Shown one piece after another: positions 1 through 64,000 of a stretch of 64,000 bases of DNA. The position numbers and the translations under genes were made by a program. Source of the stretch: Mucilaginibacter sp. OK098 (GTDB lineage Bacteria; Bacteroidota; Bacteroidia; Sphingobacteriales; Sphingobacteriaceae); the NCBI RefSeq assembly GCF_900142915.1, contig NZ_FRCM01000008.1, positions 248,001-312,000 of the forward strand, read 5' to 3'. The notes under the pieces are model-generated. The model saw only the letters and a program-made list of their open reading frames with translations. It had not been told where the DNA came from and made no database searches. Within the stretch, counting starts at the first letter, position 1; every line of letters starts with the position of its first letter.

Positions 1-1
1 G

Positions 2-1078
2 CAGCAGGATTGGCGATACTATGCAAACCTGGCTTTTGGTGTAACTACGGCTCATGACCCATCAAGCAATACGGAGATGGTTTTTAGCCAAAATGAGATG
101 CTAAAGGCCGGCAACATGGTTGGCCCAAGGGTTTACTCAACCGGTACTATATTATATGGAGCTGACGGCGACTTTAAAGCCGTAATAAACAGCCTTGACG
201 ATGCGCTTTCAAATATCCGAAGGTTAAAAGCGGTAGGCGCATTCTCGGTAAAAAGCTATAACCAGCCCCGCCGCGAGCAACGCCAACAGGTTATTGAAGC
301 TGCGCGCCAGCTGCAAATGGAGGTTGTGCCCGAAGGTGGCTCAACATTTTTCACCAATATGAATATGATTTTAGACGGGCATACCGGCATTGAGCATAAT
401 ATACCCGTTTGGCCTGTTTATAAGGATGTAAAAACACTTTGGAATGCCAGCAAAACCGGCTATACGCCTACTCTTATAGTAAGTTATGGAACCCAGTTTG
501 GCGAAAACTTTTGGTATGACCGTACCGAGGTTTGGAAAAACGAACACCTGCTAAGTTTTACGCCACAGGCAATTGTTGATGCCCGCTCAAGGCGCAGAAG
601 TACTGCCGAATATGGCGATTACGGACATATTGAAGTATCAAAATATGTAAAGCAGATTGCAGACGGCGGCACAAAGGTTAATTTAGGCGCACACGGGCAA
701 TTACAGGGCCTTGGCGCACACTGGGAGCTATGGATGCTTACTCAAGGTGGTATGACGCCTATTCAGGCTATCAGATGCGCTACAATTAATGGAGCATCCT
801 ACCTGGGCATGGATAAAGAGATTGGTTCCTTAGAGTTAGGCAAGCTGGCTGACTTGATCATATTGAATGATAATCCACTGGATGATATCCGTAATAGCGA
901 AAAAATAAAATATGTAATGGTTAACGGCCGCTTATACGATGCTGACTCTATGAATGAAATTGGCAACCGCGAAAAACCAAGACAGCGCTTTTGGTGGCAA
1001 CTAAACCGTGGCGCCATATCCGATCTGCCAGTTGGTAATACAGAAACGTATTTGTTTACCACGCAGGATGGGGATTGA
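2..1078 (+). CDS. Amidohydrolase, C-terminal part (5' end outside window)
   Basis: The reading frame is open from the first bases of the window, so the true start lies upstream; about 358 C-terminal residues are visible. The end has the usual metal-dependent amidohydrolase pattern: a conserved His in NLGAHGQ, then TPIQAIRCATINGA, IGSLELGKLADLIIL and a closing beta-sandwich strand KYVMVNGRLYD. These are typical of the imidazolonepropionase-like branch, often found in Bacteroidota behind an N-terminal TolB/PD40 propeller that cannot be seen here. The substrate cannot be inferred. The gene ends just before a tandem-repeat spacer and converges with the esterase gene. The family is clear; the specific function is not. 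Confidence 0.85.
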   Translation, partial: QQDWRYYANLAFGVTTAHDPSSNTEMVFSQNEMLKAGNMVGPRVYSTGTILYGADGDFKAVINSLDDALSNIRRLKAVGAFSVKSYNQPRREQRQQVIEAARQLQMEVVPEGGSTFFTNMNMILDGHTGIEHNIPVWPVYKDVKTLWNASKTGYTPTLIVSYGTQFGENFWYDRTEVWKNEHLLSFTPQAIVDARSRRRSTAEYGDYGHIEVSKYVKQIADGGTKVNLGAHGQLQGLGAHWELWMLTQGGMTPIQAIRCATINGASYLGMDKEIGSLELGKLADLIILNDNPLDDIRNSEKIKYVMVNGRLYDADSMNEIGNREKPRQRFWWQLNRGAISDLPVGNTETYLFTTQDGD

Positions 1079-1223
1079 TGTGCGAATTTTGAATGTGCGG
1101 ATGTGCGAATTTAATGCGGAGTGCGGATTGTTGAATGCGGATTGATTAAGTCCGGAAGATAAAAGCATGGTGATGTCTAACGATAATGTCTGGCATCTTC
1201 TCATTTTCTTTCGGACTTTCGGA
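1079..1223. repeat. Heptamer-type degenerate repeats between convergent genes
   Basis: The arm at 1079-1172 starts directly after the amidohydrolase stop and reads as 7-bp steps such as ATGCGGA, GTGCGGA, TTGTTGA, ATGCGGA, TTGATTA, AGTCCGG. A second, inverted arm at 1204-1223 (CTTTCGGACTTTCGGAC) runs up to the esterase stop codon. The inverted match is only partial (AAGTCCGGAAGA against TTTCGGACTT). Confidence 0.6.
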
Positions 1224-2360
1224 CTACTTCACGAGCCACTCATAAAACCCAGGAAAATCGCCGTTCCATTGTTTTTCGTTGTGGCCGGCACCCTTTATAA
1301 TTACAACGGGTGAGTTTTGTTCATCTTTTATTTTATTGCGGATAATAGCTGCCATCTTTTGCATATCGGCCACCATGCTGTCACTTTCGGCATTACCGCA
1401 AACAAAATAGAACCTTGATTTCGTTGGCAACTTTTGTTGCTGTGCATATTGGTAAATTTCTGGCGCTATCCAAAATGCAGGGGAAAATATGCCTGCGTTA
1501 CCAAATACGCCAGGGTATTTTAGCGCAGCATACATGGAGATCAGCCCGCCCATTGAGCTGCCAGCAACTGTTGTATTAGCAGGATCTCTTTCGGTGCGAT
1601 AATGTCCGTCGATATATGGTTTAAGAGTTTTTACCATAAAATCAACATAATCATTGCCCCTGCCCTTTCCATATTTTGAATCATAAGGATCATATTCCGT
1701 TATCCGGTAATCACCGCCATGATCAATCCCAACCACAATGCATTCCTTTTGACCGGCAAGCTTGTCGAGTATCTCATCAATACCCCATTCGCCATAGCCC
1801 GAAGTGTAGTTATCAAACAGATTTTGCCCATCGTGCATATATATTACCGGGAATTTCTTTTTTGATGATTGATAATCTGCAGGCAAATAGATCCATACCC
1901 TTCGTTCCCTCCCCAATTGCGGCATTTCAAATTTTTCACTGATAATATGCACCTGCGGACTTGCGGTATGTGCCTTGGGTTGCGCCGCAAAATTATCCTG
2001 CCAGCCTTCAATATTCATTACTATTGCGGTATCATTTAAAATGGTAACACTGCGGTTATCAATAGGTTTGCCAAGCCTGGTGCATTCAACTGTTTGCCAA
2101 CTGCCGCGGGTTATTTTAAAGTGGTAAATACCTTTTGGCAAATCCTTTAAAAGGCGGTAAGATCCTGAGCCATCCGGGGTCATTTCCCAGGCTTTATCAG
2201 CAGCGCTCCAACCGTTAAAATCTCCTGCTAAAAAAAGGTGCTCGTCAGCCCTTTTTAAAGGGCTTAAATTACCTGTTTTAAAGGCTATTTTTTGCTGCCC
2301 AAATAACAAAAAACTTTGGCCCAAAAGCAAAAACGCGCAGAAAATATTTTTTTTCTTCAT
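1224..2360 (-). CDS. Secreted esterase with N-terminal glycogen-binding-like domain
   Basis: A 378-residue alpha/beta-hydrolase of the enterochelin-esterase/esterase-D family (PF00756 type). Residues 1-21 form a signal peptide. Residues 25-115 look like an early-set/CBM48 domain (LAGDFNGWSAAD, then GIYHFKITRG), and the esterase domain follows from about residue 135, with VWIYLPADY, IYMHDGQNLFD, the nucleophile elbow GSSMGG near residue 268 and a late catalytic His in GAGHNEKQW. The gene diverges from susC-susD-susE across a 346-bp region, and a 22-bp palindrome overlaps its likely promoter. It therefore probably de-esterifies or trims a glycan handled by that uptake system. The substrate is inferred from context only. 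Confidence 0.85.
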   Translation of the reverse strand: MKKKNIFCAFLLLGQSFLLFGQQKIAFKTGNLSPLKRADEHLFLAGDFNGWSAADKAWEMTPDGSGSYRLLKDLPKGIYHFKITRGSWQTVECTRLGKPIDNRSVTILNDTAIVMNIEGWQDNFAAQPKAHTASPQVHIISEKFEMPQLGRERRVWIYLPADYQSSKKKFPVIYMHDGQNLFDNYTSGYGEWGIDEILDKLAGQKECIVVGIDHGGDYRITEYDPYDSKYGKGRGNDYVDFMVKTLKPYIDGHYRTERDPANTTVAGSSMGGLISMYAALKYPGVFGNAGIFSPAFWIAPEIYQYAQQQKLPTKSRFYFVCGNAESDSMVADMQKMAAIIRNKIKDEQNSPVVIIKGAGHNEKQWNGDFPGFYEWLVK

Positions 2361-2385
2361 TATTAATTGTAGAGTAAACAGTTAT

Positions 2386-2407
2386 TTTCCGGGAACGTTC
2401 CCGGAAA
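2386..2407. promoter_or_regulatory. Perfect 22-bp palindrome, probable LacI-family operator
   Basis: The core CCGGGAACGTTCCCGG is flanked by TTT and AAA, giving 22 bp of perfect dyad symmetry. A CpG at the dyad axis and the GGAACGTTCC core fit LacI/GalR-type operators. It sits 26 bp upstream of the esterase ATG and overlaps a minus-strand -7-like box (TACATTTC, complement of 2404-2411), the position expected of a repressor site. No lacI-type gene is in the window. Confidence 0.65.
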
Positions 2408-2706
2408 TGTATTTCATATTAGTAAAATTGTTAGTTGTGTAATTTTTACACTTAACAAAATTTAAAACTACGTTTTCTCACAAAATTATAGGTAAAAATT
2501 TAAATAGTATCAAAGCAAGAACCTCCATTTCAATGTTTCTTTAAGGTTAAATCAACCCCAATAAAACTCATTAAAATTATCTTTTACATAATATTTGCAT
2601 TTATTACTTCTAAGTGTAAATTAGAAACGTGCTGTTTCAGCAAAAATAACAAACCAATTGTACCCGGCATATAATGCCCTTAATTAATTTAAAAAATAAG
2701 AAGTAT
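2408..2706. other. Divergent promoter region, esterase / susC
   Basis: An AT-rich spacer. For susC the best -7 candidate is AATATTTG at 2590-2597 (7 of 8 to TAnnTTTG), without a clear TTTG at -33. A long 5' leader for susC of about 100 nt would follow. No small gene or RNA structure was recognised. Confidence 0.35.
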
Positions 2707-5700
2707 ATGAGAAAAAATTACTCAAAAAAGTATGTACTCCTATGCGCATTTCTGATGATGTCAGTTATTGCATTTGCGCAAACAGGCGGCATAAAAGGTA
2801 AGGTGATTGATGAAACCAATCTTGCCCTGCCTGGAGCATCCGTTAGCATTGATGGAACCACTATGGGAGCAACCACCGATGCTAATGGCAATTATAACAT
2901 TACCGGTTTAAAACCCGGCAATTATTCAATTACTGCCAAATTTTTAGGCTATATAGCTTTTCAAAAAAGCGTTACTGTAGGCAGCAATTCAGTAATTACT
3001 GTTGATTTTGCTTTAGAACCGCAAAATACCAACTTAAATGAAGTTGTTGTTATTGGTTACGGTACGCAAAAAAGCAAGGATCTTACCGGTTCAATTGCTA
3101 CTGTTACTGCAAAAGATTTTAACCAGGGTGCTGTAACTACCCCGGAGCAATTAATCCAGGGCAAAGTTGCTGGCGTATCTATTATATCAAACAGTGGAGC
3201 TCCTGGCTCAGGTAGTACTATCCGCATTCGTGGTGGTGCATCAGTGAACGGAAGCAATGCGCCTTTGATTATCCTTGACGGTGTTCCGCTTGCTGAATCA
3301 AAGAATCCTGATGGCACAGTAAAAATTTCCGGCATTTCTGATCCGTTAAGCTTAATTAACCCTAACGATATCGAAAGTTTCTCCATATTAAAAGATGCTT
3401 CTGCTGCTGCTATTTATGGAAACAGGGCTTCAAATGGTGTAATCATCATAACAACAAAAAAAGGTAAATCGGGCAAACCTGTTATTGATTTCAGTACGCA
3501 ATTTTCTGTTTCAAAATTAACTAAAGAAGCACCTGTACTTTCGCCATCCCAATACCGTGCTTACATAAATGCAAATGATACTACTTCTGACAAGAGGTAT
3601 GTTAAATTAATGGGGAATGCCAATACCGACTGGCAGAAAGAAATTTATCAAACCGCAGTAAGCACCGATAACAATTTAAGTGTTTCGGGTACTACCGGTA
3701 AGTTACCATACCGTGTTTCTGTTGGGTATACTGATCAGAACGGGATCTTAAAAACAACCTCATTGCAACGGTATACCGGCAATATTAACCTTAGCCCCAG
3801 TTTATTTACCGATCACTTAAAGATCAATTTTAACTTAAAGGGCGTAGAAGCAAAACAAAGATTTGCTGATGAAGGTGGCGTTATTGGTTCTGCGGTAAAC
3901 TTTAATCCAACCGTTCCGGTTACATCAGGCGATGCTGCCTTTGCCCCATATGGCGGCTATTGGCAATGGACTGATCCAAACAATACCCCAAGCGGACTTA
4001 AAGGCTTGGCCCCTCGTAACCCTTTAGCTATGTTAGAGCAAAGGAATAACCGAAGCACAGTTTATCGTACAATTGCCAGCCTGGCTATGGATTACAAATT
4101 CCATTTTTTTCCCGATCTGCATGCTAACGTAAACTTATCATATGACGGTGCAAAAGGCACAGGGCATGATGTAATACAACCAAATGCAGCAACTAACTAT
4201 GATATTCTGCAAGATGGTACTTATCACAGCGGCTACAACAGCCAGTATAAATCAACCAATCAAAATAAGCTTTTTGAAGGTTTTTTAAGCTATTTTAAAG
4301 ATATTAAAAGCATAAAAAGCCATGTGGATGTAATAGCCGGTTATTCATGGCAGGATTTTAAAGATGTTAACTTCAGTTATCTGAACCATTTTAGTGACGG
4401 CACAGTTATTAATACTTCGTTATTTAATTATCCATATTTTATTAATGAATACCAGTTAACATCATTATATGGAAGGTTAAACTACAACTACGACCAAAAA
4501 TATTACTTAACAGCCAGTTTGCGTAGTGATGTTTCAACCAAATTTGCACCAGGCATCCGTACAGGAAATTTCCCTGCGGTAGCTTTGGCCTGGAAAATTA
4601 ATAACGAGGATTTCCTGAAAGGCAATACAACTGTTTCAACGCTTAAATTACGTTTGGAATATGGCCAGACAGGTAACCAGGAAGGTATTAATGATTATGA
4701 GTATCTGTCGCAATATAGCCTGAGCACATCAACAGCTCAATATCAATTTGGCAATAACAAGTATTATCAGCTATACCGTCCAGGTGGTTATTATCCTGGC
4801 AGAACTTGGGAAAGAACTAATTCAAGCAATGCAGGCCTTGATTTTGGCTTCCTTAACGACCGCATTACCGGTTCTGTTGATTATTACTACAGAAAAACTA
4901 AAAACTTGCTTGTACTTATTGGGCAACCTGCGGGGACCAATTTCAGCAATCAGATTGTTGGTAACGTTGGTGAAATGACCGATCAAGGTGTTGAATTTAA
5001 CATTACCGGGAAAATAATTGATCAGCAAAGTGTCTCATGGACAGCCGGTTTTAATGTTACTTACAACAAAAACAAAATCACCAATTTAACTACCATACCT
5101 AATCCAAATTATCCGGGTATCCAGGTTGGCGGCATTTCTGGCGGTACCGGTAACTTTATCCAAATTGATCAGCCAGGGTACGCCCGTAATACATTTTACG
5201 ATTATCAGCAGGTTTACGGCGCAAATGGAAAACCTATTGATGGTGTATTTGTGGACCAAAATGGCGATGGTATAATAAATGATAAAGACCGCCTTCATGA
5301 TCATAGCCCTGATCCTAAAGCATATTTCGGCTTAAACTCTGATTTCAGATATCAAAAATGGAATTTAGGCTTTGTAGCGCGCGCCAGCCTGGGTAACTAT
5401 GTTTACAATAACGTAGCATCAAATACCGGCGTTCAGCGTAACTTCCTAAATCCTATAGGTATAATCAATAACGGCTCAAGCAGCGTATTAACCAGCGGTT
5501 TGACCGGTAATAGCGATAAAGATGTATTATCAGATTACTATGTTCAGAATGCTTCCTTTTTTAGGATGGATAACATACACCTGGGGTATAACTTCGGTAA
5601 AGTGTTCAACGGAGCCGGCGATTTAAGGATAAGTGCAAACGTGCAGAATGTATTTATTATCACACAGTATAAAGGCGTTGACCCTGAAATCTCAAACGGC

Positions 5701-5766
5701 CTGGATAACAATTTTTATCCACGGCCAAGGACGTACGTGTTAGGCTTAAATCTGTCAGTAAAATAA
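2707..5766 (+). CDS. SusC/RagA-family TonB-dependent outer-membrane transporter
   Basis: About 1,019 residues. The start at 2707 is preferred to the in-frame ATG at 2674 because it opens directly on a signal peptide ending AFAQ. In order: a carboxypeptidase-regulatory-like beta domain (GGIKGKVIDETN), the SusC signature LNEVVVIGYGTQKSKDLTG, a plug domain (IRIRGGASVNG, KDASAAAIYGNRASNGVI) and a 22-strand-type barrel ending YVLGLNLSVK. It imports oligosaccharides through the outer membrane using TonB energy and pairs with the SusD lipoprotein encoded next. The three genes susC-susD-susE run in one direction with short gaps, so they form an operon. The sugar is not shown; the SusE-type partner suggests an alpha-glucan or similar polymer. 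Confidence 0.95.
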   Translation: MRKNYSKKYVLLCAFLMMSVIAFAQTGGIKGKVIDETNLALPGASVSIDGTTMGATTDANGNYNITGLKPGNYSITAKFLGYIAFQKSVTVGSNSVITVDFALEPQNTNLNEVVVIGYGTQKSKDLTGSIATVTAKDFNQGAVTTPEQLIQGKVAGVSIISNSGAPGSGSTIRIRGGASVNGSNAPLIILDGVPLAESKNPDGTVKISGISDPLSLINPNDIESFSILKDASAAAIYGNRASNGVIIITTKKGKSGKPVIDFSTQFSVSKLTKEAPVLSPSQYRAYINANDTTSDKRYVKLMGNANTDWQKEIYQTAVSTDNNLSVSGTTGKLPYRVSVGYTDQNGILKTTSLQRYTGNINLSPSLFTDHLKINFNLKGVEAKQRFADEGGVIGSAVNFNPTVPVTSGDAAFAPYGGYWQWTDPNNTPSGLKGLAPRNPLAMLEQRNNRSTVYRTIASLAMDYKFHFFPDLHANVNLSYDGAKGTGHDVIQPNAATNYDILQDGTYHSGYNSQYKSTNQNKLFEGFLSYFKDIKSIKSHVDVIAGYSWQDFKDVNFSYLNHFSDGTVINTSLFNYPYFINEYQLTSLYGRLNYNYDQKYYLTASLRSDVSTKFAPGIRTGNFPAVALAWKINNEDFLKGNTTVSTLKLRLEYGQTGNQEGINDYEYLSQYSLSTSTAQYQFGNNKYYQLYRPGGYYPGRTWERTNSSNAGLDFGFLNDRITGSVDYYYRKTKNLLVLIGQPAGTNFSNQIVGNVGEMTDQGVEFNITGKIIDQQSVSWTAGFNVTYNKNKITNLTTIPNPNYPGIQVGGISGGTGNFIQIDQPGYARNTFYDYQQVYGANGKPIDGVFVDQNGDGIINDKDRLHDHSPDPKAYFGLNSDFRYQKWNLGFVARASLGNYVYNNVASNTGVQRNFLNPIGIINNGSSSVLTSGLTGNSDKDVLSDYYVQNASFFRMDNIHLGYNFGKVFNGAGDLRISANVQNVFIITQYKGVDPEISNGLDNNFYPRPRTYVLGLNLSVK

Positions 5767-5794
5767 TTAGACATTCATTGTTAAAGAAATTAAT

Positions 5795-7411
5795 ATGAAA
5801 AGGAATTCATTAAAAATTTTATTAGTCACCGCTACTATAGGCGTTGGGTTAATATCGTGCAATAAAAATAAAATTCTTGCACCAAACTACCAGGTAACTT
5901 CCGAAAAGGTGTACAGCACCGCACTGGGTTACAAAGAATCATTAGCAAAGGTTTACGGAAGTATGGCTCTTACCGGTAACCAGGGCCCATCCGGACAAGG
6001 AGATGTACAAGGGATCGATGAGGGTACATCAGACTTCTTTCGTTTACTTTGGTACGCCCAGGAACTACCTACAGACGAAGCGGTAATTGGATGGGGCGAC
6101 CCTGGAGTACCCGATTTTCATGCTATGAGCTGGTCATCAGGAAACGTTGTTATGACCGGGTTATATTACAGGTCTATGTACCAGATAACCTTGTGTAATG
6201 ATTTTATCCGCCAGTCTACCGATGCCGAAATATCAAAACGCGGCTTTTCAGGTGCTGATGCCGATAATATCCGTCATTACAGCGCTGAGGCTCGTTTTTT
6301 ACGCGCTTACCAGTATTCCGTTATGATGGACCTGTTTGGCAATCCTCCATTCGTAACTGATGCTAATGCAGTTGGTTCAATTATTCCTCCGCAAACAGAT
6401 CGTAAAACACTTTTTAACTATATTGAAGGCGAGCTAAAAGCTATTGATCCGCTATTAGCTAAACCTAAAGCAAATGAGTATGGCCGCGCAGACGAGGCTG
6501 CCGCCTGGGCATTGTTAGCACGGATCTATTTAAATGCTAAAGTATATACAGGAACTGACCGCTATACAGATGCTATTACCTATGCCAAAAAAGTTATAGA
6601 AACCGGTGGTTATACGCTTATAGATAAGTATGATAACTTAATGACCGCCGATAACGAAAATAATAGCAATGAATTTATTTTAACAATTAACTATAATGGT
6701 GCAAAAACACAGGGCTACGGAGGTACAACCTTTTTAACTCACGCGGCTTGTGGCGGATCCATCCCTACTACTTTATTTGGTGTTGATAGCCAGTGGGCAG
6801 GTATCAGAACAACAAGCAGTTTGGTTAGTTTATTCCCGGCAAATACATCGGATGTATTTCCTAATAATGGTAACCCTGATACAAGGGCTGAATTCTGGAC
6901 AAAGGGACAAAACCTGGCTATTAATGATATAACTTCATTTAATGACGGTTATGCGGTTACTAAATTCAGAAACGTAAATGCAGATGGTTCGGCACCTTCA
7001 ACAACAGCTTTCTCTGACGTTGATATGCCAATATTCCGTTTAGCTGAACAATATCTTATTTACGCTGAAGCAGTTACAAGAGGCGGCACTGGCGGTGATG
7101 CAGCAACGGCTTTAAGCTATATTAATACCTTACGCAAACGTGCTTATTCAGGCAGCACAAGCGGCAATATTACCCAGGGCCAGTTAACTACCGATTTTAT
7201 TTTGGATGAAAGAGCGCGTGAGTTGTTTTGGGAAGGTTTCCGCCGTACAGATCTTATCCGTTATGGAAAGTTTACAGGCGGTACCTATTTATGGCCATTT
7301 AAAGGTGGAGTAAAGAACGGGACCAGTGTGCCTGATTTTCGTAACCTGTACGCAATTCCGGATCAGGACCGTGCGGTTAATCCTAATTTAAAGCAAAACG
7401 CCGGTTATTAA
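5795..7411 (+). CDS. SusD/RagB-family glycan-binding lipoprotein
   Basis: A 538-residue lipoprotein with a signal peptide ending in the lipobox LISC, which places it on the outer membrane. Features of the RagB/SusD fold are AEARFLRAYQYSVMMDLFG in the TPR region, a RILAEQ-like stretch (MPIFRLAEQYLIYAEA) and the C-terminal block ILDERARELFWEGFRRTDLIR followed by YAIPDQDRAVNPNLKQN. It caps the SusC barrel and delivers the substrate. It begins 28 bp after susC and is followed 63 bp later by the susE-like gene. The assignment is firm; the substrate is unknown. Confidence 0.95.
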   Translation: MKRNSLKILLVTATIGVGLISCNKNKILAPNYQVTSEKVYSTALGYKESLAKVYGSMALTGNQGPSGQGDVQGIDEGTSDFFRLLWYAQELPTDEAVIGWGDPGVPDFHAMSWSSGNVVMTGLYYRSMYQITLCNDFIRQSTDAEISKRGFSGADADNIRHYSAEARFLRAYQYSVMMDLFGNPPFVTDANAVGSIIPPQTDRKTLFNYIEGELKAIDPLLAKPKANEYGRADEAAAWALLARIYLNAKVYTGTDRYTDAITYAKKVIETGGYTLIDKYDNLMTADNENNSNEFILTINYNGAKTQGYGGTTFLTHAACGGSIPTTLFGVDSQWAGIRTTSSLVSLFPANTSDVFPNNGNPDTRAEFWTKGQNLAINDITSFNDGYAVTKFRNVNADGSAPSTTAFSDVDMPIFRLAEQYLIYAEAVTRGGTGGDAATALSYINTLRKRAYSGSTSGNITQGQLTTDFILDERARELFWEGFRRTDLIRYGKFTGGTYLWPFKGGVKNGTSVPDFRNLYAIPDQDRAVNPNLKQNAGY

Positions 7412-7474
7412 TACAGGCTCAAATTATTCAGATTATAATACCTGATTTAGGTTAAAATCAATAAAAACATTAAA

Positions 7475-8563
7475 ATGAAAAAAGTATTAACAAAATTTTT
7501 AGCATTGAGCAGCATTGGGCTGCTCATGCTATCGGCCTGTAAAAAAGATGGTAGTTTGGTAACTACAAACGGGGGTAAACCAGGAGCCCTAAGCGCGTCA
7601 GCAACAACATTAGTATTGGATAAAACAAAACTTACCGATACGTCAAAGGTTATGACTTTTACTTTCACACAACCTGATTTTGGTTATAACGCAGCCGTAA
7701 CTAATACCTTGCAAATAGATGCCGTGGGTGATAATTGGGCAAAACCCGCCTCGGTAACAATAGGTATTAAAAAGGGCGTACAAGGTTATTCAACTGCTGA
7801 TTTTAACACATTATTGTTGAAATTAAATTTAGTTGGTGGCGTTACTTCGCAAGTACAGGTACGTGTTCAGCATTCTTTAGGTGCCGGTTCTACACCTATA
7901 TATTCAAATGTGCTTTCACTTACTGTTACACCGTTCAATTTAACATCTTTCTTATACACTGTGGGCGCATACCAGGGATGGGATATTAGTCACCAGGATA
8001 GTTTGCTGTCAGCTACAAGCAATGGTATTTACATTGGTGTATTAAACTTTACTGCCGGCAATAACCAGTTTTTGATAGTGCCGGGTAGAAACAGCTATGA
8101 TAACAAATATGCAACTAACGATCCTCAAAATGCTACAAGCAGTACAGTAGCGGTTGGCGGACCTAATAACTTATTTGCTCCGGCTACCCCGGGCTTTTAT
8201 ACAGTAACGCTTAACATTAATGCAAAAACCATTTCATTTACACCGTTTACGGCATATTACAGCGTGATAGGTGATGGCGCTAAAGGATGGAGTGACGGTG
8301 ATGATGTGGATATGAAATCTGCCAATGATGGCACTGGATTATGGACTATTACGCTTCCATTAGTTTCTACAGGTTCAATTAAAGTCAGGAAAAGTCACGC
8401 TTGGGCCATTGGTTATGGGATTCCTAAAACTGGGGCAGATGGTAAAACGTTAGCATCTACAGACGACAACAATATTCCTGTACCCACTTCAGGCACCTAC
8501 AAAATAACTTTCCTGCCAACAGCAGACGATAAGACAGCCGCTTATACTTTAATAAAACAATAA
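7475..8563 (+). CDS. SusE/SusF-like outer-membrane glycan-binding lipoprotein
   Basis: A 362-residue lipoprotein (lipobox LSAC after a hydrophobic leader). The N-terminal third, with SATTLVLDKTK and the TFTFTQPDFGYNAAV region, matches the SusE immunoglobulin-like domain. The rest contains two starch-binding-like modules (FLYTVGAYQGWDI near residue 160 and YSVIGDGAKGWSDGDDVDM near residue 265), each carrying exposed aromatic residues as in SusE/SusF. It likely holds glycan at the cell surface for the SusC/SusD pair. It is the last gene of the operon and is followed by a strong hairpin terminator. No glycoside hydrolase gene is linked on this side. Confidence 0.88.
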   Translation: MKKVLTKFLALSSIGLLMLSACKKDGSLVTTNGGKPGALSASATTLVLDKTKLTDTSKVMTFTFTQPDFGYNAAVTNTLQIDAVGDNWAKPASVTIGIKKGVQGYSTADFNTLLLKLNLVGGVTSQVQVRVQHSLGAGSTPIYSNVLSLTVTPFNLTSFLYTVGAYQGWDISHQDSLLSATSNGIYIGVLNFTAGNNQFLIVPGRNSYDNKYATNDPQNATSSTVAVGGPNNLFAPATPGFYTVTLNINAKTISFTPFTAYYSVIGDGAKGWSDGDDVDMKSANDGTGLWTITLPLVSTGSIKVRKSHAWAIGYGIPKTGADGKTLASTDDNNIPVPTSGTYKITFLPTADDKTAAYTLIKQ

Positions 8564-8591
8564 AACAGAGTTGATTGGGATTGATTAAAAG

Positions 8592-8624
8592 GCCCGCCTG
8601 GTTAAAACCAGCGGGCTTTTTTTT
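8592..8624 (+). terminator. Rho-independent terminator of the sus operon
   Basis: GCCCGCCTGG and CCAGCGGGC form a stem with one bulged base around a TTAAAA loop, followed by eight T residues. Confidence 0.9.
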
Positions 8625-8681
8625 GGCCGCTGATTTTTAATGTTTAACTTGATTTCGCCGATTAATGAACCAAATATTAAA

Positions 8682-8775
8682 AAATGACTAATGACTTAAT
8701 GACCAATGATATTCCCCGAAACAAAAAATGGTTCACAATTCATTACCATGAACTATGAACCATCAATTATGAACC
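8682..8775. repeat. Heptamer repeats (AATGACT and CCATGAA families)
   Basis: Two repeat families lie side by side: AATGACT/TAATGAC/CAATGAT steps at 8682-8709 and CCATGAA/CTATGAA/CCATCAA/TTATGAA steps up to 8775, nine bases before the citrate synthase stop codon. Both families recur elsewhere in the window. Confidence 0.65.
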
Positions 8776-8783
8776 CAAAAGAA

Positions 8784-10070
8784 CTACCTGTTCTTTATAT
8801 CAACATACTCCCTGTTAACAGCGCCTACATAGATCTGGCGCGGGCGACCAATAGGCTCTTTGTTTTCCTTCATTTCCTTCCACTGTGCAATCCACCCTGG
8901 CATGCGGCCTAATGCGAATAATACGGTAAACATATCAGTAGGAAAACCAAGCGCCCGGTAAATAATACCTGAATAAAAATCAACATTTGGGTACAACTTA
9001 CGCTCAACAAAGTAAGGGTCTTTCAATGCTACTTCTTCCAGCTTTTTAGCTATCGCAAGCACTTCATCGTCAATGCCCAATTTTTCTAAAATATCGTCGC
9101 ACGCTTTTTTAATGATCTTTGCACGCGGATCGAAGTTTTTATATACACGGTGACCAAATCCCATTAAACGGAAAGGGTCATTTTTATCCTTTGCTTTTGC
9201 TATCCACTTATCGGTATCTCCCCCATCCTCTTTTATCTTTTCAAGCATTTCAATTACAGCCTGGTTTGCTCCGCCATGCAGCGGGCCCCATAATGCAGAG
9301 ATCCCTGCAGAAACTGATGCATAAATATTTGACTCAGACGATCCTACGATACGTACAGTTGAGGTTGAGCAGTTTTGCTCATGATCTGCGTGTAATATCA
9401 GCAGTGTATTCATTGCGCTAACAATTACCGGGTCGATCTCAATTTGTTCTGTACGCTGCCCAAAGGTCATATACAGGAAATTGGTTACATAATCGTATTT
9501 ATTCTGAGGGTAAATAAGCGGATGCCCCAATGATTTTTTATAGATCCATGAAACAACGGTTGCCATTTTAGCAAGCATTTTAATAATGCTTAAATGAAGC
9601 TCTTCTTCTGTTTGTAATGATTTTAATGATTCAGGGTAAAAAGCTGATAAAGCACACACCAATGATGACAGCTGACCCATTGGATGCGCTTTTGACGGAA
9701 AACCATCAAAAAACTTTTTCATATCCTCATGTACAAGGGTATGCCTGCTTATTTCGTATTGAAAATTGCTCAATTCCTTTTCAGTGGGCAGCTCACCATG
9801 AATAAGCAAATAGGCAACTTCAATAAAACTTGATTTTTCGGCAAGTTCTTCTATCGGATAACCGCGGTATTTTAATATCCCAAGTTCACCATCTAAAAAA
9901 GTAATTGCGCTTTTTGTAGCACCTGTGTTTTTGTAGCCGGTATCAAATGTTACGTAACCGGATTGGTCCCTTAATTTTGAGATATCAATAGCTTTTTCAC
10001 CTTCGGTACCCTCAATTACGGGAAGATCATAAGTTTTATCGCCAATTTTTAATTGTGCTGTCTCCGACAT
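8784..10070 (-). CDS. gltA: Citrate synthase
   Basis: About 428 residues, full length for type-I hexameric bacterial citrate synthase. It condenses acetyl-CoA and oxaloacetate at entry to the TCA cycle. Visible motifs are FLDGELGILKYRGYPIEEL, the catalytic-site stretch HADHEQNCSTSTVR, GPLHGGANQAV and the MGFGHRVYKNFDPRA signature. The start is placed at the ATG at 10070 (MSETAQLK): the upstream in-frame TTG at 10094 lies inside a perfect -7 element and so should not be transcribed. The gene diverges from a hybrid histidine kinase. Confidence 0.96.
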   Translation of the reverse strand: MSETAQLKIGDKTYDLPVIEGTEGEKAIDISKLRDQSGYVTFDTGYKNTGATKSAITFLDGELGILKYRGYPIEELAEKSSFIEVAYLLIHGELPTEKELSNFQYEISRHTLVHEDMKKFFDGFPSKAHPMGQLSSLVCALSAFYPESLKSLQTEEELHLSIIKMLAKMATVVSWIYKKSLGHPLIYPQNKYDYVTNFLYMTFGQRTEQIEIDPVIVSAMNTLLILHADHEQNCSTSTVRIVGSSESNIYASVSAGISALWGPLHGGANQAVIEMLEKIKEDGGDTDKWIAKAKDKNDPFRLMGFGHRVYKNFDPRAKIIKKACDDILEKLGIDDEVLAIAKKLEEVALKDPYFVERKLYPNVDFYSGIIYRALGFPTDMFTVLFALGRMPGWIAQWKEMKENKEPIGRPRQIYVGAVNREYVDIKNR

Positions 10071-10091
10071 AGGAAAATATTTTATTTGCAA

Positions 10092-10099
10092 CAAATGTA
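10092..10099 (-). promoter_or_regulatory. -7 promoter element of gltA
   Basis: On the minus strand TACATTTG matches the Bacteroidota -7 consensus TAnnTTTG exactly. It implies a transcript start near 10085 and a leader of about 15 nt, which decides the gltA start codon. The -33 TTTG is not obvious. Confidence 0.6.
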
Positions 10100-10225
10100 A
10101 TTAAATCTGCGTATTAATAACCCTTAAGATGATTGACAATTTGTAAAATTTTCATGCCTTATCTTCTTAATTTATGCCATTTTTTTAAAAACACCACCTA
10201 TAACCGATCTAAAAAAACAATTAGT

Positions 10226-13200
10226 ATGTCCATAAGAAGCAGGCTGCTTTTATTTATACAAAGTGATAATACCATTTACCAATTATTATTAATCGGGCTA
10301 TTCATTGCAAGCCCTTCGCTTCATTACTTGTGTTTTTATAATTCATTTGATCCTTTGTGGCTGCGTTTAATCAGCAGTACGCTTTGCTTGACAGCACTTG
10401 GTTTTTCATTCCATTCCTCAAAATTGCTTAGCGTAGCAAGCCGGTATTTAACCATTATCTCTTTTTTAGTAATTAATAACGGCCTTTTATTAAGTAAAAA
10501 CGGGTTTGAACATGTTTACCTGTTTAGCTCAATAACCATTTTTATAGCGTTAACCCTGTTTTGCAAAAAAAAGTGGGAATTTGCAGCAATATGCTTTCTT
10601 AATTTACTTACCACTGTTATAGCATATATTACTGCTCCAAAGCCATATATATCCATAACGGTACTGGTGCTTTTACTGTTAACATTTACATTTATTGCTT
10701 CCGTATCGTTTTTAGTTATGACGGCTTATCAGCTAAGGTTTAAAAAAGCGCTGTGCAATGTTATCGACTTGAATAAAAGCCTGTTGGTTAATGATGAGGA
10801 ATTGCGCCAGAGCGGTAAAAAACTTGATGCGCTTATTAACTCATTAAACGATGTAATTTTTGAATTTGATGAAAATAAAATTTGTTTGAATACCTGGTTC
10901 AGCAGAATTGAAGGACGGGTAATTGACCCAGAAACGTGCATCGGTAAAAAACTGAGCGAGGTTTTAGGCGAGGAAAAGGCTAAAAAGTTTGATGATGCAA
11001 TGGATTATGTAATAAAGCATCGTGAACCAATTTCAATAACTTATCCTTCTGATTTTGGAACAGGACACTGGTTTGTTGCCAGGCTGGTACCGGTATATGA
11101 CAGGAGCGGAAATTATACTTCGAGGATCTCTGCATCAGTTAGCGATATATCTGAACAGAAAAAATATGCCGATGCCTTAAAAGAGAATGAAAATTTATTG
11201 CTTGAAGCACAATCAATTGCTAAAATAGGGAATTGGTATTTTGACCTTGCAACCAGGGAGACATTTTGGTCTGAAAGCTTATTTAAAATTTTAGAGGTTG
11301 AAAGCATACCGGAAAATATAGAAAAGTTTGAATATTATTTAAGCCTTATTCATCCGGATGACCGTGAAGCTGCTTATACTTATTTTACAAATATTCATAA
11401 AATTGGCGAAGTTGAATTTGAGCATAAATTAATCACCCCGGGTAGTACGTTAAAGTATATAAAAGTATTAAAGGGCGAGCTCTTAAAAGATAGCGAAGGC
11501 AATATAAAACGCATTATTGGTATTTTACAGGATGTTACTGAAACCAAACTATCAGAAAAGAAAATAAAAGTTAGTCAGTCGGAGTTATTAGAAGCCCAGG
11601 TTATAGCCAAAATAGGAAACTGGAAATGGGATATCACCTTAAATAAACTAACATGGAGCGACGAGATTAACAACATTTTCGAAATTGATCAAAAATCCAC
11701 CAACGAAAATAGTTTTATCAAATTATTGGTAAAACACGCCCACCCTAATGACAGGCATATTCTTAAAAAGCATTTAAAAGATATTTCAAACATCGCCAAT
11801 ACATCATACCAATACCGGATAATTACAACAAGCGGAAATGTTAAGTACCTGAGTATTATTGTTGGTAAATTATTACGGCGCGATGATGGTTCTGTCCGTA
11901 AAGTTATTGGCACCATACAGGATATAACAGACCGTAAACAGGCTGAAATAGATTACCAGAGAACTGAAAATAAATATAAGCTGGTATTAGAAACCATTAA
12001 GCTGCCGGCAATATCTGTTGACAAACATGGCGATCTGATTTTTTGCAATAAGTTTATGTGTCATATACTCGGTTATGATCAAAGCGAAATATTGGGTTTA
12101 AACTGGTTAGAAAAATTTTTACCGGAAGATCAGAGAAATGGTTTATCAAAGTGGTTCCTCACTGGTTCTTTTGAGGCTCAATATATCAGCTCAGTAATAT
12201 GCCGCAATGGCGAGCGGCGTAATATTAGCTGGCAAAATACGGTAAGCTATGATGAAAACGGCGTAATAAAAGAAGTTACCAGTATTGGAGAAGATATAAC
12301 GCTTAGGCAAAGGGCAACACAAGCTTTAATTTCGGCAAAAGAGCAGGCCGAGAAGTCATCACATTTTAAATCGGAGTTTTTATCCATCATGAGCCACGAG
12401 ATCAGGACGCCGATGAATGCTGTAATTGGCACTACCAACCTGCTGCTCAGTGAAAACCCCTCGCCCGAACAGCTGGAATACCTAAACATCCTCAAATTCT
12501 CGGGCGAAAACCTGTTGGCTATTATTAATGATATTTTAGATTATAATAAAATTGAGGCCGGGAAGCTGGAACTTAACTCATTGCCTTTTAATATTTTAAA
12601 TCTTGCCCAAAAAATAAAGCAGTCGTTTTATGCCAGGGCGACCGAAAAAGATCTTGAAATTGATCTGTTTGTTGACAATGCCATTCCCGAATATTTAATT
12701 GGCGATCAGATAAGGCTTGGCCAGGTGTTAAATAACCTTTTAAGTAATGCCATTAAATTTACCCATAAAGGAAAAGTAAGTATTCTGCTTAATAAGGAAA
12801 CAATTGATGACAACCAGGTTACGGTTAAATTTACCATTGCCGATACAGGGATTGGTATAGCAGCCGAAAACCTTGCCCTTATATTTGATCCGTTTATGCA
12901 GGAGTCGCAAAACCATGAAAATGATTATGGGGGCACAGGCTTGGGGCTTGCTATTACAAAACGTTTAATTGAACTTCACCAAAGTAATATTTCGGCAATG
13001 AGCGAGGCCGGAAAAGGAACTCAATTCTCTTTTTCCATTTCGTTTAACATAAGCAAACAAATACAGATTAATGAGTTGTTATCGCCTTCTGCTAACATTA
13101 ACCTTGAGCGTAGCTTACAGGGAATGCGGATCCTTGTGGTTGATGATAACAAAATGAATTTGATGATAGCGTCAAAATTCCTTAAAAAATGGCAGGTGGA

Positions 13201-13489
13201 AGTTGACGAAGCCATTAGTGGTGATCTTGCCATTGATATGGTTAAAGACAATAACTATGATCTGATCATAATGGACCTTCAGATGCCCGTAATGGATGGC
13301 TTTCAAACAACACGGATAATAAGAAGAACAAACCCTGATATCCCGGTTATAGCTTTAACCGCCGATGCTATGCCCGAAACCCATAATAAGGCCCTGGCCG
13401 CCGGAATGTGCGGTTATTTAACCAAACCATTTGTGCCTGATACATTATTTGAAAAGATAGCAGGCTTTTATGCTGCAGTTGAGAGTTAG
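10226..13489 (+). CDS. Membrane hybrid sensor histidine kinase with four PAS domains
   Basis: About 1,087 residues. An N-terminal block of several hydrophobic helices (residues 15-175) is followed by a short coiled coil and four PAS-type domains: one at about 200-310, two with the repeated signature AKIGNW (PAS_3-like, about 320-560) and one at about 580-700. Then come the HisKA H-box FLSIMSHEIRTPMNAVIG (phospho-His near 724), the ATPase boxes NNLLSNAIKFT, DTGIGIA and GGTGLGLAI, and a C-terminal receiver domain (ILVVDDNKMN, phospho-Asp near 1017 in DLIIMDLQMPVMDG). No output domain is fused, so the phosphate must go on to a separate Hpt protein. The start is uncertain: an ATG at 10154 would add 24 residues. 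Confidence 0.92.
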   Translation: MSIRSRLLLFIQSDNTIYQLLLIGLFIASPSLHYLCFYNSFDPLWLRLISSTLCLTALGFSFHSSKLLSVASRYLTIISFLVINNGLLLSKNGFEHVYLFSSITIFIALTLFCKKKWEFAAICFLNLLTTVIAYITAPKPYISITVLVLLLLTFTFIASVSFLVMTAYQLRFKKALCNVIDLNKSLLVNDEELRQSGKKLDALINSLNDVIFEFDENKICLNTWFSRIEGRVIDPETCIGKKLSEVLGEEKAKKFDDAMDYVIKHREPISITYPSDFGTGHWFVARLVPVYDRSGNYTSRISASVSDISEQKKYADALKENENLLLEAQSIAKIGNWYFDLATRETFWSESLFKILEVESIPENIEKFEYYLSLIHPDDREAAYTYFTNIHKIGEVEFEHKLITPGSTLKYIKVLKGELLKDSEGNIKRIIGILQDVTETKLSEKKIKVSQSELLEAQVIAKIGNWKWDITLNKLTWSDEINNIFEIDQKSTNENSFIKLLVKHAHPNDRHILKKHLKDISNIANTSYQYRIITTSGNVKYLSIIVGKLLRRDDGSVRKVIGTIQDITDRKQAEIDYQRTENKYKLVLETIKLPAISVDKHGDLIFCNKFMCHILGYDQSEILGLNWLEKFLPEDQRNGLSKWFLTGSFEAQYISSVICRNGERRNISWQNTVSYDENGVIKEVTSIGEDITLRQRATQALISAKEQAEKSSHFKSEFLSIMSHEIRTPMNAVIGTTNLLLSENPSPEQLEYLNILKFSGENLLAIINDILDYNKIEAGKLELNSLPFNILNLAQKIKQSFYARATEKDLEIDLFVDNAIPEYLIGDQIRLGQVLNNLLSNAIKFTHKGKVSILLNKETIDDNQVTVKFTIADTGIGIAAENLALIFDPFMQESQNHENDYGGTGLGLAITKRLIELHQSNISAMSEAGKGTQFSFSISFNISKQIQINELLSPSANINLERSLQGMRILVVDDNKMNLMIASKFLKKWQVEVDEAISGDLAIDMVKDNNYDLIIMDLQMPVMDGFQTTRIIRRTNPDIPVIALTADAMPETHNKALAAGMCGYLTKPFVPDTLFEKIAGFYAAVES

Positions 13490-13636
13490 TTGATGGAAGT
13501 AGTTGATTGGGTTGATTAAGTTGGATTAGGTTGATTGAGTTAAAAAAACGCTCAACATTAACCATACACAACCACTCACTTAATAAACCCACCCTTCCTA
13601 ATCTTTCGGACTTCCGGACTTTACTGACTTTCTGAC
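13490..13636. repeat. Heptamer-type repeats, two unmatched families
   Basis: After the kinase stop, 13490-13541 holds TTGATTG/GTTGATT/AAGTTGG steps. Before the permease stop, 13603-13636 holds CTTTCGGACTTCCGGACTTT steps. The two arms belong to different families, so this spacer is not a simple hairpin. Confidence 0.65.
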
Positions 13637-14884
13637 TTAATTACTCCTTATCGCCTCAACAGGGTCAAGCCGGGCAGCAAAATAAGCCGGAATAATTCCT
13701 GATATTATGCCAATGCCGATTGAAAGGCTAACTCCAAAAATTATATTTGAAATATCAAGCACAACCTGTATATCAGCAGCCGCTTTTACTGCTGCGGTGG
13801 CCCCAAAAACCATACTTAGTCCAATTATTCCCCCCATTAAACATAAAACTACTGATTCGATCAAAAACTGTAGCAATATGAAGTAATTTTTAGCGCCCAA
13901 TGATTTTTGGATCCCTATTATGTTGGTACGTTCCTTAACAGAAACAAACATAATATTGGCAATACCAAAGCCTCCAACTAGAATTGAGAAAAGCCCGATA
14001 ACAAAACCAACCTTTTTCAATACACCAAAAACAATATCCAGTTGGTTGGAGAGTATGGTGGTTTTATTTAGAGCAAAATTATCTTCTATCCCCGGCCCTA
14101 AGCGCCGGATGGAACGCATTAAGCCCCTTACTTCGCTTTCAACTTCCAGGTCGCTAATTCCGTTTTTACCGCGCACAACTATCTGGGGGTTGTAGTTTGC
14201 ATTTTGCACATCAAGAACATTTTTTGCAAAGTTTAAAGGCAGCAGGATCTCTTTATCGTCAGAAATTCCTAAAATATCATTTCCCTCCTTTTTAAAAACG
14301 CCTATTACGGTAATATTTCTGCCCATTATTTTCAATTGCTTACCTACTGCCCCGCCATCGGGGAAAAGATCAGTAGCAATATCGTGGCCAATTACGGTAA
14401 CCGGACTGCCCGCACGCGATTCCATTTCAGTAAAATAACGTCCGTTTTCAAAATCAAAGTTCCATGTTTTATCATGGTCGTGCGATGTAGCGTCAATTTG
14501 TGCACCATCAACCGTATTACTTTGATATTTTACAATGCGGTTATCAATACTTATTTCATATGAAATTGCTAAAGCTGTTTGGCTGCGTTTCTGCAGCTCA
14601 TCGTATTCCCTCAATTTAGGAGTGGGGCGTTGCAGATATTTCCACCATGGTGAGTCTTCATTATTTACCCAGGGCCATTTTTGGATGTAAATACTGTTGC
14701 TGCCCAACTTATTTACACTTTTTTGCAGGTTGTTCTTCAAGGTATCAACAGCCGAAAAAACGGAGATGATGGTAAAGATCCCGATAGTAACACCAAGCAA
14801 TGACAGAAAAGTACGCAGCTTGTTTTGCCTTAACGCATCATAGGCAAATAGAAAGCTTTCTCTGAAAAGTTTTAAAAATATCAT
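13637..14884 (-). CDS. ABC transporter permease, MacB/FtsX type
   Basis: A 415-residue inner-membrane protein. The first helix (about residues 20-42, TFLSLLGVTIGIFTIISVFS) is followed by a MacB periplasmic core domain (to about 270) and three C-terminal helices of an FtsX domain, with VSVKERTNIIGIQKSLGA in the loop and the usual ending PAYFAARLDPVEAIR. Such permeases work with a LolD/MacB-type ATPase in export or mechanotransmission. No ATPase gene is adjacent; the one at 23794-24558 is of the right type but 9 kb away. The cargo is unknown. Confidence 0.9.
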   Translation of the reverse strand: MIFLKLFRESFLFAYDALRQNKLRTFLSLLGVTIGIFTIISVFSAVDTLKNNLQKSVNKLGSNSIYIQKWPWVNNEDSPWWKYLQRPTPKLREYDELQKRSQTALAISYEISIDNRIVKYQSNTVDGAQIDATSHDHDKTWNFDFENGRYFTEMESRAGSPVTVIGHDIATDLFPDGGAVGKQLKIMGRNITVIGVFKKEGNDILGISDDKEILLPLNFAKNVLDVQNANYNPQIVVRGKNGISDLEVESEVRGLMRSIRRLGPGIEDNFALNKTTILSNQLDIVFGVLKKVGFVIGLFSILVGGFGIANIMFVSVKERTNIIGIQKSLGAKNYFILLQFLIESVVLCLMGGIIGLSMVFGATAAVKAAADIQVVLDISNIIFGVSLSIGIGIISGIIPAYFAARLDPVEAIRSN

Positions 14885-15195
14885 AGTATAATGATTATGC
14901 AGCTTATAGTATTGATTTCACCTATTACCGGGTGATTTCACTTATTAAAAACTTTGATTACACTAATTATAAAGCGCGATACCAAGGTTTGATAATTTTA
15001 GACCATTCAATTGCAATTAAGTTACAATATTTCAAACTATTATTAAAAATTGGTGTAATAATAAACAATCGTTGAAATCATATTTAAAGTAACCGGCATA
15101 ATCATTTAATATTCAATCAGTGCAATCATTTTACAATCGGTTAAATCAAAAATATTTCCGTACATTTGCGCCCTTGAAAATTCATATCTTTTAGC
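14885..15195. repeat. Spacer with degenerate repeats (GATTACACT / GTGCAATC family) and queA promoter
   Basis: At 14911-14970 GATTTCACCTATT, GTGATTTCACTTATT and TTTGATTACACTAAT recur; at 15049-15149 the inverted forms appear (TTGGTGTAATAAT, GTTGAAATCAT, CAGTGCAATCATT, ATCGGTTAAATC). The same family occurs at 52531-52700. The steps are longer and less regular than in the 7-bp families. Confidence 0.5.
15161..15168 (+). promoter_or_regulatory. -7 promoter element of queA
   Basis: TACATTTG is an exact TAnnTTTG match, giving a predicted transcript start near 15175 and a leader of about 20 nt. Confidence 0.6.
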
Positions 15196-16245
15196 ATGAA
15201 ATTATCTCAATTTAAATTCAATCTGCCCGAGTCATTAGTTGCCCACACCCCTGCGGGCATTCGCGACGAAGCAAAATTAATGGTTTTACACCGCGATTCA
15301 GGCAAAATTGAGCACAAAATATTCAAAGATGTGTTGGATTATTTTGATGATAAGGATGTAATGATCCTTAATAACACAAAAGTATTTCCAGCCCGTATGT
15401 ACGGTAATAAAGAAAAAACTGGCGCAACCATCGAAGTTTTTTTATTACGCGAATTAAATAAGGAATTAAGGTTATGGGACGTTTTGGTTGATCCCGCCCG
15501 TAAGATCCGCGTAGGCAACAAATTATATTTTGGTGATGATGACCTTTTAATTGCCGAGGTAGTTGATAATACAACGTCACGTGGCCGTACCATCCGCTTT
15601 TTGTTTGATGGTACAGACGAAGAATTCCGCAGAAATGTGGAGATCTTAGGCGAAACCCCGCTGCCAAAATATATAAAACGTAAAGCAACCAGCGAAGATA
15701 AAGAGCGTTACCAAACCATATTTGCAAAACACGAAGGTGCGGTTGCAGCTCCTACAGCAGGTTTACACTTTAGCCGCGAGCTGATGAAACGCCTTGAGCT
15801 TAAAGGCATTGAATTTGCAGAAGTTACGCTTCATGTAGGCTTAGGCACATTTCGCCCGGTAGAGGTAGAAGACCTTACCAAGCATAAAATGGATTCTGAG
15901 CAGTTTATTATTGAAGAGAAGCAGGCAAATATTGTTAATAAGGCAATTGATCGTAAAAGCCGGATCTGTGCGGTTGGTACAACATCAATGCGCGCTATTG
16001 AATCTGCAGTATCTGCAAATAAAACACTGAAATCGGCAAATGACTGGACCAGCAAATTTATTTTCCCGCCGTATGATTTTAGCATTGCCAATTCAATGAT
16101 CACCAATTTCCACATGCCTGAATCAACATTATTGATGATGGTTAGTGCTTTTGGAGGCTTTGAAAATGTAATGAATGCCTACGAGGTTGCAGTAAAAGAA
16201 AAATATCGTTTTTACAGCTATGGCGACGCCATGCTGATCATCTAA
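15196..16245 (+). CDS. queA: S-adenosylmethionine:tRNA ribosyltransferase-isomerase
   Basis: A 349-residue cytosolic enzyme, normal length for QueA. It transfers and isomerises the ribosyl group of S-adenosylmethionine onto preQ1 in tRNA to give epoxyqueuosine. The start [35 protein letters not shown], the [17 protein letters not shown] block, [14 protein letters not shown] and the C-terminal [17 protein letters not shown] are all diagnostic. The gene has its own promoter and is followed by a terminator-like hairpin. Its pathway partner tgt lies 39 kb away in this window. Confidence 0.97.
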
Positions 16246-16273
16246 TTTCGGAAGTCGGAATCGATTTCGGAAT
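16246..16273. repeat. Repeat arm, TTTCGGAAGTCGG family
   Basis: TTTCGGA AGTCGGA ATCGATTTCGGA starts at the base after the queA stop codon. The same family follows the oxidoreductase gene at 60495 and precedes gmhA at 45460 in inverted form. Confidence 0.55.
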
Positions 16274-16280
16274 TATAGAA

Positions 16281-16323
16281 AAAAAGGCCTCTTTAAATTT
16301 AAAGGGGCTTTTTCATTTTTGCT
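16281..16323 (+). terminator. Probable terminator after queA
   Basis: AAAAAGGCCTCTTTAAA pairs imperfectly with TTTAAAGGGGCTTTTT, followed by a T-rich stretch. Confidence 0.6.
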
Positions 16324-16355
16324 TATTTAAGATTGATTTATAGCTTTGACTAACG

Positions 16356-17072
16356 ATGGCTTCAGAAAATCCCAAATCTCAAATCTCAAATCTCAAATCT
16401 TACGCTATTATTGTTGCCGGAGGTTCCGGAGCCCGCATGCAATCTGCTGTTCCAAAACAGTTTTTATTGTTATGCGGCAGGCCGGTTTTAATGCATACCA
16501 TTGAAGCTTTCCATCTCTCAGCTGTTAAACCTGCAATAATTATAGTACTTCCTGCTGAATATCACGCTTACTGGGAACAGTTATGCATAACACATAACTT
16601 TAAAATACTACATCAATTAGTAACGGGGGGCCAAACACGTTTCCATTCAGTAAAAAACGGGCTCGATATGATTGATGATGTTGATGATGCGCTTATAGCG
16701 GTACATGATGCCGTAAGGCCTTTAACCAGCGGCCAAATTATAGAAAAGTCATACCAATATACCATTGAATATGGAAATGCCGTTACAGCCGTTAAAAGCC
16801 GCGATTCCGTAAGATTAATGGAAGGCGTTGTTTCTAAAAGTTTAACCCGTGATGATGTTTACCTGGTGCAAACCCCTCAAACGTTCCAATCGGCACAAAT
16901 AAAAAAGGCTTATCAACAGGTTTACAGCGAAAAATTTACTGATGATGCCAGCGTTGTTGAAGAAACAGGTGTAAAAATTAACCTGATAGATGGAAGCCAT
17001 CAGAATATAAAGATCACCTTTCCGGAAGATCTTGCTATTGCGGAGATGATTTTGAAGAAGGTTCATAGTTGA
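16356..17072 (+). CDS. ispD: 2-C-methyl-D-erythritol 4-phosphate cytidylyltransferase
   Basis: A 238-residue enzyme of the MEP isoprenoid pathway that joins MEP to CMP. The nucleotide-binding start AIIVAGGSGARMQSAVPKQF, HDAVRPLT, LTRDDVYLVQTPQTF and DDASVVEETG are all present. Both ends are odd. The first 15 residues (MASENPKSQISNLKS) are encoded partly by four perfect CAAATCT heptamers, with no later ATG before the catalytic motif. The last residues VHS and the stop codon lie in a GTTCATA-family repeat arm. The function is not in doubt. The ispE gene of the same pathway is at 60525. Confidence 0.96.
   Translation: MASENPKSQISNLKSYAIIVAGGSGARMQSAVPKQFLLLCGRPVLMHTIEAFHLSAVKPAIIIVLPAEYHAYWEQLCITHNFKILHQLVTGGQTRFHSVKNGLDMIDDVDDALIAVHDAVRPLTSGQIIEKSYQYTIEYGNAVTAVKSRDSVRLMEGVVSKSLTRDDVYLVQTPQTFQSAQIKKAYQQVYSEKFTDDASVVEETGVKINLIDGSHQNIKITFPEDLAIAEMILKKVHS
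16373..16400. repeat. Four perfect tandem CAAATCT heptamers inside the ispD 5' end
   Basis: CAAATCT is repeated four times without a mismatch. Because 7 is not a multiple of 3, three copies make one 21-bp, seven-residue protein period (KSQISNL). It belongs to the window-wide class of heptamer repeats. Confidence 0.85.
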
Positions 17073-17130
17073 TAGTTCATGGTAGAAAATACTTATCCGG
17101 CTATGAACCATGAACTATCAACTATGAACC
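17061..17130. repeat. Inverted heptamer arms spanning the ispD stop codon
   Basis: Arm 1 at 17061-17085 (GTTCATA GTTGATA GTTCATG GTAG) contains the ispD stop codon. Arm 2 at 17101-17130 (CTATGAA CCATGAA CTATCAA CTATGAA CC) is its near-perfect inverse. The 15-bp spacer allows a long stem in RNA from either strand. Confidence 0.85.
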
Positions 17131-17136
17131 AAAAAA

Positions 17137-17286
17137 CTATGCCCTTCTGATAATTCCTAAAAGCAAAGCAATTACAGCGATTACTAAAAGAACGTGAATA
17201 AGGCCACCGCCAACCGGGTAAACGAAAAACCCAAAGATCCATCCTATTACCAGGATAACTGCGATTAAATAAAGTAAGCTTCTCAT
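17137..17286 (-). CDS. Small hydrophobic membrane protein, Lmo0937-like
   Basis: A 49-residue protein with two predicted transmembrane helices (about 3-23, LLYLIAVILVIGWIFGFFVY, and 28-46, IHVLLVIAVIALLLGIIRR) around a YPVGGG turn. This pattern matches the short Lmo0937-family membrane proteins common in Bacteroidota, often linked to stress but without known activity. The ATG at 17286 and the stop at 17137 fit exactly, and the stop lies seven bases beyond a repeat arm. Confidence 0.75.
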   Translation of the reverse strand: MRSLLYLIAVILVIGWIFGFFVYPVGGGLIHVLLVIAVIALLLGIIRRA

Positions 17287-17349
17287 GTTTGTAAAGTTTT
17301 AGTTGATAATATTTACACATTAACCAAAACCATTCCAAAAAGGGGCGAG

Positions 17350-17385
17350 AACAAAAAAACCCTGCTTAGCAAGGTTTTTTGTTGA
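17350..17385 (-). terminator. Terminator after the DUF2795 gene
   Basis: On the minus strand, AAAAAACCTTGC and GCAGGGTTTTTTT enclose a short TAA loop and end in a T run, 12 bases past the DUF2795 stop codon. A-runs on both sides could make it bidirectional. Confidence 0.7.
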
Positions 17386-17396
17386 TTACAAGTACT

Positions 17397-17618
17397 TTAG
17401 TATTCGTCTTCGTTAAAAAAGAAGTCATCTTTTGTAGGGTAATCAGGCCATATCTCTTCAATATTTTCGTAAGGCTCACCATCATCCTCCAACGCCTGTA
17501 AGTTTTCAATAACCTCAACAGGTGCTCCGGAACGGATAGCATAGTCAATCAATTCATCTTTTGTTGCAGGCCATGGTGCATCTTCTAAGTGCGATGCCAG
17601 TTCAAGTGTCCAATACAT
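17397..17618 (-). CDS. DUF2795-domain small acidic protein
   Basis: A 73-residue, strongly acidic protein. MYWTLELASHLEDAPWPATKDELIDYAIRSG matches the DUF2795 fold, a small helical domain. The tail is rich in Asp, Glu and aromatic residues (EEIWPDYP, FFFNEDEY). The family is highly conserved in Bacteroidota, but its role is not established. It is a single gene with its own terminator. Confidence 0.85.
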   Translation of the reverse strand: MYWTLELASHLEDAPWPATKDELIDYAIRSGAPVEVIENLQALEDDGEPYENIEEIWPDYPTKDDFFFNEDEY

Positions 17619-17711
17619 ATTCTCTTATTTATTTTTATTCGGTAAATTTAATTTTTCGCAAAAGTATAATATTTTTTATTTGATTATCAATATTTTTTCT
17701 CATTTAATCGC

Positions 17712-17813
17712 GGTTCATGGTTAATGGTTCATAGTTCATAGTAAAAATGGCAATTAAATGGTTCAGATGCAGCTGCTATGAACTATCAACTATGAACTGT
17801 CAACTAATCAACT
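17712..17813. repeat. Inverted GTTCATG-family heptamer arms
   Basis: Arm 1 at 17712-17741 reads GGTTCAT GGTTAAT GGTTCAT AGTTCAT AG. Arm 2 at 17776-17813 reads CTATGAA CTATCAA CTATGAA CTGTCAA CTAATCA ACT and includes the stop codon of the adenosyltransferase gene on the minus strand. The loop is 34 nt. Confidence 0.85.
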
Positions 17814-18362
17814 GCCTATCCGCGGGATCCATTGATTTTCGGGGATCTTATTTTCATTTCCAATTTTCCTGGCTAAGGTAAACAGATAATCGCTTAACCT
17901 GTTTAAATAAATATTCACTTTTTCGTCCACTGTACTTTCTTCGGCCAGGTGCACAGTAATTCTTTCCGCCCTGCGGCAAACGCAACGTGCTATGTGGCAA
18001 TAAGATATTGTACTGCTTCCACCCGGCAAAATAAAATGACGCAGTTCCGGCAATTGTTCATTCATAGCATCCATTTCCTGTTCAAGCAATTCAATGTCAG
18101 CAAGGTGAAGATCAGGTATTACCATCCGTGATTTTTCAGGATCAGCAGCCAGTGACGATCCGATAGTAAACAGCCTGTCTTGTATTTGTTTCAAGATCTC
18201 TTTATCATGCGGCGTAATATCCTGGTCGCTTATCAGCCCAATGTATGAATTAAGTTCGTCAACAGTTCCATAACTTTCAATCCTGATATGGTGCTTAGCT
18301 ACCCGCGTACCGCCAATTAACGATGTAAGGCCTTTATCGCCTGTTTTTGTATAGATCTTCAT
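17808..18362 (-). CDS. Cob(I)yrinic acid a,c-diamide adenosyltransferase, PduO type
   Basis: A 184-residue cytosolic enzyme that transfers the adenosyl group of ATP to cob(I)alamin to make coenzyme B12. The N-terminal P-loop-like signature KIYTKTGDKGLTSLIGGTRV, VDELNSYIG, the RLFTIGSSLA region, FILPGGS and the Arg-rich CHIARCVCRRAERI are the standard PduO/MMAB motifs. The final residues GS and the stop codon are shared with a heptamer repeat arm. No other cobalamin gene is nearby; the enzyme probably serves B12-dependent enzymes elsewhere. Confidence 0.94.
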   Translation of the reverse strand: MKIYTKTGDKGLTSLIGGTRVAKHHIRIESYGTVDELNSYIGLISDQDITPHDKEILKQIQDRLFTIGSSLAADPEKSRMVIPDLHLADIELLEQEMDAMNEQLPELRHFILPGGSSTISYCHIARCVCRRAERITVHLAEESTVDEKVNIYLNRLSDYLFTLARKIGNENKIPENQWIPRIGS

Positions 18363-18416
18363 TTTGATTTCGGAGTTCGGCTGTTCGATTTCGAATTTAG
18401 GGTTTTGATTTGGAAT
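18363..18416. repeat. Repeat arm, TTTCGGAGTTCGG family, in a 5' leader
   Basis: GATTTCGGAGTTCGGCTG, TTCGATTTCG and GATTTGG follow each other directly upstream of the adenosyltransferase start codon. Read in the direction of that gene it is C-rich, like the leader repeat before gmhA. Confidence 0.5.
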
Positions 18417-18562
18417 GTTGCTGTTTTAAACGTAAAACTTTACAAAAGTTCTATAATAGAAACACTACCGGGAATTAAACGTTATATAAATTATATCATC
18501 AAATTTGATGTTGATTTTTGAATATCTCCATTTTGATTATAATCTTTGAAAAACAAATCATC

Positions 18563-19552
18563 GTGAAAAAACCCCTGATCATCATACCCTTCTTTTTAAT
18601 AGCTATAATAACATTATCAAGCCTTAAATGTGGCAATACAACTGATAAAGCTTCAACAAATAACAATCAGCCCCATAAAACGGCTATAACAAGTTTTTTA
18701 AGCGAATCGCAATTTAATGCTTTATTCCCTCAGCGCAATAAGTTCTATACCTATGCAGCATTTGTAAAGGCCTTAAAAGAAATCAGTTTGGTTTCAGTTA
18801 AAATAACCAGGCGCGGCGTTTCAATCTATCAATTTATCCGTACAGATAAAAGTACCGGCAAAGCAGACGTTATCCGCCAGGATGAGGACTGGAACGAGGG
18901 CTGGGCCAAAAAGAAGCCAGATAGCAGCTATATAATTGACTACGGAAATTTTTGCGTCGAAAAAGATCTGCAAACCAACAAAAAAGAGCTGGCCGCCTTT
19001 TTTGCAAATATTGCTCACGAAACCCGTCATGGTGAAAATGGTAAATATAATGATGGCTTAATGTTTATACATGAAAGCAATACATCGTTACCTTATATAG
19101 CTGATAATGACACCTACCCTGCTGCACCAGGTAAAAAATACTATGGCCGCGGTCCATTACAGTTAAGCTACAATGGCAATTATGGTTATGCTTCCGATTG
19201 TATTTTTGGCGATAAAAAGATCCTGCTGAACAATCCCGACCTGGTTGAAACCGATCCTGTAGTTGCTTTTAAAACGGCTATTTATTTTTGGATGACCCCG
19301 CAAACCGCCAAACCATCGGCACATGATGTTATGATAGGCAAATGGCAGCCTAATGCCGCCGATAAAGCTGCAAACCGCACACCCGGCTTTGGTATGACCA
19401 TTAATATTATAAACGGCGAGGTTGAGTGTAATAAAGGTGAAAACATGTTCAGCATGAATGACAGGATTGGCTTTTACCAATACTTTTTAAAGATCTTTAG
19501 CATTACTGATGCAAATTGTGCCTGCTCATGCGGGAGGATGAAAGCGTATTAG
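18563..19552 (+). CDS. GH19-like chitinase, secreted
   Basis: About 329 residues from the GTG at 18563, which opens on [20 protein letters not shown], a signal peptide followed by KCGN (possible but non-canonical lipobox). An in-frame TTG at 18518 would add 15 unlikely residues. The catalytic block NIAHETRHG (proposed acid Glu near residue 153), [31 protein letters not shown] and [15 protein letters not shown] are the conserved GH19 segments. It would cleave beta-1,4-GlcNAc polymers, or possibly peptidoglycan, outside the cytoplasm. It is a single gene ended by a strong terminator. Confidence 0.85.
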
Positions 19553-19557
19553 CAAAA

Positions 19558-19596
19558 ATACTCCTGGTAACACAAGGCTGCCAGGAGTATCTTTTT
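19558..19596 (+). terminator. Rho-independent terminator after the GH19 gene
   Basis: ATACTCCTGG and CCAGGAGTAT form a perfect 10-bp stem with a 13-nt loop, followed by CTTTTTA. Confidence 0.9.
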
Positions 19597-19652
19597 AAAA
19601 ATTACGAATATTGAAATATTAAACCGTTAAAGGCAACTACAAATATTTGTAA

Positions 19653-21194
19653 TTAATTATTCAGCTTGATCATATCCATGGTTAGCTTCTTATCTTTCTT
19701 AAAGTAGTTTACCTGCAGTACATGATTAGTTTTGGCCCTAAGTAAACGCGAAAAGGTTGCTTTTTCATTTTTAACAGGGATCTTATCAATAGTTAGCTTA
19801 CCATTATTGTACTTTATTTGTCCGAAATTTTTAGTTTTTTTGGCGTCGGCATCAAGTCTGTCATAATCAACAAAACTAAAAGTAATGTTAGCATTATCTT
19901 CACTTTTTAAAGTGTACATATAATCCATCCAGCCCAATGCATTTGCAACGGTACCTAAAAGATAAGGGGATAAAAGGCCCAGGTAAGAAGGAAATAAAGG
20001 AGTGGTGCCCTTAGCTTTAGGTATTTCCTTGGCTTGTAATATATTTCCATCCAAATCATATTCCAAGACCAACATATTTTCTAATTGTAATTTTACAGGA
20101 CCACTCTCACTGGAACCTAATAATGACATTGCTATCCCACCGGCATCCACAGCCTTTTTAAATTTTTCGGCTATTACCAGGTTTGAGTTTCTATTGGTTC
20201 TAACAACATCATGTATATATAGATAATACCCATCTTTTAGCTTATGGTCTTCAATCGGTAAATATTTACCTAATGTTTCCTCAAAAGTTTTAAAATTACT
20301 TTTCAAAAGCTTTCCGGTTTTATCAAATTCTAAAAAGGCCATGCCGTCCGGGGCCTTGGTAAATGTTTTTGTAGTTTTATAATTCAATCCTATAACTATA
20401 ACTTTTCCGTCTTCAAAAATAGCATTAATGGGCACCACATGGTTATCATCAAACTCTGTTGACACATCAAATAACTGATCTCCGGTTTTTGTGTTGTTTG
20501 CTAATATCGTATGCTGCGTTTTAGCATTGTACATTCCTTTTTCAACACGGGCTACGGCTGTTAAAATCATTTCATCATTCCCGTTTAAAAATGTCGGTAT
20601 CATAAATTTCGACTTACCTTCCGGCTGGTATGTTTGCTGCCATGTTTTTTGAGAATTTCCATTAGCATAGCTTACAATAAAAGCATCATTAGGGTCATTA
20701 AAAGTATAATCAACAAAGCCATTATTGTTTACAATGTTTATATCGGGATTAACCATTTGCCGATAAATATGATATTTAGAATTACTGTTGGGCTTATAAT
20801 TAATTTTCAAAATGTTTGATGCTACTTCCTTAGCTTCCTGGTCGTAAACCTTTAATTCGAATGTCCGGTTTTTATCGTCATAAAATTTAAAGCAAAAGTT
20901 ATTTCCATCGTAACCGCTGCCTACCAATTCCCAATCTTTGGGCCCTGTAATTTCTTTTGTACCCAGGTCATTTAAATTTTCATCCAATAAATTTAGCTTG
21001 TAAATGACGTTTTTTTTATCTGCCTTGTCAAATTCATAAAAGCTGAAGTAGCCTTTTACAACATTGTTTTTGGTAATGGCTCCAATGTTACGGACAGTCA
21101 CATTTTTCACCTCATTAAAGGCTTTTGTAGCGTTTTGTGTAAATCCCTTTAAACTTAAAAGGGCGAAAAAAATAATTAGTAGTTTAAATTTCAT
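19653..21194 (-). CDS. Secreted protein of unknown function (DUF6770-like)
   Basis: A 513-residue protein with a signal peptide ending GFTQ. The body is beta-rich with repeated charged strands, such as NVVKGYFSFYEFDKADKKN and ELVGSGYDGNNFCFKFYDD, as expected for a periplasmic or surface beta-propeller-like protein. I connect it with DUF6770 only from general resemblance. It ends 26 bp before the start of nothing obvious and lies just downstream of the M48 protease gene (25-bp gap), so the two are probably cotranscribed. No catalytic motif is visible. Confidence 0.6.
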   Translation of the reverse strand: MKFKLLIIFFALLSLKGFTQNATKAFNEVKNVTVRNIGAITKNNVVKGYFSFYEFDKADKKNVIYKLNLLDENLNDLGTKEITGPKDWELVGSGYDGNNFCFKFYDDKNRTFELKVYDQEAKEVASNILKINYKPNSNSKYHIYRQMVNPDINIVNNNGFVDYTFNDPNDAFIVSYANGNSQKTWQQTYQPEGKSKFMIPTFLNGNDEMILTAVARVEKGMYNAKTQHTILANNTKTGDQLFDVSTEFDDNHVVPINAIFEDGKVIVIGLNYKTTKTFTKAPDGMAFLEFDKTGKLLKSNFKTFEETLGKYLPIEDHKLKDGYYLYIHDVVRTNRNSNLVIAEKFKKAVDAGGIAMSLLGSSESGPVKLQLENMLVLEYDLDGNILQAKEIPKAKGTTPLFPSYLGLLSPYLLGTVANALGWMDYMYTLKSEDNANITFSFVDYDRLDADAKKTKNFGQIKYNNGKLTIDKIPVKNEKATFSRLLRAKTNHVLQVNYFKKDKKLTMDMIKLNN

Positions 21195-21219
21195 AATGGA
21201 TTAGGGAGTTGGACTTTTG

Positions 21220-22542
21220 TTAGTTTTTAGAAATTGTGATTAAAAGTTTATTATTTTGATAATAGGTGTTTGTAATGTCATTCAAATTTTCCAGGCTTAT
21301 GCTATCAAGCAATTTAAGCAGCACGGCATATTCATCATTATCGTTATTTGAAACATACTGACTATTAACCACTTCGTGCAGGTTATGAGCTTTATAATGT
21401 TTACCTAAAGATAGCATTGTACTATAGGTTGCTGTTTTTATATAGGCATTTGATGAAAAAATGCTATTATTTTGAATAAGCTGGTATAAATACAGGCCCA
21501 GGTTATCCATATCTTTTGAGCATTCAGCCTCATCAAAAAGGGCTACTTTTTTTACCTGTGCTAATTTTTGTTTATTCCCAACCCAAAAGTCGTTGCCTGG
21601 TTTAGGCTTATGGTTAAAAAAGAATTCCATAGCAATTTTTCTTTTTGCACAATCAGGATGAGTTTTTAAAGAATCCGTTATTTCTTTTTTTCCTGCCGCC
21701 CCGAAACTCATTTTCTTTTCATGCTTTAGCCAGTTTTCATCCAACCCTATTCTCTCCCGCTCAAAAAAAGCATGTATCGTACAGGTAGTTGCTTTGATTT
21801 CAGCTGAATCTAAAAGGTTAAAAATTCCGGGTACTGTTTTAGCGCCATAGCTTGTATTACAAAACAAAAGCATACCTAAAGAATCTGCAGCATTTTCCTG
21901 GGAGCGGCCATGCTTTCTGCGGTCAAAAACATCGCTTACCAGCAGATTTTCCAATTGCTTTTTAGTATTATATTGTTGTTTTTCTATATGCTTAACCTGT
22001 GCCAAAAACTCAGGAGAATTATATTTTTCTAACTGCCTTACCAGTGCGGTGTTTACATGCTTAAGCAAAACATGCCCTAGTTCATGACAAAAAACCATTG
22101 CTAACTGGCTTTCATTTTCCATAAGCCCAATCAAACCTAAGTTGCATACAACGGTGCCATCTTCATAACTGTAAGCATTAACGTTTGAGGTACGATCTAC
22201 AAAAAAGTGAAACCTGTTTTTATCCAATGAATTTTTCTCAAGGATATGATTGAATATTGAAGTTAAATATGGATAGGCTACGGTATCAAACAAAAAACCT
22301 TTTTCATTTAACCTTTTTATTAATTCTGTATTTTTTTCATTAATAAATTCTCGATAAGGTTTTTGTATTTTTTTGTTTAAAAGCGCTGTATTTTCTTCGT
22401 TGGTCTTTTGCAAAAAACCTGTATATGCATCAATATTTTTATACGCATAATTGTTATTTTGTGCTGACGTATTAAGCCTAAAGCTCAATAGCAATAAAAG
22501 GGAAAGAAGGATGTGAAAACAGTTAGGATATTTTGTTAGCAT
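21220..22542 (-). CDS. Secreted M48-family metallopeptidase
   Basis: About 440 residues. The ATG at 22542 is chosen over an in-frame TTG two codons upstream. A signal peptide (LLSLLLLLSFRLNTSAQ) precedes a zinc-protease domain with VFCHELGHVLLKH (HExxH, near residue 150) and a downstream ENAADSLGM, which supplies the third ligand in the ExxxD manner of Ste24/HtpX. There are no multiple membrane helices, so it is of the soluble periplasmic BepA/Oma1-like kind. It probably works in envelope protein quality control. It is followed by the unknown secreted gene in the same direction. Confidence 0.87.
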   Translation of the reverse strand: MLTKYPNCFHILLSLLLLLSFRLNTSAQNNNYAYKNIDAYTGFLQKTNEENTALLNKKIQKPYREFINEKNTELIKRLNEKGFLFDTVAYPYLTSIFNHILEKNSLDKNRFHFFVDRTSNVNAYSYEDGTVVCNLGLIGLMENESQLAMVFCHELGHVLLKHVNTALVRQLEKYNSPEFLAQVKHIEKQQYNTKKQLENLLVSDVFDRRKHGRSQENAADSLGMLLFCNTSYGAKTVPGIFNLLDSAEIKATTCTIHAFFERERIGLDENWLKHEKKMSFGAAGKKEITDSLKTHPDCAKRKIAMEFFFNHKPKPGNDFWVGNKQKLAQVKKVALFDEAECSKDMDNLGLYLYQLIQNNSIFSSNAYIKTATYSTMLSLGKHYKAHNLHEVVNSQYVSNNDNDEYAVLLKLLDSISLENLNDITNTYYQNNKLLITISKN

Positions 22543-22586
22543 AAGCAATGAAGAACTTATGAATATGTGTATTCTTCATTTGCTAA

Positions 22587-22594
22587 CAAAAATA
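22587..22594 (-). promoter_or_regulatory. -7 promoter element of the M48 gene
   Basis: The minus strand reads TATTTTTG, an exact TAnnTTTG match, about 45 nt upstream of the ATG. Confidence 0.5.
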
Positions 22595-22712
22595 TCTTAT
22601 TCTTTAAACTTTGCAATAGTTTTAATATTTAAAATTCAATAACCTTTAAATCTCTTCTGATTGATTTGTCGATAGGTGGTAAACTAATAGTGCTGAATGA
22701 TAATTAAATACC

Positions 22713-22743
22713 TTTGAAATTCAACGGGTAAATTTTATACTTG
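22713..22743 (+). promoter_or_regulatory. Bacteroidota promoter upstream of the 205-residue gene
   Basis: TTTG at 22713-22716 and TATACTTG at 22736-22743 (7 of 8 to TAnnTTTG) are separated by 19 bp, the standard spacing. The expected transcript start near 22750 leaves a 40-nt leader to the TTG start at 22791. Confidence 0.65.
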
Positions 22744-22790
22744 TAATAGCGAACAATAGCGACCGGGTTTTAACATTAAACTATAACATA

Positions 22791-23408
22791 TTGAACTACC
22801 CCTTTGATACCACCGGACTCTGCTCCGAAGAAATTGACAGGTTTCATGATGCCTACCAGGCCCTCAGAGCAAAATTCCATATAGAATTTACCGGTGAGAT
22901 TGATTTCCACCTGGAACAATTTGAAGTATTTAAGCACTCTCTTGATGTTAAGGTAAGGGACTCCTATGTAATAAAACATCAAAATAATGATAGCTACGTG
23001 CTTTTTGTAGAAAATCAGTTAAGAAATTTGGGCAAAGGCCACATCAGCGGAACTTGCGAGTACCAAACCTGGGCGTTAGCTTATTTAAAGCACGATTTTG
23101 GCCGCATATTAATAAGGCGGGAGACCCTTGCCGATAAAATAATTGAGCTGATCCATCCCGTTGAACTTGATTTTGCAGAAGATAAAGCCTTTAGCGATAC
23201 ATTTTATGTATTGATTAATGACCATGAAAAAGCTATTACGGGGATAAATCGCAATTTTCGCAATGTAGTGATGGATGTTCGGGATGATGATTTTGTAATA
23301 GAGATAGTGGAGCATACCCTTATTATTGGCAACCACAAACCCGTGTCGCCTGAAAAAGCTATCTATATGGCCGAATTTGTAGCAAGGCTGTGCTCAACCT
23401 GCGATTAG
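22791..23408 (+). CDS. Uncharacterised cytosolic protein, TTG start
   Basis: A 205-residue protein that I do not recognise. It has no signal peptide or membrane segment and is rich in acidic and aromatic residues. It is probably alpha/beta, with a central YVLFVENQLRNLGKGHISGTCEY and a segment FSDTFYVLINDHEKAITGINRNF near residue 135. The only plausible start is TTG at 22791, supported by a well-spaced promoter upstream. It stands next to the double-glycine-leader peptide gene 97 bp downstream, with an inverted repeat between them, so a shared role is possible but unproven. Confidence 0.7.
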   Translation: MNYPFDTTGLCSEEIDRFHDAYQALRAKFHIEFTGEIDFHLEQFEVFKHSLDVKVRDSYVIKHQNNDSYVLFVENQLRNLGKGHISGTCEYQTWALAYLKHDFGRILIRRETLADKIIELIHPVELDFAEDKAFSDTFYVLINDHEKAITGINRNFRNVVMDVRDDDFVIEIVEHTLIIGNHKPVSPEKAIYMAEFVARLCSTCD

Positions 23409-23429
23409 CTTTATTAAAATAATTAAAAA

Positions 23430-23450
23430 ATCAGATTATATATTTCTGAT
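23430..23450. other. Small inverted repeat between the 205-residue gene and the peptide gene
   Basis: ATCAGA and TCTGAT enclose a 9-nt AT-rich loop, followed by a T-rich stretch. It could be a weak terminator or part of the leader of the peptide gene. Confidence 0.35.
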
Positions 23451-23505
23451 ATGTTTTATTATTTTAGAACCCGAACCTTACGCTTAATAAAACCCATACC
23501 AAACA

Positions 23506-23688
23506 ATGAAAAAATTAACCAGAGAACAACTAAGAAATGTTACAGGCGGTTTACAGGACCCGCCGACAGGATGCTTTTGTTTTACTCCTGAAGAGGGACC
23601 CGGAGGTGGATTAGATCCGATTTCTTGTTCCCTTGGCCTTAATCCCGAACTGTATTGCCCTGCCAGCCAGCTTTTAGGATGCTGCTAA
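23506..23688 (+). CDS. Double-glycine-leader Cys-rich peptide (bacteriocin/RiPP-type precursor)
   Basis: A 60-residue peptide. MKKLTREQLRNVTGG is a typical double-glycine leader of Bacteroidota, with cleavage predicted after Gly15. The 45-residue core is rich in Gly and Pro and has six Cys (positions 23, 25, 41, 51, 59 and 60), including CxC and a C-terminal CC. Family knowledge says such leaders are cut and exported by C39-peptidase ABC transporters. None is encoded in this window, nor is a radical-SAM, LanM or grasp enzyme, so the precursor is an orphan. A stable hairpin follows the gene. It could be a toxin, a signal or a disulfide-bonded peptide. Confidence 0.75.
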   Translation: MKKLTREQLRNVTGGLQDPPTGCFCFTPEEGPGGGLDPISCSLGLNPELYCPASQLLGCC

Positions 23689-23702
23689 GGTAAACCAACA
23701 CA

Positions 23703-23735
23703 AGCTTTGTCAGCCTTTAAAAAGTTGACAAAGCT
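23703..23735. terminator. Hairpin after the peptide gene
   Basis: AGCTTTGTCA and TGACAAAGCT form a perfect 10-bp stem with a 13-nt loop. The T tract is missing, so it may stabilise the short mRNA rather than terminate it. Confidence 0.5.
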
Positions 23736-23793
23736 AAATTACTTCGGCAGAATGGTATTAAGATTGGTGTACAACCAGTGGGCTAAATAAATT

Positions 23794-24558
23794 CTATTTA
23801 ACGTTGCCTTCTTTGGCAGGCACTTCAACAAATTCTTTTAACACCGGGCTATTTCTGTCAACCTTTTGGATATTGGGATTGGCATAATCGTTTTCTACCA
23901 ATCCATCACGCATCCGTACAATGCGGTGCGCATGCAGGGCAATATCTTCTTCGTGTGTTACCAGTATAATAGTATTGCCCCTGGCGTGGATATCTTCAAC
24001 CAGTCCCATTATTTCAATTGATGTTTTGGTATCAAGATTACCGGTAGGCTCATCGGCTAATATAATTGATGGGTTATTGATTAGCGCACGAGCTACGGCT
24101 ACACGCTGACGCTGGCCGCCTGATAGCTCATTGGGCTTATGATCCATACGATTACCTAAACCTACATTCTCTAAACTCTTCTTTGCGCGGGCCTGCCTGT
24201 TTTCTTTATTAATACCGGCATAAACCAGCGGAAGGGCCACATTATCTAAGGCAGTATTACGTGGCAGCAGATTAAACGTTTGAAATACAAAACCTATCTC
24301 TGTATTTCTAACTTCGGCCAGCTCATTATCTGTCATGTGACTTACGTCAATGCCATTTAAAATATACTCGCCTTTGGTAGGGGTGTCAAGGCATCCAAGA
24401 ATATTCATCAGCGTTGATTTGCCCGAACCTGAAGGCCCCATCAATGCAACAAATTCTCCCTTTTTAATAGTCAGCGTAACAGATTTCAGGGCATGAATTA
24501 TTTCAGTGCCAATAACATATTTACGTCCGATATCTTTAAGGGTGATAAGTGGTTCCAT
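23794..24558 (-). CDS. ABC transporter ATP-binding protein, LolD/MacB type
   Basis: A 254-residue ATPase. Walker [11 protein letters not shown]-loop [18 protein letters not shown], signature [15 protein letters not shown], Walker [13 protein letters not shown] and the switch His in LVTHEED are all intact. The spacing [13 protein letters not shown] is typical of the LolD/MacB/FtsE branch, which powers FtsX-like permeases. No permease gene is adjacent; the permease at 13637-14884 is of the right class. Upstream is a heptamer repeat spacer, then gatC in the same direction. Confidence 0.93.
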
Positions 24559-24606
24559 ACTTTTTTTTGATTTGACTGTAGTGGGGTATGTTTTGTTACA
24601 GGTAGA

Positions 24607-24740
24607 AGTCAGAAAAGTCGGAAAGTCCGGAAGTCCGAAAGATTATTTGATCATCTTATTACTCAACATTTAATTTTTCGTCTTTCGGACTTCCGGACTT
24701 TACTGACTTTCGGTCTTCCCTTCTTACTGACTCTCAGACT
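24607..24740. repeat. Inverted AGTCCGGA-family arms reaching into gatC
   Basis: Arm 1 at 24607-24642 (AGTC at 8-9 bp steps: AGTCGGAA AGTCCGGA AGTCCGAA) is matched by arm 2 from 24681 (TCTTTCGGACTTCCGGACTTT, then further ACTGACTTTCGG steps). Arm 2 continues into the end of gatC, whose last residues KSESQ are encoded by AAGTCTGAGAGTCAG. The loop is about 38 nt. Confidence 0.8.
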
Positions 24741-25029
24741 TCAAATCTATCACCTTAGCCACTAAAAAATAATCATCGTCATGTTTAGGAGCATTTTGTA
24801 AAGCTTCCTGGTGGGTTACCTGCTGCTTAACTATATCCTCTCTTAAAACATTTACTTCATTGGTCATATAAACAAGCGGTTCAATGCCCGAAGTATCAAT
24901 TTCATTAAGCTTAGCCATAAAATCAAGGATCTTGCTCATATCCTTTATCATTTCCTGCTTTTCGTCGCCACTAAGCTCCAAACGGGCAAGGTGTGCTATT
25001 TTATCAACTGTTTCCTGGTCGATGGTCAT
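24724..25029 (-). CDS. gatC: Aspartyl/glutamyl-tRNA(Asn/Gln) amidotransferase subunit C
   Basis: A 101-residue subunit that belts GatA and GatB together in the transamidation route to Gln-tRNA(Gln) or Asn-tRNA(Asn). The start MTIDQETVDKIAHLARLELS, a middle ILDFMAKLNEIDTSGIEPL and VLREDIV are family hallmarks. Its start overlaps the end of plsC by 4 bp (ATGA), so the two are translationally linked. The C-terminal residues are part of a repeat arm, and GatC tails vary, so function is unlikely to suffer. gatA and gatB are not in the window. Confidence 0.93.
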   Translation of the reverse strand: MTIDQETVDKIAHLARLELSGDEKQEMIKDMSKILDFMAKLNEIDTSGIEPLVYMTNEVNVLREDIVKQQVTHQEALQNAPKHDDDYFLVAKVIDLKSESQ

Positions 25030-25763
25030 GCTGTTTGCAATTTTTGTTTAATAATTTCGTGAACCTCATCCCGCAGTGTATCGGCGTCATCTATAGTTAA
25101 ATGGGCCGTTTCAATAGGTTTGTGTACAAATATATCACAAATGCCCGGCCTGCTGCCATATTTACTCCCTGTATCCCATAAAACTTTCCAGGTATTAGGT
25201 GCTGATATGGGGATGATAGGTACTTTTAATTCAATAGCCAAACGGAACGCTCCATTTTTAAATGGGTATAAAGTTGGCGGATAATCATCAGGAATAGTTG
25301 CTTCGGGGAAAATAACTACACTCACCCCGTTATTTATTCTTTCGGCTGCGGTTTTAAAAGCCCGGAATGATGACATTTTACTATCCCTGTTCACCGTAAT
25401 ATCTATCGTTCTGAAAAAGAAACCAAGCACCATATTACTCAATAATTCTTCTTTACCAATAAAACAATGATTATTTTTCACAGCCAGGTTAATAGCCGAT
25501 ACATCAAGGTTTGAGGTATGATTGCCACAAATAATATAGGTGCGTTTCCAATCGACCGGCGCTTCATAATCAATATTAAAAAATATGCCCGAAATAAGGG
25601 TGCTGCAAAAAATGATGAACCGCCTGAAACCGTTTATATGCTTATACCGCGATTGTCTGCGCGATAGAAAATATAAAACAGGCCAAACCAATAAAAAAAA
25701 GAAAGCTACACTATACCTGTAAAAATGGGTGTGGATCCTTTTTAAGATGAGTTTCATGGTCAT
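25026..25763 (-). CDS. plsC: 1-acyl-sn-glycerol-3-phosphate acyltransferase, copy 1
   Basis: About 245 residues with N-terminal hydrophobic helices. The acyltransferase motif NHTSNLD (NHxxxxD), the substrate motif FPEATIPDD and VPIIPISAPNTWKVLW identify the PlsC fold, which acylates lysophosphatidic acid at the membrane. The third motif reads FPEA where most members have FPEG. The neighbouring gene at 25823-26560 is a close paralogue, and even the leader CATCAAAAATATAAAAA is shared, so a tandem duplication is likely. The ATG at 25763 or 25757 may start translation. Confidence 0.9.
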   Translation of the reverse strand: MTMKLILKRIHTHFYRYSVAFFFLLVWPVLYFLSRRQSRYKHINGFRRFIIFCSTLISGIFFNIDYEAPVDWKRTYIICGNHTSNLDVSAINLAVKNNHCFIGKEELLSNMVLGFFFRTIDITVNRDSKMSSFRAFKTAAERINNGVSVVIFPEATIPDDYPPTLYPFKNGAFRLAIELKVPIIPISAPNTWKVLWDTGSKYGSRPGICDIFVHKPIETAHLTIDDADTLRDEVHEIIKQKLQTA

Positions 25764-25789
25764 CAAAAATATAAAAAAGTTGAATATTT

Positions 25790-25819
25790 AGAGATTAGAG
25801 GCCAGAGATTGGAGATTAG
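25790..25819. repeat. Single TTAGAGA-family repeat arm between the two plsC genes
   Basis: AGAGATTAGAGGCCAGAGATTGGAGATTAG belongs to the family found as a full hairpin at 39689-39821. No inverted partner lies nearby. Confidence 0.55.
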
Positions 25820-25822
25820 TTT

Positions 25823-26560
25823 TTAAACCCGGCTAATGCGCTTATAAATGATATCATAGATTTCGTCTTTTAATTTATCCACATCATCTTCAGTCAGATG
25901 TGCTGTTTCGATAGGTTTATGAACATGAAACTTACATATGCCGGGGCGTGTGCCATATTTTGTTCCATCGTCCCAAAATTTTTTCCAGGTGTTTGAAGAA
26001 GATACCGGGATAATAGGAATTTTATGATCAATGGCCAGCTTAAACGGGCCGTTTTTAAACTCATGCAGGGTCGGCGGGTAATCATCACTTATTTTCCCTT
26101 CGGGAAAAATAATAAGTGTAATGCCTTCCTGAAGTTTTTCAGCAGCTTTTTTAAAAGCTCTGAATGATGACATTTTACTATCCCGGTTAACCGGGATATC
26201 AACCGAACGAAAAAACAACCCGGTTACCAGTCCATCCTTTAATTCTTCCTTGCCCATGAAACTGCAATTACTGTTTACCAGTACGCACATTGCCGAAATA
26301 TCAAGGTTTGAAGTATGATTGGGGCAAACAATATAGGTTTTGCTCCAATCTATAGGTTGTTCATAATCAAAACGATAAAAAAAGCCGGCAAGCGCCGAAC
26401 TGAAAATTGCCCAGATGCGCCTGAAACGGTTCATATTTCGGTAACGGCTTGATTTACGAGAAAAATAATAGAATAAAGGCCAGAATAAAAAGTAAGATAA
26501 AGCTACACTTAACACATAAATATATACGTGTACTTTCTTTATGATCAATTTCATCGCCAT
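25823..26560 (-). CDS. plsC: 1-acyl-sn-glycerol-3-phosphate acyltransferase, copy 2
   Basis: About 245 residues, clearly homologous to copy 1 over the whole length. It carries NHTSNLD, the canonical FPEGKISDDYPPT and IPIIPVSSSNTWKKFW. Two N-terminal hydrophobic helices anchor it in the inner membrane. It is the upstream member of the operon plsC-plsC-gatC and diverges from trpS over only about 30 bp. Copy 2 keeps the standard third motif and is the better candidate for the main lysophosphatidate acyltransferase; copy 1 may differ in acyl or acceptor preference. Confidence 0.9.
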   Translation of the reverse strand: MAMKLIIKKVHVYIYVLSVALSYFLFWPLFYYFSRKSSRYRNMNRFRRIWAIFSSALAGFFYRFDYEQPIDWSKTYIVCPNHTSNLDISAMCVLVNSNCSFMGKEELKDGLVTGLFFRSVDIPVNRDSKMSSFRAFKKAAEKLQEGITLIIFPEGKISDDYPPTLHEFKNGPFKLAIDHKIPIIPVSSSNTWKKFWDDGTKYGTRPGICKFHVHKPIETAHLTEDDVDKLKDEIYDIIYKRISRV

Positions 26561-26579
26561 CAAAAATATAAAAATTACT

Positions 26580-26587
26580 TACTTTCG
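26580..26587 (+). promoter_or_regulatory. -7 promoter element of trpS
   Basis: TACTTTCG matches TAnnTTTG in 7 of 8 positions and ends only 4 bases before the trpS ATG, so the trpS mRNA may be nearly leaderless. Confidence 0.45.
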
Positions 26588-26591
26588 CGCC

Positions 26592-27587
26592 ATGGAAACT
26601 GTTGTTAGTGGTATTCGTTCAACCGGGAACTTACACTTAGGAAATTATTACGGGGCAATACAAAATTTTGTAAAAATGCAGCATGAATATAACTGCTATT
26701 TTTTTATTGCCGATTTGCATTCGTTAACTACGCACCCCACCCCTGCCGATCTGCATGGGAATGTAAAGCAGGTGCTGGTTGAATATTTAGCCGCAGGTAT
26801 TGATCCTGAAAGAGCTACCATTTATATCCAATCTGATGTACCGGAAACCTCTGAATTATATCTTTATTTAAACATGAACGCCTATTTGGGCGAACTGGAA
26901 CGCGCAACATCATTTAAGGATAAGGTACGTGCTAATCCCGATAATGTAAACGCCGGATTATTGACTTACCCGGTGTTAATGGCTGCCGATATTATTCTCC
27001 ACAAGGCAACAAAAGTACCTGTTGGTAAAGACCAGGAACAACACCTGGAAATGTCACGTACGTTTGCTAACCGTTTTAACAGGCTTTATAATAAAGATTA
27101 TTTCCCCGAGCCTTATGCTTTCAACTTTAGTGATAACCTGGTAAAAATCCCGGGACTTGACGGTAAAGGAAAAATGGGTAAGTCAGAAGGTGAAGGAAAT
27201 GCGGTTTACCTTTCAGATTCGCCGGAAATTATTCGCAAAAAAGTTATGCGGGCAGTTACTGACGGCGGCCCCACAGCTGATAACCAGGAAAAACCTGTAG
27301 AGATCCAAAACCTGTTCGATATTATAAAAGTTGTTTCGTCTGCCGATACTTATGAGCATTTTGATAACCTCTATAATACCTGTCAGATCCGCTATGGCGA
27401 CCTTAAAAAACAGCTTGCCGAAGATATAATTATTGCCACAGCCCCTATCCGCGAGAAGATCAATGATATATCACAGGATGCATCATACCTGCGCCAGGTT
27501 GCGCGCCATGGAGCTATAAAAGCACGTGAAAGCGCATCAAAAACCATTAAGGAAGTAAGAGAAATCATAGGCTTTAAGAACTTTTGA
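26592..27587 (+). CDS. trpS: Tryptophanyl-tRNA synthetase
   Basis: A 331-residue class-I synthetase that charges tRNA(Trp). The start METVVSGIRSTGNLHLGNYYGA contains the HIGH-like motif (NLHLGNYYG) and is preferred over an in-frame upstream ATG that lies inside the plsC leader. KMGKSEGEGNAVYLSDSP supplies the KMSKS-like loop. Length and order fit the family. The gene stands alone, is followed by a heptamer repeat spacer and diverges from plsC. Confidence 0.97.
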   Translation: METVVSGIRSTGNLHLGNYYGAIQNFVKMQHEYNCYFFIADLHSLTTHPTPADLHGNVKQVLVEYLAAGIDPERATIYIQSDVPETSELYLYLNMNAYLGELERATSFKDKVRANPDNVNAGLLTYPVLMAADIILHKATKVPVGKDQEQHLEMSRTFANRFNRLYNKDYFPEPYAFNFSDNLVKIPGLDGKGKMGKSEGEGNAVYLSDSPEIIRKKVMRAVTDGGPTADNQEKPVEIQNLFDIIKVVSSADTYEHFDNLYNTCQIRYGDLKKQLAEDIIIATAPIREKINDISQDASYLRQVARHGAIKARESASKTIKEVREIIGFKNF

Positions 27588-27795
27588 GTTGGCTGATAGT
27601 TAATGGTTCATAGTTCATGGCTAGAAAAAAAGCAATTCATTGTTGATAGTTCATGGTGCATGCTGTATATTAGTCGGAGTTTCATTTCAGCACAAATAGC
27701 AAATGCATATTAAAATTGAGCTTAAAACCATTAACTATCATCTGTTAACCACGAGCTTTCTGCTATGAACTATGAACCATTAACCATGAACTAAC
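27588..27795. repeat. Inverted GTTCATG-family heptamer arms filling the trpS-dNK spacer
   Basis: G-rich arms begin immediately after the trpS stop (27588-27624 and 27640-27665: GATAGTT AATGGTT CATAGTT CATGG). The inverted arms CCATTAACTATC and CTATGAA CTATGAA CCATTAA CCATGAA CTAAC occupy 27726-27795 and end on the base before the kinase ATG, so they form its 5' leader. About 60 nt in the middle are unrelated. Confidence 0.85.
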
Positions 27796-28410
27796 ATGCA
27801 CATTGCTATTGTAGGAAACATAGGCGCCGGTAAAACTACCCTTACCGAATTACTGGCAAAAAATTACGGCTGGGATCCGTTGTATGAAGCGGCTGATAAC
27901 AACCCATACCTGGAAGATTTTTACAGCGACATGAAACGCTGGAGCTTTAATCTGCAGATCTACTTTTTAAATACCCGTTACCGCCAGATCATTGATATTC
28001 AGAAAAACGATCATAATATTATCCAGGATCGTACCATTTATGAAGATGCTTATATTTTTGCAGAAAACCTGCATGATATGGGTTTGATGACCACCCGCGA
28101 TTATGAAAATTATGCGGCTATATTTGATAACATTACTGAGTTTATAAAGCCACCCGATCTGCTTATTTATCTGAAAGCATCCGTACCTACCCTGGTTAAC
28201 AACATCCAGCGCCGTGGCCGGGAGTATGAATCAGGTATCCGTCTTGATTATTTATCAAAATTGAACGACAAGTATGATAAATGGATAAAGGGTTACAAAC
28301 TGGGCAAACTACTTATAATTGATAAAGACAACATTGATTTCGCCAACAATACCGAAGATTTAGCAACTATTGTTCAATTGGTGGAGAGGGAGTTGAACGG
28401 GTTGTTTTAG
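27796..28410 (+). CDS. Deoxynucleoside kinase
   Basis: A 204-residue dNK-type kinase that phosphorylates deoxynucleosides for salvage. The P-loop GNIGAGKTT is at the N-terminus, followed by FNLQIYFLNTRYRQI, the DRT motif in IIQDRTIYEDAYIFA, and the lid Arg residues in NNIQRRGREYE. Length is normal for deoxyadenosine/deoxyguanosine-kinase-like enzymes. The start codon directly follows a repeat arm, and the next gene starts 29 bp downstream in the same direction. The exact base preference cannot be read from the sequence. Confidence 0.93.
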   Translation: MHIAIVGNIGAGKTTLTELLAKNYGWDPLYEAADNNPYLEDFYSDMKRWSFNLQIYFLNTRYRQIIDIQKNDHNIIQDRTIYEDAYIFAENLHDMGLMTTRDYENYAAIFDNITEFIKPPDLLIYLKASVPTLVNNIQRRGREYESGIRLDYLSKLNDKYDKWIKGYKLGKLLIIDKDNIDFANNTEDLATIVQLVERELNGLF

Positions 28411-28439
28411 ATTTGAGAATCGGGATTATTAATTCAATT

Positions 28440-29090
28440 ATGAAAAAATATCATCTCGTCTTAGTAACTCTCTTCCTTCTGATCGAATGTGAATCAGCAC
28501 CGGCTATCTTCAAACAACAAAATAACTGGCAGCAACTGAATTTAGGGCCGTTTAAAATTTCTGTTCCACAAAATTGGAAATATGAAGATCCCGGAGAACA
28601 GGAAGATTCATTTGTTGGACAAATCACTGGACCGCAATTACAATTATCCTTTGATTATAGTGGAATGGGCTATGCTAATCATTTGCTAAAAACAGAAAAA
28701 GAGTACCTGGATAGTCGCGGGTGGTGGGATCATCGTCTCACTTTTCCTTATTGGGGAACTGAAACAAAAGTTCATCTTCCGGATCAGTTACAAAAAACTA
28801 AATTCCCAAAAGCTAATTACATTGCTGATCTAACTTATAAGGGAAAGACCGTGTATCTACCTATTGAAATTCCAGCTTTCATCAAAGAGAACAACATCCA
28901 GGTAGACAGTGATAAAATGTATGTTACAAAAACTATTTGGTCAAAAACTCCGGGAAAAGGCATGACTGGTATTTATATTCATAGCAGATCATCGAGTTTG
29001 AATTTTCAAATGAGTGGATCTAATCTGTCAGCAGAAAATCAAAAATTAGCATTATTGGCTTTTAAAACAATTCATCTTAAAAACAAATGA
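28440..29090 (+). CDS. Putative exported lipoprotein-like protein, unknown function
   Basis: About 216 residues. MKKYHLVLVTLFLLIECES is a signal peptide with a Cys in lipobox position, though the preceding Glu is unusual. The mature part starts with NWQQLNLGPFKISVPQNWKYEDPG, a pattern seen in small beta-sandwich proteins, and ends with KLALLAFKTIHLKNK. I do not recognise a defined family. The ATG at 28440 is chosen over a TTG at 28413. Its stop codon overlaps the kdsB start (ATGA), so the two are cotranscribed, but no functional link to LPS synthesis is shown. Confidence 0.7.
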   Translation: MKKYHLVLVTLFLLIECESAPAIFKQQNNWQQLNLGPFKISVPQNWKYEDPGEQEDSFVGQITGPQLQLSFDYSGMGYANHLLKTEKEYLDSRGWWDHRLTFPYWGTETKVHLPDQLQKTKFPKANYIADLTYKGKTVYLPIEIPAFIKENNIQVDSDKMYVTKTIWSKTPGKGMTGIYIHSRSSSLNFQMSGSNLSAENQKLALLAFKTIHLKNK

Positions 29091-29818
29091 AAATCCTTGG
29101 CATCATCCCCGCCCGCTTCGCTTCAACCCGTTTTCCGGGCAAGCCATTAGTGGATATTGCCGGTAAAAGCATGATTCAGAGGGTTTATGAGCAGGCTAAA
29201 AAATGTATTCATTTAACAGAAGTTATTGTTGCTACTGACGACACCCGCATTTATGACCATGTATTAAGCTTTGGCGGCGTAGCCATAATGACCTCCGCCG
29301 ATCATCAAAGCGGTACCGACCGCTGTGCCGAAGTAGCCCTGCAGCACCCGCAATATAATGTAATCATCAATATTCAGGGTGATGAACCTTATATCGACCC
29401 GGAACAGATCAGCAAAGTAGCTTCCTGTTTTAACAATGCCGATACACAGCTTGCTACTTTGGTTAAGAAGATCCAGAATGAGCAGGAGTTGTTTAATGTA
29501 AATTCGCCAAAGGTGGTTATCAATAAACTATCCGAGGCTGTTTACTTTTCCCGCTCACCGCTCCCCCACATCCGCGGACAGGAGCAGCAAAACTGGCTAA
29601 GCCATTTCACCTACTTTAAACATATTGGGATCTACGGTTATCGTGCTGATGTTTTGCAGGAGGTAACTAAGCTCCCGGTATCATCCCTCGAAAAAGCCGA
29701 AAGCCTTGAACAATTGCGCTGGATTGAAAATGGCTACCGCATTAAAGTGGCGGAAACTGAACTGGAAACTTATGCGATTGATACGCCTGAGGATTTGGCT
29801 AATTTGAAGATGAGTTGA
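29087..29818 (+). CDS. kdsB: 3-deoxy-manno-octulosonate (KDO) cytidylyltransferase
   Basis: A 243-residue enzyme that activates KDO as CMP-KDO for lipid A-core synthesis. The signature IIPARFASTRFPGKPL, EVIVATDD, SADHQSGTDRCAEV, NIQGDEPYIDP and FKHIGIYGYRADVL are all present. It overlaps the preceding gene by 4 bp. Its last residues MS and the stop codon lie in a TTGATTTGA-type repeat arm. It belongs with the heptose genes at 44-48 kb in LPS-core synthesis. Confidence 0.96.
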   Translation: MKILGIIPARFASTRFPGKPLVDIAGKSMIQRVYEQAKKCIHLTEVIVATDDTRIYDHVLSFGGVAIMTSADHQSGTDRCAEVALQHPQYNVIINIQGDEPYIDPEQISKVASCFNNADTQLATLVKKIQNEQELFNVNSPKVVINKLSEAVYFSRSPLPHIRGQEQQNWLSHFTYFKHIGIYGYRADVLQEVTKLPVSSLEKAESLEQLRWIENGYRIKVAETELETYAIDTPEDLANLKMS

Positions 29819-29898
29819 TTTGATGATTTGAAAATTCGTTTTGCAAGCATTTGATTTCCACTTTCAAATTTCCAAATCATAAAATTTTCAAATCAATT
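29813..29898. repeat. Inverted TTTGATGATTTGAAAAT repeat after kdsB
   Basis: Arm 1 at 29813-29836 contains the kdsB stop codon. Arm 2 at 29861-29898 (TTTCAAATTTCC AAATCAT AAAATTTTCAAATCAA) is its inverse. The loop is about 24 nt. Confidence 0.7.
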
Positions 29899-29932
29899 CT
29901 ACAACTTCATCCACTATCCCCAATAATTTTCT

Positions 29933-29940
29933 TACTTTTG
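29933..29940 (+). promoter_or_regulatory. -7 promoter element of pyrG
   Basis: TACTTTTG is an exact TAnnTTTG match, giving a predicted transcript start near 29946 and a leader of about 50 nt that holds the hairpin below. Confidence 0.6.
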
Positions 29941-29966
29941 TATCCCGTACACAAACAATTTGTTCC

Positions 29967-29983
29967 GGCCCAAAATCCGGGCC
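29967..29983 (+). promoter_or_regulatory. GC-rich hairpin in the pyrG leader
   Basis: GGCCC and GGGCC enclose AAAATCC, ending 15 nt before the pyrG ATG. It is the only GC-rich patch in the leader and could affect translation initiation. No known pyrG control mechanism is matched. Confidence 0.4.
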
Positions 29984-29998
29984 AAACACACACAAATC

Positions 29999-31609
29999 AT
30001 GACTAAATATATCTTTGTTACGGGTGGCGTTACCTCATCGTTGGGGAAAGGAATTATCTCTGCTTCTTTAGCCAAACTTCTTCAATCACGCGGTTACCGT
30101 GTAACTATTCAAAAATTTGACCCTTATATTAATATCGACCCCGGAACATTAAACCCTTATGAACACGGGGAATGCTATGTTACGGAAGACGGAGCCGAAA
30201 CTGATCTTGACCTTGGTCATTATGAGCGTTTTTTAAATACCCCAACATCAAAAGCTAACAACATTACTACAGGCCGTATTTATCAAAACGTAATAAATAT
30301 GGAACGCGAAGGTAAATTTTTGGGTAAAACCGTACAGGTTGTACCACACATTACCGACGAAATAAAAAGAAACTTCCGCATCCTGGGCGAAAGCGGCGAT
30401 TATGATATCGTAATAACTGAATTAGGCGGTACTGTTGGTGATATTGAATCATTACCATACATTGAGGCTGTACGCCAGTTCAGGTGGGAAGTTGGTTCAG
30501 GTAATTCACTGGTGATCCATTTAACGCTAATCCCTTTTCTTGCTGCCGCAGGCGAGTTGAAGACCAAACCTACCCAGCACTCTGTAAAAATGTTGCTTGA
30601 ATACGGAATCCAGCCTGATATATTGGTTTGCCGTACCGAACATCATTTAAATACCGACATCCGCAAAAAAATAGCATTATTCTGTAATGTTAATATAAAC
30701 GCTGTAATAGAATCAATTGATGCCCCATCAATTTATGATGTGCCATTGCTGATGCTTAAAGAACAGCTTGACAAAACTGTGCTTACCAAATTAAAGCTAC
30801 CTCATAAAATTGAACCGGAACTGGTAAACTGGAAAGATTTTTTAGGCCGTTTAAAAAACCCGACATCAGAGGTAAAAATAGGTTTGGTGGGTAAATATGT
30901 TGAATTGCCTGATGCTTATAAATCTATAGTTGAGTCGTTTATCCATGCAGGTGCTAAAAATGAATGCAAGGTAAAAGTTGAATACATCCCATCAGAACAA
31001 TTAACACCCGGGAATGCCGTTGATAAGCTAAAAGGGTTACACGGTGTATTGGTTGCCCCTGGTTTTGGAGAGCGTGGTTTTGAAGGCAAGATTGAGGCTA
31101 TCCGTTACGTACGTGAAAATAATATTCCGTTTTTCGGGATTTGTCTTGGCATGCAATGTGCCGTTGTTGAATTTGGCCGTAATGTTTTAGGGTTAAAAGA
31201 TGCCAGCAGTACTGAAATGAATCCTGAAACTCCATACCCTGTAATAAATATGATGGAGGAGCAAAAGAAAGTTGTTAATAAAGGGGGTACCATGCGCCTT
31301 GGAGCTTATGCCTGCGATTTGAAAAAAGGCAGCAAAGCCGAGAAGTTTTATGGTAAAACACGTATCAGCGAGCGCCACAGGCATCGTTATGAGTTTAATA
31401 ATGAGTATTTAAAGGATTATGAAAATGCCGGTTTAGCACCATCTGGCTTTAACCCTGAAAACGACCTGGTTGAAATAGTTGAGCTTAAAAATCACCCGTT
31501 TTTTGTTGGCGCGCAATTTCATCCCGAATTAAAATCAACAGTTGCAAATCCGCACCCACTTTTTATTAACTTTGTCGCCGCTTCAATGGCGTATGCACGT
31601 AAGCAATAG
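29999..31609 (+). CDS. pyrG: CTP synthase
   Basis: About 536 residues, full length. The N-terminal synthetase domain ([47 protein letters not shown]) aminates UTP, and the C-terminal glutaminase domain carries the triad Cys in [18 protein letters not shown] with His and Glu in FHPELKS. The start is placed at the ATG at 29999 because an in-frame TTG at 29960 adds residues unlike the family. It has its own promoter and is followed by yidC 21 bp downstream. Confidence 0.97.
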
Positions 31610-31630
31610 ATATTTGTACGATACTTAGAA

Positions 31631-33487
31631 ATGGATAAAAATACGTTTACAGGATTATTCCTGATCATGATCATAATGGGTGCTTCATTTTTCTTTATGA
31701 AGCCATCAGAAGCTGACCTTAAAAAAGAAAGAATCCAGGCACATGCTGATTCTGTTAAAAAAGGCCAGATCAAATCACCTGCAATTACTACTGCAAAATA
31801 TGTTGATACATCAAAAGCAAAAGTAGCAGCAGTAAATAAAACGGTTGATTCCGCACTTTTAAAAAGCCCTTTTGGCGCAACAACAATTGGCAGCGAAAAA
31901 TTTGTTACGCTCGAAAATAAAGACATCCGCGTAAAACTTAGCACACAAGGCGGCAAAGTATATTCGGTTGAATTAAAAGAGTTTAAAACCTTCGACAAAA
32001 AACCACTCGTTTTATTCGATGGTCCAAAAAATCACTTCGGTTTAACCTTTAGCGCAGGCAATAGCAGCATAAATACTGATAAGCTTTATTTTACACCAAC
32101 TACCGGCGATCTGCAGGTTGCTGAAAAAGACTCTGGTAGTGTTACCATGCGTTTAAGCTATAGCCCTACGCAATATATTGATTACGTATACTCGCTAAAA
32201 GGCACAGGCTATAAACTTGGTTTAACAGTAAAATCAACCGGGTTAGACCAGGTAATTGCTAACAGCAATACAATTAATATTAACTGGGCATCAGGCGCCC
32301 GCAAACAGGAAAAAGATATTGAGCAGGAACGCAGGTATTCAACTGTATCCTATAACAATACCGATAACGAAAATGATAACCTGAGCGAAACAAAAGATGA
32401 TCAGAAAGAGATCAGCGATAAAAAGATCCAGTGGGTATCATTCAAGGCGCATTTTTTCTCAAGCGGATTGATTGCTAAACAAGGCTTTAATAAATCAAAC
32501 CTGGCTGTAAACACTGATGTTACGGATACAACTAACGTTAAGCAAATGAGTGCCAACCTTGTGCTGGCTAAAAGTGCTGATGGAACGTTCCCTGTAGAAT
32601 TTTATTTTGGCCCTAACCGGTTTTCAACTTTAAAAGACCAGGGATATGGTTTGGAAAAACAAATTGACCTTGGCTGGGGTCCGTTAAAATACATTAACCG
32701 TTTTGCAGTATTACCGGTATTTAACGTGCTGAAAAAGTTTAACTGGAACTATGGCTTAATCATATTAGCCTTAACCATCGTACTTAAGCTGGTTTTATCA
32801 CCGCTTACTTACAAATCATACCTTTCAATGGCCAAAATGCGGGTTTTAAAGCCCGAGATGGATGAAATTAAAGCAAAAGTTGGCGAGGATAATCCTACAC
32901 TATTACAGCAGGAATATTTAAAACTTTACAAAAAAGCCGGTGTAAATCCATTAGGCGGATGCTTGCCATTGCTGATCCAGATGCCTATTGTAATTGCCTT
33001 TTTCCGCTTTTTCCCAAGCTTATTTGAATTGCGCGGACAAAGCTTTTTATGGATGCATGATTTGTCGACGTACGATTCAATGATCACATTTCATGCTAAT
33101 ATTCCATTTATTGGTAACCACATAAGCCTGATGTGTTTGTTGATGACTATATCAACTCTTATCTATACTTATTTTAATAACCAGATCTCGGGTGCTACAG
33201 GGCAAATGAAATATATTGGCTACATCACTCCTATTATGTTCATTGGCTTTTTGAACAGCTACCCGGCAGGTTTAAATTATTATTACTTTTTGGCCAACAT
33301 GATGACCTTCTTACAGCAATACATTATTCGTTTAATGGTTGATGATAAAAAGATCCATGCACAGATCCAGGAAAATAAAAATAAACCGGTTGATCCTAAA
33401 AAGAAAACCGGCGGCTTCCAGGCCCGGATGGAAGAAATGATGCGCCAAAAACAACAGGCCACCATTGCTCCTACAAAGAAGAAGTAA
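31631..33487 (+). CDS. yidC: Membrane protein insertase YidC
   Basis: A 618-residue inner-membrane insertase that works alone or with Sec. The first helix (FTGLFLIMIIMGASFFFM) is followed by a large periplasmic beta-supersandwich (to about 350) and a conserved core of five helices, starting YGLIILALTIVLKLVLSPLTYKSY. GVNPLGGCLPLLIQMPIVIAFF and FLNSYPAGLNYYYFLANM are signature segments, and the basic tail (KQQATIAPTKKK) fits ribosome contact. It follows pyrG closely and ends in a clear terminator. Confidence 0.97.
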   Translation: MDKNTFTGLFLIMIIMGASFFFMKPSEADLKKERIQAHADSVKKGQIKSPAITTAKYVDTSKAKVAAVNKTVDSALLKSPFGATTIGSEKFVTLENKDIRVKLSTQGGKVYSVELKEFKTFDKKPLVLFDGPKNHFGLTFSAGNSSINTDKLYFTPTTGDLQVAEKDSGSVTMRLSYSPTQYIDYVYSLKGTGYKLGLTVKSTGLDQVIANSNTININWASGARKQEKDIEQERRYSTVSYNNTDNENDNLSETKDDQKEISDKKIQWVSFKAHFFSSGLIAKQGFNKSNLAVNTDVTDTTNVKQMSANLVLAKSADGTFPVEFYFGPNRFSTLKDQGYGLEKQIDLGWGPLKYINRFAVLPVFNVLKKFNWNYGLIILALTIVLKLVLSPLTYKSYLSMAKMRVLKPEMDEIKAKVGEDNPTLLQQEYLKLYKKAGVNPLGGCLPLLIQMPIVIAFFRFFPSLFELRGQSFLWMHDLSTYDSMITFHANIPFIGNHISLMCLLMTISTLIYTYFNNQISGATGQMKYIGYITPIMFIGFLNSYPAGLNYYYFLANMMTFLQQYIIRLMVDDKKIHAQIQENKNKPVDPKKKTGGFQARMEEMMRQKQQATIAPTKKK

Positions 33488-33488
33488 A

Positions 33489-33629
33489 TTAGTTCATGGT
33501 TGATGGTTCATAGATCATAGCCAAAATATTTTCATAAAAAGGCCGGAATCATGACATAAGATTTCGGCCTTTTTCGTGTTATCTATATAACGGTTTTACC
33601 CTTTTTACCATGAACCATTAACTATTAAC
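33489..33629. repeat. Inverted GTTCATG-family heptamer arms after yidC
   Basis: Arm 1 at 33489-33522 (GTTCATG GTTGATG GTTCATA GATCATA) begins one base past the yidC stop. Arm 2 at 33607-33629 (CCATGAA CCATTAA CTATTAA C) is the inverse. A conventional terminator hairpin lies between the arms. Confidence 0.8.
33536..33574 (+). terminator. Rho-independent terminator of pyrG-yidC
   Basis: AAAAAGGCCGGAATC pairs with GATTTCGGCCTTTTT (one mismatch) around a 9-nt loop. The flanking A and T runs make it bidirectional. Confidence 0.9.
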
Positions 33630-33677
33630 AATAAATTTAACTAAATTTATTAGCAAAAACTTATTACATTTACATCC

Positions 33678-35045
33678 ATGTATGCAATTGTTGATATTGA
33701 AACTACGGGTGGGCATGCCAGTGCAAATGGTATTACCGAGATAGCTATTTGCATACATAACGGTAAAAAAGTTATTGAACGTTATTCAACTTTGGTTAAT
33801 CCGCGCAGGGATATTCCTATTTATATAAGTGCATTAACCGGCATAACCAATGAAATGGTGGAGAATGCCCCGCCATTTGAAGACGTAGCACATGATGTTT
33901 ATCACCTGCTTAACAATAAGATCTTTGTAGCGCATAATGTAAATTTCGATCATTCCTTTGTACGCTATCACTTAGCTGCAGCAGGTTATGACCTTCAATG
34001 CAATAAATTATGCACTGTAAGGCTTGGCCGTAAAATAATACCTGGCCTTCCCTCCTACAGCCTTGGTAAGCTATGCCGCCATTTAGGTATTGAGAATGAA
34101 AGCAGGCACCGCGCGGCCGGTGATGCCGAGGCTACAGCGCAATTATTCTCTTTGCTATTGCAAAGCGATAAAAGCAACCATATTCCGCAGGCATTAAAGC
34201 AAACCTCAAAAGAACAGCGGCTTCCTGCCAATTTACCAAAGCAGGATGTAGAAGCCCTGCCACAATCGCCCGGCGTATATTACTTTCATGATCAGAAAGG
34301 AAAAGTTATTTATGTTGGCAAGGCAAAAAATCTAAAAAAAAGAGTTTGCAGTCATTTTACAGGTAATAACCCTGGCCCGCAGCGACAGGAGTTTTTACGT
34401 AATATTTTCAATATAACTTTCCAGCAGTGCGGTACCGAACTGGTTGCCTTTGTAATGGAAGCCGTAGAAATAAAACGTTTATGGCCAAAATATAATCGTT
34501 CGTTAAAACGGTTTGAACATGCCTATAGCTTATATGCTTTTGAAGACCAGCGCGGCTACATGCGTTTAGCCATAGATAAACACCGTAAAATGACGGGCGC
34601 CATTTACAGCTGCAATACCCTGTTTGAGGGTCGCAGCATATTAATGAAGTTGATCGATGCCTTCGGGCTTTGCCCCAAATTGTGCTTTATCCAAAATAAC
34701 AATTCGGAATGCAGCGGCCCAAATACCGGTAATTGTGCCTGTGAAGGCCATGAATTTGTAACAGATTACAACCAAAGAGTAAGTTTAGCTATTAATGAGT
34801 TAAACAAAGCGCTGCCTACATTTGCAATCCGCGATGCCGGGCGAACCGATGATGAGCACAGCTGCCTTTTAATTGAAAAAGGCAAGTTTTACGGAATGGG
34901 TTATATTTCTCATTATTTTAATGCGGATACACTTGATCAGCTAAAAAACCACCTTACACCCTACCCGGGGAATGATTATATCAGGAATATGGTGGATAGT
35001 TATGCAATAAGATACCCAGATAGGAAGATGGTGTTTGCGGGGTGA
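33678..35045 (+). CDS. DnaQ-like 3'-5' exonuclease fused to a GIY-YIG domain
   Basis: A 455-residue protein with two nuclease modules. Residues 1-165 form a DEDDh exonuclease like the polymerase III epsilon subunit: AIVDIETTG (Asp and Glu), HNVNFDHSFV and the HRAAGDAEAT motif. Residues about 195-275 form a GIY-YIG domain like that of UvrC and Cho: LPQSPGVYYFHDQKGKVIYVGKAKNLKKRV. The remaining 180 residues contain a Cys cluster (CPKLCFI, CSGPNTGNCACEGH) that may bind metal. The fusion is common in Bacteroidota and is thought to act in DNA repair as a Cho-like incision enzyme. Its biochemical role in this group is not established. Confidence 0.92.
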   Translation: MYAIVDIETTGGHASANGITEIAICIHNGKKVIERYSTLVNPRRDIPIYISALTGITNEMVENAPPFEDVAHDVYHLLNNKIFVAHNVNFDHSFVRYHLAAAGYDLQCNKLCTVRLGRKIIPGLPSYSLGKLCRHLGIENESRHRAAGDAEATAQLFSLLLQSDKSNHIPQALKQTSKEQRLPANLPKQDVEALPQSPGVYYFHDQKGKVIYVGKAKNLKKRVCSHFTGNNPGPQRQEFLRNIFNITFQQCGTELVAFVMEAVEIKRLWPKYNRSLKRFEHAYSLYAFEDQRGYMRLAIDKHRKMTGAIYSCNTLFEGRSILMKLIDAFGLCPKLCFIQNNNSECSGPNTGNCACEGHEFVTDYNQRVSLAINELNKALPTFAIRDAGRTDDEHSCLLIEKGKFYGMGYISHYFNADTLDQLKNHLTPYPGNDYIRNMVDSYAIRYPDRKMVFAG

Positions 35046-35085
35046 GAGAAATATATTTTCAAATTAAATATTAAAAGAATGTTTG

Positions 35086-35093
35086 TAACTTTG
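35086..35093 (+). promoter_or_regulatory. -7 promoter element of the toxin-antitoxin-like pair
   Basis: TAACTTTG is an exact TAnnTTTG match only 5 bases before the ATG at 35099. The mRNA is likely leaderless or nearly so. Confidence 0.5.
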
Positions 35094-35098
35094 ATATT

Positions 35099-35338
35099 AT
35101 GACTACGCTTACAGTGAATATCGATAACAAGAAATCTGAAAAGGCAGTTAAAGCTGTTTTAGATGCTTTAGGCTTAAGTTACAATGTAGAACCTACTCCT
35201 GTTGATGTGCAGCGTCCACTAAATAAAGCCGAACAACGAGTTTATAACAACATGAAGCGATCTCTGGAGCAAATTAAATTACATCAGGAAGGCAAAATCG
35301 AATTGCCTGACGCAAGAGTATTGCTCAATGATCTATAG
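35099..35338 (+). CDS. Small antitoxin-like protein
   Basis: A 79-residue protein, MTTLTVNIDNKKSEKAVKAV followed by a helical, charged half (KAEQRVYNNMKRSLEQIKLHQEG). It lies directly upstream of a RelE/ParE-like gene and overlaps it by 11 bp, the usual order for antitoxin then toxin. Family resemblance is weak (DUF2683-like), so the antitoxin role is inferred mainly from position and size. A close -7 element suggests its own promoter. Confidence 0.7.
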   Translation: MTTLTVNIDNKKSEKAVKAVLDALGLSYNVEPTPVDVQRPLNKAEQRVYNNMKRSLEQIKLHQEGKIELPDARVLLNDL

Positions 35339-35660
35339 GGTTAAAACTACTCTGGATTTCGACAAAGAATTCAAAAGGATATCCAAAAAACATAAAGGAA
35401 TTAAATCTGATCTTGCTAAGTTGATTGATGACTTAGAAGTGAATCCAACGAAGGGTACAGATCTAGGTCAAAATATATATAAGATCAGGATGTCAATTTC
35501 CGGAACCAATAAGGGTAAATCCGGTAGTGCCCGAGTTATTACTTGCGTTGTTGTGGTAAAAGAAATTGTATATCTTTCTGAAATATATTTAAAAAATGAA
35601 TACGATACTGTTGATGCAGATATTGTTATCCAACGTTTGAAAGATAGCGGATTAATCTGA
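35328..35660 (+). CDS. RelE/ParE-like toxin
   Basis: A 110-residue basic protein. YRVKTTLDFDKEFKRISKKHKGIKSDLAKLIDDLEVNP and the later YKIRMSISGTNKGKSGSARVITC and IVYLSEIYLK reproduce the RelE-fold order of helix-helix-beta sheet. RelE toxins cleave mRNA on the ribosome and ParE toxins poison gyrase; the sequence does not tell which applies. It is coupled to the upstream antitoxin-like gene by an 11-bp overlap. The pair sits alone between core genes, in keeping with recent insertion. Confidence 0.8.
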   Translation: MIYRVKTTLDFDKEFKRISKKHKGIKSDLAKLIDDLEVNPTKGTDLGQNIYKIRMSISGTNKGKSGSARVITCVVVVKEIVYLSEIYLKNEYDTVDADIVIQRLKDSGLI

Positions 35661-35691
35661 AGAATACGAATCACCGCCAAGACACTGTATA

Positions 35692-36525
35692 TCAAATCAC
35701 CCCCGCTTTCTCCAACTCCACCTGCATCTCCTGCTGAATTTTCAATGCTTCTGCTCTTGCGGCTTCGGCAAAGTCTTCGCCATTTGAGGCATAAATTATG
35801 GAGCGCGATGCGTTGACTATCAATCCGCAATCTTTATTCATTCCATAGTGGCAAACCTCGGCAAGGTTACCGCCCTGCGCACCTACTCCCGGTACCAGTA
35901 AAAAGTTATCAGGTGCAAATTTGCGGATGTTGGTAAACTCGGTGCTTTTAGTGGCGCCCACAACGTACATTATCCGGTCGGCATTAGCCCAGGTATTGGC
36001 TTTTTGGATCACGGCTTCGTATAATAAGCCGTGCTCCGTTGTTAAATATTGAAAATCCTTGCTGCCTGCTGACGAGGTAAGCGCCAGGATGATCACCCAT
36101 TTATCTTTATATTCAAGGTATGGCGATACAGCATCATGCCCCATATATGGTGATAAAGTTATCGCATCAAAGCTCATGCCCGCGGCCGATTCATCAAAAA
36201 AAGCTTTGGCATACATGCCTGACGTATTGCCCATATCGCCGCGCTTGGCATCAATTATATTCAGACATTCTTTTGGCAGGTATTTCCAGGTTGCTATCAG
36301 GCTTTGTAAGCCGCTTACGCCATGCTTTTCATAAAACGCGGCATTAGGTTTGTATGATACGCATAGATCATGAGTTGCATCGATTATCCTTTTGTTAAAC
36401 TCAAATATCGGGTCGGGATATTCTTTTAAAAACGCCGGGATCTTCTCAACGTCAGTATCAAGCCCTACGCATAAAAATGTTTTTTTTTGTTTGATCTGGT
36501 TAATCAGGTACTGGCGGGATATCAT
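35692..36525 (-). CDS. pyrF: Orotidine 5'-phosphate decarboxylase, type 2
   Basis: A 277-residue enzyme that makes UMP from OMP. FLCVGLDTDVEKIPAFL, SYKPNAAFYEKHG, the catalytic block NIIDAKRGDMGNTSGMYA and FLLVPGVGAQGG mark the longer PyrF subfamily of Bacteroidota and actinobacteria. The gene converges with the toxin gene across a 31-bp gap without a visible terminator. Upstream lies a 412-bp spacer before rho. Confidence 0.96.
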   Translation of the reverse strand: MISRQYLINQIKQKKTFLCVGLDTDVEKIPAFLKEYPDPIFEFNKRIIDATHDLCVSYKPNAAFYEKHGVSGLQSLIATWKYLPKECLNIIDAKRGDMGNTSGMYAKAFFDESAAGMSFDAITLSPYMGHDAVSPYLEYKDKWVIILALTSSAGSKDFQYLTTEHGLLYEAVIQKANTWANADRIMYVVGATKSTEFTNIRKFAPDNFLLVPGVGAQGGNLAEVCHYGMNKDCGLIVNASRSIIYASNGEDFAEAARAEALKIQQEMQVELEKAGVI

Positions 36526-36937
36526 GTGCGGTGTTTTATTTTTTTTTGAATGCCCAAAAAAACTAAAATTTAGTTGAAGTGTTAGCCCAATGAAGGATAT
36601 TTTTTTAAATAGTTTGATAATTTAAATTAATTGAGTAGAATTGCAGTGTTTTCCGTTGAATTTTTCTTGCACTAAAGAAACAATTTAAAACTCCACGTTA
36701 TTTTATTAATTATTTACATGGGTTTAGATGTTGCATAACTAAGTTGCATAATAAATTTATTTCATATTAAAACATCTCCATTTATATAAATATAAATAGA
36801 ATTTGCTAAAATACATTTACAGTTAGCTAACGGTACATAGCTTATAATCAAGTAAAAACACCGCGACTCCTTAGTACTATTGAAAATAATTACGACTACA
36901 AAAAATATTAAAATCCCTTTGATCTATAATTCATAAT
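36526..36937. other. 412-bp spacer between pyrF and rho
   Basis: An AT-rich region between divergent genes. TTTCTT and AAGAAA form a small inverted repeat at 36663-36680. No exact TAnnTTTG element, small gene or repeat arm was found. Its length leaves room for a long rho leader, as in organisms where rho is autoregulated, but no specific element can be named. Confidence 0.4.
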
Positions 36938-38566
36938 ATGTTTGATACAAACGAATTGAACGACAAACTCGTTTCTGAGTTACGCGAAATTGCCAAAAAC
37001 TTAGGTATTGCCGAAGCTGATGAACTTAGAAAAGCTGCGCTTATCACAAAAATTGTGGAACAGGAGCAGCTGATTGAAGCAGCCCGCGCACAGCAGGATA
37101 CTGTTAACAGCAATTACGCTGCAGTTGAAGCACCTGCACCAGCAGCAGAAGCTGCCGAAAAAACACGAAAAAGAATCCGCACTATAAAAAATAGTAATAC
37201 ACCGCGCGTTGAGGTGCCGTTGGATGATACCAACCTTTTTGATATGCCCGATGACGAAGCCGTTGTTGATGAATCAGAAAATGCTGAGCAGCCCGTAGCA
37301 GAAGAAACAAGCGCCGAACAACCAGCAGAAAACGAAGGCGAAGCAAAAAACGAAGAGATGGTAACTGAAGGCCGTCCTCAAAAATTTGAGCGCCGGGTTA
37401 ACAACCAAACCAGCCAGCAAAAAAGCCAGGAACCTGCTATAAACCTTGATTTTGATAACGTTATTGTAAACGAAGGCGTACTTGAAATTATGCCCGATGG
37501 TTATGGTTTTTTGCGTTCATCAGATTATAACTATTTAACATCGCCTGATGATATTTACGTATCACAATCACAGATAAAACTATTTGGCCTTAAAACAGGC
37601 GATACTGTACGCGGAAGCATCAGGCCTCCGAAAGAAGGCGAAAAATATTTCCCTTTAGTACGTGTGGAAGCCATTAATGGCCGGATCCCTGCAGAAGTAC
37701 GCGACCGTGTTCCTTTTGATCACTTGACCCCGTTATTTCCTTCAGAAAAATTAAGCCTGTTTACTGATGCCGGTAACTATTCTACCCGTATTATGGATTT
37801 GTTTTCGCCAATTGGTAAAGGACAACGTGGTTTAATTGTGGCGCAACCTAAAACAGGTAAAACCATGCTGTTAAAGGATGTGGCCAACGCTATTGCCAAA
37901 AACCATCCGGAGGTTTACCTTATTATATTACTGATTGACGAACGCCCGGAAGAAGTAACAGACATGGCCCGGAGCGTACGCGCCGAAGTTGTATCATCAA
38001 CATTTGATGAGCCTGCTGAACGCCACGTTAAAATTGCTAACATTGTTTTGGAAAAAGCAAAACGTATGGTTGAATGTGGTCATGATGTGGTTATATTATT
38101 AGACTCTATTACACGCCTTGCCCGTGCTTATAATACGGTTGCTCCTGCATCAGGTAAAATATTATCAGGTGGTGTTGATGCAAATGCATTACACAAGCCT
38201 AAACGCTTTTTTGGAGCGGCTCGTAATATTGAGGATGGCGGTTCATTAACCATTATCGCTACTGCATTAACAGAAACCGGATCGAAAATGGACGAGGTTA
38301 TTTTTGAAGAGTTTAAAGGTACCGGTAACATGGAGCTGCAATTGGATCGTAAGTTATCTAACAAACGCATCTTCCCTGCTATCGATATTACTGCTTCAAG
38401 TACCCGCCGTGATGATTTACTGCTTGACCGCGAAACATTACAACGGATCTGGATTTTACGTAATCACCTGGCAGACATGAACTCACAAGAATCGATGGAA
38501 TTTTTACAGGGCCAGATTAAAGGCACAAGAACCAACGAAGAGTTTTTGATTTCTATGAATTCGTAA
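36938..38566 (+). CDS. rho: Transcription termination factor Rho
   Basis: A 542-residue hexameric RNA helicase. An N-terminal SAP-like helix bundle (residues 1-45) is followed by an acidic, Ala/Glu-rich insertion (about 65-150), characteristic of Bacteroidota Rho. The RNA-binding cold-shock-like domain ([19 protein letters not shown]) comes next, then the ATPase core with Walker [11 protein letters not shown]-loop region [34 protein letters not shown] and the C-terminal [17 protein letters not shown]. All catalytic motifs are intact. A terminator-like hairpin follows. Confidence 0.97.
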
Positions 38567-38581
38567 TAAATTAATTTTTAT

Positions 38582-38626
38582 GAAGTTATATTAGCAGAAA
38601 GTTAACAGATAACTTCCTGTTTATTT
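38582..38626 (+). terminator. Probable terminator after rho
   Basis: GAAGTTAT and ATAACTTC form an 8-bp stem with a 19-nt loop, followed by CTGTTTATTT. Confidence 0.5.
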
Positions 38627-38654
38627 AATAAAATCTTGATACCTTCATAGCGGA

Positions 38655-39398
38655 ATGAAGAATCGTGTAAAAAAACACTTACCAAATGCTATTACCTGTG
38701 CAAACCTGTTTAGTGGTTGCATAGGTATAGTTTTAGCATTTAAAGGTGAACTTATAGCTGCCTCTTATGCAATTTTTCTGTCGGCTATTTTTGACTTTTT
38801 TGACGGGCTTGCATCACGGGTACTTAAATCATTTTCAGGCATAGGTAAAGACCTTGATTCACTGGCTGATATGGTAAGCTTTGGCGTATTGCCGGCCGTA
38901 ATAATGTACCAAATATTGCTACAAGCCCGACAGATTGATAACATAAGTCCATATTTAAATTTCATAGCATTCCTGATCCCCGTATTTTCGGCGTTAAGAC
39001 TTGCTAAATTTAACGTGGATACCCGCCAGGCTGAACATTTTATAGGGTTGCCTACACCGGCAAATGCAATTCTTATCGCTTCTTTCCCGCTAATTCTCGA
39101 TCATCATAACAGGTACTTTACCCCATCCCTTCAAAATCCATATGTATTATCAGTGCTGATAATTATAATGTGTTCATTATTAGTGATAGAAGTGCCAATG
39201 ATGTCGTTAAAATTTAAAAACCGCGATTTCAACAAAAATATTTTCCGCTATTTATTATTACTATTTTCGGCAATACTGATACTATTTTTTAAATTTGCAG
39301 CGGTTCCGGTAGTTATAGTATTTTATATCATTCTATCGTTTATCCAATTCAAATTTTCAAATGAAGATATCCTGGGCAGGGCACAAAAAGAAGGCTAA
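38655..39398 (+). CDS. pssA: CDP-diacylglycerol-serine O-phosphatidyltransferase
   Basis: A 247-residue membrane enzyme with about eight hydrophobic helices that makes phosphatidylserine, the precursor of phosphatidylethanolamine. The CDP-alcohol phosphotransferase motif DFFDGLASRVLKSFSGIGKDLDSLAD contains the conserved DGxxAR...GxxxDxxxD ligands (Asp is present at each site). LPNAITCANLFSGCIGI is the usual start. It begins 88 bp after rho, and purS follows 35 bp downstream, though the functions are unrelated. Confidence 0.95.
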   Translation: MKNRVKKHLPNAITCANLFSGCIGIVLAFKGELIAASYAIFLSAIFDFFDGLASRVLKSFSGIGKDLDSLADMVSFGVLPAVIMYQILLQARQIDNISPYLNFIAFLIPVFSALRLAKFNVDTRQAEHFIGLPTPANAILIASFPLILDHHNRYFTPSLQNPYVLSVLIIIMCSLLVIEVPMMSLKFKNRDFNKNIFRYLLLLFSAILILFFKFAAVPVVIVFYIILSFIQFKFSNEDILGRAQKEG

Positions 39399-39433
39399 AT
39401 GCTAAGGATATACTCCTATTTAAACAAATACTA

Positions 39434-39688
39434 ATGAAAAAATTCCAGGCTGAAATTGACGTAATGCCAAAAAAAGAAATACTTGACCCACAGGGTAAAG
39501 CAGTAACAGGGAGCATGAAAAACCTGGGTTTAGCAGAAATTCAAAACGTTCGCATCGGCAAGCATATTACTTTAGAAATTGATGCTGAAAGTGAAGAAAT
39601 TGCACATATTAAGGTTGATACCGCCTGCAAAAATTTGTTGGCCAATTTAATTATGGAAAGCTATAGCTTTAGTGTAAAGGCTATTTAA
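39434..39688 (+). CDS. purS: Phosphoribosylformylglycinamidine synthase subunit PurS
   Basis: An 84-residue small subunit of the three-part FGAM synthase (PurL-PurQ-PurS). FQAEIDVMPKKEILDPQGKAV, the NLGLAEIQNVRIGKHI core and the C-terminal CKNLLANLIMESYSFSV match the family along its length. It helps carry ammonia from PurQ to PurL in purine synthesis. Neither partner gene is in the window. The stop codon is directly followed by a heptamer repeat arm. Confidence 0.94.
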   Translation: MKKFQAEIDVMPKKEILDPQGKAVTGSMKNLGLAEIQNVRIGKHITLEIDAESEEIAHIKVDTACKNLLANLIMESYSFSVKAI

Positions 39689-39821
39689 AGAGATTAGTTA
39701 ATTAGAGGTTAGAGATTAGAGATTAGTTTTAAAACCTAAAAAAGGAATTATCAAGGCATAGAAGAAGTAAGCGCAACAGCTTTTTTCTTACTAATCTCTA
39801 ATCTCCAGCCTCTAATCTCTA
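39689..39821. repeat. Inverted TTAGAGA-family heptamer arms between convergent genes
   Basis: Arm 1 at 39689-39727 starts at the first base after the purS stop and steps as GAGATTA GTTAATT AGAGGTT AGAGATT AGAGATT AG. Arm 2 at 39791-39821 (CTAATCT CTAATCT CCAGCCT CTAATCT CTA) is the inverse and ends one base before the Hpt gene stop. The loop is about 63 nt. Confidence 0.88.
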
Positions 39822-39822
39822 T

Positions 39823-40200
39823 TTACAACCCCGCTGCCCTATCTGCCCTAATTTTTACAAGTCTGTCTAAATTAGGCGTAATAATACTGCGTACCTCGTT
39901 AAATTTCGAAACCAGTAACTTCTCGTCGGAGGCACCTTCTTTGGCCATTATTTCAACTTCCTGTATAGTTGCCTGGCTTATAGGCATCCCAAAAAAACCA
40001 AGATTAGGCTTTAATTTATGTGCTGCCGAAGCCGCAAGTACCCAGTCTTTATTATCTATAGCAGTAGTAATAGTTTGTAATAACTCAGGGGTTTGCTGCA
40101 GAAACATATCGATTGATTCTACGATAAACTCATCACTGCCATCAGCAATCTCAAATAAAAAAGAAAGATCGAGGTCATGTTCGGGAAAAATATGTGACAT
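39823..40200 (-). CDS. Histidine-containing phosphotransfer (Hpt) protein
   Basis: About 125 residues from the ATG at 40200; a TTG at 40221 would add seven. The phosphotransfer motif AAHKLKPNLGFFGM (phospho-His, then the conserved Lys and Gly) lies in a four-helix bundle, and the start LDLSFLFEIADGSDEFIVESIDMFLQ is typical of stand-alone Hpt modules. It shuttles phosphate between hybrid kinases and response regulators. The hybrid kinase at 10226 lacks an Hpt domain and could be a partner, though this is only an inference. It is downstream of folK with a short gap. Confidence 0.88.
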   Translation of the reverse strand: MSHIFPEHDLDLSFLFEIADGSDEFIVESIDMFLQQTPELLQTITTAIDNKDWVLAASAAHKLKPNLGFFGMPISQATIQEVEIMAKEGASDEKLLVSKFNEVRSIITPNLDRLVKIRADRAAGL

Positions 40201-40223
40201 ATAGCGGTTTATATTCTTCAAAT

Positions 40224-40703
40224 TTATAATTTTTTCACAATCAAGCTATCTTTAAGTTCATTTTTGATGAGCAAAATTGATTTATTTATAGCAGGGTGCA
40301 CTAAATCGGGCGCAATTTCGGCAAGAGGCTCCAACGTAAACCTCCTTTTATGCAGTTCAGGGTGCGGAACATGTAATCCTTCTTCGTTAATAATTTCCGC
40401 TCCGTAAAATAATATATCAATATCTATGGTGCGCGAGCCCCATTTTTCTTCACGTCTCCTTCCTAATATAAGCTCAATAGCCAATATTTTTCGGAGAACC
40501 TCCCGGGCAGAAATATCTGTTTCTATAACTACAACCTGGTTTAAATAATCAGGCGCATCTGTTTTACCCCATGATTGGGTTTCATATATTGATGAGGCTT
40601 TTATAACCGGCGCAATACGCAGCTCAATAAGCTTAATAGCCTCTTGCATAAAGTGCTGCCGGTTGCCCAAATTACTACCAAGTAGTAAAAAAACATTATT
40701 CAT
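40224..40703 (-). CDS. folK: 2-amino-4-hydroxy-6-hydroxymethyldihydropteridine pyrophosphokinase
   Basis: A 159-residue HPPK, the enzyme before dihydropteroate synthase in folate synthesis. VFLLLGSNLGNRQHFMQEA, SSIYETQSWG, LNQVVVIET and the Arg/Asp-rich RRREEKWGSRTIDIDILFYG with HPELHKRRFTLEPLAEI are the family motifs, and all metal- and ATP-binding residues are in place. It precedes the Hpt gene in one probable operon and diverges from sppA. Confidence 0.96.
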   Translation of the reverse strand: MNNVFLLLGSNLGNRQHFMQEAIKLIELRIAPVIKASSIYETQSWGKTDAPDYLNQVVVIETDISAREVLRKILAIELILGRRREEKWGSRTIDIDILFYGAEIINEEGLHVPHPELHKRRFTLEPLAEIAPDLVHPAINKSILLIKNELKDSLIVKKL

Positions 40704-40755
40704 GTTGTAACAAATATTATAGACAACGCTCTTAACATTATGTGCATTGAATTAC

Positions 40756-40763
40756 TAAGTTTG
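40756..40763 (+). promoter_or_regulatory. -7 promoter element of sppA
   Basis: TAAGTTTG is an exact TAnnTTTG match, 26 bases upstream of the sppA ATG. Confidence 0.55.
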
Positions 40764-40789
40764 CATAGATAAAAGATTTATAACATTTA

Positions 40790-42568
40790 ATGAAACAATT
40801 TTTCAAATTTGTCTTCGCCAGCATGCTGGGTTTTATTTTAGCAAGTGTTGTAGTGATAATTGCTATTATCGTATTTATTGCAGGTATAGTTGATGCGGGC
40901 AATGACAAATCGATCGTGGTTGATGCTAATTCAGTGCTTCAATTAAAATTGAATTATCCAATTACTGAGCGCACGCCTAACAATCCATTGTCAGGACTGA
41001 GCTTTTTAGGCATTGACGGGGAAAAATCTATTGGTCTTAATGACATATTGGCCAATATTAAAAAAGCAAAAACCGACTCAAACATTAAGGGCATCTTTCT
41101 TGATGAAAGCATCTTATCTGCTGGTGAGGCAACTACCGAAGAGATCCGCAATGCATTGATCGACTTCAAAAAATCGGGTAAATTCATCATTGCCTATTCA
41201 GAAATTTATACACAGGGCTTTTATTACCTGGCATCGGTTGCTGATAAGGTATATATTAATCCAAAAGGCATTTTTGATTTTAAGGGCTTCAGCTCTCAGA
41301 TCACCTTTTTAAAGGGAGCCCTGGATAAATTGGGCATCGAAGCACAAATAATAAAGGTTGGTACTTATAAAAGCGCAGTTGAACCTTACTTTTTAACTAA
41401 AATGAGCGATGCAAACCGCTTACAGGTTAACTCCTACCTGGGCTCGTTATATGATCATTTCTTAACCGGCATCAGCGAAAGCCGCAAGATCAATAAAGAT
41501 TCACTATTTAGTATTGCCAATGGACTAAAGGTGCGCCTACCAGAAGATGCACTTAAATACAAGCTGGTTGATGGCTTAAAATACAAGGATGAAATTTTAG
41601 ACGAGCTTAAAAAGCGTACGGGTGTTGATGCCAAAGACGATTTAAAAAGTGTTGAACTGAGCGATTATGGCTCAAGCGAAACCTCAACTGATAATAAAAA
41701 GGAAACTTCAAAAAATAAAATAGCTATTGTATATGCGTCGGGCGATATTGTTGGTGGTGAAGGTGATGATAATAGTATAGGCTCTGAAAGAATTTCAAAG
41801 GCATTGCGAAAAGTAAGGCTGGACAATAAGATAAAGGCCGTTGTTTTCAGGATCAATTCGCCCGGTGGCAGCTCACTTGCCAGTGATGTAATATGGCGCG
41901 AGGTAATGCTCACCAAAAAAGTTAAACCTATTATTGTATCCATGGGCGACCTCGCTGCATCAGGCGGTTATTATATTGCATGTGCTGCTGACTCAATTAT
42001 TGCCGAGCCTAATACCATAACCGGCTCTATAGGCATTTTTGCAGTATTACCTAACATGCAAAAGTTTTTTAACGATAAGTTGGGGATAACTTTTGATGGC
42101 GTAAAAACCGGAAAATATGCCGATTTAGGCGATGTTTCCCGGCCTTTAACACCTGAAGAAAAAGCTATTCTGCAAAACCAGGTGAACCAGGGCTATGATT
42201 CATTTACTAAAGCTGTAGCTGCAGGCCGGAACAAAACACAGGCATATGTCAATAGCATTGGCCAGGGCCGGGTTTGGACAGGCACACAAGCCGTAAAAAT
42301 TGGATTGGTTGATCGCTTAGGAAATATTAATGATGCCATTGCATCTGCTGCTAAGAAAGCAAACATTAAAAAATACAACCTGGTAGCCTATCCCGAGCAG
42401 AAAAGTTTTTTAAACAAGTTTGGCCTCGGCATGAATGCTGAAATAAAGGCACACATTATGAAGGCGGAACTGGGCGAAAACTTCAAGTACTACCAACAAA
42501 TAAAAGGAGTTACCCAACTGATGCGCACCCCACAGGCACGTATGCCTTATGATATAGCGATTAATTAG
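40790..42568 (+). CDS. sppA: Signal peptide peptidase SppA, 67-kDa type
   Basis: A 592-residue inner-membrane serine protease with tandem S49 domains, which degrades leftover signal peptides. An N-terminal helix (MLGFILASVVVIIAIIVFIAG) anchors it. The first domain supplies the general-base Lys (VGTYKSAVEPYF, near residue 200). The second carries RINSPGGSSLASDVIW and the catalytic Ser in MGDLAASGGYYIACAAD. Length and order match E. coli SppA. It is a monocistronic gene with promoter and terminator. Confidence 0.95.
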   Translation: MKQFFKFVFASMLGFILASVVVIIAIIVFIAGIVDAGNDKSIVVDANSVLQLKLNYPITERTPNNPLSGLSFLGIDGEKSIGLNDILANIKKAKTDSNIKGIFLDESILSAGEATTEEIRNALIDFKKSGKFIIAYSEIYTQGFYYLASVADKVYINPKGIFDFKGFSSQITFLKGALDKLGIEAQIIKVGTYKSAVEPYFLTKMSDANRLQVNSYLGSLYDHFLTGISESRKINKDSLFSIANGLKVRLPEDALKYKLVDGLKYKDEILDELKKRTGVDAKDDLKSVELSDYGSSETSTDNKKETSKNKIAIVYASGDIVGGEGDDNSIGSERISKALRKVRLDNKIKAVVFRINSPGGSSLASDVIWREVMLTKKVKPIIVSMGDLAASGGYYIACAADSIIAEPNTITGSIGIFAVLPNMQKFFNDKLGITFDGVKTGKYADLGDVSRPLTPEEKAILQNQVNQGYDSFTKAVAAGRNKTQAYVNSIGQGRVWTGTQAVKIGLVDRLGNINDAIASAAKKANIKKYNLVAYPEQKSFLNKFGLGMNAEIKAHIMKAELGENFKYYQQIKGVTQLMRTPQARMPYDIAIN

Positions 42569-42588
42569 TTTTAAATATATTTTGATTG

Positions 42589-42623
42589 GAAAGCCGCCTG
42601 TATTGGGCGGCTTTCGTATTTTT
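42589..42623 (+). terminator. Rho-independent terminator after sppA
   Basis: GAAAGCCGCC and GGCGGCTTTC form a perfect 10-bp stem with a 7-nt loop, followed by GTATTTTT. Confidence 0.9.
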
Positions 42624-42640
42624 ACACCCTCATTCAAATT

Positions 42641-44317
42641 ATGGAAAACAAACCTATAGCCCGTAAGCTTCGCCTGTTATCGCAACTGATGGAGCTGCAT
42701 GAGGAAAATCCGTTTAAGATAAAATCAATTGCAAATGCCGCTTTTAAGGTTGATAAGCTGCCCTACCCTGTTGCAGGTAAAACTTTTGCAGAGCTTGAAA
42801 AAATTGAGGGTATAGGTAAAAGCACCGCGGGTAAAATTACCGAGTTGCTTGAAAAAGGTACGATGACCGACCTGGATGACCTTCTTGCCAAAACTCCCGA
42901 AGGTATTGTTGAAATGATGGGCATAAAGGGTATAGGTCCTAAAAAGATTGCAACAATCTGGAAAGAGCTCGGTATTGAAAACATTGGCGAGCTATTTTAC
43001 GCATGTAATGAAAACCGTTTGGTTGAAGCCAAAGGTTTTGGACTAAAAACACAGGAAGAGATCCGTAAGGTTATTGAATTTAACATGGCAAGCCATGGTA
43101 AATTTCTATATGCGAAGGTTGAACAGGAAGCCAAGGACTTTTTAGAACAACTAAAAAGCATTTTCCCGGATGCGTTAATAGAATTTGCTGGTGAGTTTCG
43201 CAGGTTTTGTGAGATCATTAATGTTTTAACTATCGTACTTGGCAGCCGCGATCAGGAAATTGCTTTTAATACCTTGCTGCATTCTGATATCATTAATGGT
43301 ATAGAAGCCGATAAGGATCATATAAAGGGGCACCTTGAAAACGGGTTGAAAATTGAGATTGTATGTGTAGAAAAACGTTATTTTTATAAAGAGCTGTTCA
43401 TCCAGACAGGTAATGACGAACACGTTAAGGCCATTCTTGATAAGGCAGCTGATCTTATCGACCAGCCAACAAGTGAAGAACTGATCTATACCAAAGCAGG
43501 AATGGTGTTTATCCATCCCGAGTTAAGGGAAGGGACAACTTTTATTGAACGTGCAGTAAAAGATTCACTTCCGCAATTGATTAATCACAATGATCTTAAG
43601 GGAACATTACATAACCACAGCACCTGGAGCGACGGGATAAATACTGTTGAAGAAATGGCCCTGTACTGCCGGGATGAATTAAAGCTGGAATATTTGGGCA
43701 TGTGCGATCATAGCAAAAGCGCATTTTATGCAAAGGGGCTTAGCATTGAACGCGTATTACAACAGCAGGAAGAAATAGATCACCTCAATAAAAAGCTAAA
43801 CGGCTTCCATATATTTAAAGGCATCGAATCGGATATTTTGTACGATGGTTCTCTTGACTACCCGGATGAGATCCTTAAACGTTTTGATTTTATTGTAGCC
43901 TCCGTTCACTCCATCCTTAAAATGGATGAGGAAAAAGCCACTTCACGTTTGATAAAGGCTATCGAAAACCCCTATACTACCATACTTGGCCACCCGACCG
44001 GCCGTTTGTTGTTAAGCAGGAACGGCTATCCTATCGATTATAAAAAAGTAATTGACGCCTGCGCTGCAAATAATGTGGTGATAGAAATAAATGCTAACCC
44101 GCTCCGCCTGGACCTGGATTGGCGCTGGCACCAATATGCGTTAGATAAAGGTGTTTGGCTTTCCATTAACCCTGATGCGCACCGAAAAGAAGGTTTTTTA
44201 GATATGTATTATGGTACATTAGTTGCAAGAAAAGGCGGACTGTATAAAGAAAGATGCTTAAATGCGTTATCATTGCAGGAAATTGAGAAGTTTTTTGATA
44301 GAAAAAAACTTCAATGA
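42641..44317 (+). CDS. PolX-like protein: HhH and degenerate polymerase region plus PHP domain
   Basis: A 558-residue protein with the architecture of bacterial family-X DNA polymerase. An 8-kDa-type and HhH region comes first (KIEGIGKSTAGKI, GIKGIGPKKIATIW), then a palm-like region and a C-terminal PHP phosphoesterase domain (from about 325). In the palm, GEFRRFCEIINVLTIVL stands where active PolX has GSxRR...GDIDxL, and KIEIVCVE replaces the segment with the third Asp, so the polymerase carboxylates are missing. The PHP metal ligands are all present (LHNHSTWSDG, CDHSKSA, IESDIL, ASVHS, LGHPTGR, NPDAHR). It is probably a nuclease or phosphoesterase, not a polymerase. Confidence 0.88.
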   Translation: MENKPIARKLRLLSQLMELHEENPFKIKSIANAAFKVDKLPYPVAGKTFAELEKIEGIGKSTAGKITELLEKGTMTDLDDLLAKTPEGIVEMMGIKGIGPKKIATIWKELGIENIGELFYACNENRLVEAKGFGLKTQEEIRKVIEFNMASHGKFLYAKVEQEAKDFLEQLKSIFPDALIEFAGEFRRFCEIINVLTIVLGSRDQEIAFNTLLHSDIINGIEADKDHIKGHLENGLKIEIVCVEKRYFYKELFIQTGNDEHVKAILDKAADLIDQPTSEELIYTKAGMVFIHPELREGTTFIERAVKDSLPQLINHNDLKGTLHNHSTWSDGINTVEEMALYCRDELKLEYLGMCDHSKSAFYAKGLSIERVLQQQEEIDHLNKKLNGFHIFKGIESDILYDGSLDYPDEILKRFDFIVASVHSILKMDEEKATSRLIKAIENPYTTILGHPTGRLLLSRNGYPIDYKKVIDACAANNVVIEINANPLRLDLDWRWHQYALDKGVWLSINPDAHRKEGFLDMYYGTLVARKGGLYKERCLNALSLQEIEKFFDRKKLQ

Positions 44318-44422
44318 TCAGAGGCTAGAGATTAGAAATCAGTCGGAAAAGTCCGGAAAGTCTGAAAGAAAAAAGGATGGATGCAATAGTACCAATGACC
44401 TAATGACAAATGACCAATGACC
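44318..44422. repeat. Mosaic of three repeat families ending inside hldA
   Basis: From the base after the PolX-like stop: CAGAGGC TAGAGAT TAGAAAT, then CAGTCGG AAAAGTC CGGAAAG TCTGAAA (to 44370), and after a unique 20 nt ACCAATG ACCTAAT GACAAAT GACCAAT GACC (44391-44422). The hldA start codon ATG at 44417 is part of the last repeat unit. Confidence 0.8.
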
Positions 44423-45397
44423 ATATTAGATAAAGTACGATCCATACAGTCATCACAAAAACAGCCTTCAATTTTGGTTATAGGCGACCTAATGATTGAC
44501 CATTATATTTGGGGCAATGCCACACGCCTATCACCAGAGGCGCCTGTGCCTATAGTAAATGTAAAGAATGAGTCGACAACGCTGGGTGGCGCGGGTAATG
44601 TTGTTCAAAACCTGGTGTCACTTGGTGCAAACGTTACCGTTGCCGGGGTGATTGGTGACGATACAATGGGAAATCAGCTAATTGGAATATTAGAGGCTGA
44701 GGGTGTTACAACCGATACTATTATTAAGGACAGTTCAAGGCCCACAACAGTTAAAACCCGTGTTTTAGCCGGAAGGCATCAGCTGGTAAGGATTGATAAG
44801 GAAGTTACCGATGCAGTTTCCGTTTTAATAGCTAATGAGCTTACTGATAAGCTTGTTGAAATTATCGATAGTGCAGATATCATCATCTTCTCTGATTATA
44901 ATAAAGGTTTATTTTCACCAGCGCTTACTCAACGACTAATAAAAATCGCCAATGATCATCAAAAAAAGGTAATTATTGACCCTAAAGGGCTGAATTACGA
45001 AAAGTATAATGGGGCCTATTTAATAAAACCCAACCGGAAAGAACTGGCCGAAGCAGCTAAAACCGAATCGATAAAAAACATTGCAGAACTACAGGAGGCG
45101 GCGAAAACTATTTTTGAACAAACCCAAACCACTTATTTAGTTGTAACCCTTTCGGAAGAAGGGATGGCAATTATCACTGAGCAAACCAGTAAATTACTGC
45201 CCGTAAAAGCAAGGGAGGTTTTTGATGTTACCGGTGCCGGTGATACAGTTATAGCTGCTATTGCTTATTTTATAGCATCCGGATTCACTGTTGAGGAAGC
45301 TTGCGACCTTGCCAATCATGCCGCAGCAATAGTGGTAAGGCATGTGGGCAGCGCAACTACAACAATTGATGAAATTGTAAAAGACATGACTGAATAG
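44417..45397 (+). CDS. hldA: D-glycero-beta-D-manno-heptose-7-phosphate kinase
   Basis: A 326-residue PfkB/ribokinase-fold enzyme equal to the N-terminal half of HldE. ILVIGDLMIDHYIWGNATRLSPEAPVPIV, LGGAGNVVQNL and the ATP-site DVTGAGDTVIAAIAYF with the catalytic Asp identify the heptose kinase. It makes heptose 1,7-bisphosphate for the LPS inner core. In this organism the kinase and the adenylyltransferase (46189) are separate genes with gmhA between them. The ATG lies inside a CCAATGA-type repeat, so MTI is repeat-derived. Confidence 0.95.
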   Translation: MTILDKVRSIQSSQKQPSILVIGDLMIDHYIWGNATRLSPEAPVPIVNVKNESTTLGGAGNVVQNLVSLGANVTVAGVIGDDTMGNQLIGILEAEGVTTDTIIKDSSRPTTVKTRVLAGRHQLVRIDKEVTDAVSVLIANELTDKLVEIIDSADIIIFSDYNKGLFSPALTQRLIKIANDHQKKVIIDPKGLNYEKYNGAYLIKPNRKELAEAAKTESIKNIAELQEAAKTIFEQTQTTYLVVTLSEEGMAIITEQTSKLLPVKAREVFDVTGAGDTVIAAIAYFIASGFTVEEACDLANHAAAIVVRHVGSATTTIDEIVKDMTE

Positions 45398-45401
45398 TTT
45401 A

Positions 45402-45523
45402 TTAGTTCATTGGTTCAATAGTTCATTGGTATATTTGCGCGTAATACCTTAAATAAATTAAATCCGAAATCTCGAAATCGAAAAAACAAATCCGATATCG
45501 AAAATCCGAAATCCGAAATTCAA
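45402..45523. repeat. Heptamer repeats flanking the gmhA promoter
   Basis: A TAGTTCA TTGGTTC AATAGTT CATTGG arm lies at 45402-45429. A second arm of AATCCGA type (AAATCCG AAATCTC GAAATCG AAAAAAC AAATCCG ATATCGA AAATCCG AAATCCG) at 45460-45523 makes up most of the gmhA 5' leader. The families differ, so they cannot pair with each other. Confidence 0.8.
45430..45437 (+). promoter_or_regulatory. -7 promoter element of gmhA
   Basis: TATATTTG is an exact TAnnTTTG match between the two repeat arms, giving a leader of about 85 nt composed mostly of AATCCGA heptamers. Confidence 0.6.
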
Positions 45524-45526
45524 AAC

Positions 45527-46081
45527 ATGGTTATTGAAGAACTAAACGATCATCAGCAGCTTATAAAAAAGGTAATTGAACAACTCCCGGGCGATATTGA
45601 AAAAGCCTGCGAAATGATCGTATCTGCAATACAAAATGGCAACAAGGTGTTAACAGCGGGCAATGGTGGCAGTGCCGCTGATGCTCAGCACATTGCAGCC
45701 GAATTGAGCGGCCGCTTTGTTAAACACCGTAAAGCTTTGCCCGGTATTGCATTAACAACTGATACATCGGCGTTAACTGCTATAGCTAATGACTACGGCT
45801 ACGATCATGTTTTTTCAAGACAGATTGAGGCTCTTGCACAACCGGGCGATCTGTTTATCGGTATTTCAACCAGTGGCAACAGCCAGGGGATCTTGAATGC
45901 GTTTGAAACCGCCAGGAATTTAGGCTGTAACACATTAGGGCTTTCCGGCTGGAGCGGTGGCAAAATGAACGGTCTGTGTGATTTAAATGTTATTGTACCC
46001 TCCGAAGTTACAGCACGCATCCAGGAAATGCACATTTTGATAGGGCATATTCTTTGCAAAGCTGTTGATGATTTATTTTAA
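45527..46081 (+). CDS. gmhA: Phosphoheptose isomerase
   Basis: A 184-residue SIS-domain enzyme that converts sedoheptulose 7-phosphate into D-glycero-D-manno-heptose 7-phosphate, the first step of ADP-heptose synthesis. VLTAGNGGSAADAQHIAAELSGRF, ALTTDTSALTAIANDYGYDHVFSRQ and GISTSGNSQGILNAFE match GmhA closely, including the active-site His and Glu (AQHIAAE; EMHILIGH). It stands between hldA and hldC in a heptose gene cluster. No gmhB phosphatase gene is seen here. Confidence 0.96.
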   Translation: MVIEELNDHQQLIKKVIEQLPGDIEKACEMIVSAIQNGNKVLTAGNGGSAADAQHIAAELSGRFVKHRKALPGIALTTDTSALTAIANDYGYDHVFSRQIEALAQPGDLFIGISTSGNSQGILNAFETARNLGCNTLGLSGWSGGKMNGLCDLNVIVPSEVTARIQEMHILIGHILCKAVDDLF

Positions 46082-46091
46082 CCTTACTTAC

Positions 46092-46180
46092 AATAAGACT
46101 TACGAAGTTTTGAAACGGCAAAGCCCTCAACGAGGCCTTTAAAAAATAAAAACACCGAGTTAAACTTCTTAAGTCTGAAG
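46092..46180. repeat. Inverted repeat between gmhA and hldC
   Basis: AATAAGACTTACGAAGTTT at 46092-46110 and AAACTTCTTAAGTCTGAAG at 46162-46180 are inverse with a few mismatches. A smaller hairpin (AAAGCCCTC/GAGGCCTTT, 46120-46140) lies inside the loop. It follows the same layout as the heptamer hairpins. Confidence 0.6.
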
Positions 46181-46188
46181 ATCACTCA

Positions 46189-46692
46189 ATGAGAAACAAT
46201 TTAGAAAAAGAGTTATTAAATAAGATCCAGCCTTTAGCTGCGCTTAAAACCATGATTACATCATGGCAAAAAGAAGGCAAAAAGGTGGTATTTACCAATG
46301 GTGTGTTTGATTTGCTTCATATTGGCCATGTAACTTATTTAGCGAAAGCTGCCGAATTGGGTGATAAACTGATTATTGGGTTAAACGCAGACAGTTCGGT
46401 AAAACGGATTAAAGGCGAAAGCCGCCCTATAAATGACCAAAATAGCCGGGCTGCATTGTTGGCTTCCCTGTTTTTTGTTGATGGTGTTGTTATGTTTGAT
46501 GAAGACACCCCACTTAATTTAATCAGCTATTTATTACCTGATATATTGGTAAAAGGCGCGGATTATACTGTTGAAAATATTGTAGGGGCTAAAGAAGTTA
46601 TAGCTAATGGCGGCGAAGTAAAAACCATTACTTTTGTTGAGGGGTATTCATCAACCTCAATTATTAAAAAGATAAAAGAAAGAGAACTATAA
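46189..46692 (+). CDS. hldC: D-glycero-beta-D-manno-heptose 1-phosphate adenylyltransferase
   Basis: A 167-residue nucleotidyltransferase equal to the C-terminal half of HldE (also called rfaE2). VVFTNGVFDLLHIGHVTYLAKA holds the HxGH motif, GLNADSSVKRIKGESRPIN and the end VEGYSSTSIIKKI match the cytidylyltransferase-like fold. It makes ADP-D-glycero-heptose. The next gene starts one base after its stop codon. Confidence 0.95.
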   Translation: MRNNLEKELLNKIQPLAALKTMITSWQKEGKKVVFTNGVFDLLHIGHVTYLAKAAELGDKLIIGLNADSSVKRIKGESRPINDQNSRAALLASLFFVDGVVMFDEDTPLNLISYLLPDILVKGADYTVENIVGAKEVIANGGEVKTITFVEGYSSTSIIKKIKEREL

Positions 46693-46693
46693 A

Positions 46694-47299
46694 ATGATAA
46701 GCGGGCTTTGTAATAAAGTGTTTTTAAAGGCGATATATGATTATCATTTATATAATGATATAAACACGCATTACGAAAACCCTTATGAAGTGGCTTCATT
46801 CGAAAATCTGCTTTACACCAAATGCTGGATAGATACTGCCCAATGGCATATGGAAGATGAGATCCGCAACCCGGTCATTGACCCTGTTGTAGCTTTGAAA
46901 TGGAAACGCCGCATTGATAAATCAAACCAGGAGCGCACAGACCTGGTTGAGGAAATTGATAACTATTTCCTTAATAAATATAAAGATGTTAAGCCTGTTT
47001 ATTCGGCTCGTATAAATACCGAAAGCCCCGCATGGGCTATTGACAGGCTATCAATTCTTGCATTGAAGATCTATCATATGCACGAAGAAAGCATCAGGCC
47101 AAATGTTAGTGAAGCCGATCTGGATAAGCGCAAAACAAAACTGGCTATCCTTTTACAACAACAAACAGACCTTTCACTGGCAATTGATGAGCTGATTGAG
47201 GACATCCAAAATGGCGAAAAGTACATGAAGGTTTATCGCCAGATGAAAATGTACAATGACCCTGAACTGAACCCTGTTTTGTATAATAGCAAAAAGTAG
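46694..47299 (+). CDS. DUF4254 protein
   Basis: A 201-residue mainly helical protein. FENLLYTKCWIDTAQWHMEDEIRNP, VDPVVALKWKRRIDKSNQERTDLVEEID and RPNVSEADLDKRKTKLAILLQQQTDL match the DUF4254 family. The family has no known activity but is regularly found beside LPS glycosyltransferases in Bacteroidota. Here it is locked between hldC (1-bp gap) and a GT9 heptosyltransferase (no gap), so a role in core-sugar transfer is likely by association. Confidence 0.88.
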   Translation: MISGLCNKVFLKAIYDYHLYNDINTHYENPYEVASFENLLYTKCWIDTAQWHMEDEIRNPVIDPVVALKWKRRIDKSNQERTDLVEEIDNYFLNKYKDVKPVYSARINTESPAWAIDRLSILALKIYHMHEESIRPNVSEADLDKRKTKLAILLQQQTDLSLAIDELIEDIQNGEKYMKVYRQMKMYNDPELNPVLYNSKK

Positions 47300-48331
47300 A
47301 TGCCCGTGTCAAAGCATATATTGGCTGTACGTTTTTCGGCAATGGGCGATGTAGCTATGACAGTTCCCGTTATAAAAGCCTTGCTAAATCAAAACCCCGG
47401 ACTAACAATCACTTTTGTTTCGAGACCTGAATTTGTTGATTTTTTCAAAGGCATTCCACGGCTTACCTATTTTTCAGCCGATCTGAATGTTGAATACAAA
47501 GGGTTTGCAGGAATAATAAAGTTATTCCGGGTACTCAATAAAGCTGCAAAATATGATGCCCTTGCCGACCTGCACGATAATTTACGAACAAAACTATTAA
47601 GAAAACTCTTCCGGCTTTCGGGGCTGACTTATGCTTATATTGATAAAGGCAGGGTGGATAAAAAACTATTAACCCGTTTTCCGGATAAAATGCTGAAACC
47701 GCTTAGGTTAACAACAGAGCGTTACGCCGATGTATTTGAAAAGATAGGCATCCGGGTAAAGCTTGATCATCAACTGGTAAAAAACCCACAACAGCTTACT
47801 GACGAAATACTTGCCTTAACCGGCGAAAAAACAAAGCCCTGGATAGGCATAGCTCCTTTTGCAAAACATAAGGGCAAAATTTATCCATTGGAGCGCACTG
47901 AAGAGGTCATTAAATTATTAAATAATAAGGATCTAAATCTATTCCTTTTTGGCGGTTCGCTACTTGAGGAAGAAATCTGCTTGCAATGGCAGCAAAAATA
48001 TAATACAGTTACCTCATTGGTTAGGCGCATAACAATGGAACAGGAGCTCGCACTGATAAGCAACCTTGATGTGATGATGAGTATGGATTCGGCCGGAATG
48101 CACCTGGCATCGTTAGAAGGTATTCCTGTTGTTTCTGTTTGGGGCGCTACACATCATTATGCCGGCTTTTTAGGTTATGGCCAGTCAGAAAGCAATATAG
48201 TTGCCGATGATATTGAATGCAGGCCATGTTCAATTTATGGTAACAAACCCTGCTTTCGTAAGGATTATGCTTGTTTATACAATATCCAGCCTGAAACAAT
48301 TGTTAACAGCCTGAGCAAATTTATAAGTTAA
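47300..48331 (+). CDS. Glycosyltransferase family 9 (heptosyltransferase-like)
   Basis: A 343-residue GT-B enzyme. ILAVRFSAMGDVAMTVPVIKAL opens the N-domain, and the C-domain holds IGIAPFAKHKGKIYPLE, FGGSLLEEEI, MSMDSAGMHLASLEGIPVVSVWGATH and DIECRPCSIYGNKPC, as in WaaC/WaaF heptosyltransferases. It probably adds a heptose to the LPS inner core from ADP-heptose made by the genes just upstream. It is the last gene of the cluster. Confidence 0.93.
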   Translation: MPVSKHILAVRFSAMGDVAMTVPVIKALLNQNPGLTITFVSRPEFVDFFKGIPRLTYFSADLNVEYKGFAGIIKLFRVLNKAAKYDALADLHDNLRTKLLRKLFRLSGLTYAYIDKGRVDKKLLTRFPDKMLKPLRLTTERYADVFEKIGIRVKLDHQLVKNPQQLTDEILALTGEKTKPWIGIAPFAKHKGKIYPLERTEEVIKLLNNKDLNLFLFGGSLLEEEICLQWQQKYNTVTSLVRRITMEQELALISNLDVMMSMDSAGMHLASLEGIPVVSVWGATHHYAGFLGYGQSESNIVADDIECRPCSIYGNKPCFRKDYACLYNIQPETIVNSLSKFIS

Positions 48332-48428
48332 AAAACAGGCCCAATCAATAAAAAGAAACTACATCATTCAAAACAATTTATATAAAAATAACCTTCATTT
48401 AAATACCAATTAGTTGTACTTTGTAGTG

Positions 48429-48510
48429 TTTTTATTTAAATAAAAATCACCCGGATTTAACCGAATTTCATGAGCTAATGATTTGTGAAATTCGTATAAT
48501 TCGTGATCAT
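48429..48510. other. AT palindrome and inverted repeat upstream of sixA
   Basis: TTTTTATTTAAATAAAAA at 48429-48446 is a perfect 18-bp palindrome. GAATTTCA and TGAAATTC at 48463-48492 form an 8-bp stem, and ATTCGTATAATTCGTG steps follow. No exact -7 element was found, so the roles are open. Confidence 0.4.
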
Positions 48511-48524
48511 TAATTAACATTCCT

Positions 48525-49004
48525 ATGAAAAAGTTATTGCTGGTAAGACACGCAAAAGCGGAAAAAGATACAGGTGCAAAGGATTTTGACAGACCGTTAA
48601 AATATATCGGCATGCAGGATGCTGCTTTTATGGCAGACAGAATTAGAGATAAATCTATAATTCCGGAACTGATTATAACCAGTCCCGCTTTAAGAACCAA
48701 AACTACTGCCGAAATATTTACTGAACATTTGAGTTTACCACAAGCAGGAACAAAAAAAGCTATATATGAGGCCAGCGAAAAGACCTTATTAAAGATAATT
48801 AATGAGTTCCCTGATGAATGTGATTTTATTGGGCTTGTTGGGCATAACCCGGGTATTGCCTACATCCTGCAATATTTAACCGGCGAAACCAGGGAAGTTC
48901 ATACCAGTACAGTCGCACTAATTGATTTTGAGATAGATAACTGGGCTTCGGCCAGCAAAGGATTAGGTAAGTTGGTTTATTACAGCTCACCTAACGAGAA
49001 TTAG
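48525..49004 (+). CDS. sixA: SixA-type phosphohistidine phosphatase
   Basis: A 159-residue histidine-phosphatase-superfamily protein. LLLVRHAKAEKDTGAKDFDRPLKYIG contains the RHG-type catalytic motif (RHA, as in SixA). ITSPALRTKTTAEIF and FIGLVGHNPGIAYIL carry the second Arg and His. SixA enzymes dephosphorylate Hpt domains in phosphorelays, which would fit the Hpt protein and hybrid kinase in this window, although the distances are large. The stop codon is shared with a repeat arm. Confidence 0.88.
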   Translation: MKKLLLVRHAKAEKDTGAKDFDRPLKYIGMQDAAFMADRIRDKSIIPELIITSPALRTKTTAEIFTEHLSLPQAGTKKAIYEASEKTLLKIINEFPDECDFIGLVGHNPGIAYILQYLTGETREVHTSTVALIDFEIDNWASASKGLGKLVYYSSPNEN

Positions 49005-49170
49005 TCATTGGGCAATTGTCATTAGTCATTTGTAATTAGCTCGTAAGAATTTATCACTAACTTGTATAGCCAAAAATCCAATGACCAATGACCAATGACC
49101 AATGACCAATGACCAATGACCAATGACCAATGACCAATGACCAATGACCAATGACCAATGACCAATGACC
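49002..49170. repeat. CCAATGA heptamer array with inverted degenerate arm
   Basis: Arm 2 at 49078-49170 is 13 perfect, uninterrupted copies of CCAATGA plus CC, ending two bases before the dprA stop codon. Arm 1 at 49002-49040 begins at the sixA stop codon itself and reads as 7-bp steps in inverse orientation (TCATTGG GCAATTG TCATTAG TCATTTG TAATTAG). About 38 nt separate the arms. It is the cleanest array of the window-wide heptamer class. Confidence 0.95.
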
Positions 49171-49172
49171 TT

Positions 49173-50273
49173 TTAAGAGATACAATAAGTCTTCCCCGGT
49201 AGTGATCTTATATACCCCTGCATTTCCATATTCAATAAATTCATAGCCAGCTTACTGGTAGGCATACTGGCTTTTATGGATAGGTCATCAATAGCCAGCG
49301 GCCCGTTATTTTCTTTTATAAAATTAAATATAAGGCTTTCGTCTGATGACAGATCAAGCGGCAATACAAATTGCTCAATAATCTTTTTTGAACCATCTCC
49401 TTTTTCCCAGCCTAAGCTATAGGCAAGATCGGCAGTACAAGTAAGCAACTGAGCTTTATTGTTGCGGATCAGGAAGTTGCAGCCCTCAGAGTACTCATCC
49501 CCCAGCCTTCCGGGAAAAGCGAATACGTCCCTGTTATAGGAGTTTGCAATCTCGGCAGTGATCAATGCGCCACCTTTTACACTGGCTTCTATTACAATTG
49601 TAGCATCTGCAATACCGGCTACTATGCGGTTCCGTTGTGGAAAATTCTCCCTGTCGGGTATGGTTCCCGACGGATATTCTGATAACAAGCCTCCGTTTTC
49701 CAGCATTTTTTCAGCCGTCGCCCTGTTTTGGCTGGGATACATTCTATCCAATCCATGACCCACCACGCCCACCGTTGGTACATTTTGCTTTAAACATTCT
49801 TTATGCACAGCAACATCAATACCCAAAGCAAGCCCGCTTACTACAAGTACATTATGTTGTTGCAGTTCCTCCACCATTTGGCGGCATAACTGTTTACCAT
49901 ATTCGGTAGCGTTACGGGTACCAACAATGCTTACTATATGCTGTGTATTAAAGTCGGCGGTGCCTTTGGCGTACAATAAAACAGGCGAATCGTTACAGTT
50001 TTTTAACCGTTTGGGATATCTCGCATCGGTATAAAATATAACCTCTACCCCATTCCTTTGAATAAATTTCAGTTCATCTTCAGCCTTTTTAAGTGCAACT
50101 CCAAAATCAAGCTGACTAACCGTTTTCTCCCCTATCCCCGGCACTTTTAGCAGTTTAACAGCCGAAGCACTGAATACCTTTTCAGCATCACCAAAATGTG
50201 CCACCAGTGATTTGGCTAAAGTAGGGCCGATATTTTTTACGAAAGTTAAAGCAACACGATGAAGTAGTGACAT
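49173..50273 (-). CDS. dprA: DNA processing protein DprA
   Basis: A 366-residue protein that loads RecA onto incoming single-stranded DNA in transformation. An N-terminal HhH-like segment (VPGIGEKTVSQL) is followed by the Rossmann core: IVSIVGTRNATEYGKQ, VVSGLALGIDVAVHKECL, VVGHGLDRMYP, LLSEYPSGTIPDRENFPQRNRIVAG and VEASVKGGALITAEIA. A winged-helix DML1-like C-terminal domain completes it. Its stop codon abuts the CCAATGA array, in convergent orientation with sixA. Confidence 0.95.
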   Translation of the reverse strand: MSLLHRVALTFVKNIGPTLAKSLVAHFGDAEKVFSASAVKLLKVPGIGEKTVSQLDFGVALKKAEDELKFIQRNGVEVIFYTDARYPKRLKNCNDSPVLLYAKGTADFNTQHIVSIVGTRNATEYGKQLCRQMVEELQQHNVLVVSGLALGIDVAVHKECLKQNVPTVGVVGHGLDRMYPSQNRATAEKMLENGGLLSEYPSGTIPDRENFPQRNRIVAGIADATIVIEASVKGGALITAEIANSYNRDVFAFPGRLGDEYSEGCNFLIRNNKAQLLTCTADLAYSLGWEKGDGSKKIIEQFVLPLDLSSDESLIFNFIKENNGPLAIDDLSIKASMPTSKLAMNLLNMEMQGYIRSLPGKTYCIS

Positions 50274-50358
50274 ATTTAAGTTATTAGCGGTTAAATTAAC
50301 ATGGCCGCTTTATCCCTCTAAAATATAAAAATCCTAACAATTTTAGCAAAAAATAAAA

Positions 50359-50422
50359 AACTACAAAAATAGTTTGCAAACTATAAAAATAGTTCTACCT
50401 TTACTTAACTATAAAAATAGTT
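50359..50422. promoter_or_regulatory. Three BlaI-type operators over the blaI promoter
   Basis: AACTATAAAAATAGTT (6-bp inverted halves around 4 nt) occurs at 50379-50394 and 50407-50422, and with one change (AACTAC) at 50359-50374. Within this array TTTG at 50373-50376 and TACCTTTA at 50396-50403 form a promoter with 19-bp spacing. Operators 1 and 2 are 20 bp apart, two helical turns, so repressor dimers would sit on the same face. The regulator is very likely the adjacent blaI product, giving autorepression. Confidence 0.85.
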
Positions 50423-50426
50423 TGCC

Positions 50427-50804
50427 ATGAACATTAAAGAATTAACGAAAGCCGAAGAGCAGGTAATGCAGATCTTGTGGCAGTTAAAGGAAGCCATTGT
50501 AAAAGATATTATTGAAGAAATGCCTGATCCCAAGCCGGCTTATAATACTGTTTCAACAGTTGTAAGGGTGCTGGAAGGTAAAGGATTTATTGACCATAAA
50601 GCTTACGGCAACTCGCATGTTTACTTCCCTGCCATCAGCGATGCCGAGTATAAGAAGTTCACCTTTGACAAAATGATGAAGAACTATTTCAGCAATTCAT
50701 ACAAAAGCCTGGTATCATTTATTGTAGATGAAAAAGAACTCGACATAAAAGAACTGGATGAATTATCTTCTTTAATTAATAACCTTAAAAACAAAAAATC
50801 ATGA
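50427..50804 (+). CDS. BlaI/MecI/CopY-family transcriptional repressor
   Basis: A 125-residue winged-helix repressor. LTKAEEQVMQILWQLKEAIVKDIIEEM and PAYNTVSTVVRVLEGKGFIDHKAYGNSHVYFP are the typical DNA-binding domain, and the C-terminal helices serve dimerisation and proteolytic inactivation. Its stop overlaps the start of the M56 peptidase gene by 4 bp, the classical blaI-blaR arrangement. Three palindromes cover its own promoter. Confidence 0.95.
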   Translation: MNIKELTKAEEQVMQILWQLKEAIVKDIIEEMPDPKPAYNTVSTVVRVLEGKGFIDHKAYGNSHVYFPAISDAEYKKFTFDKMMKNYFSNSYKSLVSFIVDEKELDIKELDELSSLINNLKNKKS

Positions 50805-52456
50805 GCTGGCTGCATTATCTTTTGGAGGCTAATATCTACCTGGCAGTATTTTACCTGCTATATTTTGTTTTGTTAGATAAAGAAACACATTATAAGTTGA
50901 ACAGGATCTACTTGTTAACTACCTGCGTTTTATCATACCTGATACCACTGATTCAAATCGGAGCATTGAGATCATATATGTACGGCGGCCAGGTTATAAC
51001 CATTATTACAAATCCCAATTTTAAGCCGATTGGCACAACGGGGATATTTCATTTTACTTTGCAGGGCAGCCTTTTATATGCTTATATCCTTGGCACTGCC
51101 GCTATGCTGATAGTATTTATATTTAAGATCTTCCAGCTGGTAAAGCTAACCCACGCTCAAAAAGATATGCTGGATGACAAGTATAAGTTGGTAACGGTTA
51201 AAGATTCAAATACAGCTTTTTCATTTTTTAACTATGTTTTTATAGGTACGAAGGTATCAGGGGCTGATACAATCATCAGGCATGAATTGGTGCACATCAA
51301 CCAAAAGCATTCATTTGATATTATTTTTTTGGAGCTGATTAAGATTGTTAGCTGGTTTAACCCATTTATATACCTGTTGCAAAGAAGCCTTAAAACAGTG
51401 CATGAATATATTGCCGACGAACAAACAGCCGCCTTTGAAAACGATACCCTCGCCTACTCATCCTTCCTGGTAAGCAATGCTTATGGCATAAGCGGCTCAT
51501 CCATAACGCATTCATTTTTCAATTATAATTTACTAAAAAAAAGGATCATTATGTTAAACCAAAAGCGCTCGGGTAATTTAGCAAGGCTAAAGTACCTGGC
51601 AGTAATTCCCGTTTGCGGGGGATTACTCTGTATGTCGACACTGGCATTTTCAAAAACTTATGGATGGGTAAATATTTTACCGGCTAACAATTTGCTTAGT
51701 TTGCAAACACCGGTAACCAAAAACCCGGATGTTTTAAAAAGCAAAATTCCTGATACTGTAATGTGGTTAAAGTTAGATACCAGTAAAAAAATTCCGCCAC
51801 CGCCACCACCAGTACCGCCAAAAAATGCAAAATCAGGTGATATGATCCGGGTGACAGACGTTAAACGTTCACAGGCATCGTCAAAAAACACAAAGTCGCC
51901 TGATGTTGTAAGGGTTAAACTTTCAGCCCCGTCAACATTCTCAACGGGTGTAAAGTCGGAGGATCCTGTAGCTATTACTAATATAAAATTGGCTCAGGCA
52001 TCAGCAACAAGCGATAAAAAAATTAAAATAGCTGACGCACGGGTCAAAACTGAAGGGGCCCAGCAAAAAATACCTCCCCCGCCGCCGCCTACTATGAAAC
52101 CTTTAAGCCCTTTTGAAGCGTTGAGTAAATATGTGGCTAAATATACAAGGTACCCGACGCGGGCCTTCAAAAATAATCTTACAGGTAGTGTTATTGTTCA
52201 GTTTACTGTAACAAATGAAAATAAACTAGCTGATATTTCCATTTTAAAAGGAATTGGCAGCGGTTGCGATGAGGAAGTGAAAAGGGCAGCAACTGCTTTT
52301 CCTGGTACAGTTAATGCCACTGTCGGGACCTATAAGCTTGCCGTTACTTATTACCTAAAAGGACTGGAGCCGCCAAAAACAGCCAGTGGTGATCTGTTTG
52401 AAAAAGATCCTTCATTCGTAGGAGAAATTATCATTATGGGATATCCTTCGAAATAA
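50801..52456 (+). CDS. BlaR1-like M56 membrane metallopeptidase with TonB-type C-terminus
   Basis: A 551-residue membrane protein. Four hydrophobic helices frame an M56 zinc-protease domain with the HExxH motif in IIRHELVHINQKHS (near residue 165) and ADEQTAAFEND downstream. After a helix near residue 270, the outer part is not a penicillin-sensor domain. It is a linker with two proline runs and repeated KS/VR segments, ending in a TonB C-terminal domain (ALSKYVAKYTRYP, GSVIVQFTVTNENKL). It probably cleaves the BlaI repressor on an envelope signal. The signal is unknown, and the TonB tail suggests an outer-membrane or periplasmic contact. Confidence 0.9.
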   Translation: MSWLHYLLEANIYLAVFYLLYFVLLDKETHYKLNRIYLLTTCVLSYLIPLIQIGALRSYMYGGQVITIITNPNFKPIGTTGIFHFTLQGSLLYAYILGTAAMLIVFIFKIFQLVKLTHAQKDMLDDKYKLVTVKDSNTAFSFFNYVFIGTKVSGADTIIRHELVHINQKHSFDIIFLELIKIVSWFNPFIYLLQRSLKTVHEYIADEQTAAFENDTLAYSSFLVSNAYGISGSSITHSFFNYNLLKKRIIMLNQKRSGNLARLKYLAVIPVCGGLLCMSTLAFSKTYGWVNILPANNLLSLQTPVTKNPDVLKSKIPDTVMWLKLDTSKKIPPPPPPVPPKNAKSGDMIRVTDVKRSQASSKNTKSPDVVRVKLSAPSTFSTGVKSEDPVAITNIKLAQASATSDKKIKIADARVKTEGAQQKIPPPPPPTMKPLSPFEALSKYVAKYTRYPTRAFKNNLTGSVIVQFTVTNENKLADISILKGIGSGCDEEVKRAATAFPGTVNATVGTYKLAVTYYLKGLEPPKTASGDLFEKDPSFVGEIIIMGYPSK

Positions 52457-52462
52457 CTTTTA

Positions 52463-52519
52463 TTCCTCTTTTAATATTGAGGAACAATTGCTAAACGGCG
52501 AAAACCGCTTTGGCAATTT
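52463..52519 (+). terminator. Two hairpins after the M56 gene
   Basis: TTCCTC/GAGGAA (52463-52484) is followed by CAATTGC/GCAATTTG with an inner CGG/CCG pair (52485-52519). T tracts are weak, so this is a probable rather than certain terminator. Confidence 0.5.
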
Positions 52520-52530
52520 GTTATGTTATA

Positions 52531-52700
52531 ATGATTTCACCGATTATTAATTTGATTACACTGATTGCGATTGAATTATCAAACGTCAACGATCCTCTTT
52601 AAATGATATTAATATTCGTCAAAACCAGTGCAATCACTCTTAAATCAGAGAAATCACCAAAAAAATCGGTGCAATCCTCTTAAAAAATCAGTGTAATCCC
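52531..52700. repeat. Degenerate inverted repeats (GATTTCACCGATT / ATCGGTGCAATC family)
   Basis: GATTTCACCGATTATTAATT and TTGATTACACTGATTGCGATT at 52531-52574 face AGTGCAATCACTCTTAAATC, AGAAATCACC, AAATCGGTGCAATCCTC and AATCAGTGTAATC at 52626-52700, which end at the rsmG stop. The same family lies upstream of queA (14911-15149). Confidence 0.65.
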
Positions 52701-52702
52701 GG

Positions 52703-53329
52703 TCACCCTTTAATGTAAATCACCTGCTTGGTTTCAAAAAACTCTTCTTCAAAGTAGTCTTTCAAATAATACTGAGTAACCTTTAGGCCTGATTCTTTAA
52801 TTTCCTGTTCAAGATCTCCTCCCTTTAAGTAAAGAATTCCATTAGGAAGTGTATTTTTTGATTCTTTTTTAAACTTGCCACGGATCCATGGATAAAAATC
52901 CTTCAGTTGCGTTACCGCCCGGGATACTATAAAATCAAACTTTTCATCAATCTGTTCGGCGCGCTGATGAGTGGCTTTAACATTTTTTAACCCCAGGGCG
53001 CTTGAAACTTCCTGCACCACCTTTATTTTTTTTCCGATAGAATCAACTAAATGAAACTGTGTTTCAGGAAATAATATGGCTAAGGGGATGCCGGGAAAAC
53101 CTCCGCCAGTACCTACATCAAGCACGTTTTCGCCTGGTAAAAATGATAATATTTTAGCTATGCCCAGGGAGTGTAAAACATGGCGTTCGCCAAGCAGGTC
53201 AATATCCTTACGGGATATTACATTGATCTGGTTGTTCCAAAAGGTGTACAGTTCGGGCAGCCTGTTAAAATGCTGTTGCTGTTGCGCAGTAAGATGAGGG
53301 AAATATTTAAGCAGATCGTTAGATATCAT
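52703..53329 (-). CDS. rsmG: 16S rRNA (guanine-527-N7) methyltransferase
   Basis: A 208-residue AdoMet-dependent methyltransferase (GidB). LYTFWNNQINVISRKDID, VLDVGTGGGFPGIPLAI, FHLVDSIGKKIKVVQEV and FDFIVSRAVTQL are the signature segments. It modifies G527 of 16S rRNA; loss gives low-level streptomycin resistance in other bacteria. It is the last gene of a three-gene minus-strand group (GT2, sigma factor, rsmG) with overlapping ends. Confidence 0.96.
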   Translation of the reverse strand: MISNDLLKYFPHLTAQQQQHFNRLPELYTFWNNQINVISRKDIDLLGERHVLHSLGIAKILSFLPGENVLDVGTGGGFPGIPLAILFPETQFHLVDSIGKKIKVVQEVSSALGLKNVKATHQRAEQIDEKFDFIVSRAVTQLKDFYPWIRGKFKKESKNTLPNGILYLKGGDLEQEIKESGLKVTQYYLKDYFEEEFFETKQVIYIKG

Positions 53330-53924
53330 CCCGGTTAAAGCGATTAATTATATTTCCAAGCAGGTACCTGGCCCTGAATAGCTGGGCTTTAACCGTACCT
53401 AAAGGCAAGTCGAGCTGCTGGGCGATTTCTTCGTATGAGAGCTCATCAAAGTAGCGTAACGTAATCAGGTTCCGGTAACGCGGGGGTAAACTCTCTATCA
53501 GTAATTTAAGTTCCTGTGTTTGTTGTTTTTTTATAGATGTCTCTTCCGGGTTAAGCACATCAGCCTTAATTTGCAGCTGTTTTTCCTCTCCATCCTCATC
53601 CGTCATCCCGTGGATCGACATTGTATTCAATTTTTTTTTCCTGATAAAATCAATACAGTTATTAGTGGCTACACGGAAAAGCCAGGTACTAAAAGCGTAA
53701 TCGGGCTGATATTTATCAAGTTTTTCAAAGGCTTTAGCAAAGGTTTCAACGGTAAGGTCCATTGCATCCTCTTTGTTATTCACCATTTTTAACACCATAA
53801 AATAAATGGAATCCTTATACCTGTGCATCAGATCAGCATAAGCTTTTTGATCACCCTGGCGAGCCCTTACAACAAGGTGAAAATCATTCTTTGCGTTCTC
53901 GGTAAAATTCGAATTTATTTCCAT
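53319..53924 (-). CDS. RNA polymerase sigma factor, ECF family
   Basis: A 201-residue sigma-70-family protein. Region 2 (YADLMHRYKDSIYFMVLKMV, DLTVETFAKAFEKLDKY, FSTWLFRVATNNCIDFIRKKK) and region 4 (LPPRYRNLITLRYFDELSYEEIAQQLDLPLGTVKAQLFRARYLL) are complete. No anti-sigma gene is adjacent, which is unusual for an ECF factor. Similar stand-alone sigma factors next to rsmG and GT2 genes are found in related genomes, as far as I recall. It overlaps rsmG by 11 bp and the GT2 gene by 10 bp. Confidence 0.93.
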   Translation of the reverse strand: MEINSNFTENAKNDFHLVVRARQGDQKAYADLMHRYKDSIYFMVLKMVNNKEDAMDLTVETFAKAFEKLDKYQPDYAFSTWLFRVATNNCIDFIRKKKLNTMSIHGMTDEDGEEKQLQIKADVLNPEETSIKKQQTQELKLLIESLPPRYRNLITLRYFDELSYEEIAQQLDLPLGTVKAQLFRARYLLGNIINRFNRDDI

Positions 53925-55033
53925 TGAGTGGTTTTTATAAATGTTCCAATTAATCCAAAGGTATTTAGATAAATATAATAAACCGCATCAAAAAAGGGCA
54001 GGTACCATAACAAATCCTTGCCATCCAATCGCTTAAACAGCTTACTATATATGATCAATTGAAAAATCAACCTAAACATAAACAAACCTAAGGCTAACAG
54101 CGGTTCAAAGTTGAAAACTAGGCATAATGTTAATAAAATATAGAACAGAAAGCCGCTTACAGCATCAATGCTCAGCATCCGGCGATGCCTTTTCTTATAT
54201 AATTTACCAACGCCAAAGTGACGTTTTTTTTGTCGGAACAATGATTTCAATGTGGTTTTAGCATCGGTATACGTAAATGCTTCGGCGTTAATTTCAATAG
54301 CCGTGTTATCCACTGTAGCATTTTGATTTACAAAAAGATCATCATCTCCTGATATAACATGCATGTGTGCTGCAAAGCCTTTAGCTCCAAAAAATAACGT
54401 TTTGGTATAGGCCAGGTTTCGCCCAATACCCATATAAGCATCGCCATTTACTGCAGACGACAAATAGTTTATTGCCGTTTTTATAGTTTCGAAACGGATA
54501 AAGGGGTTAAGAAAATTACGGGTCTTTTTATAAGGAGAGTAACCCAGCACAATTTGGACGGGATTATTAAAACTTGAAGCCATATAAGTTATCCAGTTAT
54601 CCGAAGCCGGGATGCAATCGGCATCAGTAAATAACAAATGTTCGTTTTTTGCAGCCTTAATACCAAGGGTTAAAGCAAACTTTTTACCGGTTTTAAAGCG
54701 GTCATGTTCAGTAATTGTTACAATTTTCAGGCGGGGGTAGGCCTTATTTAACTCCTCCAAAACCTCATCAGATGAATCGTATGAACAGTCATTTATAACA
54801 ACAACTTCAAAATCGGGGTAGTTTTGCTCTAAAATAGCAGGCAGGTTTTCGCGTAAATTATTAGCCTCATTGCGTGCGCTTATAATTACTGATATGGGTA
54901 CAGACGCTTCCGGCAGTGTTTCAGAGGGCTTATAGCGGGTTAGCCTGCTTTGATTAGTAACCAAAAAATATAGCTGAATTAAAAAACAAAACTGGAATAA
55001 AATGAATAATGCTTCGCGTATGTATGTTTCCAA
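53915..55033 (-). CDS. Family 2 glycosyltransferase, membrane-bound
   Basis: A 372-residue inner-membrane enzyme. An N-terminal helix (ALFILFQFCFLIQLYFL) is followed by a GT-A domain (PISVIISARNEANNLRENLPAIL, DFEVVVINDCSYDSSDEV, LLFTDADCIPASDNW with the DxD motif, SGDDDLFVNQ) and three C-terminal helices. It transfers a sugar to an envelope acceptor that cannot be named. The start codon appears to be TTG at 55033; no in-frame ATG occurs until well inside the catalytic domain. It leads a minus-strand operon and diverges from tgt. Confidence 0.9.
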   Translation of the reverse strand: METYIREALFILFQFCFLIQLYFLVTNQSRLTRYKPSETLPEASVPISVIISARNEANNLRENLPAILEQNYPDFEVVVINDCSYDSSDEVLEELNKAYPRLKIVTITEHDRFKTGKKFALTLGIKAAKNEHLLFTDADCIPASDNWITYMASSFNNPVQIVLGYSPYKKTRNFLNPFIRFETIKTAINYLSSAVNGDAYMGIGRNLAYTKTLFFGAKGFAAHMHVISGDDDLFVNQNATVDNTAIEINAEAFTYTDAKTTLKSLFRQKKRHFGVGKLYKKRHRRMLSIDAVSGFLFYILLTLCLVFNFEPLLALGLFMFRLIFQLIIYSKLFKRLDGKDLLWYLPFFDAVYYIYLNTFGLIGTFIKTTQWK

Positions 55034-55060
55034 AACCCTCTTTAAAATAATGGTGCAAAG

Positions 55061-55179
55061 TTGTTAAAAATTGTTGGAAAGTTGTAAGGTTATAAGGTTG
55101 TAATGTTAAATAAATCAAAAGATTCGCTCACATATTCATAACATTTTAACCTTACAACATTCCAGCCTTACAACATAAT
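55061..55179. repeat. Inverted GTTGTAAG-family repeats between divergent genes
   Basis: Arm 1 at 55061-55107 steps by 8 bp (GTTGGAAA GTTGTAAG GTTATAAG GTTGTAAT GTTA). Arm 2 at 55139-55179 (ATAACATTTTAACC TTACAACATTCC AGCCTTACAACAT) is the inverse. The loop is about 31 nt. Confidence 0.8.
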
Positions 55180-55187
55180 TAATTTAC

Positions 55188-55195
55188 TAATTTTG
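55188..55195 (+). promoter_or_regulatory. -7 promoter element of tgt
   Basis: TAATTTTG is an exact TAnnTTTG match 11 bases before the tgt ATG, so the leader is very short. Confidence 0.6.
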
Positions 55196-55206
55196 CACTC
55201 GCAATA

Positions 55207-56337
55207 ATGAAATTTAACTTAACAGCACAAGATCCGCTTTCAAAGGCCCGGGCGGGTGAGATCACTACTGATCACGGCACTATTCAAACACCTATATTTA
55301 TGCCGGTTGGCACGGCTGGTACTGTAAAAGCAGTACACCAGCGCGAGCTTAAAAACGACATAGAAGCGCAGATAATTCTTGGTAATACTTACCACTTATA
55401 CTTAAGACCGGGTTTAAATACGCTGGAAAGTGCAGGCGGTCTCCATAAATTTAACGGATGGGAAGGCCCTATATTAACAGATAGCGGCGGCTACCAGGTT
55501 TATTCACTAACCGAAGTACGTAAAATAAAAGAAGAAGGTGTTACTTTCCGCTCGCATATTGATGGGTCAAAACATCTTTTTACACCTGAAAATGTAATGG
55601 ATATTCAGCGCATAATTGGCGCTGATATCATAATGGCCTTTGATGAATGCACACCCTACCCTTGCGAATATAATTATGCCCGGCGATCAATAGAAATGAC
55701 GCATCGCTGGCTCAAACGCTGCTGCGACCGCTTTGACAGTACAGAACCAAAGTATGGTTACAGTCAAACCTTGTTTCCTATTGTGCAGGGTTCGGTGTAT
55801 AAAGATCTGCGGGTAAAATCAGCAGAAGTTATAGCTTCATTTGAGCGTGAGGGGAATGCAATTGGCGGTCTTTCTGTTGGTGAACCGGCAGAAGAGATGT
55901 ATGCCATGACAGAAATTGTTTGTAATATATTACCGGAGCAAAAACCGCGTTATCTAATGGGCGTTGGAACCCCCATTAATATATTGGAAAATATTGCTTT
56001 AGGAATTGATATGTTTGATTGTGTAATGCCGACGCGGAATGCCCGAAATGGTATGCTTTTTACAAAAAACGGCATTATTAACATCAAGAATGAGAAGTGG
56101 AAAAACGATTTTTCGGCTATTGAGCCGGATAGCGAACTGTTTGCCGATACGGCTTATTCAAAAGCCTATTTGCGCCATTTAATCCATTCGGGTGAGATGT
56201 TAGGTGCGCAAATAGCTACATTGCATAACTTGCATTTTTATTTATGGCTGGTTAAAGAGGCCCGTAGAAAAATCATTTCCGGCGAGTTTTATAGCTGGAA
56301 AAATGTAATGGTTAACCGTTTAGGACAAAGATTATAA
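55207..56337 (+). CDS. tgt: tRNA-guanine(34) transglycosylase (queuine tRNA-ribosyltransferase)
   Basis: A 376-residue enzyme that exchanges guanine for preQ1 in the anticodon of tRNAs reading NAY codons. IFMPVGTAGTVKAV, LTDSGGYQVYSL (catalytic Asp), IIMAFDECTPYP, GGLSVGEPAEEM and DMFDCVMPTRNARNG are all conserved. The usual C-terminal zinc-site region is short and ends HNLHFYLWLVKEARRKI. Together with queA it forms the queuosine pathway. lptG starts immediately after its stop codon. Confidence 0.96.
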   Translation: MKFNLTAQDPLSKARAGEITTDHGTIQTPIFMPVGTAGTVKAVHQRELKNDIEAQIILGNTYHLYLRPGLNTLESAGGLHKFNGWEGPILTDSGGYQVYSLTEVRKIKEEGVTFRSHIDGSKHLFTPENVMDIQRIIGADIIMAFDECTPYPCEYNYARRSIEMTHRWLKRCCDRFDSTEPKYGYSQTLFPIVQGSVYKDLRVKSAEVIASFEREGNAIGGLSVGEPAEEMYAMTEIVCNILPEQKPRYLMGVGTPINILENIALGIDMFDCVMPTRNARNGMLFTKNGIINIKNEKWKNDFSAIEPDSELFADTAYSKAYLRHLIHSGEMLGAQIATLHNLHFYLWLVKEARRKIISGEFYSWKNVMVNRLGQRL

Positions 56338-57444
56338 ATGAAGGCTATTTTAAACAGGTATTTAAAAACTATTGATTGGTATATTATTAATAAATACCTG
56401 GGCACATTTGTATTTACGCTTGGGATTTTTGTGGTGATAACGGTAGTTTTTGATATATCCGAACACCTGGATAATTTCCTTAAAAATCATTCTACTGTAC
56501 AGGAGATAATATTTAAATATTACGCCGGGTTTATACCTTTTTATATGAACCTGTTATCGCCATTGATCAATTTCCTGGCGGTAATATACTTTACAGCCAA
56601 AATGGCCAATCAAACTGAAATAGTGCCGATACTAAGCGGTAAGGCCAGTTTTAATCGATTTTTGAGGCCTTATTTTGTTTGCGCCACGCTTATATTTATT
56701 GTATCGCTTTTTGCTAATATCTACCTGATCCCCTTCACCAATAACCTGAAAATCACCTTTGAAAATTCGCACCAATTTAATGGTGACGACCCTACAAAAA
56801 GTGAAGTGCACATACAACTAGACAAGCATACTTTTGTTTATGTACAATCATTTGATAATACCATACATACCGGCTACCAGTTTATATTGGAAAAATTTGA
56901 TGGCGATGTGCTCAGGGAAAAGCTTGTAGCAAATACCATTGTTTACGATTCGCTTAAAAGAGTATGGACGATAAAAAACTATACGATTAAGTATGTTAAT
57001 GGCCTGAAAGAGAAATATGTGGATAGTGCAGGCAAGTCAAAAGATACTGTTTTAGATATGCGGCCTGTTGATTTTATAGTTTATGACAATGTTTATACGG
57101 CAATGTCTACTAAAGATCTGAACAGGAACATTGAAAAAGAAAAGATAAGAGGAACAGGCGCATTAAAAGAAATGCTGTACGAAAAATACAGGCGTTTTGT
57201 ATACCCTTTATCATCGTATGTACTCACCTTGATAGGCGTATCTATATCATCCCGTAAAGTTAGAGGAGGTATAGGACTGCCCCTCGGAATAGGCATATTT
57301 CTCTGTTTTGCCTATATTGTTATTGACCGTTTTGCATTGGTTTTTGCCGTAAAAGGTAGTATGATCCCCTTGATAGCTGTATGTATGCCTAACGGGATAT
57401 TTGCTTTAGTTGGGTTATATTTACTTTCAAAAGCACCCAAATAA
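56338..57444 (+). CDS. LptF/LptG-family permease of the LPS export system
   Basis: A 368-residue inner-membrane protein with six helices and a central periplasmic beta-jellyroll (about 135-265), typical of YjgP/YjgQ permeases. The N-terminal IIKNYLGTFVF-like helix (YIINKYLGTFVFTLGIFVVI), the loop MANQTEIVPILSGKASFNRFLRP and the closing helix group match LptG rather than LptF in Bacteroidota. It extracts LPS from the inner membrane with LptB, which is not in the window. It starts on the base after the tgt stop and ends overlapping the EamA gene. Confidence 0.9.
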   Translation: MKAILNRYLKTIDWYIINKYLGTFVFTLGIFVVITVVFDISEHLDNFLKNHSTVQEIIFKYYAGFIPFYMNLLSPLINFLAVIYFTAKMANQTEIVPILSGKASFNRFLRPYFVCATLIFIVSLFANIYLIPFTNNLKITFENSHQFNGDDPTKSEVHIQLDKHTFVYVQSFDNTIHTGYQFILEKFDGDVLREKLVANTIVYDSLKRVWTIKNYTIKYVNGLKEKYVDSAGKSKDTVLDMRPVDFIVYDNVYTAMSTKDLNRNIEKEKIRGTGALKEMLYEKYRRFVYPLSSYVLTLIGVSISSRKVRGGIGLPLGIGIFLCFAYIVIDRFALVFAVKGSMIPLIAVCMPNGIFALVGLYLLSKAPK

Positions 57445-58349
57445 TGACCCTGGAAAATAGCCAAACAAGCCTGAATAAAAACTTACTTATTCTTCATTTT
57501 ACAGTTTTTATATGGGGCTTTACTGGCATACTTGGGGCGCTCATTTCTATATCGGCAGTAAGCCTGGTTTGGTACCGGGTGCTCATTGCATCGGGATCAT
57601 TATTCCTATATTTTAAGATAAATAAAACAGCGTTAAAGATAAGCGGCAGCACCTTTTTTAAACTGGTGTTTACAGGCGCCCTGGTGGGCGGGCACTGGAT
57701 TCTTTTCTTTGCTTCAATCAAACTATCAACCGTTCCGGTTACCCTTGTTTGCCTGTCATCCATCACCTTATTCACGGCAATTTTTGAACCGCTGATCAAT
57801 AAAAAGAAGATCTCAAAACTCGAAATATTAGCGGGCGCATTTATCATAGCCGGGATAATTTTAATTTTTAAATTTGAAACAAAATACACTAAGGGCATAA
57901 TAGCAGGCCTGGTAAGCGCAGTGTTTGCAAGCCTTTTTTCCATCATAAATTCAAGGCAGGTTAAAAAATATGAAGCGCCGGTAATCGCATTTTATGAGCT
58001 GTCCGGCGCTTTTGTCTGGATCACTATTTACCTTTTATTTACCAGTGGCTTTAACCAATCAATGGCCCTTAAAGGCGCAGATATTGGATACCTGTTTATC
58101 CTGGGAACCATCTGCACATCCCTTGCATACGTTGCCGGAGTATCTGTAATGCGCGAGCTTTCGGCATTCAGAGTAGCTCTTATTACTAACCTCGAACCCG
58201 TATATGGCATCATAATGTCGTTTGTATTTTTTAAGGATACGAACAAAATGAGCCTGGGATTTTGGGTTGGCGCAGTAATAATCCTTTCAACTATCTTCCT
58301 GTTTCCGGTTGCACAAAAACAAATAGCAAGGCGAAAAAATCGTTCTTAA
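57444..58349 (+). CDS. EamA/DMT-family transporter
   Basis: A 301-residue protein with ten hydrophobic helices in two repeated EamA halves. Recognisable segments are NLLILHFTVFIWGFTGILG, WYRVLIASGSLFLYF, TLVCLSSITLFTAIFEPLI and, in the second half, TSLAYVAGVSVMRELSAFRVALITNLEPVYGI. Members carry metabolites or amino acids across the inner membrane; the substrate is not predictable. The start codon overlaps the previous stop (TAATG), so it is the third gene of the tgt operon. It is followed by the longest gene-poor spacer of the window. Confidence 0.9.
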   Translation: MTLENSQTSLNKNLLILHFTVFIWGFTGILGALISISAVSLVWYRVLIASGSLFLYFKINKTALKISGSTFFKLVFTGALVGGHWILFFASIKLSTVPVTLVCLSSITLFTAIFEPLINKKKISKLEILAGAFIIAGIILIFKFETKYTKGIIAGLVSAVFASLFSIINSRQVKKYEAPVIAFYELSGAFVWITIYLLFTSGFNQSMALKGADIGYLFILGTICTSLAYVAGVSVMRELSAFRVALITNLEPVYGIIMSFVFFKDTNKMSLGFWVGAVIILSTIFLFPVAQKQIARRKNRS

Positions 58350-59323
58350 CGTTGTTAATTGTCTCTTCTAAAAGCTCTCCGCAAGCTTCTTATAACTTCT
58401 CAATACAGTATCTGTTTCTCCCTCAATTATTATCACTAATGTAATTTACTTACGGGGTGGGGGATAAAACACCTACGCATTATTTAGCCATTTAAGCCTG
58501 CAGAAGCCATTATCTTTTTTCGCCACCACTGGATACCACAATATAGGCTTCACTGCAACAGGGGGCAAATTTAAAAAATAACTAAGTGTATTTACAAAAT
58601 ATAATAAGCAGCCACCTAATCAATGGTAATTAGTCTATAATTTGCATTTTTTTCAATTAAATAAATCATAAATTAAGATTACATTATTTTAATATTTACC
58701 TTATAATCTAATACTTATACAGTTTAACAAAATTAAAAGTTTAACAAAAAGATTGTTTTATAAATTCACAAATACTAATACTTTTAGCTAATAATAACAA
58801 ACAACACAAATTATCATATCAATTAATTAATAACCAATCAATTATATCATATTAAATAAAGGTATAGTTTAAACTAAGGTTCTGGATTGCATTTTTGTAC
58901 TTAGTGTAACCAAAGATTAAATACAGAATTTTAAAAGTTTTAAGATTTATCGCTCATGTATGCCAAAATAAAAATGCACTGAAAATAAACATGAGTTTTA
59001 AGCAAGGAAATTGGCCGGAATTATTTCATAAAATCACCGGAGTAAATTCAATCAAAACAGAAAAGCATGATAAATACTTTTTGAATCCCGGGTGATCGTT
59101 TTGCTTTTCAGCTATCGGCCCGGTTAAAACTTTTGATAGCTTTTTAATTGACCCACCCCACCCGGGAAGCATAAAAAATACGACTTGAAAAATCAATGAA
59201 TTAATGGCCTCTATTTTTGGCGAAGCAATTTTACCTTCTCTAAATTCCTTCACTGAAAATTCAACAGATTTTTATTCCACATTAAAAAACCGGATATTGT
59301 ATTAAATGTTAAACTAAATCATC
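58350..59323. other. 974-bp gene-poor spacer with a possible small transcription unit
   Basis: The longest non-coding stretch. The part from 58600 to 58870 is very AT-rich without recognisable elements. Further on, CATTTTTG at 58891-58898 resembles a -7 element. A 34-codon ORF (ATG 58991, stop 59095, beginning MSFKQGNWPELFHKIT) follows, and AGCTATC/GATAGCT with TTTTAATT (59110-59147) looks like a terminator. These could mark a small RNA or a small protein, but nothing is recognised. No heptamer arms occur here. Confidence 0.35.
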
Positions 59324-59602
59324 ATGAGAATAAAAACAATTGTTATCATCGTCATCACCATACTGCTCACCATTGTGCTGATGCAAAATACCGGCCGGGT
59401 TAATTTCGATTTTTTGTGGGCCACATTCTGGATGTCGAAATTAGTTATGCTCTTTTTTGTAGCGGCCATATCCTTTGTATTGGGGGTGCTGGTTGGCCGG
59501 CCAAAAAGGGTTAAGCGCCTAGGTGGTGACTATACCGACCCAAATTTAGACAAAGGAAATCCCAATACACTAAGCGACGAGGATAAAGAATATATTAATT
59601 AG
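59324..59602 (+). CDS. LapA-domain (DUF1049) membrane protein
   Basis: A 92-residue protein with two transmembrane helices (about 3-22, IKTIVIIVITILLTIVLMQN, and 35-57) joined by the hallmark NTGRVNFDFLWATFWMS. The basic GRPKRVKRL boundary and a hydrophilic tail follow. LapA-domain proteins help LPS assembly in enterobacteria; in Bacteroidota the role is untested. The next gene begins 4 bp after its stop. Confidence 0.85.
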   Translation: MRIKTIVIIVITILLTIVLMQNTGRVNFDFLWATFWMSKLVMLFFVAAISFVLGVLVGRPKRVKRLGGDYTDPNLDKGNPNTLSDEDKEYIN

Positions 59603-59606
59603 TTAT

Positions 59607-60494
59607 ATGAATAAGAGAATAGGATTTATAGGGCTCGGAAACATGGGCATCCCGATGGCAAAAAATCTAATCAGCGCAGGCTATCAATTACAAGTTTATA
59701 ACCGCACCATTTCAAAAGCTGACGAGCTTGACAGTACTTCTGTAGTAGCATGCAAAACCCCTGCTGAAGCAGCCGATGGTGTGGATATAATTATCACCAT
59801 GCTGTCGGAAGACGAGATAGTAAAAGAGACAGTTTTGGGAGAGCAGGGGATCCTCAAAACACTGGCAAAAAACGGCCTTCATATTTCCATGAGCACTATC
59901 TCTCCCGACACTGCGCAGCTACTTTCAAAGGAGCATAAAAATGCAGGGAGTCGCTACCTTGCCGCGCCGGTATTTGGAAGGCCCGAAGCAGCCGCTGCCA
60001 AAAAATTATGGATCTGTATTTCGGGCGATCAGCAGTCGAAAGAAATTGCAAAACCCGTGCTGGAAAATTTGGGCCAGGGTATATTTGATTTTGGCGAAGA
60101 TGCCGGCGGAGCGAACGTTGTAAAGGTTGCCGGAAACTTTATGATCATGGCCTCATTGGAGATGATGGCCGAGGCTTATACCCTTGCCGAAAAGAACGGA
60201 CTCGACAGATTAAAGGTCGCTGAGTTTTTCGGCGCTACCCTGTTCAATACACCGCTGTTTCAAAATTATGGAAAGCTTATTGCAGGCAAACAGTACCAGC
60301 CGGTAGGCTTCAAATCGAAATTAGGCTATAAGGACGCGCGTATTGCATTTAAACTCTCTCAGCAAGCCGAGAGTCCAATGCCTATCGTTTCGATCGTCCA
60401 CAATCGCCTATTAAGCGCCGTTGCAAAAGGCTGGGGAGATACCGACTGGGTTGAAGGCGTTGGGCGCGGGGTTAGTGAGGATGCAGGCGTTTAA
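59607..60494 (+). CDS. NAD(P)-dependent beta-hydroxyacid dehydrogenase
   Basis: A 295-residue oxidoreductase of the 3-hydroxyisobutyrate dehydrogenase/GLYR1 family. The Rossmann motif GFIGLGNMGIPMAKNLISAGY is at the N-terminus. MSTISPDTAQLLSKEH, APVFGRPEAAAAKKLWICISG and the catalytic Lys region GGANVVKVAGNFMI follow. The substrate could be a short hydroxyacid or a succinic-semialdehyde-type aldehyde; the sequence does not settle it. It is in one unit with the LapA-like gene but functionally unrelated. Confidence 0.92.
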   Translation: MNKRIGFIGLGNMGIPMAKNLISAGYQLQVYNRTISKADELDSTSVVACKTPAEAADGVDIIITMLSEDEIVKETVLGEQGILKTLAKNGLHISMSTISPDTAQLLSKEHKNAGSRYLAAPVFGRPEAAAAKKLWICISGDQQSKEIAKPVLENLGQGIFDFGEDAGGANVVKVAGNFMIMASLEMMAEAYTLAEKNGLDRLKVAEFFGATLFNTPLFQNYGKLIAGKQYQPVGFKSKLGYKDARIAFKLSQQAESPMPIVSIVHNRLLSAVAKGWGDTDWVEGVGRGVSEDAGV

Positions 60495-60527
60495 TTTCGG
60501 AAGTCGGATGTTCGATTTCCGAAATCA
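60495..60527. repeat. TTTCGGAAGTCGG-family repeat between convergent genes
   Basis: TTTCGGA AGTCGGA TGTTCGA TTTCCGA AATCA starts right after the oxidoreductase stop and includes the ispE stop codon. The two halves (TTTCGGAA and TTCCGAAA) can pair as a short hairpin. Confidence 0.6.
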
Positions 60528-61322
60528 ATAAAACACCTGGTTATCCTCTTCCAGTCCACTTAAATCCGGTGTTTTATCAAAGATGCCAAAAACTGAGGCT
60601 CCGCTCCCGCTCATGCTGGCGTATAGGGCACCAGCTTCGTACAATGCAGCCTTTACACCTCTTATCTCAGGGTGGTCTTTAAATATAGATGCTTCAAAAT
60701 CGTTTTTAATATATTTTCTCCATTCGGTAATAGGTTCATAGATCAGATCCATCAACGACTCTTTAACCGGAGCTGGTTTTACCCCGCGATAAGCTTCGGC
60801 AGTTGAGATCTGAACCGGCGGCATTACCAGGATTATTTGATATTTTGAAAGGTCAAGTCTTACGGGTTCAAATTCATCTCCTATCTCAAAAGCAAACACG
60901 GGTTTGTTCTGGATAAAAAAGGCACAGTCGGCGCCAAGCTTCCGGGCGTAGTTGATCATTTGTGCATCGGTCATCCCCAAATTGAAATTTTGATTTATGA
61001 GGCGGATAAAAAAAGCAGCATCTGATGATCCGCCGCCAAGCCCCGCTCCTATTGGAATATGTTTGTGCAAATGAATTTTAACGGGCGGCAGGTCGAAATC
61101 TTTTTTTAGCAGGTGATATCCTTTAATGCAAAGGTTATCCTCCATCCTTCCCGGGATCTCCAGGCCGGACGATTCAAAGCTTAATTCGTCGGCAACAACA
61201 ATTTCCAGGGCATCCTTTATGTTTACCGGGTAAAAAATAGTTTCCAGGTTATGGTAACCATCATCCCGGCGGTTAATTACGTTAAGGCCTATGTTTATTT
61301 TTGCGTTGGGAAATGTTATCAT
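60525..61322 (-). CDS. ispE: 4-(cytidine 5'-diphospho)-2-C-methyl-D-erythritol kinase
   Basis: A 265-residue GHMP-family kinase of the MEP pathway, the second step after IspD. FPNAKINIGLNVINRRDDGYHNLETIFYPV, the ATP-binding glycine stretch HIPIGAGLGGGSSDAAFF and YASMSGSGASVFGIF are conserved. Length is normal. The gene stands alone between convergent and divergent neighbours; ispD is at 16356. Confidence 0.96.
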   Translation of the reverse strand: MITFPNAKINIGLNVINRRDDGYHNLETIFYPVNIKDALEIVVADELSFESSGLEIPGRMEDNLCIKGYHLLKKDFDLPPVKIHLHKHIPIGAGLGGGSSDAAFFIRLINQNFNLGMTDAQMINYARKLGADCAFFIQNKPVFAFEIGDEFEPVRLDLSKYQIILVMPPVQISTAEAYRGVKPAPVKESLMDLIYEPITEWRKYIKNDFEASIFKDHPEIRGVKAALYEAGALYASMSGSGASVFGIFDKTPDLSGLEEDNQVFY

Positions 61323-61433
61323 TTGTTGGTGTTAGTTGATTGGGTTGATTAAGTTGAACAACGCCCCAGCGGCTGTATCCAATGTCATTAAGTTAAGAGA
61401 ACGTTGGTTATAACTAACCACATAGCACGTCCA

Positions 61434-61523
61434 GTAGCCCCACCTAAATCCTCCCCGGTAGGGAGGACTTAAAAAGCGCGAAGCTAAAGTCTCCCCAACC
61501 GGTGGAGATTTAGAGGGGGCTAC
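61434..61523. repeat. REP-like palindromic element
   Basis: GTAGCCCCACCTAAATCC and GGAGATTTAGAGGGGGCTAC close a 90-bp imperfect palindrome. Each half has its own small hairpin (CCTCCC CGGTA GGGAGG; CTCCCCAACCGGTGGAG) around a GCGCGAAGC centre. This layout is that of a REP doublet, and near-identical elements are, to my knowledge, scattered in Bacteroidota genomes, probably mobilised by a RAYT transposase. Confidence 0.75.
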
Positions 61524-61654
61524 CACACTTTGGGGGAGAATCATATTTGTGTTACCCCTTAAATTATTGACACTGCAGGCTGCGTCCTCACTGTGTGCAC
61601 CTTTTGCCGCAAAGTTATTATGTTATTTGTGATTAGGAATGATTAACAAACCTG

Positions 61655-61662
61655 TATTTTTG
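61655..61662 (+). promoter_or_regulatory. -7 promoter element of thyA
   Basis: TATTTTTG is an exact TAnnTTTG match. A TTTG at 61626-61629 is 25 bp upstream, longer than usual. The thyA leader would be about 120 nt and contain a repeat arm. Confidence 0.5.
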
Positions 61663-61791
61663 CACATTCTTAGGATAGCCAAATAAGATTATTTTTATTT
61701 GTATTTATTTCTGTTGATTGAAAAGGCGTAGGTGTTGTTGTAAGAACTTAATCAACCTAATCCAACCCAATCAACTTAATCAACTCAAAAA

Positions 61792-62613
61792 ATGAAACAG
61801 TATCTCGACCTGATGAGCCATGTTATGGAAACCGGCGCTCAAAAACATGACCGTACCGGAACCGGAACCTTAAGTGTATTTGGTTACCAGATGCGTTTTA
61901 ACCTTCAGGATGGCTTCCCGATGGTGACCACTAAAAAGCTGCACCTAAAATCTATCATTCATGAGCTGATCTGGTTTTTGAGCGGAGATACCAATATAAA
62001 ATATTTAAAAGATAACGGCGTGCGCATTTGGGACGAGTGGGCTGATGCTGAAGGCAATCTTGGCCCGGTTTACGGTTACCAATGGCGATCGTGGCCAAAA
62101 CCGGATGGCGGACACATTGACCAGATAACCCAGGTTGTAAATCAAATTAAAACCAATCCGGATTCACGCCGGATGATGGTGTCGGCATGGAACGTTGCTG
62201 ATGTTAACCAGATGGCTTTGCCGCCATGCCATAGTCTGTTTCAATTTTATGTAGAGCCCTCCAACCCTCTGAAAGGAGAGAAACGTGGTAAACTATCTTG
62301 CCAGCTTTATCAAAGGAGTGCGGATATATTTTTAGGTGTTCCTTTTAACATTGCTTCATATGCTTTGCTTACCATGATGATGGCCCAGGTCTGCGACCTT
62401 GACTACGGCGACTTTGTTCACACGTTTGGCGATGCCCACATTTATAACAACCACCTGGAGCAGGCACAGCTGCAATTAAGCCGTGAACCACGCCCCTTGC
62501 CAACCATGAAGATCAATCCTGATGTAAAAGATATTTTTCAATTTAAGTTTGAAGATTTTGAACTGGAGAATTATGATCCGTGGCCGCATATTAAGGCGAC
62601 CGTGGCAGTTTAA
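61792..62613 (+). CDS. thyA: Thymidylate synthase
   Basis: A 273-residue ThyA that methylates dUMP with methylenetetrahydrofolate. [46 protein letters not shown] and the active-site Cys in [14 protein letters not shown] are conserved, as are the dUMP-binding [20 protein letters not shown] and GDAHIYNNH. The extra [11 protein letters not shown] stretch before KLSCQLYQ is a modest insertion. folA follows 192 bp downstream and regenerates the folate that ThyA oxidises. Confidence 0.98.
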
Positions 62614-62633
62614 AAGAAATCTGCCTGACGGCA

Positions 62634-62767
62634 TTGCGAGGAACGAAGCAAACCCTGCACATGCTAATCATGAAACGAAAAGCTATATGTTGATCAAAAG
62701 GCTTTAGCTCATGATTTGCATAAGGTCCATTGATTGTCCTGCGAAGAGATTGCTTCGTTCCTCGCAA
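62634..62767. repeat. Inverted TTGCGAGGAACGAAGCAA element
   Basis: Perfect 18-bp arms TTGCGAGGAACGAAGCAA (62634-62651) and TTGCTTCGTTCCTCGCAA (62750-62767) enclose 98 bp. The arm motif resembles the widespread CATTGCGAGxxACGAAGCAATC repeats known from several bacterial phyla. It fills the thyA-folA spacer and could form a long hairpin in the shared transcript. Confidence 0.85.
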
Positions 62768-62805
62768 GGACGGAATTGTTGAAACATTTATATTAATTTA
62801 ATTCA

Positions 62806-63288
62806 ATGACGATAACGATAGTAGTAGCCATTTCCGAAAACCACGCCATTGGTAAAGACAATAAATTATTATGGTATCTGCCTAAAGACCTTAAACACTT
62901 TAAAGAGATAACCACTGGCGGTACCGTAATAATGGGTCGTAAAACTTATGAGTCGGTAGGCAAACCGCTGCCTAACCGCCGCAACATTATAATTACCCGG
63001 CAAGCCATAACTATTGAAGGCTGCGAAGTGGTAAATTCAATTGAAGCTGCCATTGCTCTTTGTAAAACCGAAGAAGAAGTATTTATTGTTGGCGGGGCCG
63101 AGATCTATAAACAGGCTATGCACCTCACAGATCGGATCTATCTCACCATCGTTCACAAACAATTTGATGGCGACAGCTTTTTCCCTGAAATTGATTTGCA
63201 TGAATGGAAAGAAGTTTTCCGCGAGGATCATCAGCCCGATGAGAAAAATTTATTGCCTTACTCATTCATTACCTATGAGCGGGGGTGA
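62806..63288 (+). CDS. folA: Dihydrofolate reductase
   Basis: A 160-residue DHFR. VVAISENHAIGKDNKLLWYLPKDLKHFKEITTGG, VIMGRKTYESVGKPLPNRRNIIITR and EEVFIVGGAEIYKQAM are the family segments, including the active-site acidic residue (Asp in LPKDLKHF) and the NADPH-binding GRKT. It reduces dihydrofolate made by ThyA. It is likely cotranscribed with thyA despite a palindromic insertion between them. Confidence 0.97.
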   Translation: MTITIVVAISENHAIGKDNKLLWYLPKDLKHFKEITTGGTVIMGRKTYESVGKPLPNRRNIIITRQAITIEGCEVVNSIEAAIALCKTEEEVFIVGGAEIYKQAMHLTDRIYLTIVHKQFDGDSFFPEIDLHEWKEVFREDHQPDEKNLLPYSFITYERG

Positions 63289-63454
63289 AAAGAGGTAAAA
63301 GGAGAAAGGTTAAAGGCAAAAGGTCAGAAATATTCCGGTTTTTTATTTAAACGAGAAAAAACTTACAACTTCGCATATATTTATCGATTCTGATAATCAA
63401 ATAGTTACACAAAAAACCTTTCGCCATTTACCTTTAACCCTTAACCTTCTGAAC
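63289..63454. repeat. Inverted GGTAAAA-family heptamer arms between folA and secD
   Basis: Arm 1 at 63289-63327 starts on the base after the folA stop (GGTAAAA GGAGAAA GGTTAAA GGCAAAA GGTCAGA). Arm 2 at 63416-63454 (CCTTTCG CCATTTA CCTTTAA CCCTTAA CCTTCTG AAC) is the inverse. The loop is about 88 nt. Confidence 0.88.
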
Positions 63455-63492
63455 TGTTTTAAATTAAAAATTTCATGCTTAGGAAATTTTAT

Positions 63493-63500
63493 TAGATTTG
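63493..63500 (+). promoter_or_regulatory. -7 promoter element of secD
   Basis: TAGATTTG is an exact TAnnTTTG match; TTTC at 63471-63474 lies 18 bp upstream as a weak -33 element. The leader to the ATG is about 45 nt. Confidence 0.6.
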
Positions 63501-63552
63501 CCGTCTTATTTAAAATGCTTATAAACTAATTAATTACATATTTTAATTCACA

Positions 63553-64000
63553 ATGCAAGGTAAAGGGGTTGTTAAATTTTTCGCCATATTGATGGCTGTT
63601 GTATGTATATACCAGCTTTCATTTACTTGGGTCGCCCATAAAGTTGAAAATGATGCGCAGGTGTACGCAAAAGGTGATACCGCAAAAGTAACGGCGTACC
63701 TGGATTCAATTTCAACACAACCGGTGTATCCGCTTTTAAAGCACAATTTTCAATACGTTAAACAAAGGGAGCTTGCCCTTGGTTTGGACCTTAAGGGTGG
63801 TATGAGTGTAACCATGCAGATCTCGTTGAACGAACTGGTAAAAAAATTATCAAATAACAACCAGGATCCGGCATTTAACCAGGCATTGGCTGCAGCTACA
63901 GTTGATGGTGTAACCAGTCAACAGGATTACATCACCTTATTTGTTAATGAGTACGAAAAGATCAATCCTAATGGAAAGCTTGCCGCCATCTTTTCAACCA
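63553..64000 (+). CDS. secD: Protein translocase subunit SecD/SecDF (3' end outside window)
   Basis: Only the first 149 residues are visible. An N-terminal helix (GVVKFFAILMAVVCIYQLSF) is followed by the periplasmic start with LALGLDLKGGMSVTMQISL, the conserved GLDLxGG motif of SecD. In Bacteroidota SecD and SecF are usually fused in one protein of about 1,000 residues, so the gene probably runs far beyond the window. It drives late stages of Sec export with the proton gradient. Confidence 0.93.
   Translation, partial: MQGKGVVKFFAILMAVVCIYQLSFTWVAHKVENDAQVYAKGDTAKVTAYLDSISTQPVYPLLKHNFQYVKQRELALGLDLKGGMSVTMQISLNELVKKLSNNNQDPAFNQALAAATVDGVTSQQDYITLFVNEYEKINPNGKLAAIFST

Follow-up and report, generated by a model that had tools for sequence, protein, structure and literature searches.

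Heptamer repeat arrays at gene ends in Mucilaginibacter and their probable part in changing protein termini

The window analysed here, a stretch of 64 kb out of the 7.21-Mb genome of Mucilaginibacter sp. OK098 (23 contigs), carries the genes for IspD, AdoT (cob(I)yrinic acid a,c-diamide adenosyltransferase), GatC, KdsB and HldA, whose identities were all confirmed with NCBIfam and Pfam. The nearest named relatives of this IspD belong to Mucilaginibacter, with 92% identity to the MAG RYN_326. Short tandem repeats and palindromes lie at or near the ends of these genes (Table 1), and an earlier note on this DNA had proposed that they encode both ends of IspD and one end of each of the other four proteins. 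No Rfam family was matched at its gathering threshold within the 64-kb window. Genome-wide counts were made on a sample of 1.57 Mb (contig C2 whole, 400 kb of C4 and 800 kb of C10), in which a simple coding-score caller gave 1272 genes; this caller often misplaces starts, and put that of ispD at 16491. Relatives were compared using one assembly per species.

Table 1. Genes, arrays and palindromes in the window (positions counted from its first letter)
Feature	Position	Strand	Remarks
ispD CDS	16356..17072	+	sole canonical start ATG 16356; stop TGA within repeat arm
CAAATCT array, read as ispD residues ~6-15	16367..16400	+	tandem-repeat call, score 61
Left arm, GTTCATA family, with ispD stop TGA 17070-17072	17060..17083	+	RNA fold z = -9.6
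Right arm, complementary to 17060-17083	17107..17130	+	adjoins stop of convergent 50-aa ORF
50-aa ORF	17137-17290	-	convergent with ispD; conserved in relatives; no Pfam match; missed by gene caller
Palindrome at AdoT 3' end, inserted	17713..17804		arms 17713-17741 and 17776-17804
AdoT gene	17808..18362	-	last residues GS and stop come from repeat DNA
AGTCCGAAA-type palindrome adjoining gatC stop	24605..24718		arms 24605-24642 and 24681-24718
gatC	24724..25029	-	tail KSESQ repeat-like, common to 3 close relatives
GTTCATA palindrome	27588..27795		fills gap after one gene, ends 4 nt ahead of next start
kdsB	29087..29818	+	stop in weak imperfect arm 29812-29836
TTAGAGA palindrome	39701..39816		between convergent genes; RNA fold z = -6.6
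ATGACC array with hldA start codon at 44417	44391..44423	+	tandem-repeat call
hldA (D-glycero-beta-D-manno-heptose-7-phosphate kinase)	44417..45397	+	
13 perfect CCAATGA units	49078..49170	+	between two convergent genes
GTTGTAA palindrome	55081..55174		RNA fold z = -6.8

We identified 91 period-7 arrays in the 1.57 Mb (28, 37 and 26 in its three stretches, with +1/-1 scoring and a score of at least 13, the same for every period), against 0, 0 and 0 in simulated sequence, for which one order-3 Markov sequence was generated per stretch. Periods 8 and 9 were raised too, with 47 and 42 arrays at the same threshold, and the totals at periods 5, 6, 10, 11 and 13 were 2, 13, 15, 3 and 1; these period controls rule out a chance or compositional origin of the arrays. 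The edge of a period-7 array fell between -20 and +10 of the stop codon at 43 of 867 3' ends, compared with 14 for period 8, 12 for period 9, 5 for period 10 and none for periods 5, 6, 11, 12 and 13, and such an edge was found at 15 of 944 5' ends. Over the first 30 nt past stops, bases matched at lag 7 with a frequency of 0.32, and at lags 5, 6 and 11 with 0.27-0.28. Five loci from Daejeonella (L057, L058, L062, L064 and L070) held 18.9 period-7 arrays per 100 kb and 0 at seven other periods counted. Three loci from Sphingobacterium held 0 period-7 arrays.

The units belong to many families, assigned with loose patterns: GTTSATR (25 of the 91 arrays), AATGACY (16), AAAAGGY (15), AAATCCG (8), AAGAATC (6), CANATCT (4), TTAGAGR (2) and others (15). 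An inverted partner was found within 200 bp for 57 of 99 non-coding arrays and for 1 of 99 reversed controls, and the 50 palindromes with a detectable left-arm array had a median length of 119.5 bp and a median loop of 53.5 nt. The arrays are a genome-wide class of tandems of 7 (also 8 and 9) bases, of which about half form the arms of palindromes of about 120 bp abutting stop codons and the rest stand singly. In one genus member (L050), an intergenic GTTCATGG/GTTCATAG array lies in the gap equivalent to 13490-13636 and runs to more than 20 units.

These elements obey a strand rule: reading on from a stop codon, the G-rich strand is met first, and a start codon is preceded by the C-rich strand. 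G exceeded C in the left arm of all 50 palindromes in this genome and of 41 of the 44 from other species. Similarly, arrays abutting stops had more G than C in 62 of 69 cases (equal in 6, the reverse in 1), and those abutting starts had more C than G in 38 of 39. Array-free flanks showed a much weaker lean in the same directions, with G above C past 402 of 763 stops (293 the reverse, 68 equal) and C above G ahead of 561 of 872 starts (231 the reverse, 80 equal).

At the 5' end of ispD, four CAAATCT units at 16373-16400 encode KSQISNLKS, about nine of the 15 residues ahead of the conserved core, which begins at Y16; the reading of this N-terminus in the earlier note was correct. The codons from ATG 16356 to the core read MASENPKSQISNLKS, the last nine coming from the four CAAATCT units. 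This ATG is preceded, 9 nt upstream, by an in-frame TGA, and no ATG, GTG or TTG occurs between the ATG and a methionine 12 codons inside the core, so that any IspD made from a canonical start must include the tail. In the AlphaFold model (16 sequences, mean pLDDT 89.6), residues 1-9 have pLDDT below 50 and the first strand spans residues 14-20; in this model the repeat would reach, and slightly enter, the first strand.

The leader is not particular to this genome. We found a period-7 segment (score of at least 9) directly before the IspD core in 26 of 36 distinct genus members, where 0.94 were expected; at each other period, no more than one of the 36 had such a segment. The units vary by species, and include CAAATCT, CACATCT/CATATCT, CCGAAAT (L020), ACAACAG (L017) and CTAACTA (L027). 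Ten of the 36 scored below 9, including M. phenanthrenivorans and M. flavidus, which have 7-residue tails. In 13 outgroup genomes, ispD starts 3 or 6 codons ahead of the core (MKY or similar), and the one array among them (Hufsiella) is located upstream of the start. Thus, what had been taken for an entry of the repeat into the 5' end of ispD in this genome is instead a genus-wide leader. The tail residues do follow the repeat when relatives are aligned, as those without a leader array (L042, L043) also lack them; the finding named in the earlier note as a refutation, the same residues kept in repeat-free relatives, did not appear.

These data bear on two further explanations. The tails might be ordinary coding sequence that is repetitive by accident, since residues outside a conserved core vary anyway, and kdsB and part of gatC (below) would fit; the 26 leaders with period 7 and the near absence of other periods, together with the single, untranslated outgroup array, make this hardly credible. 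Alternatively, the number of units might switch the frame of ispD or its neighbours by phase variation, which accords with 7-nt units shifting the frame and with unit indels in 3' arms between close relatives. We consider this very improbable, given that the window, L039, L040 and L041 all place the ispD start at -45, with no difference in leader length, and that one ispD copy was found in the genome. In our preferred reading, the ispD array is C-rich and typical of those found beside starts, but sits downstream of the start codon and would therefore be translated. Among 18 candidate entries from the 1272 genes, five, ispD included, have the start upstream of the array, and translated leaders of this type seem rare. 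Elsewhere in this genome, in the region C10:449348-449848, a GTGCTTT-type period-7 stretch may code for part of a signal-peptide-like N-terminus.

The stop codon of ispD lies, as had been noted, inside a GTTCATA-family arm, which reads GTTCATAGTTGATAG and is half of a 24-bp perfect inverted repeat. In many relatives the protein ends in KKPQL or similar, on what appears by eye to be the stem of an intrinsic terminator. The C-terminus has therefore changed, as proposed, but by replacement and not by extension, the heptamer-free relatives ending on this terminator-like stem.

This arrangement raises the possibility that the palindromes serve as hairpins at 3' ends. In the stronger form of this explanation, they would be selected hairpins that stop transcription or protect mRNA, and their overlap with stop codons would reflect compact gene ends. 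Beyond the position at ispD, where the palindrome stands in place of the terminator-like hairpin of other species, arrays and terminator-like sites weakly avoid each other, the latter occurring at 4 of 110 3' ends that have an array and at 70 of 681 that have none (p = 0.022), and four of five folded palindrome regions are far stabler than shuffled sequences (z = -9.6, -4.0, -6.6 and -6.8); the fifth stretch (27580-27720), which was cut ahead of its partner arm, gave z = +1.2. On the sense strand, however, AAAAAA and no T run follows the ispD palindrome. In 35 of 48 cases an element edge comes within 10 nt of a 3' end, where uniform placement in the same gaps would give 21.7, but there is no excess of palindromes in gaps that hold a 3' end; divergent gaps contain 9 of 50 palindromes and make up 149 of 754 gaps overall, so they are not avoided, as a terminator role would not predict. 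Specificity for 3' ends of the kind seen in terminators was accordingly rejected, the context counts equalling background although edges abut 3' ends. Nor are the arms matched to each other beyond the level of the family, with a match of 18.3 to their own partner and 18.2 to arms of other elements of the family, and the own partner best in 4 of 38 cases (5.2 expected). We therefore rejected selection for keeping arms complementary, and these values disfavour fine selection on pairing. Overall, selection as 3'-end hairpins is a serious possibility, although we lean against it.

For AdoT, we identified a filled and an empty form of the same site. Of 31 loci (among which near copies may be included), 23, those of Daejeonella among them, have 67-73 nt between codon 177 and a conserved -10-like motif; five (the window, L039, L041, L042 and L043) have 174-224 nt and one, with a non-heptamer insert, has 140 nt, while two were not measurable. 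Counting the window and 18 loci from named records, 6 are filled, 12 are empty and 1 has another insert (L047), with genomes grouped by gap length as the automatic array flag is too strict and missed ispD in the window and AdoT in L040 and L041. After the WxPR motif, the 13 genomes without the palindrome encode exactly one residue and then stop; the six filled genomes encode IGS, IGS, MGS, TNS, SS and G (3, 3, 3, 3, 2 and 1 residues), so that the palindrome moved the stop 0-2 residues beyond the conserved end. In a tree of four proteins the filled genomes cluster with weak support (62), four of them with 92 and three with 100.

A TAA past the element resembles, by eye, the native stop, which suggests that the palindrome entered at the native stop and that the native TAA probably remains on its far side. 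The units at this site are of the GTTCATA family in the window, L039, L042 and L043 and of the GTTGATTA family in L040 and L041, a pattern that, as far as the sequences tell, would need at least two changes on the tree, or recombination. The claim that repeats alter protein termini is upheld here by a dated insertion, with differing tails in the filled genomes and the GS-stop end of the window's enzyme supplied by repeat DNA. From the genomes compared, AdoT appears to be the sole clear gain of a repeat element. Of the proposed spread of repeats up to the limit tolerated by the protein, a gain is seen at this gene; spread itself would be an extrapolation.

Such filled and empty sites are also what would be expected of mobile DNA of the REP or MITE type moved by a transposase, and palindromes in several families are dispersed through a genome with three strong and three weak matches to Y1 transposases. 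A heptamer array, itself weak, occurs near only one of these six loci, and two RAYT-like copies bear a different palindrome. Of 100 element ends, 16 had the tag GTAG/GGAG (against 5 of 100 inside arms) and none had CGTC, and one strand rule is obeyed by many unrelated units. Lacking an end tag, and with heptamers at the Y1 loci limited to one weak array, transposase-driven REP elements were rejected as the source, and movement of this kind is, in our assessment, unlikely. The two near-identical RAYT-like Y1 genes (L322 at C10:1370983 and L323 at C7:495017) are flanked by a palindrome of their own (about TTCAAGCGGGACGCTTGAA), unrelated to the heptamers.

The remaining termini named in the earlier note gave mixed results. 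The hldA start ATG does lie within the ATGACC array, which also supplies an in-frame TGA two codons upstream. Across 17 hldA loci, five have an array (score of at least 9) holding the start ATG at -12, and L293 and L196 look similar by eye. In seven loci the start is at -9, and in one of these, L201, a period-7 array lies outside it; the others start at -12 without an array (L202), at -15 (L199) and at -18 (L205). To judge from these alignments, the array ATG is real, but the one-codon longer start would not be unique to arrays. The gatC end is repeat-coded as claimed, with DLKSESQ in four of 14 genomes; it is not a regular effect of the repeats, since four of the ten short forms have arrays and keep the short EK end. 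The case for kdsB is weak, the arm at 29812-29836 being only 76% complementary and absent from the period-7 lists, and the 5-7 residues that follow EDL in five genomes representing an ordinary tail with no extension.

Repeats can supply start as well as stop codons, as hldA and 19 array-covered stops demonstrate. These 19 comprise 12 TAG, 3 TGA and 4 TAA, compared with 468 TAA, 148 TAG and 132 TGA among 748 stops farther than 60 nt from any array (Fisher p = 4e-4). TAA is also less frequent where an array lies 0-10 nt (27 of 60) or 11-60 nt (14 of 40) past the stop, and part of the effect may therefore be due to local composition. Because neither 7 nor 8 is divisible by 3, a perfect array encodes one peptide cycle whatever the frame; a family consequently closes all three frames within 21 nt, as GTTCATA does, or leaves all of them open, as CAAATCT does. 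This identical codon cycle in each frame would allow heptamers to edit termini safely. No hexamer array carries a stop in each of the three frames. Enrichment of stop triplets in start-side or stop-side arrays was considered and rejected, as one is present in 32 of 38 and in 16 of 18, without contrast.

We identified changes in the arrays between relatives on two scales. Aligned with its 92% relative, the window has three 7-nt indels, two of which are single units in one arm (17072 and 17788); the partner arm is unchanged in both cases, as is the length of the ispD leader. Over 98 orthologous gaps shared with M. phenanthrenivorans, 16 hold arrays in both species, 4 in our genome only and 1 in the relative only; a comparison with M. 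flavidus covered 4 gaps only, from contig C12 and not from the ispD contig. By eye, the family changed between conserved flanks at C2_135, C2_145, C2_148 and C10_34 relative to M. phenanthrenivorans. An automatic comparison of families gave a difference at 2 of 18 sites and agreement at 16 of 18, with a cut that also passed 8 of 149 unrelated pairs.

The whole is, we think, probably best explained by repeat arrays that are gained at gene ends, slip or change family, replace the native start or stop and add short tails. Arrays would be gained at gene ends, single units would be won and lost by slippage, and the family would occasionally be switched. An array landing on, or growing across, a gene end would replace the native start or stop and add a few residues, as far as the first conserved one. 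Altered protein termini would then be a by-product. Against this explanation stand the single clear gain at AdoT, the arrays mostly common to both species in the gaps compared with M. phenanthrenivorans, and the elements themselves, among which neither a target duplication nor a common end was recognised. A bolder version, which we put forward tentatively and with some doubt, is that an undescribed process in Mucilaginibacter and its close kin places palindromes with units of 7-9 bases at gene ends and later rewrites them in place to other families, keeping the slot and the G-rich-first polarity and editing termini as a side effect.

Repeat DNA can thus rewrite the tips of conserved proteins in Mucilaginibacter: it often provides the stop and, for a small number of genes including ispD, further residues as well. 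AdoT offers a concrete filled and empty case in which an intergenic repeat has taken over the stop and final residues of a conserved enzyme; the genus has an IspD that bears a translated repeat leader with units differing among species. Palindromic elements inside Rickettsia ORFs add peptides to conserved proteins; here, unlike in Rickettsia, only termini are affected, and through tandem heptamers.

The closest likeness is to the GGGAATC and GGGGA(C/T)T heptamers of Xanthomonas and Nostoc, which, in the parts of that report used here, are intergenic, lie within 50 bp of ORFs and overlap stops, with the G-rich strand in sense after stops and in antisense before starts (PMC4692102). According to the same sections, they keep the same gene neighbours in related species, show no tie to mobile elements, consist of one quadruplex-capable G-tract unit and are under-represented between divergent genes (PMC4692102). 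The repeats described here share the over-representation of 7-nt units between genes, the closeness to ORFs, the strand rule, the stop overlap, the constant gene neighbours and the independence from mobile elements. They differ from what those sections describe in having many AT-rich units, about half of them in palindromes, in not avoiding divergent gaps and in protein-end changes traced to an insertion. None of the 91 arrays has four GGG starts on one strand. The strand rule had so far been known from G-tract repeats; since AT-rich units that lack such tracts obey it here, it cannot in general be caused by quadruplexes. The Discussion of that paper notes heptamer over-representation in bacteria without explanation (PMC4692102), and the presence of many families in one genome and in related species makes it testable.

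In the P6b region of the Nostoc trnL intron, hairpin arms are built of heptanucleotides and repeat classes are swapped between lineages, as the relevant portion of that study reports (PMC4476775). The stem arms of heptamers and the replacement of unit class at one site, as in the AdoT gap, are similar; that system is a single group I intron site in tRNA-Leu, unlike the many sites between protein genes here. TAACTGA direct repeats, described from Beggiatoaceae, Cyanobacteria and five Bacteroidetes, are likewise heptamers repeated between genes, many directly upstream of starts (PMC4679880); unlike ours, they have one fixed unit, are mostly start-side and, in the passages concerned, are not presented with emphasis on palindromes. 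That unit occurs in 1 of our 91 arrays. REP elements, including GTAG- and CGTC-tagged palindromes, are short and intergenic, with some within genes (extract of PMC3733652). They resemble ours as short palindromes scattered between genes and differ from them as, in our genome, we found no common tag and no link to Y1 transposases. No account of these repeats in Sphingobacteriaceae turned up in a literature search barely covering subscription journals. Precedents exist for heptamers close to stop codons, in Xanthomonas and Nostoc, and for hairpins of heptamers in which one class replaces another, in Nostoc trnL; relative to the print we found, the AT-rich palindromes in multiple families, the exchange of family at a fixed site and the filled and empty evidence of changed protein ends are new.
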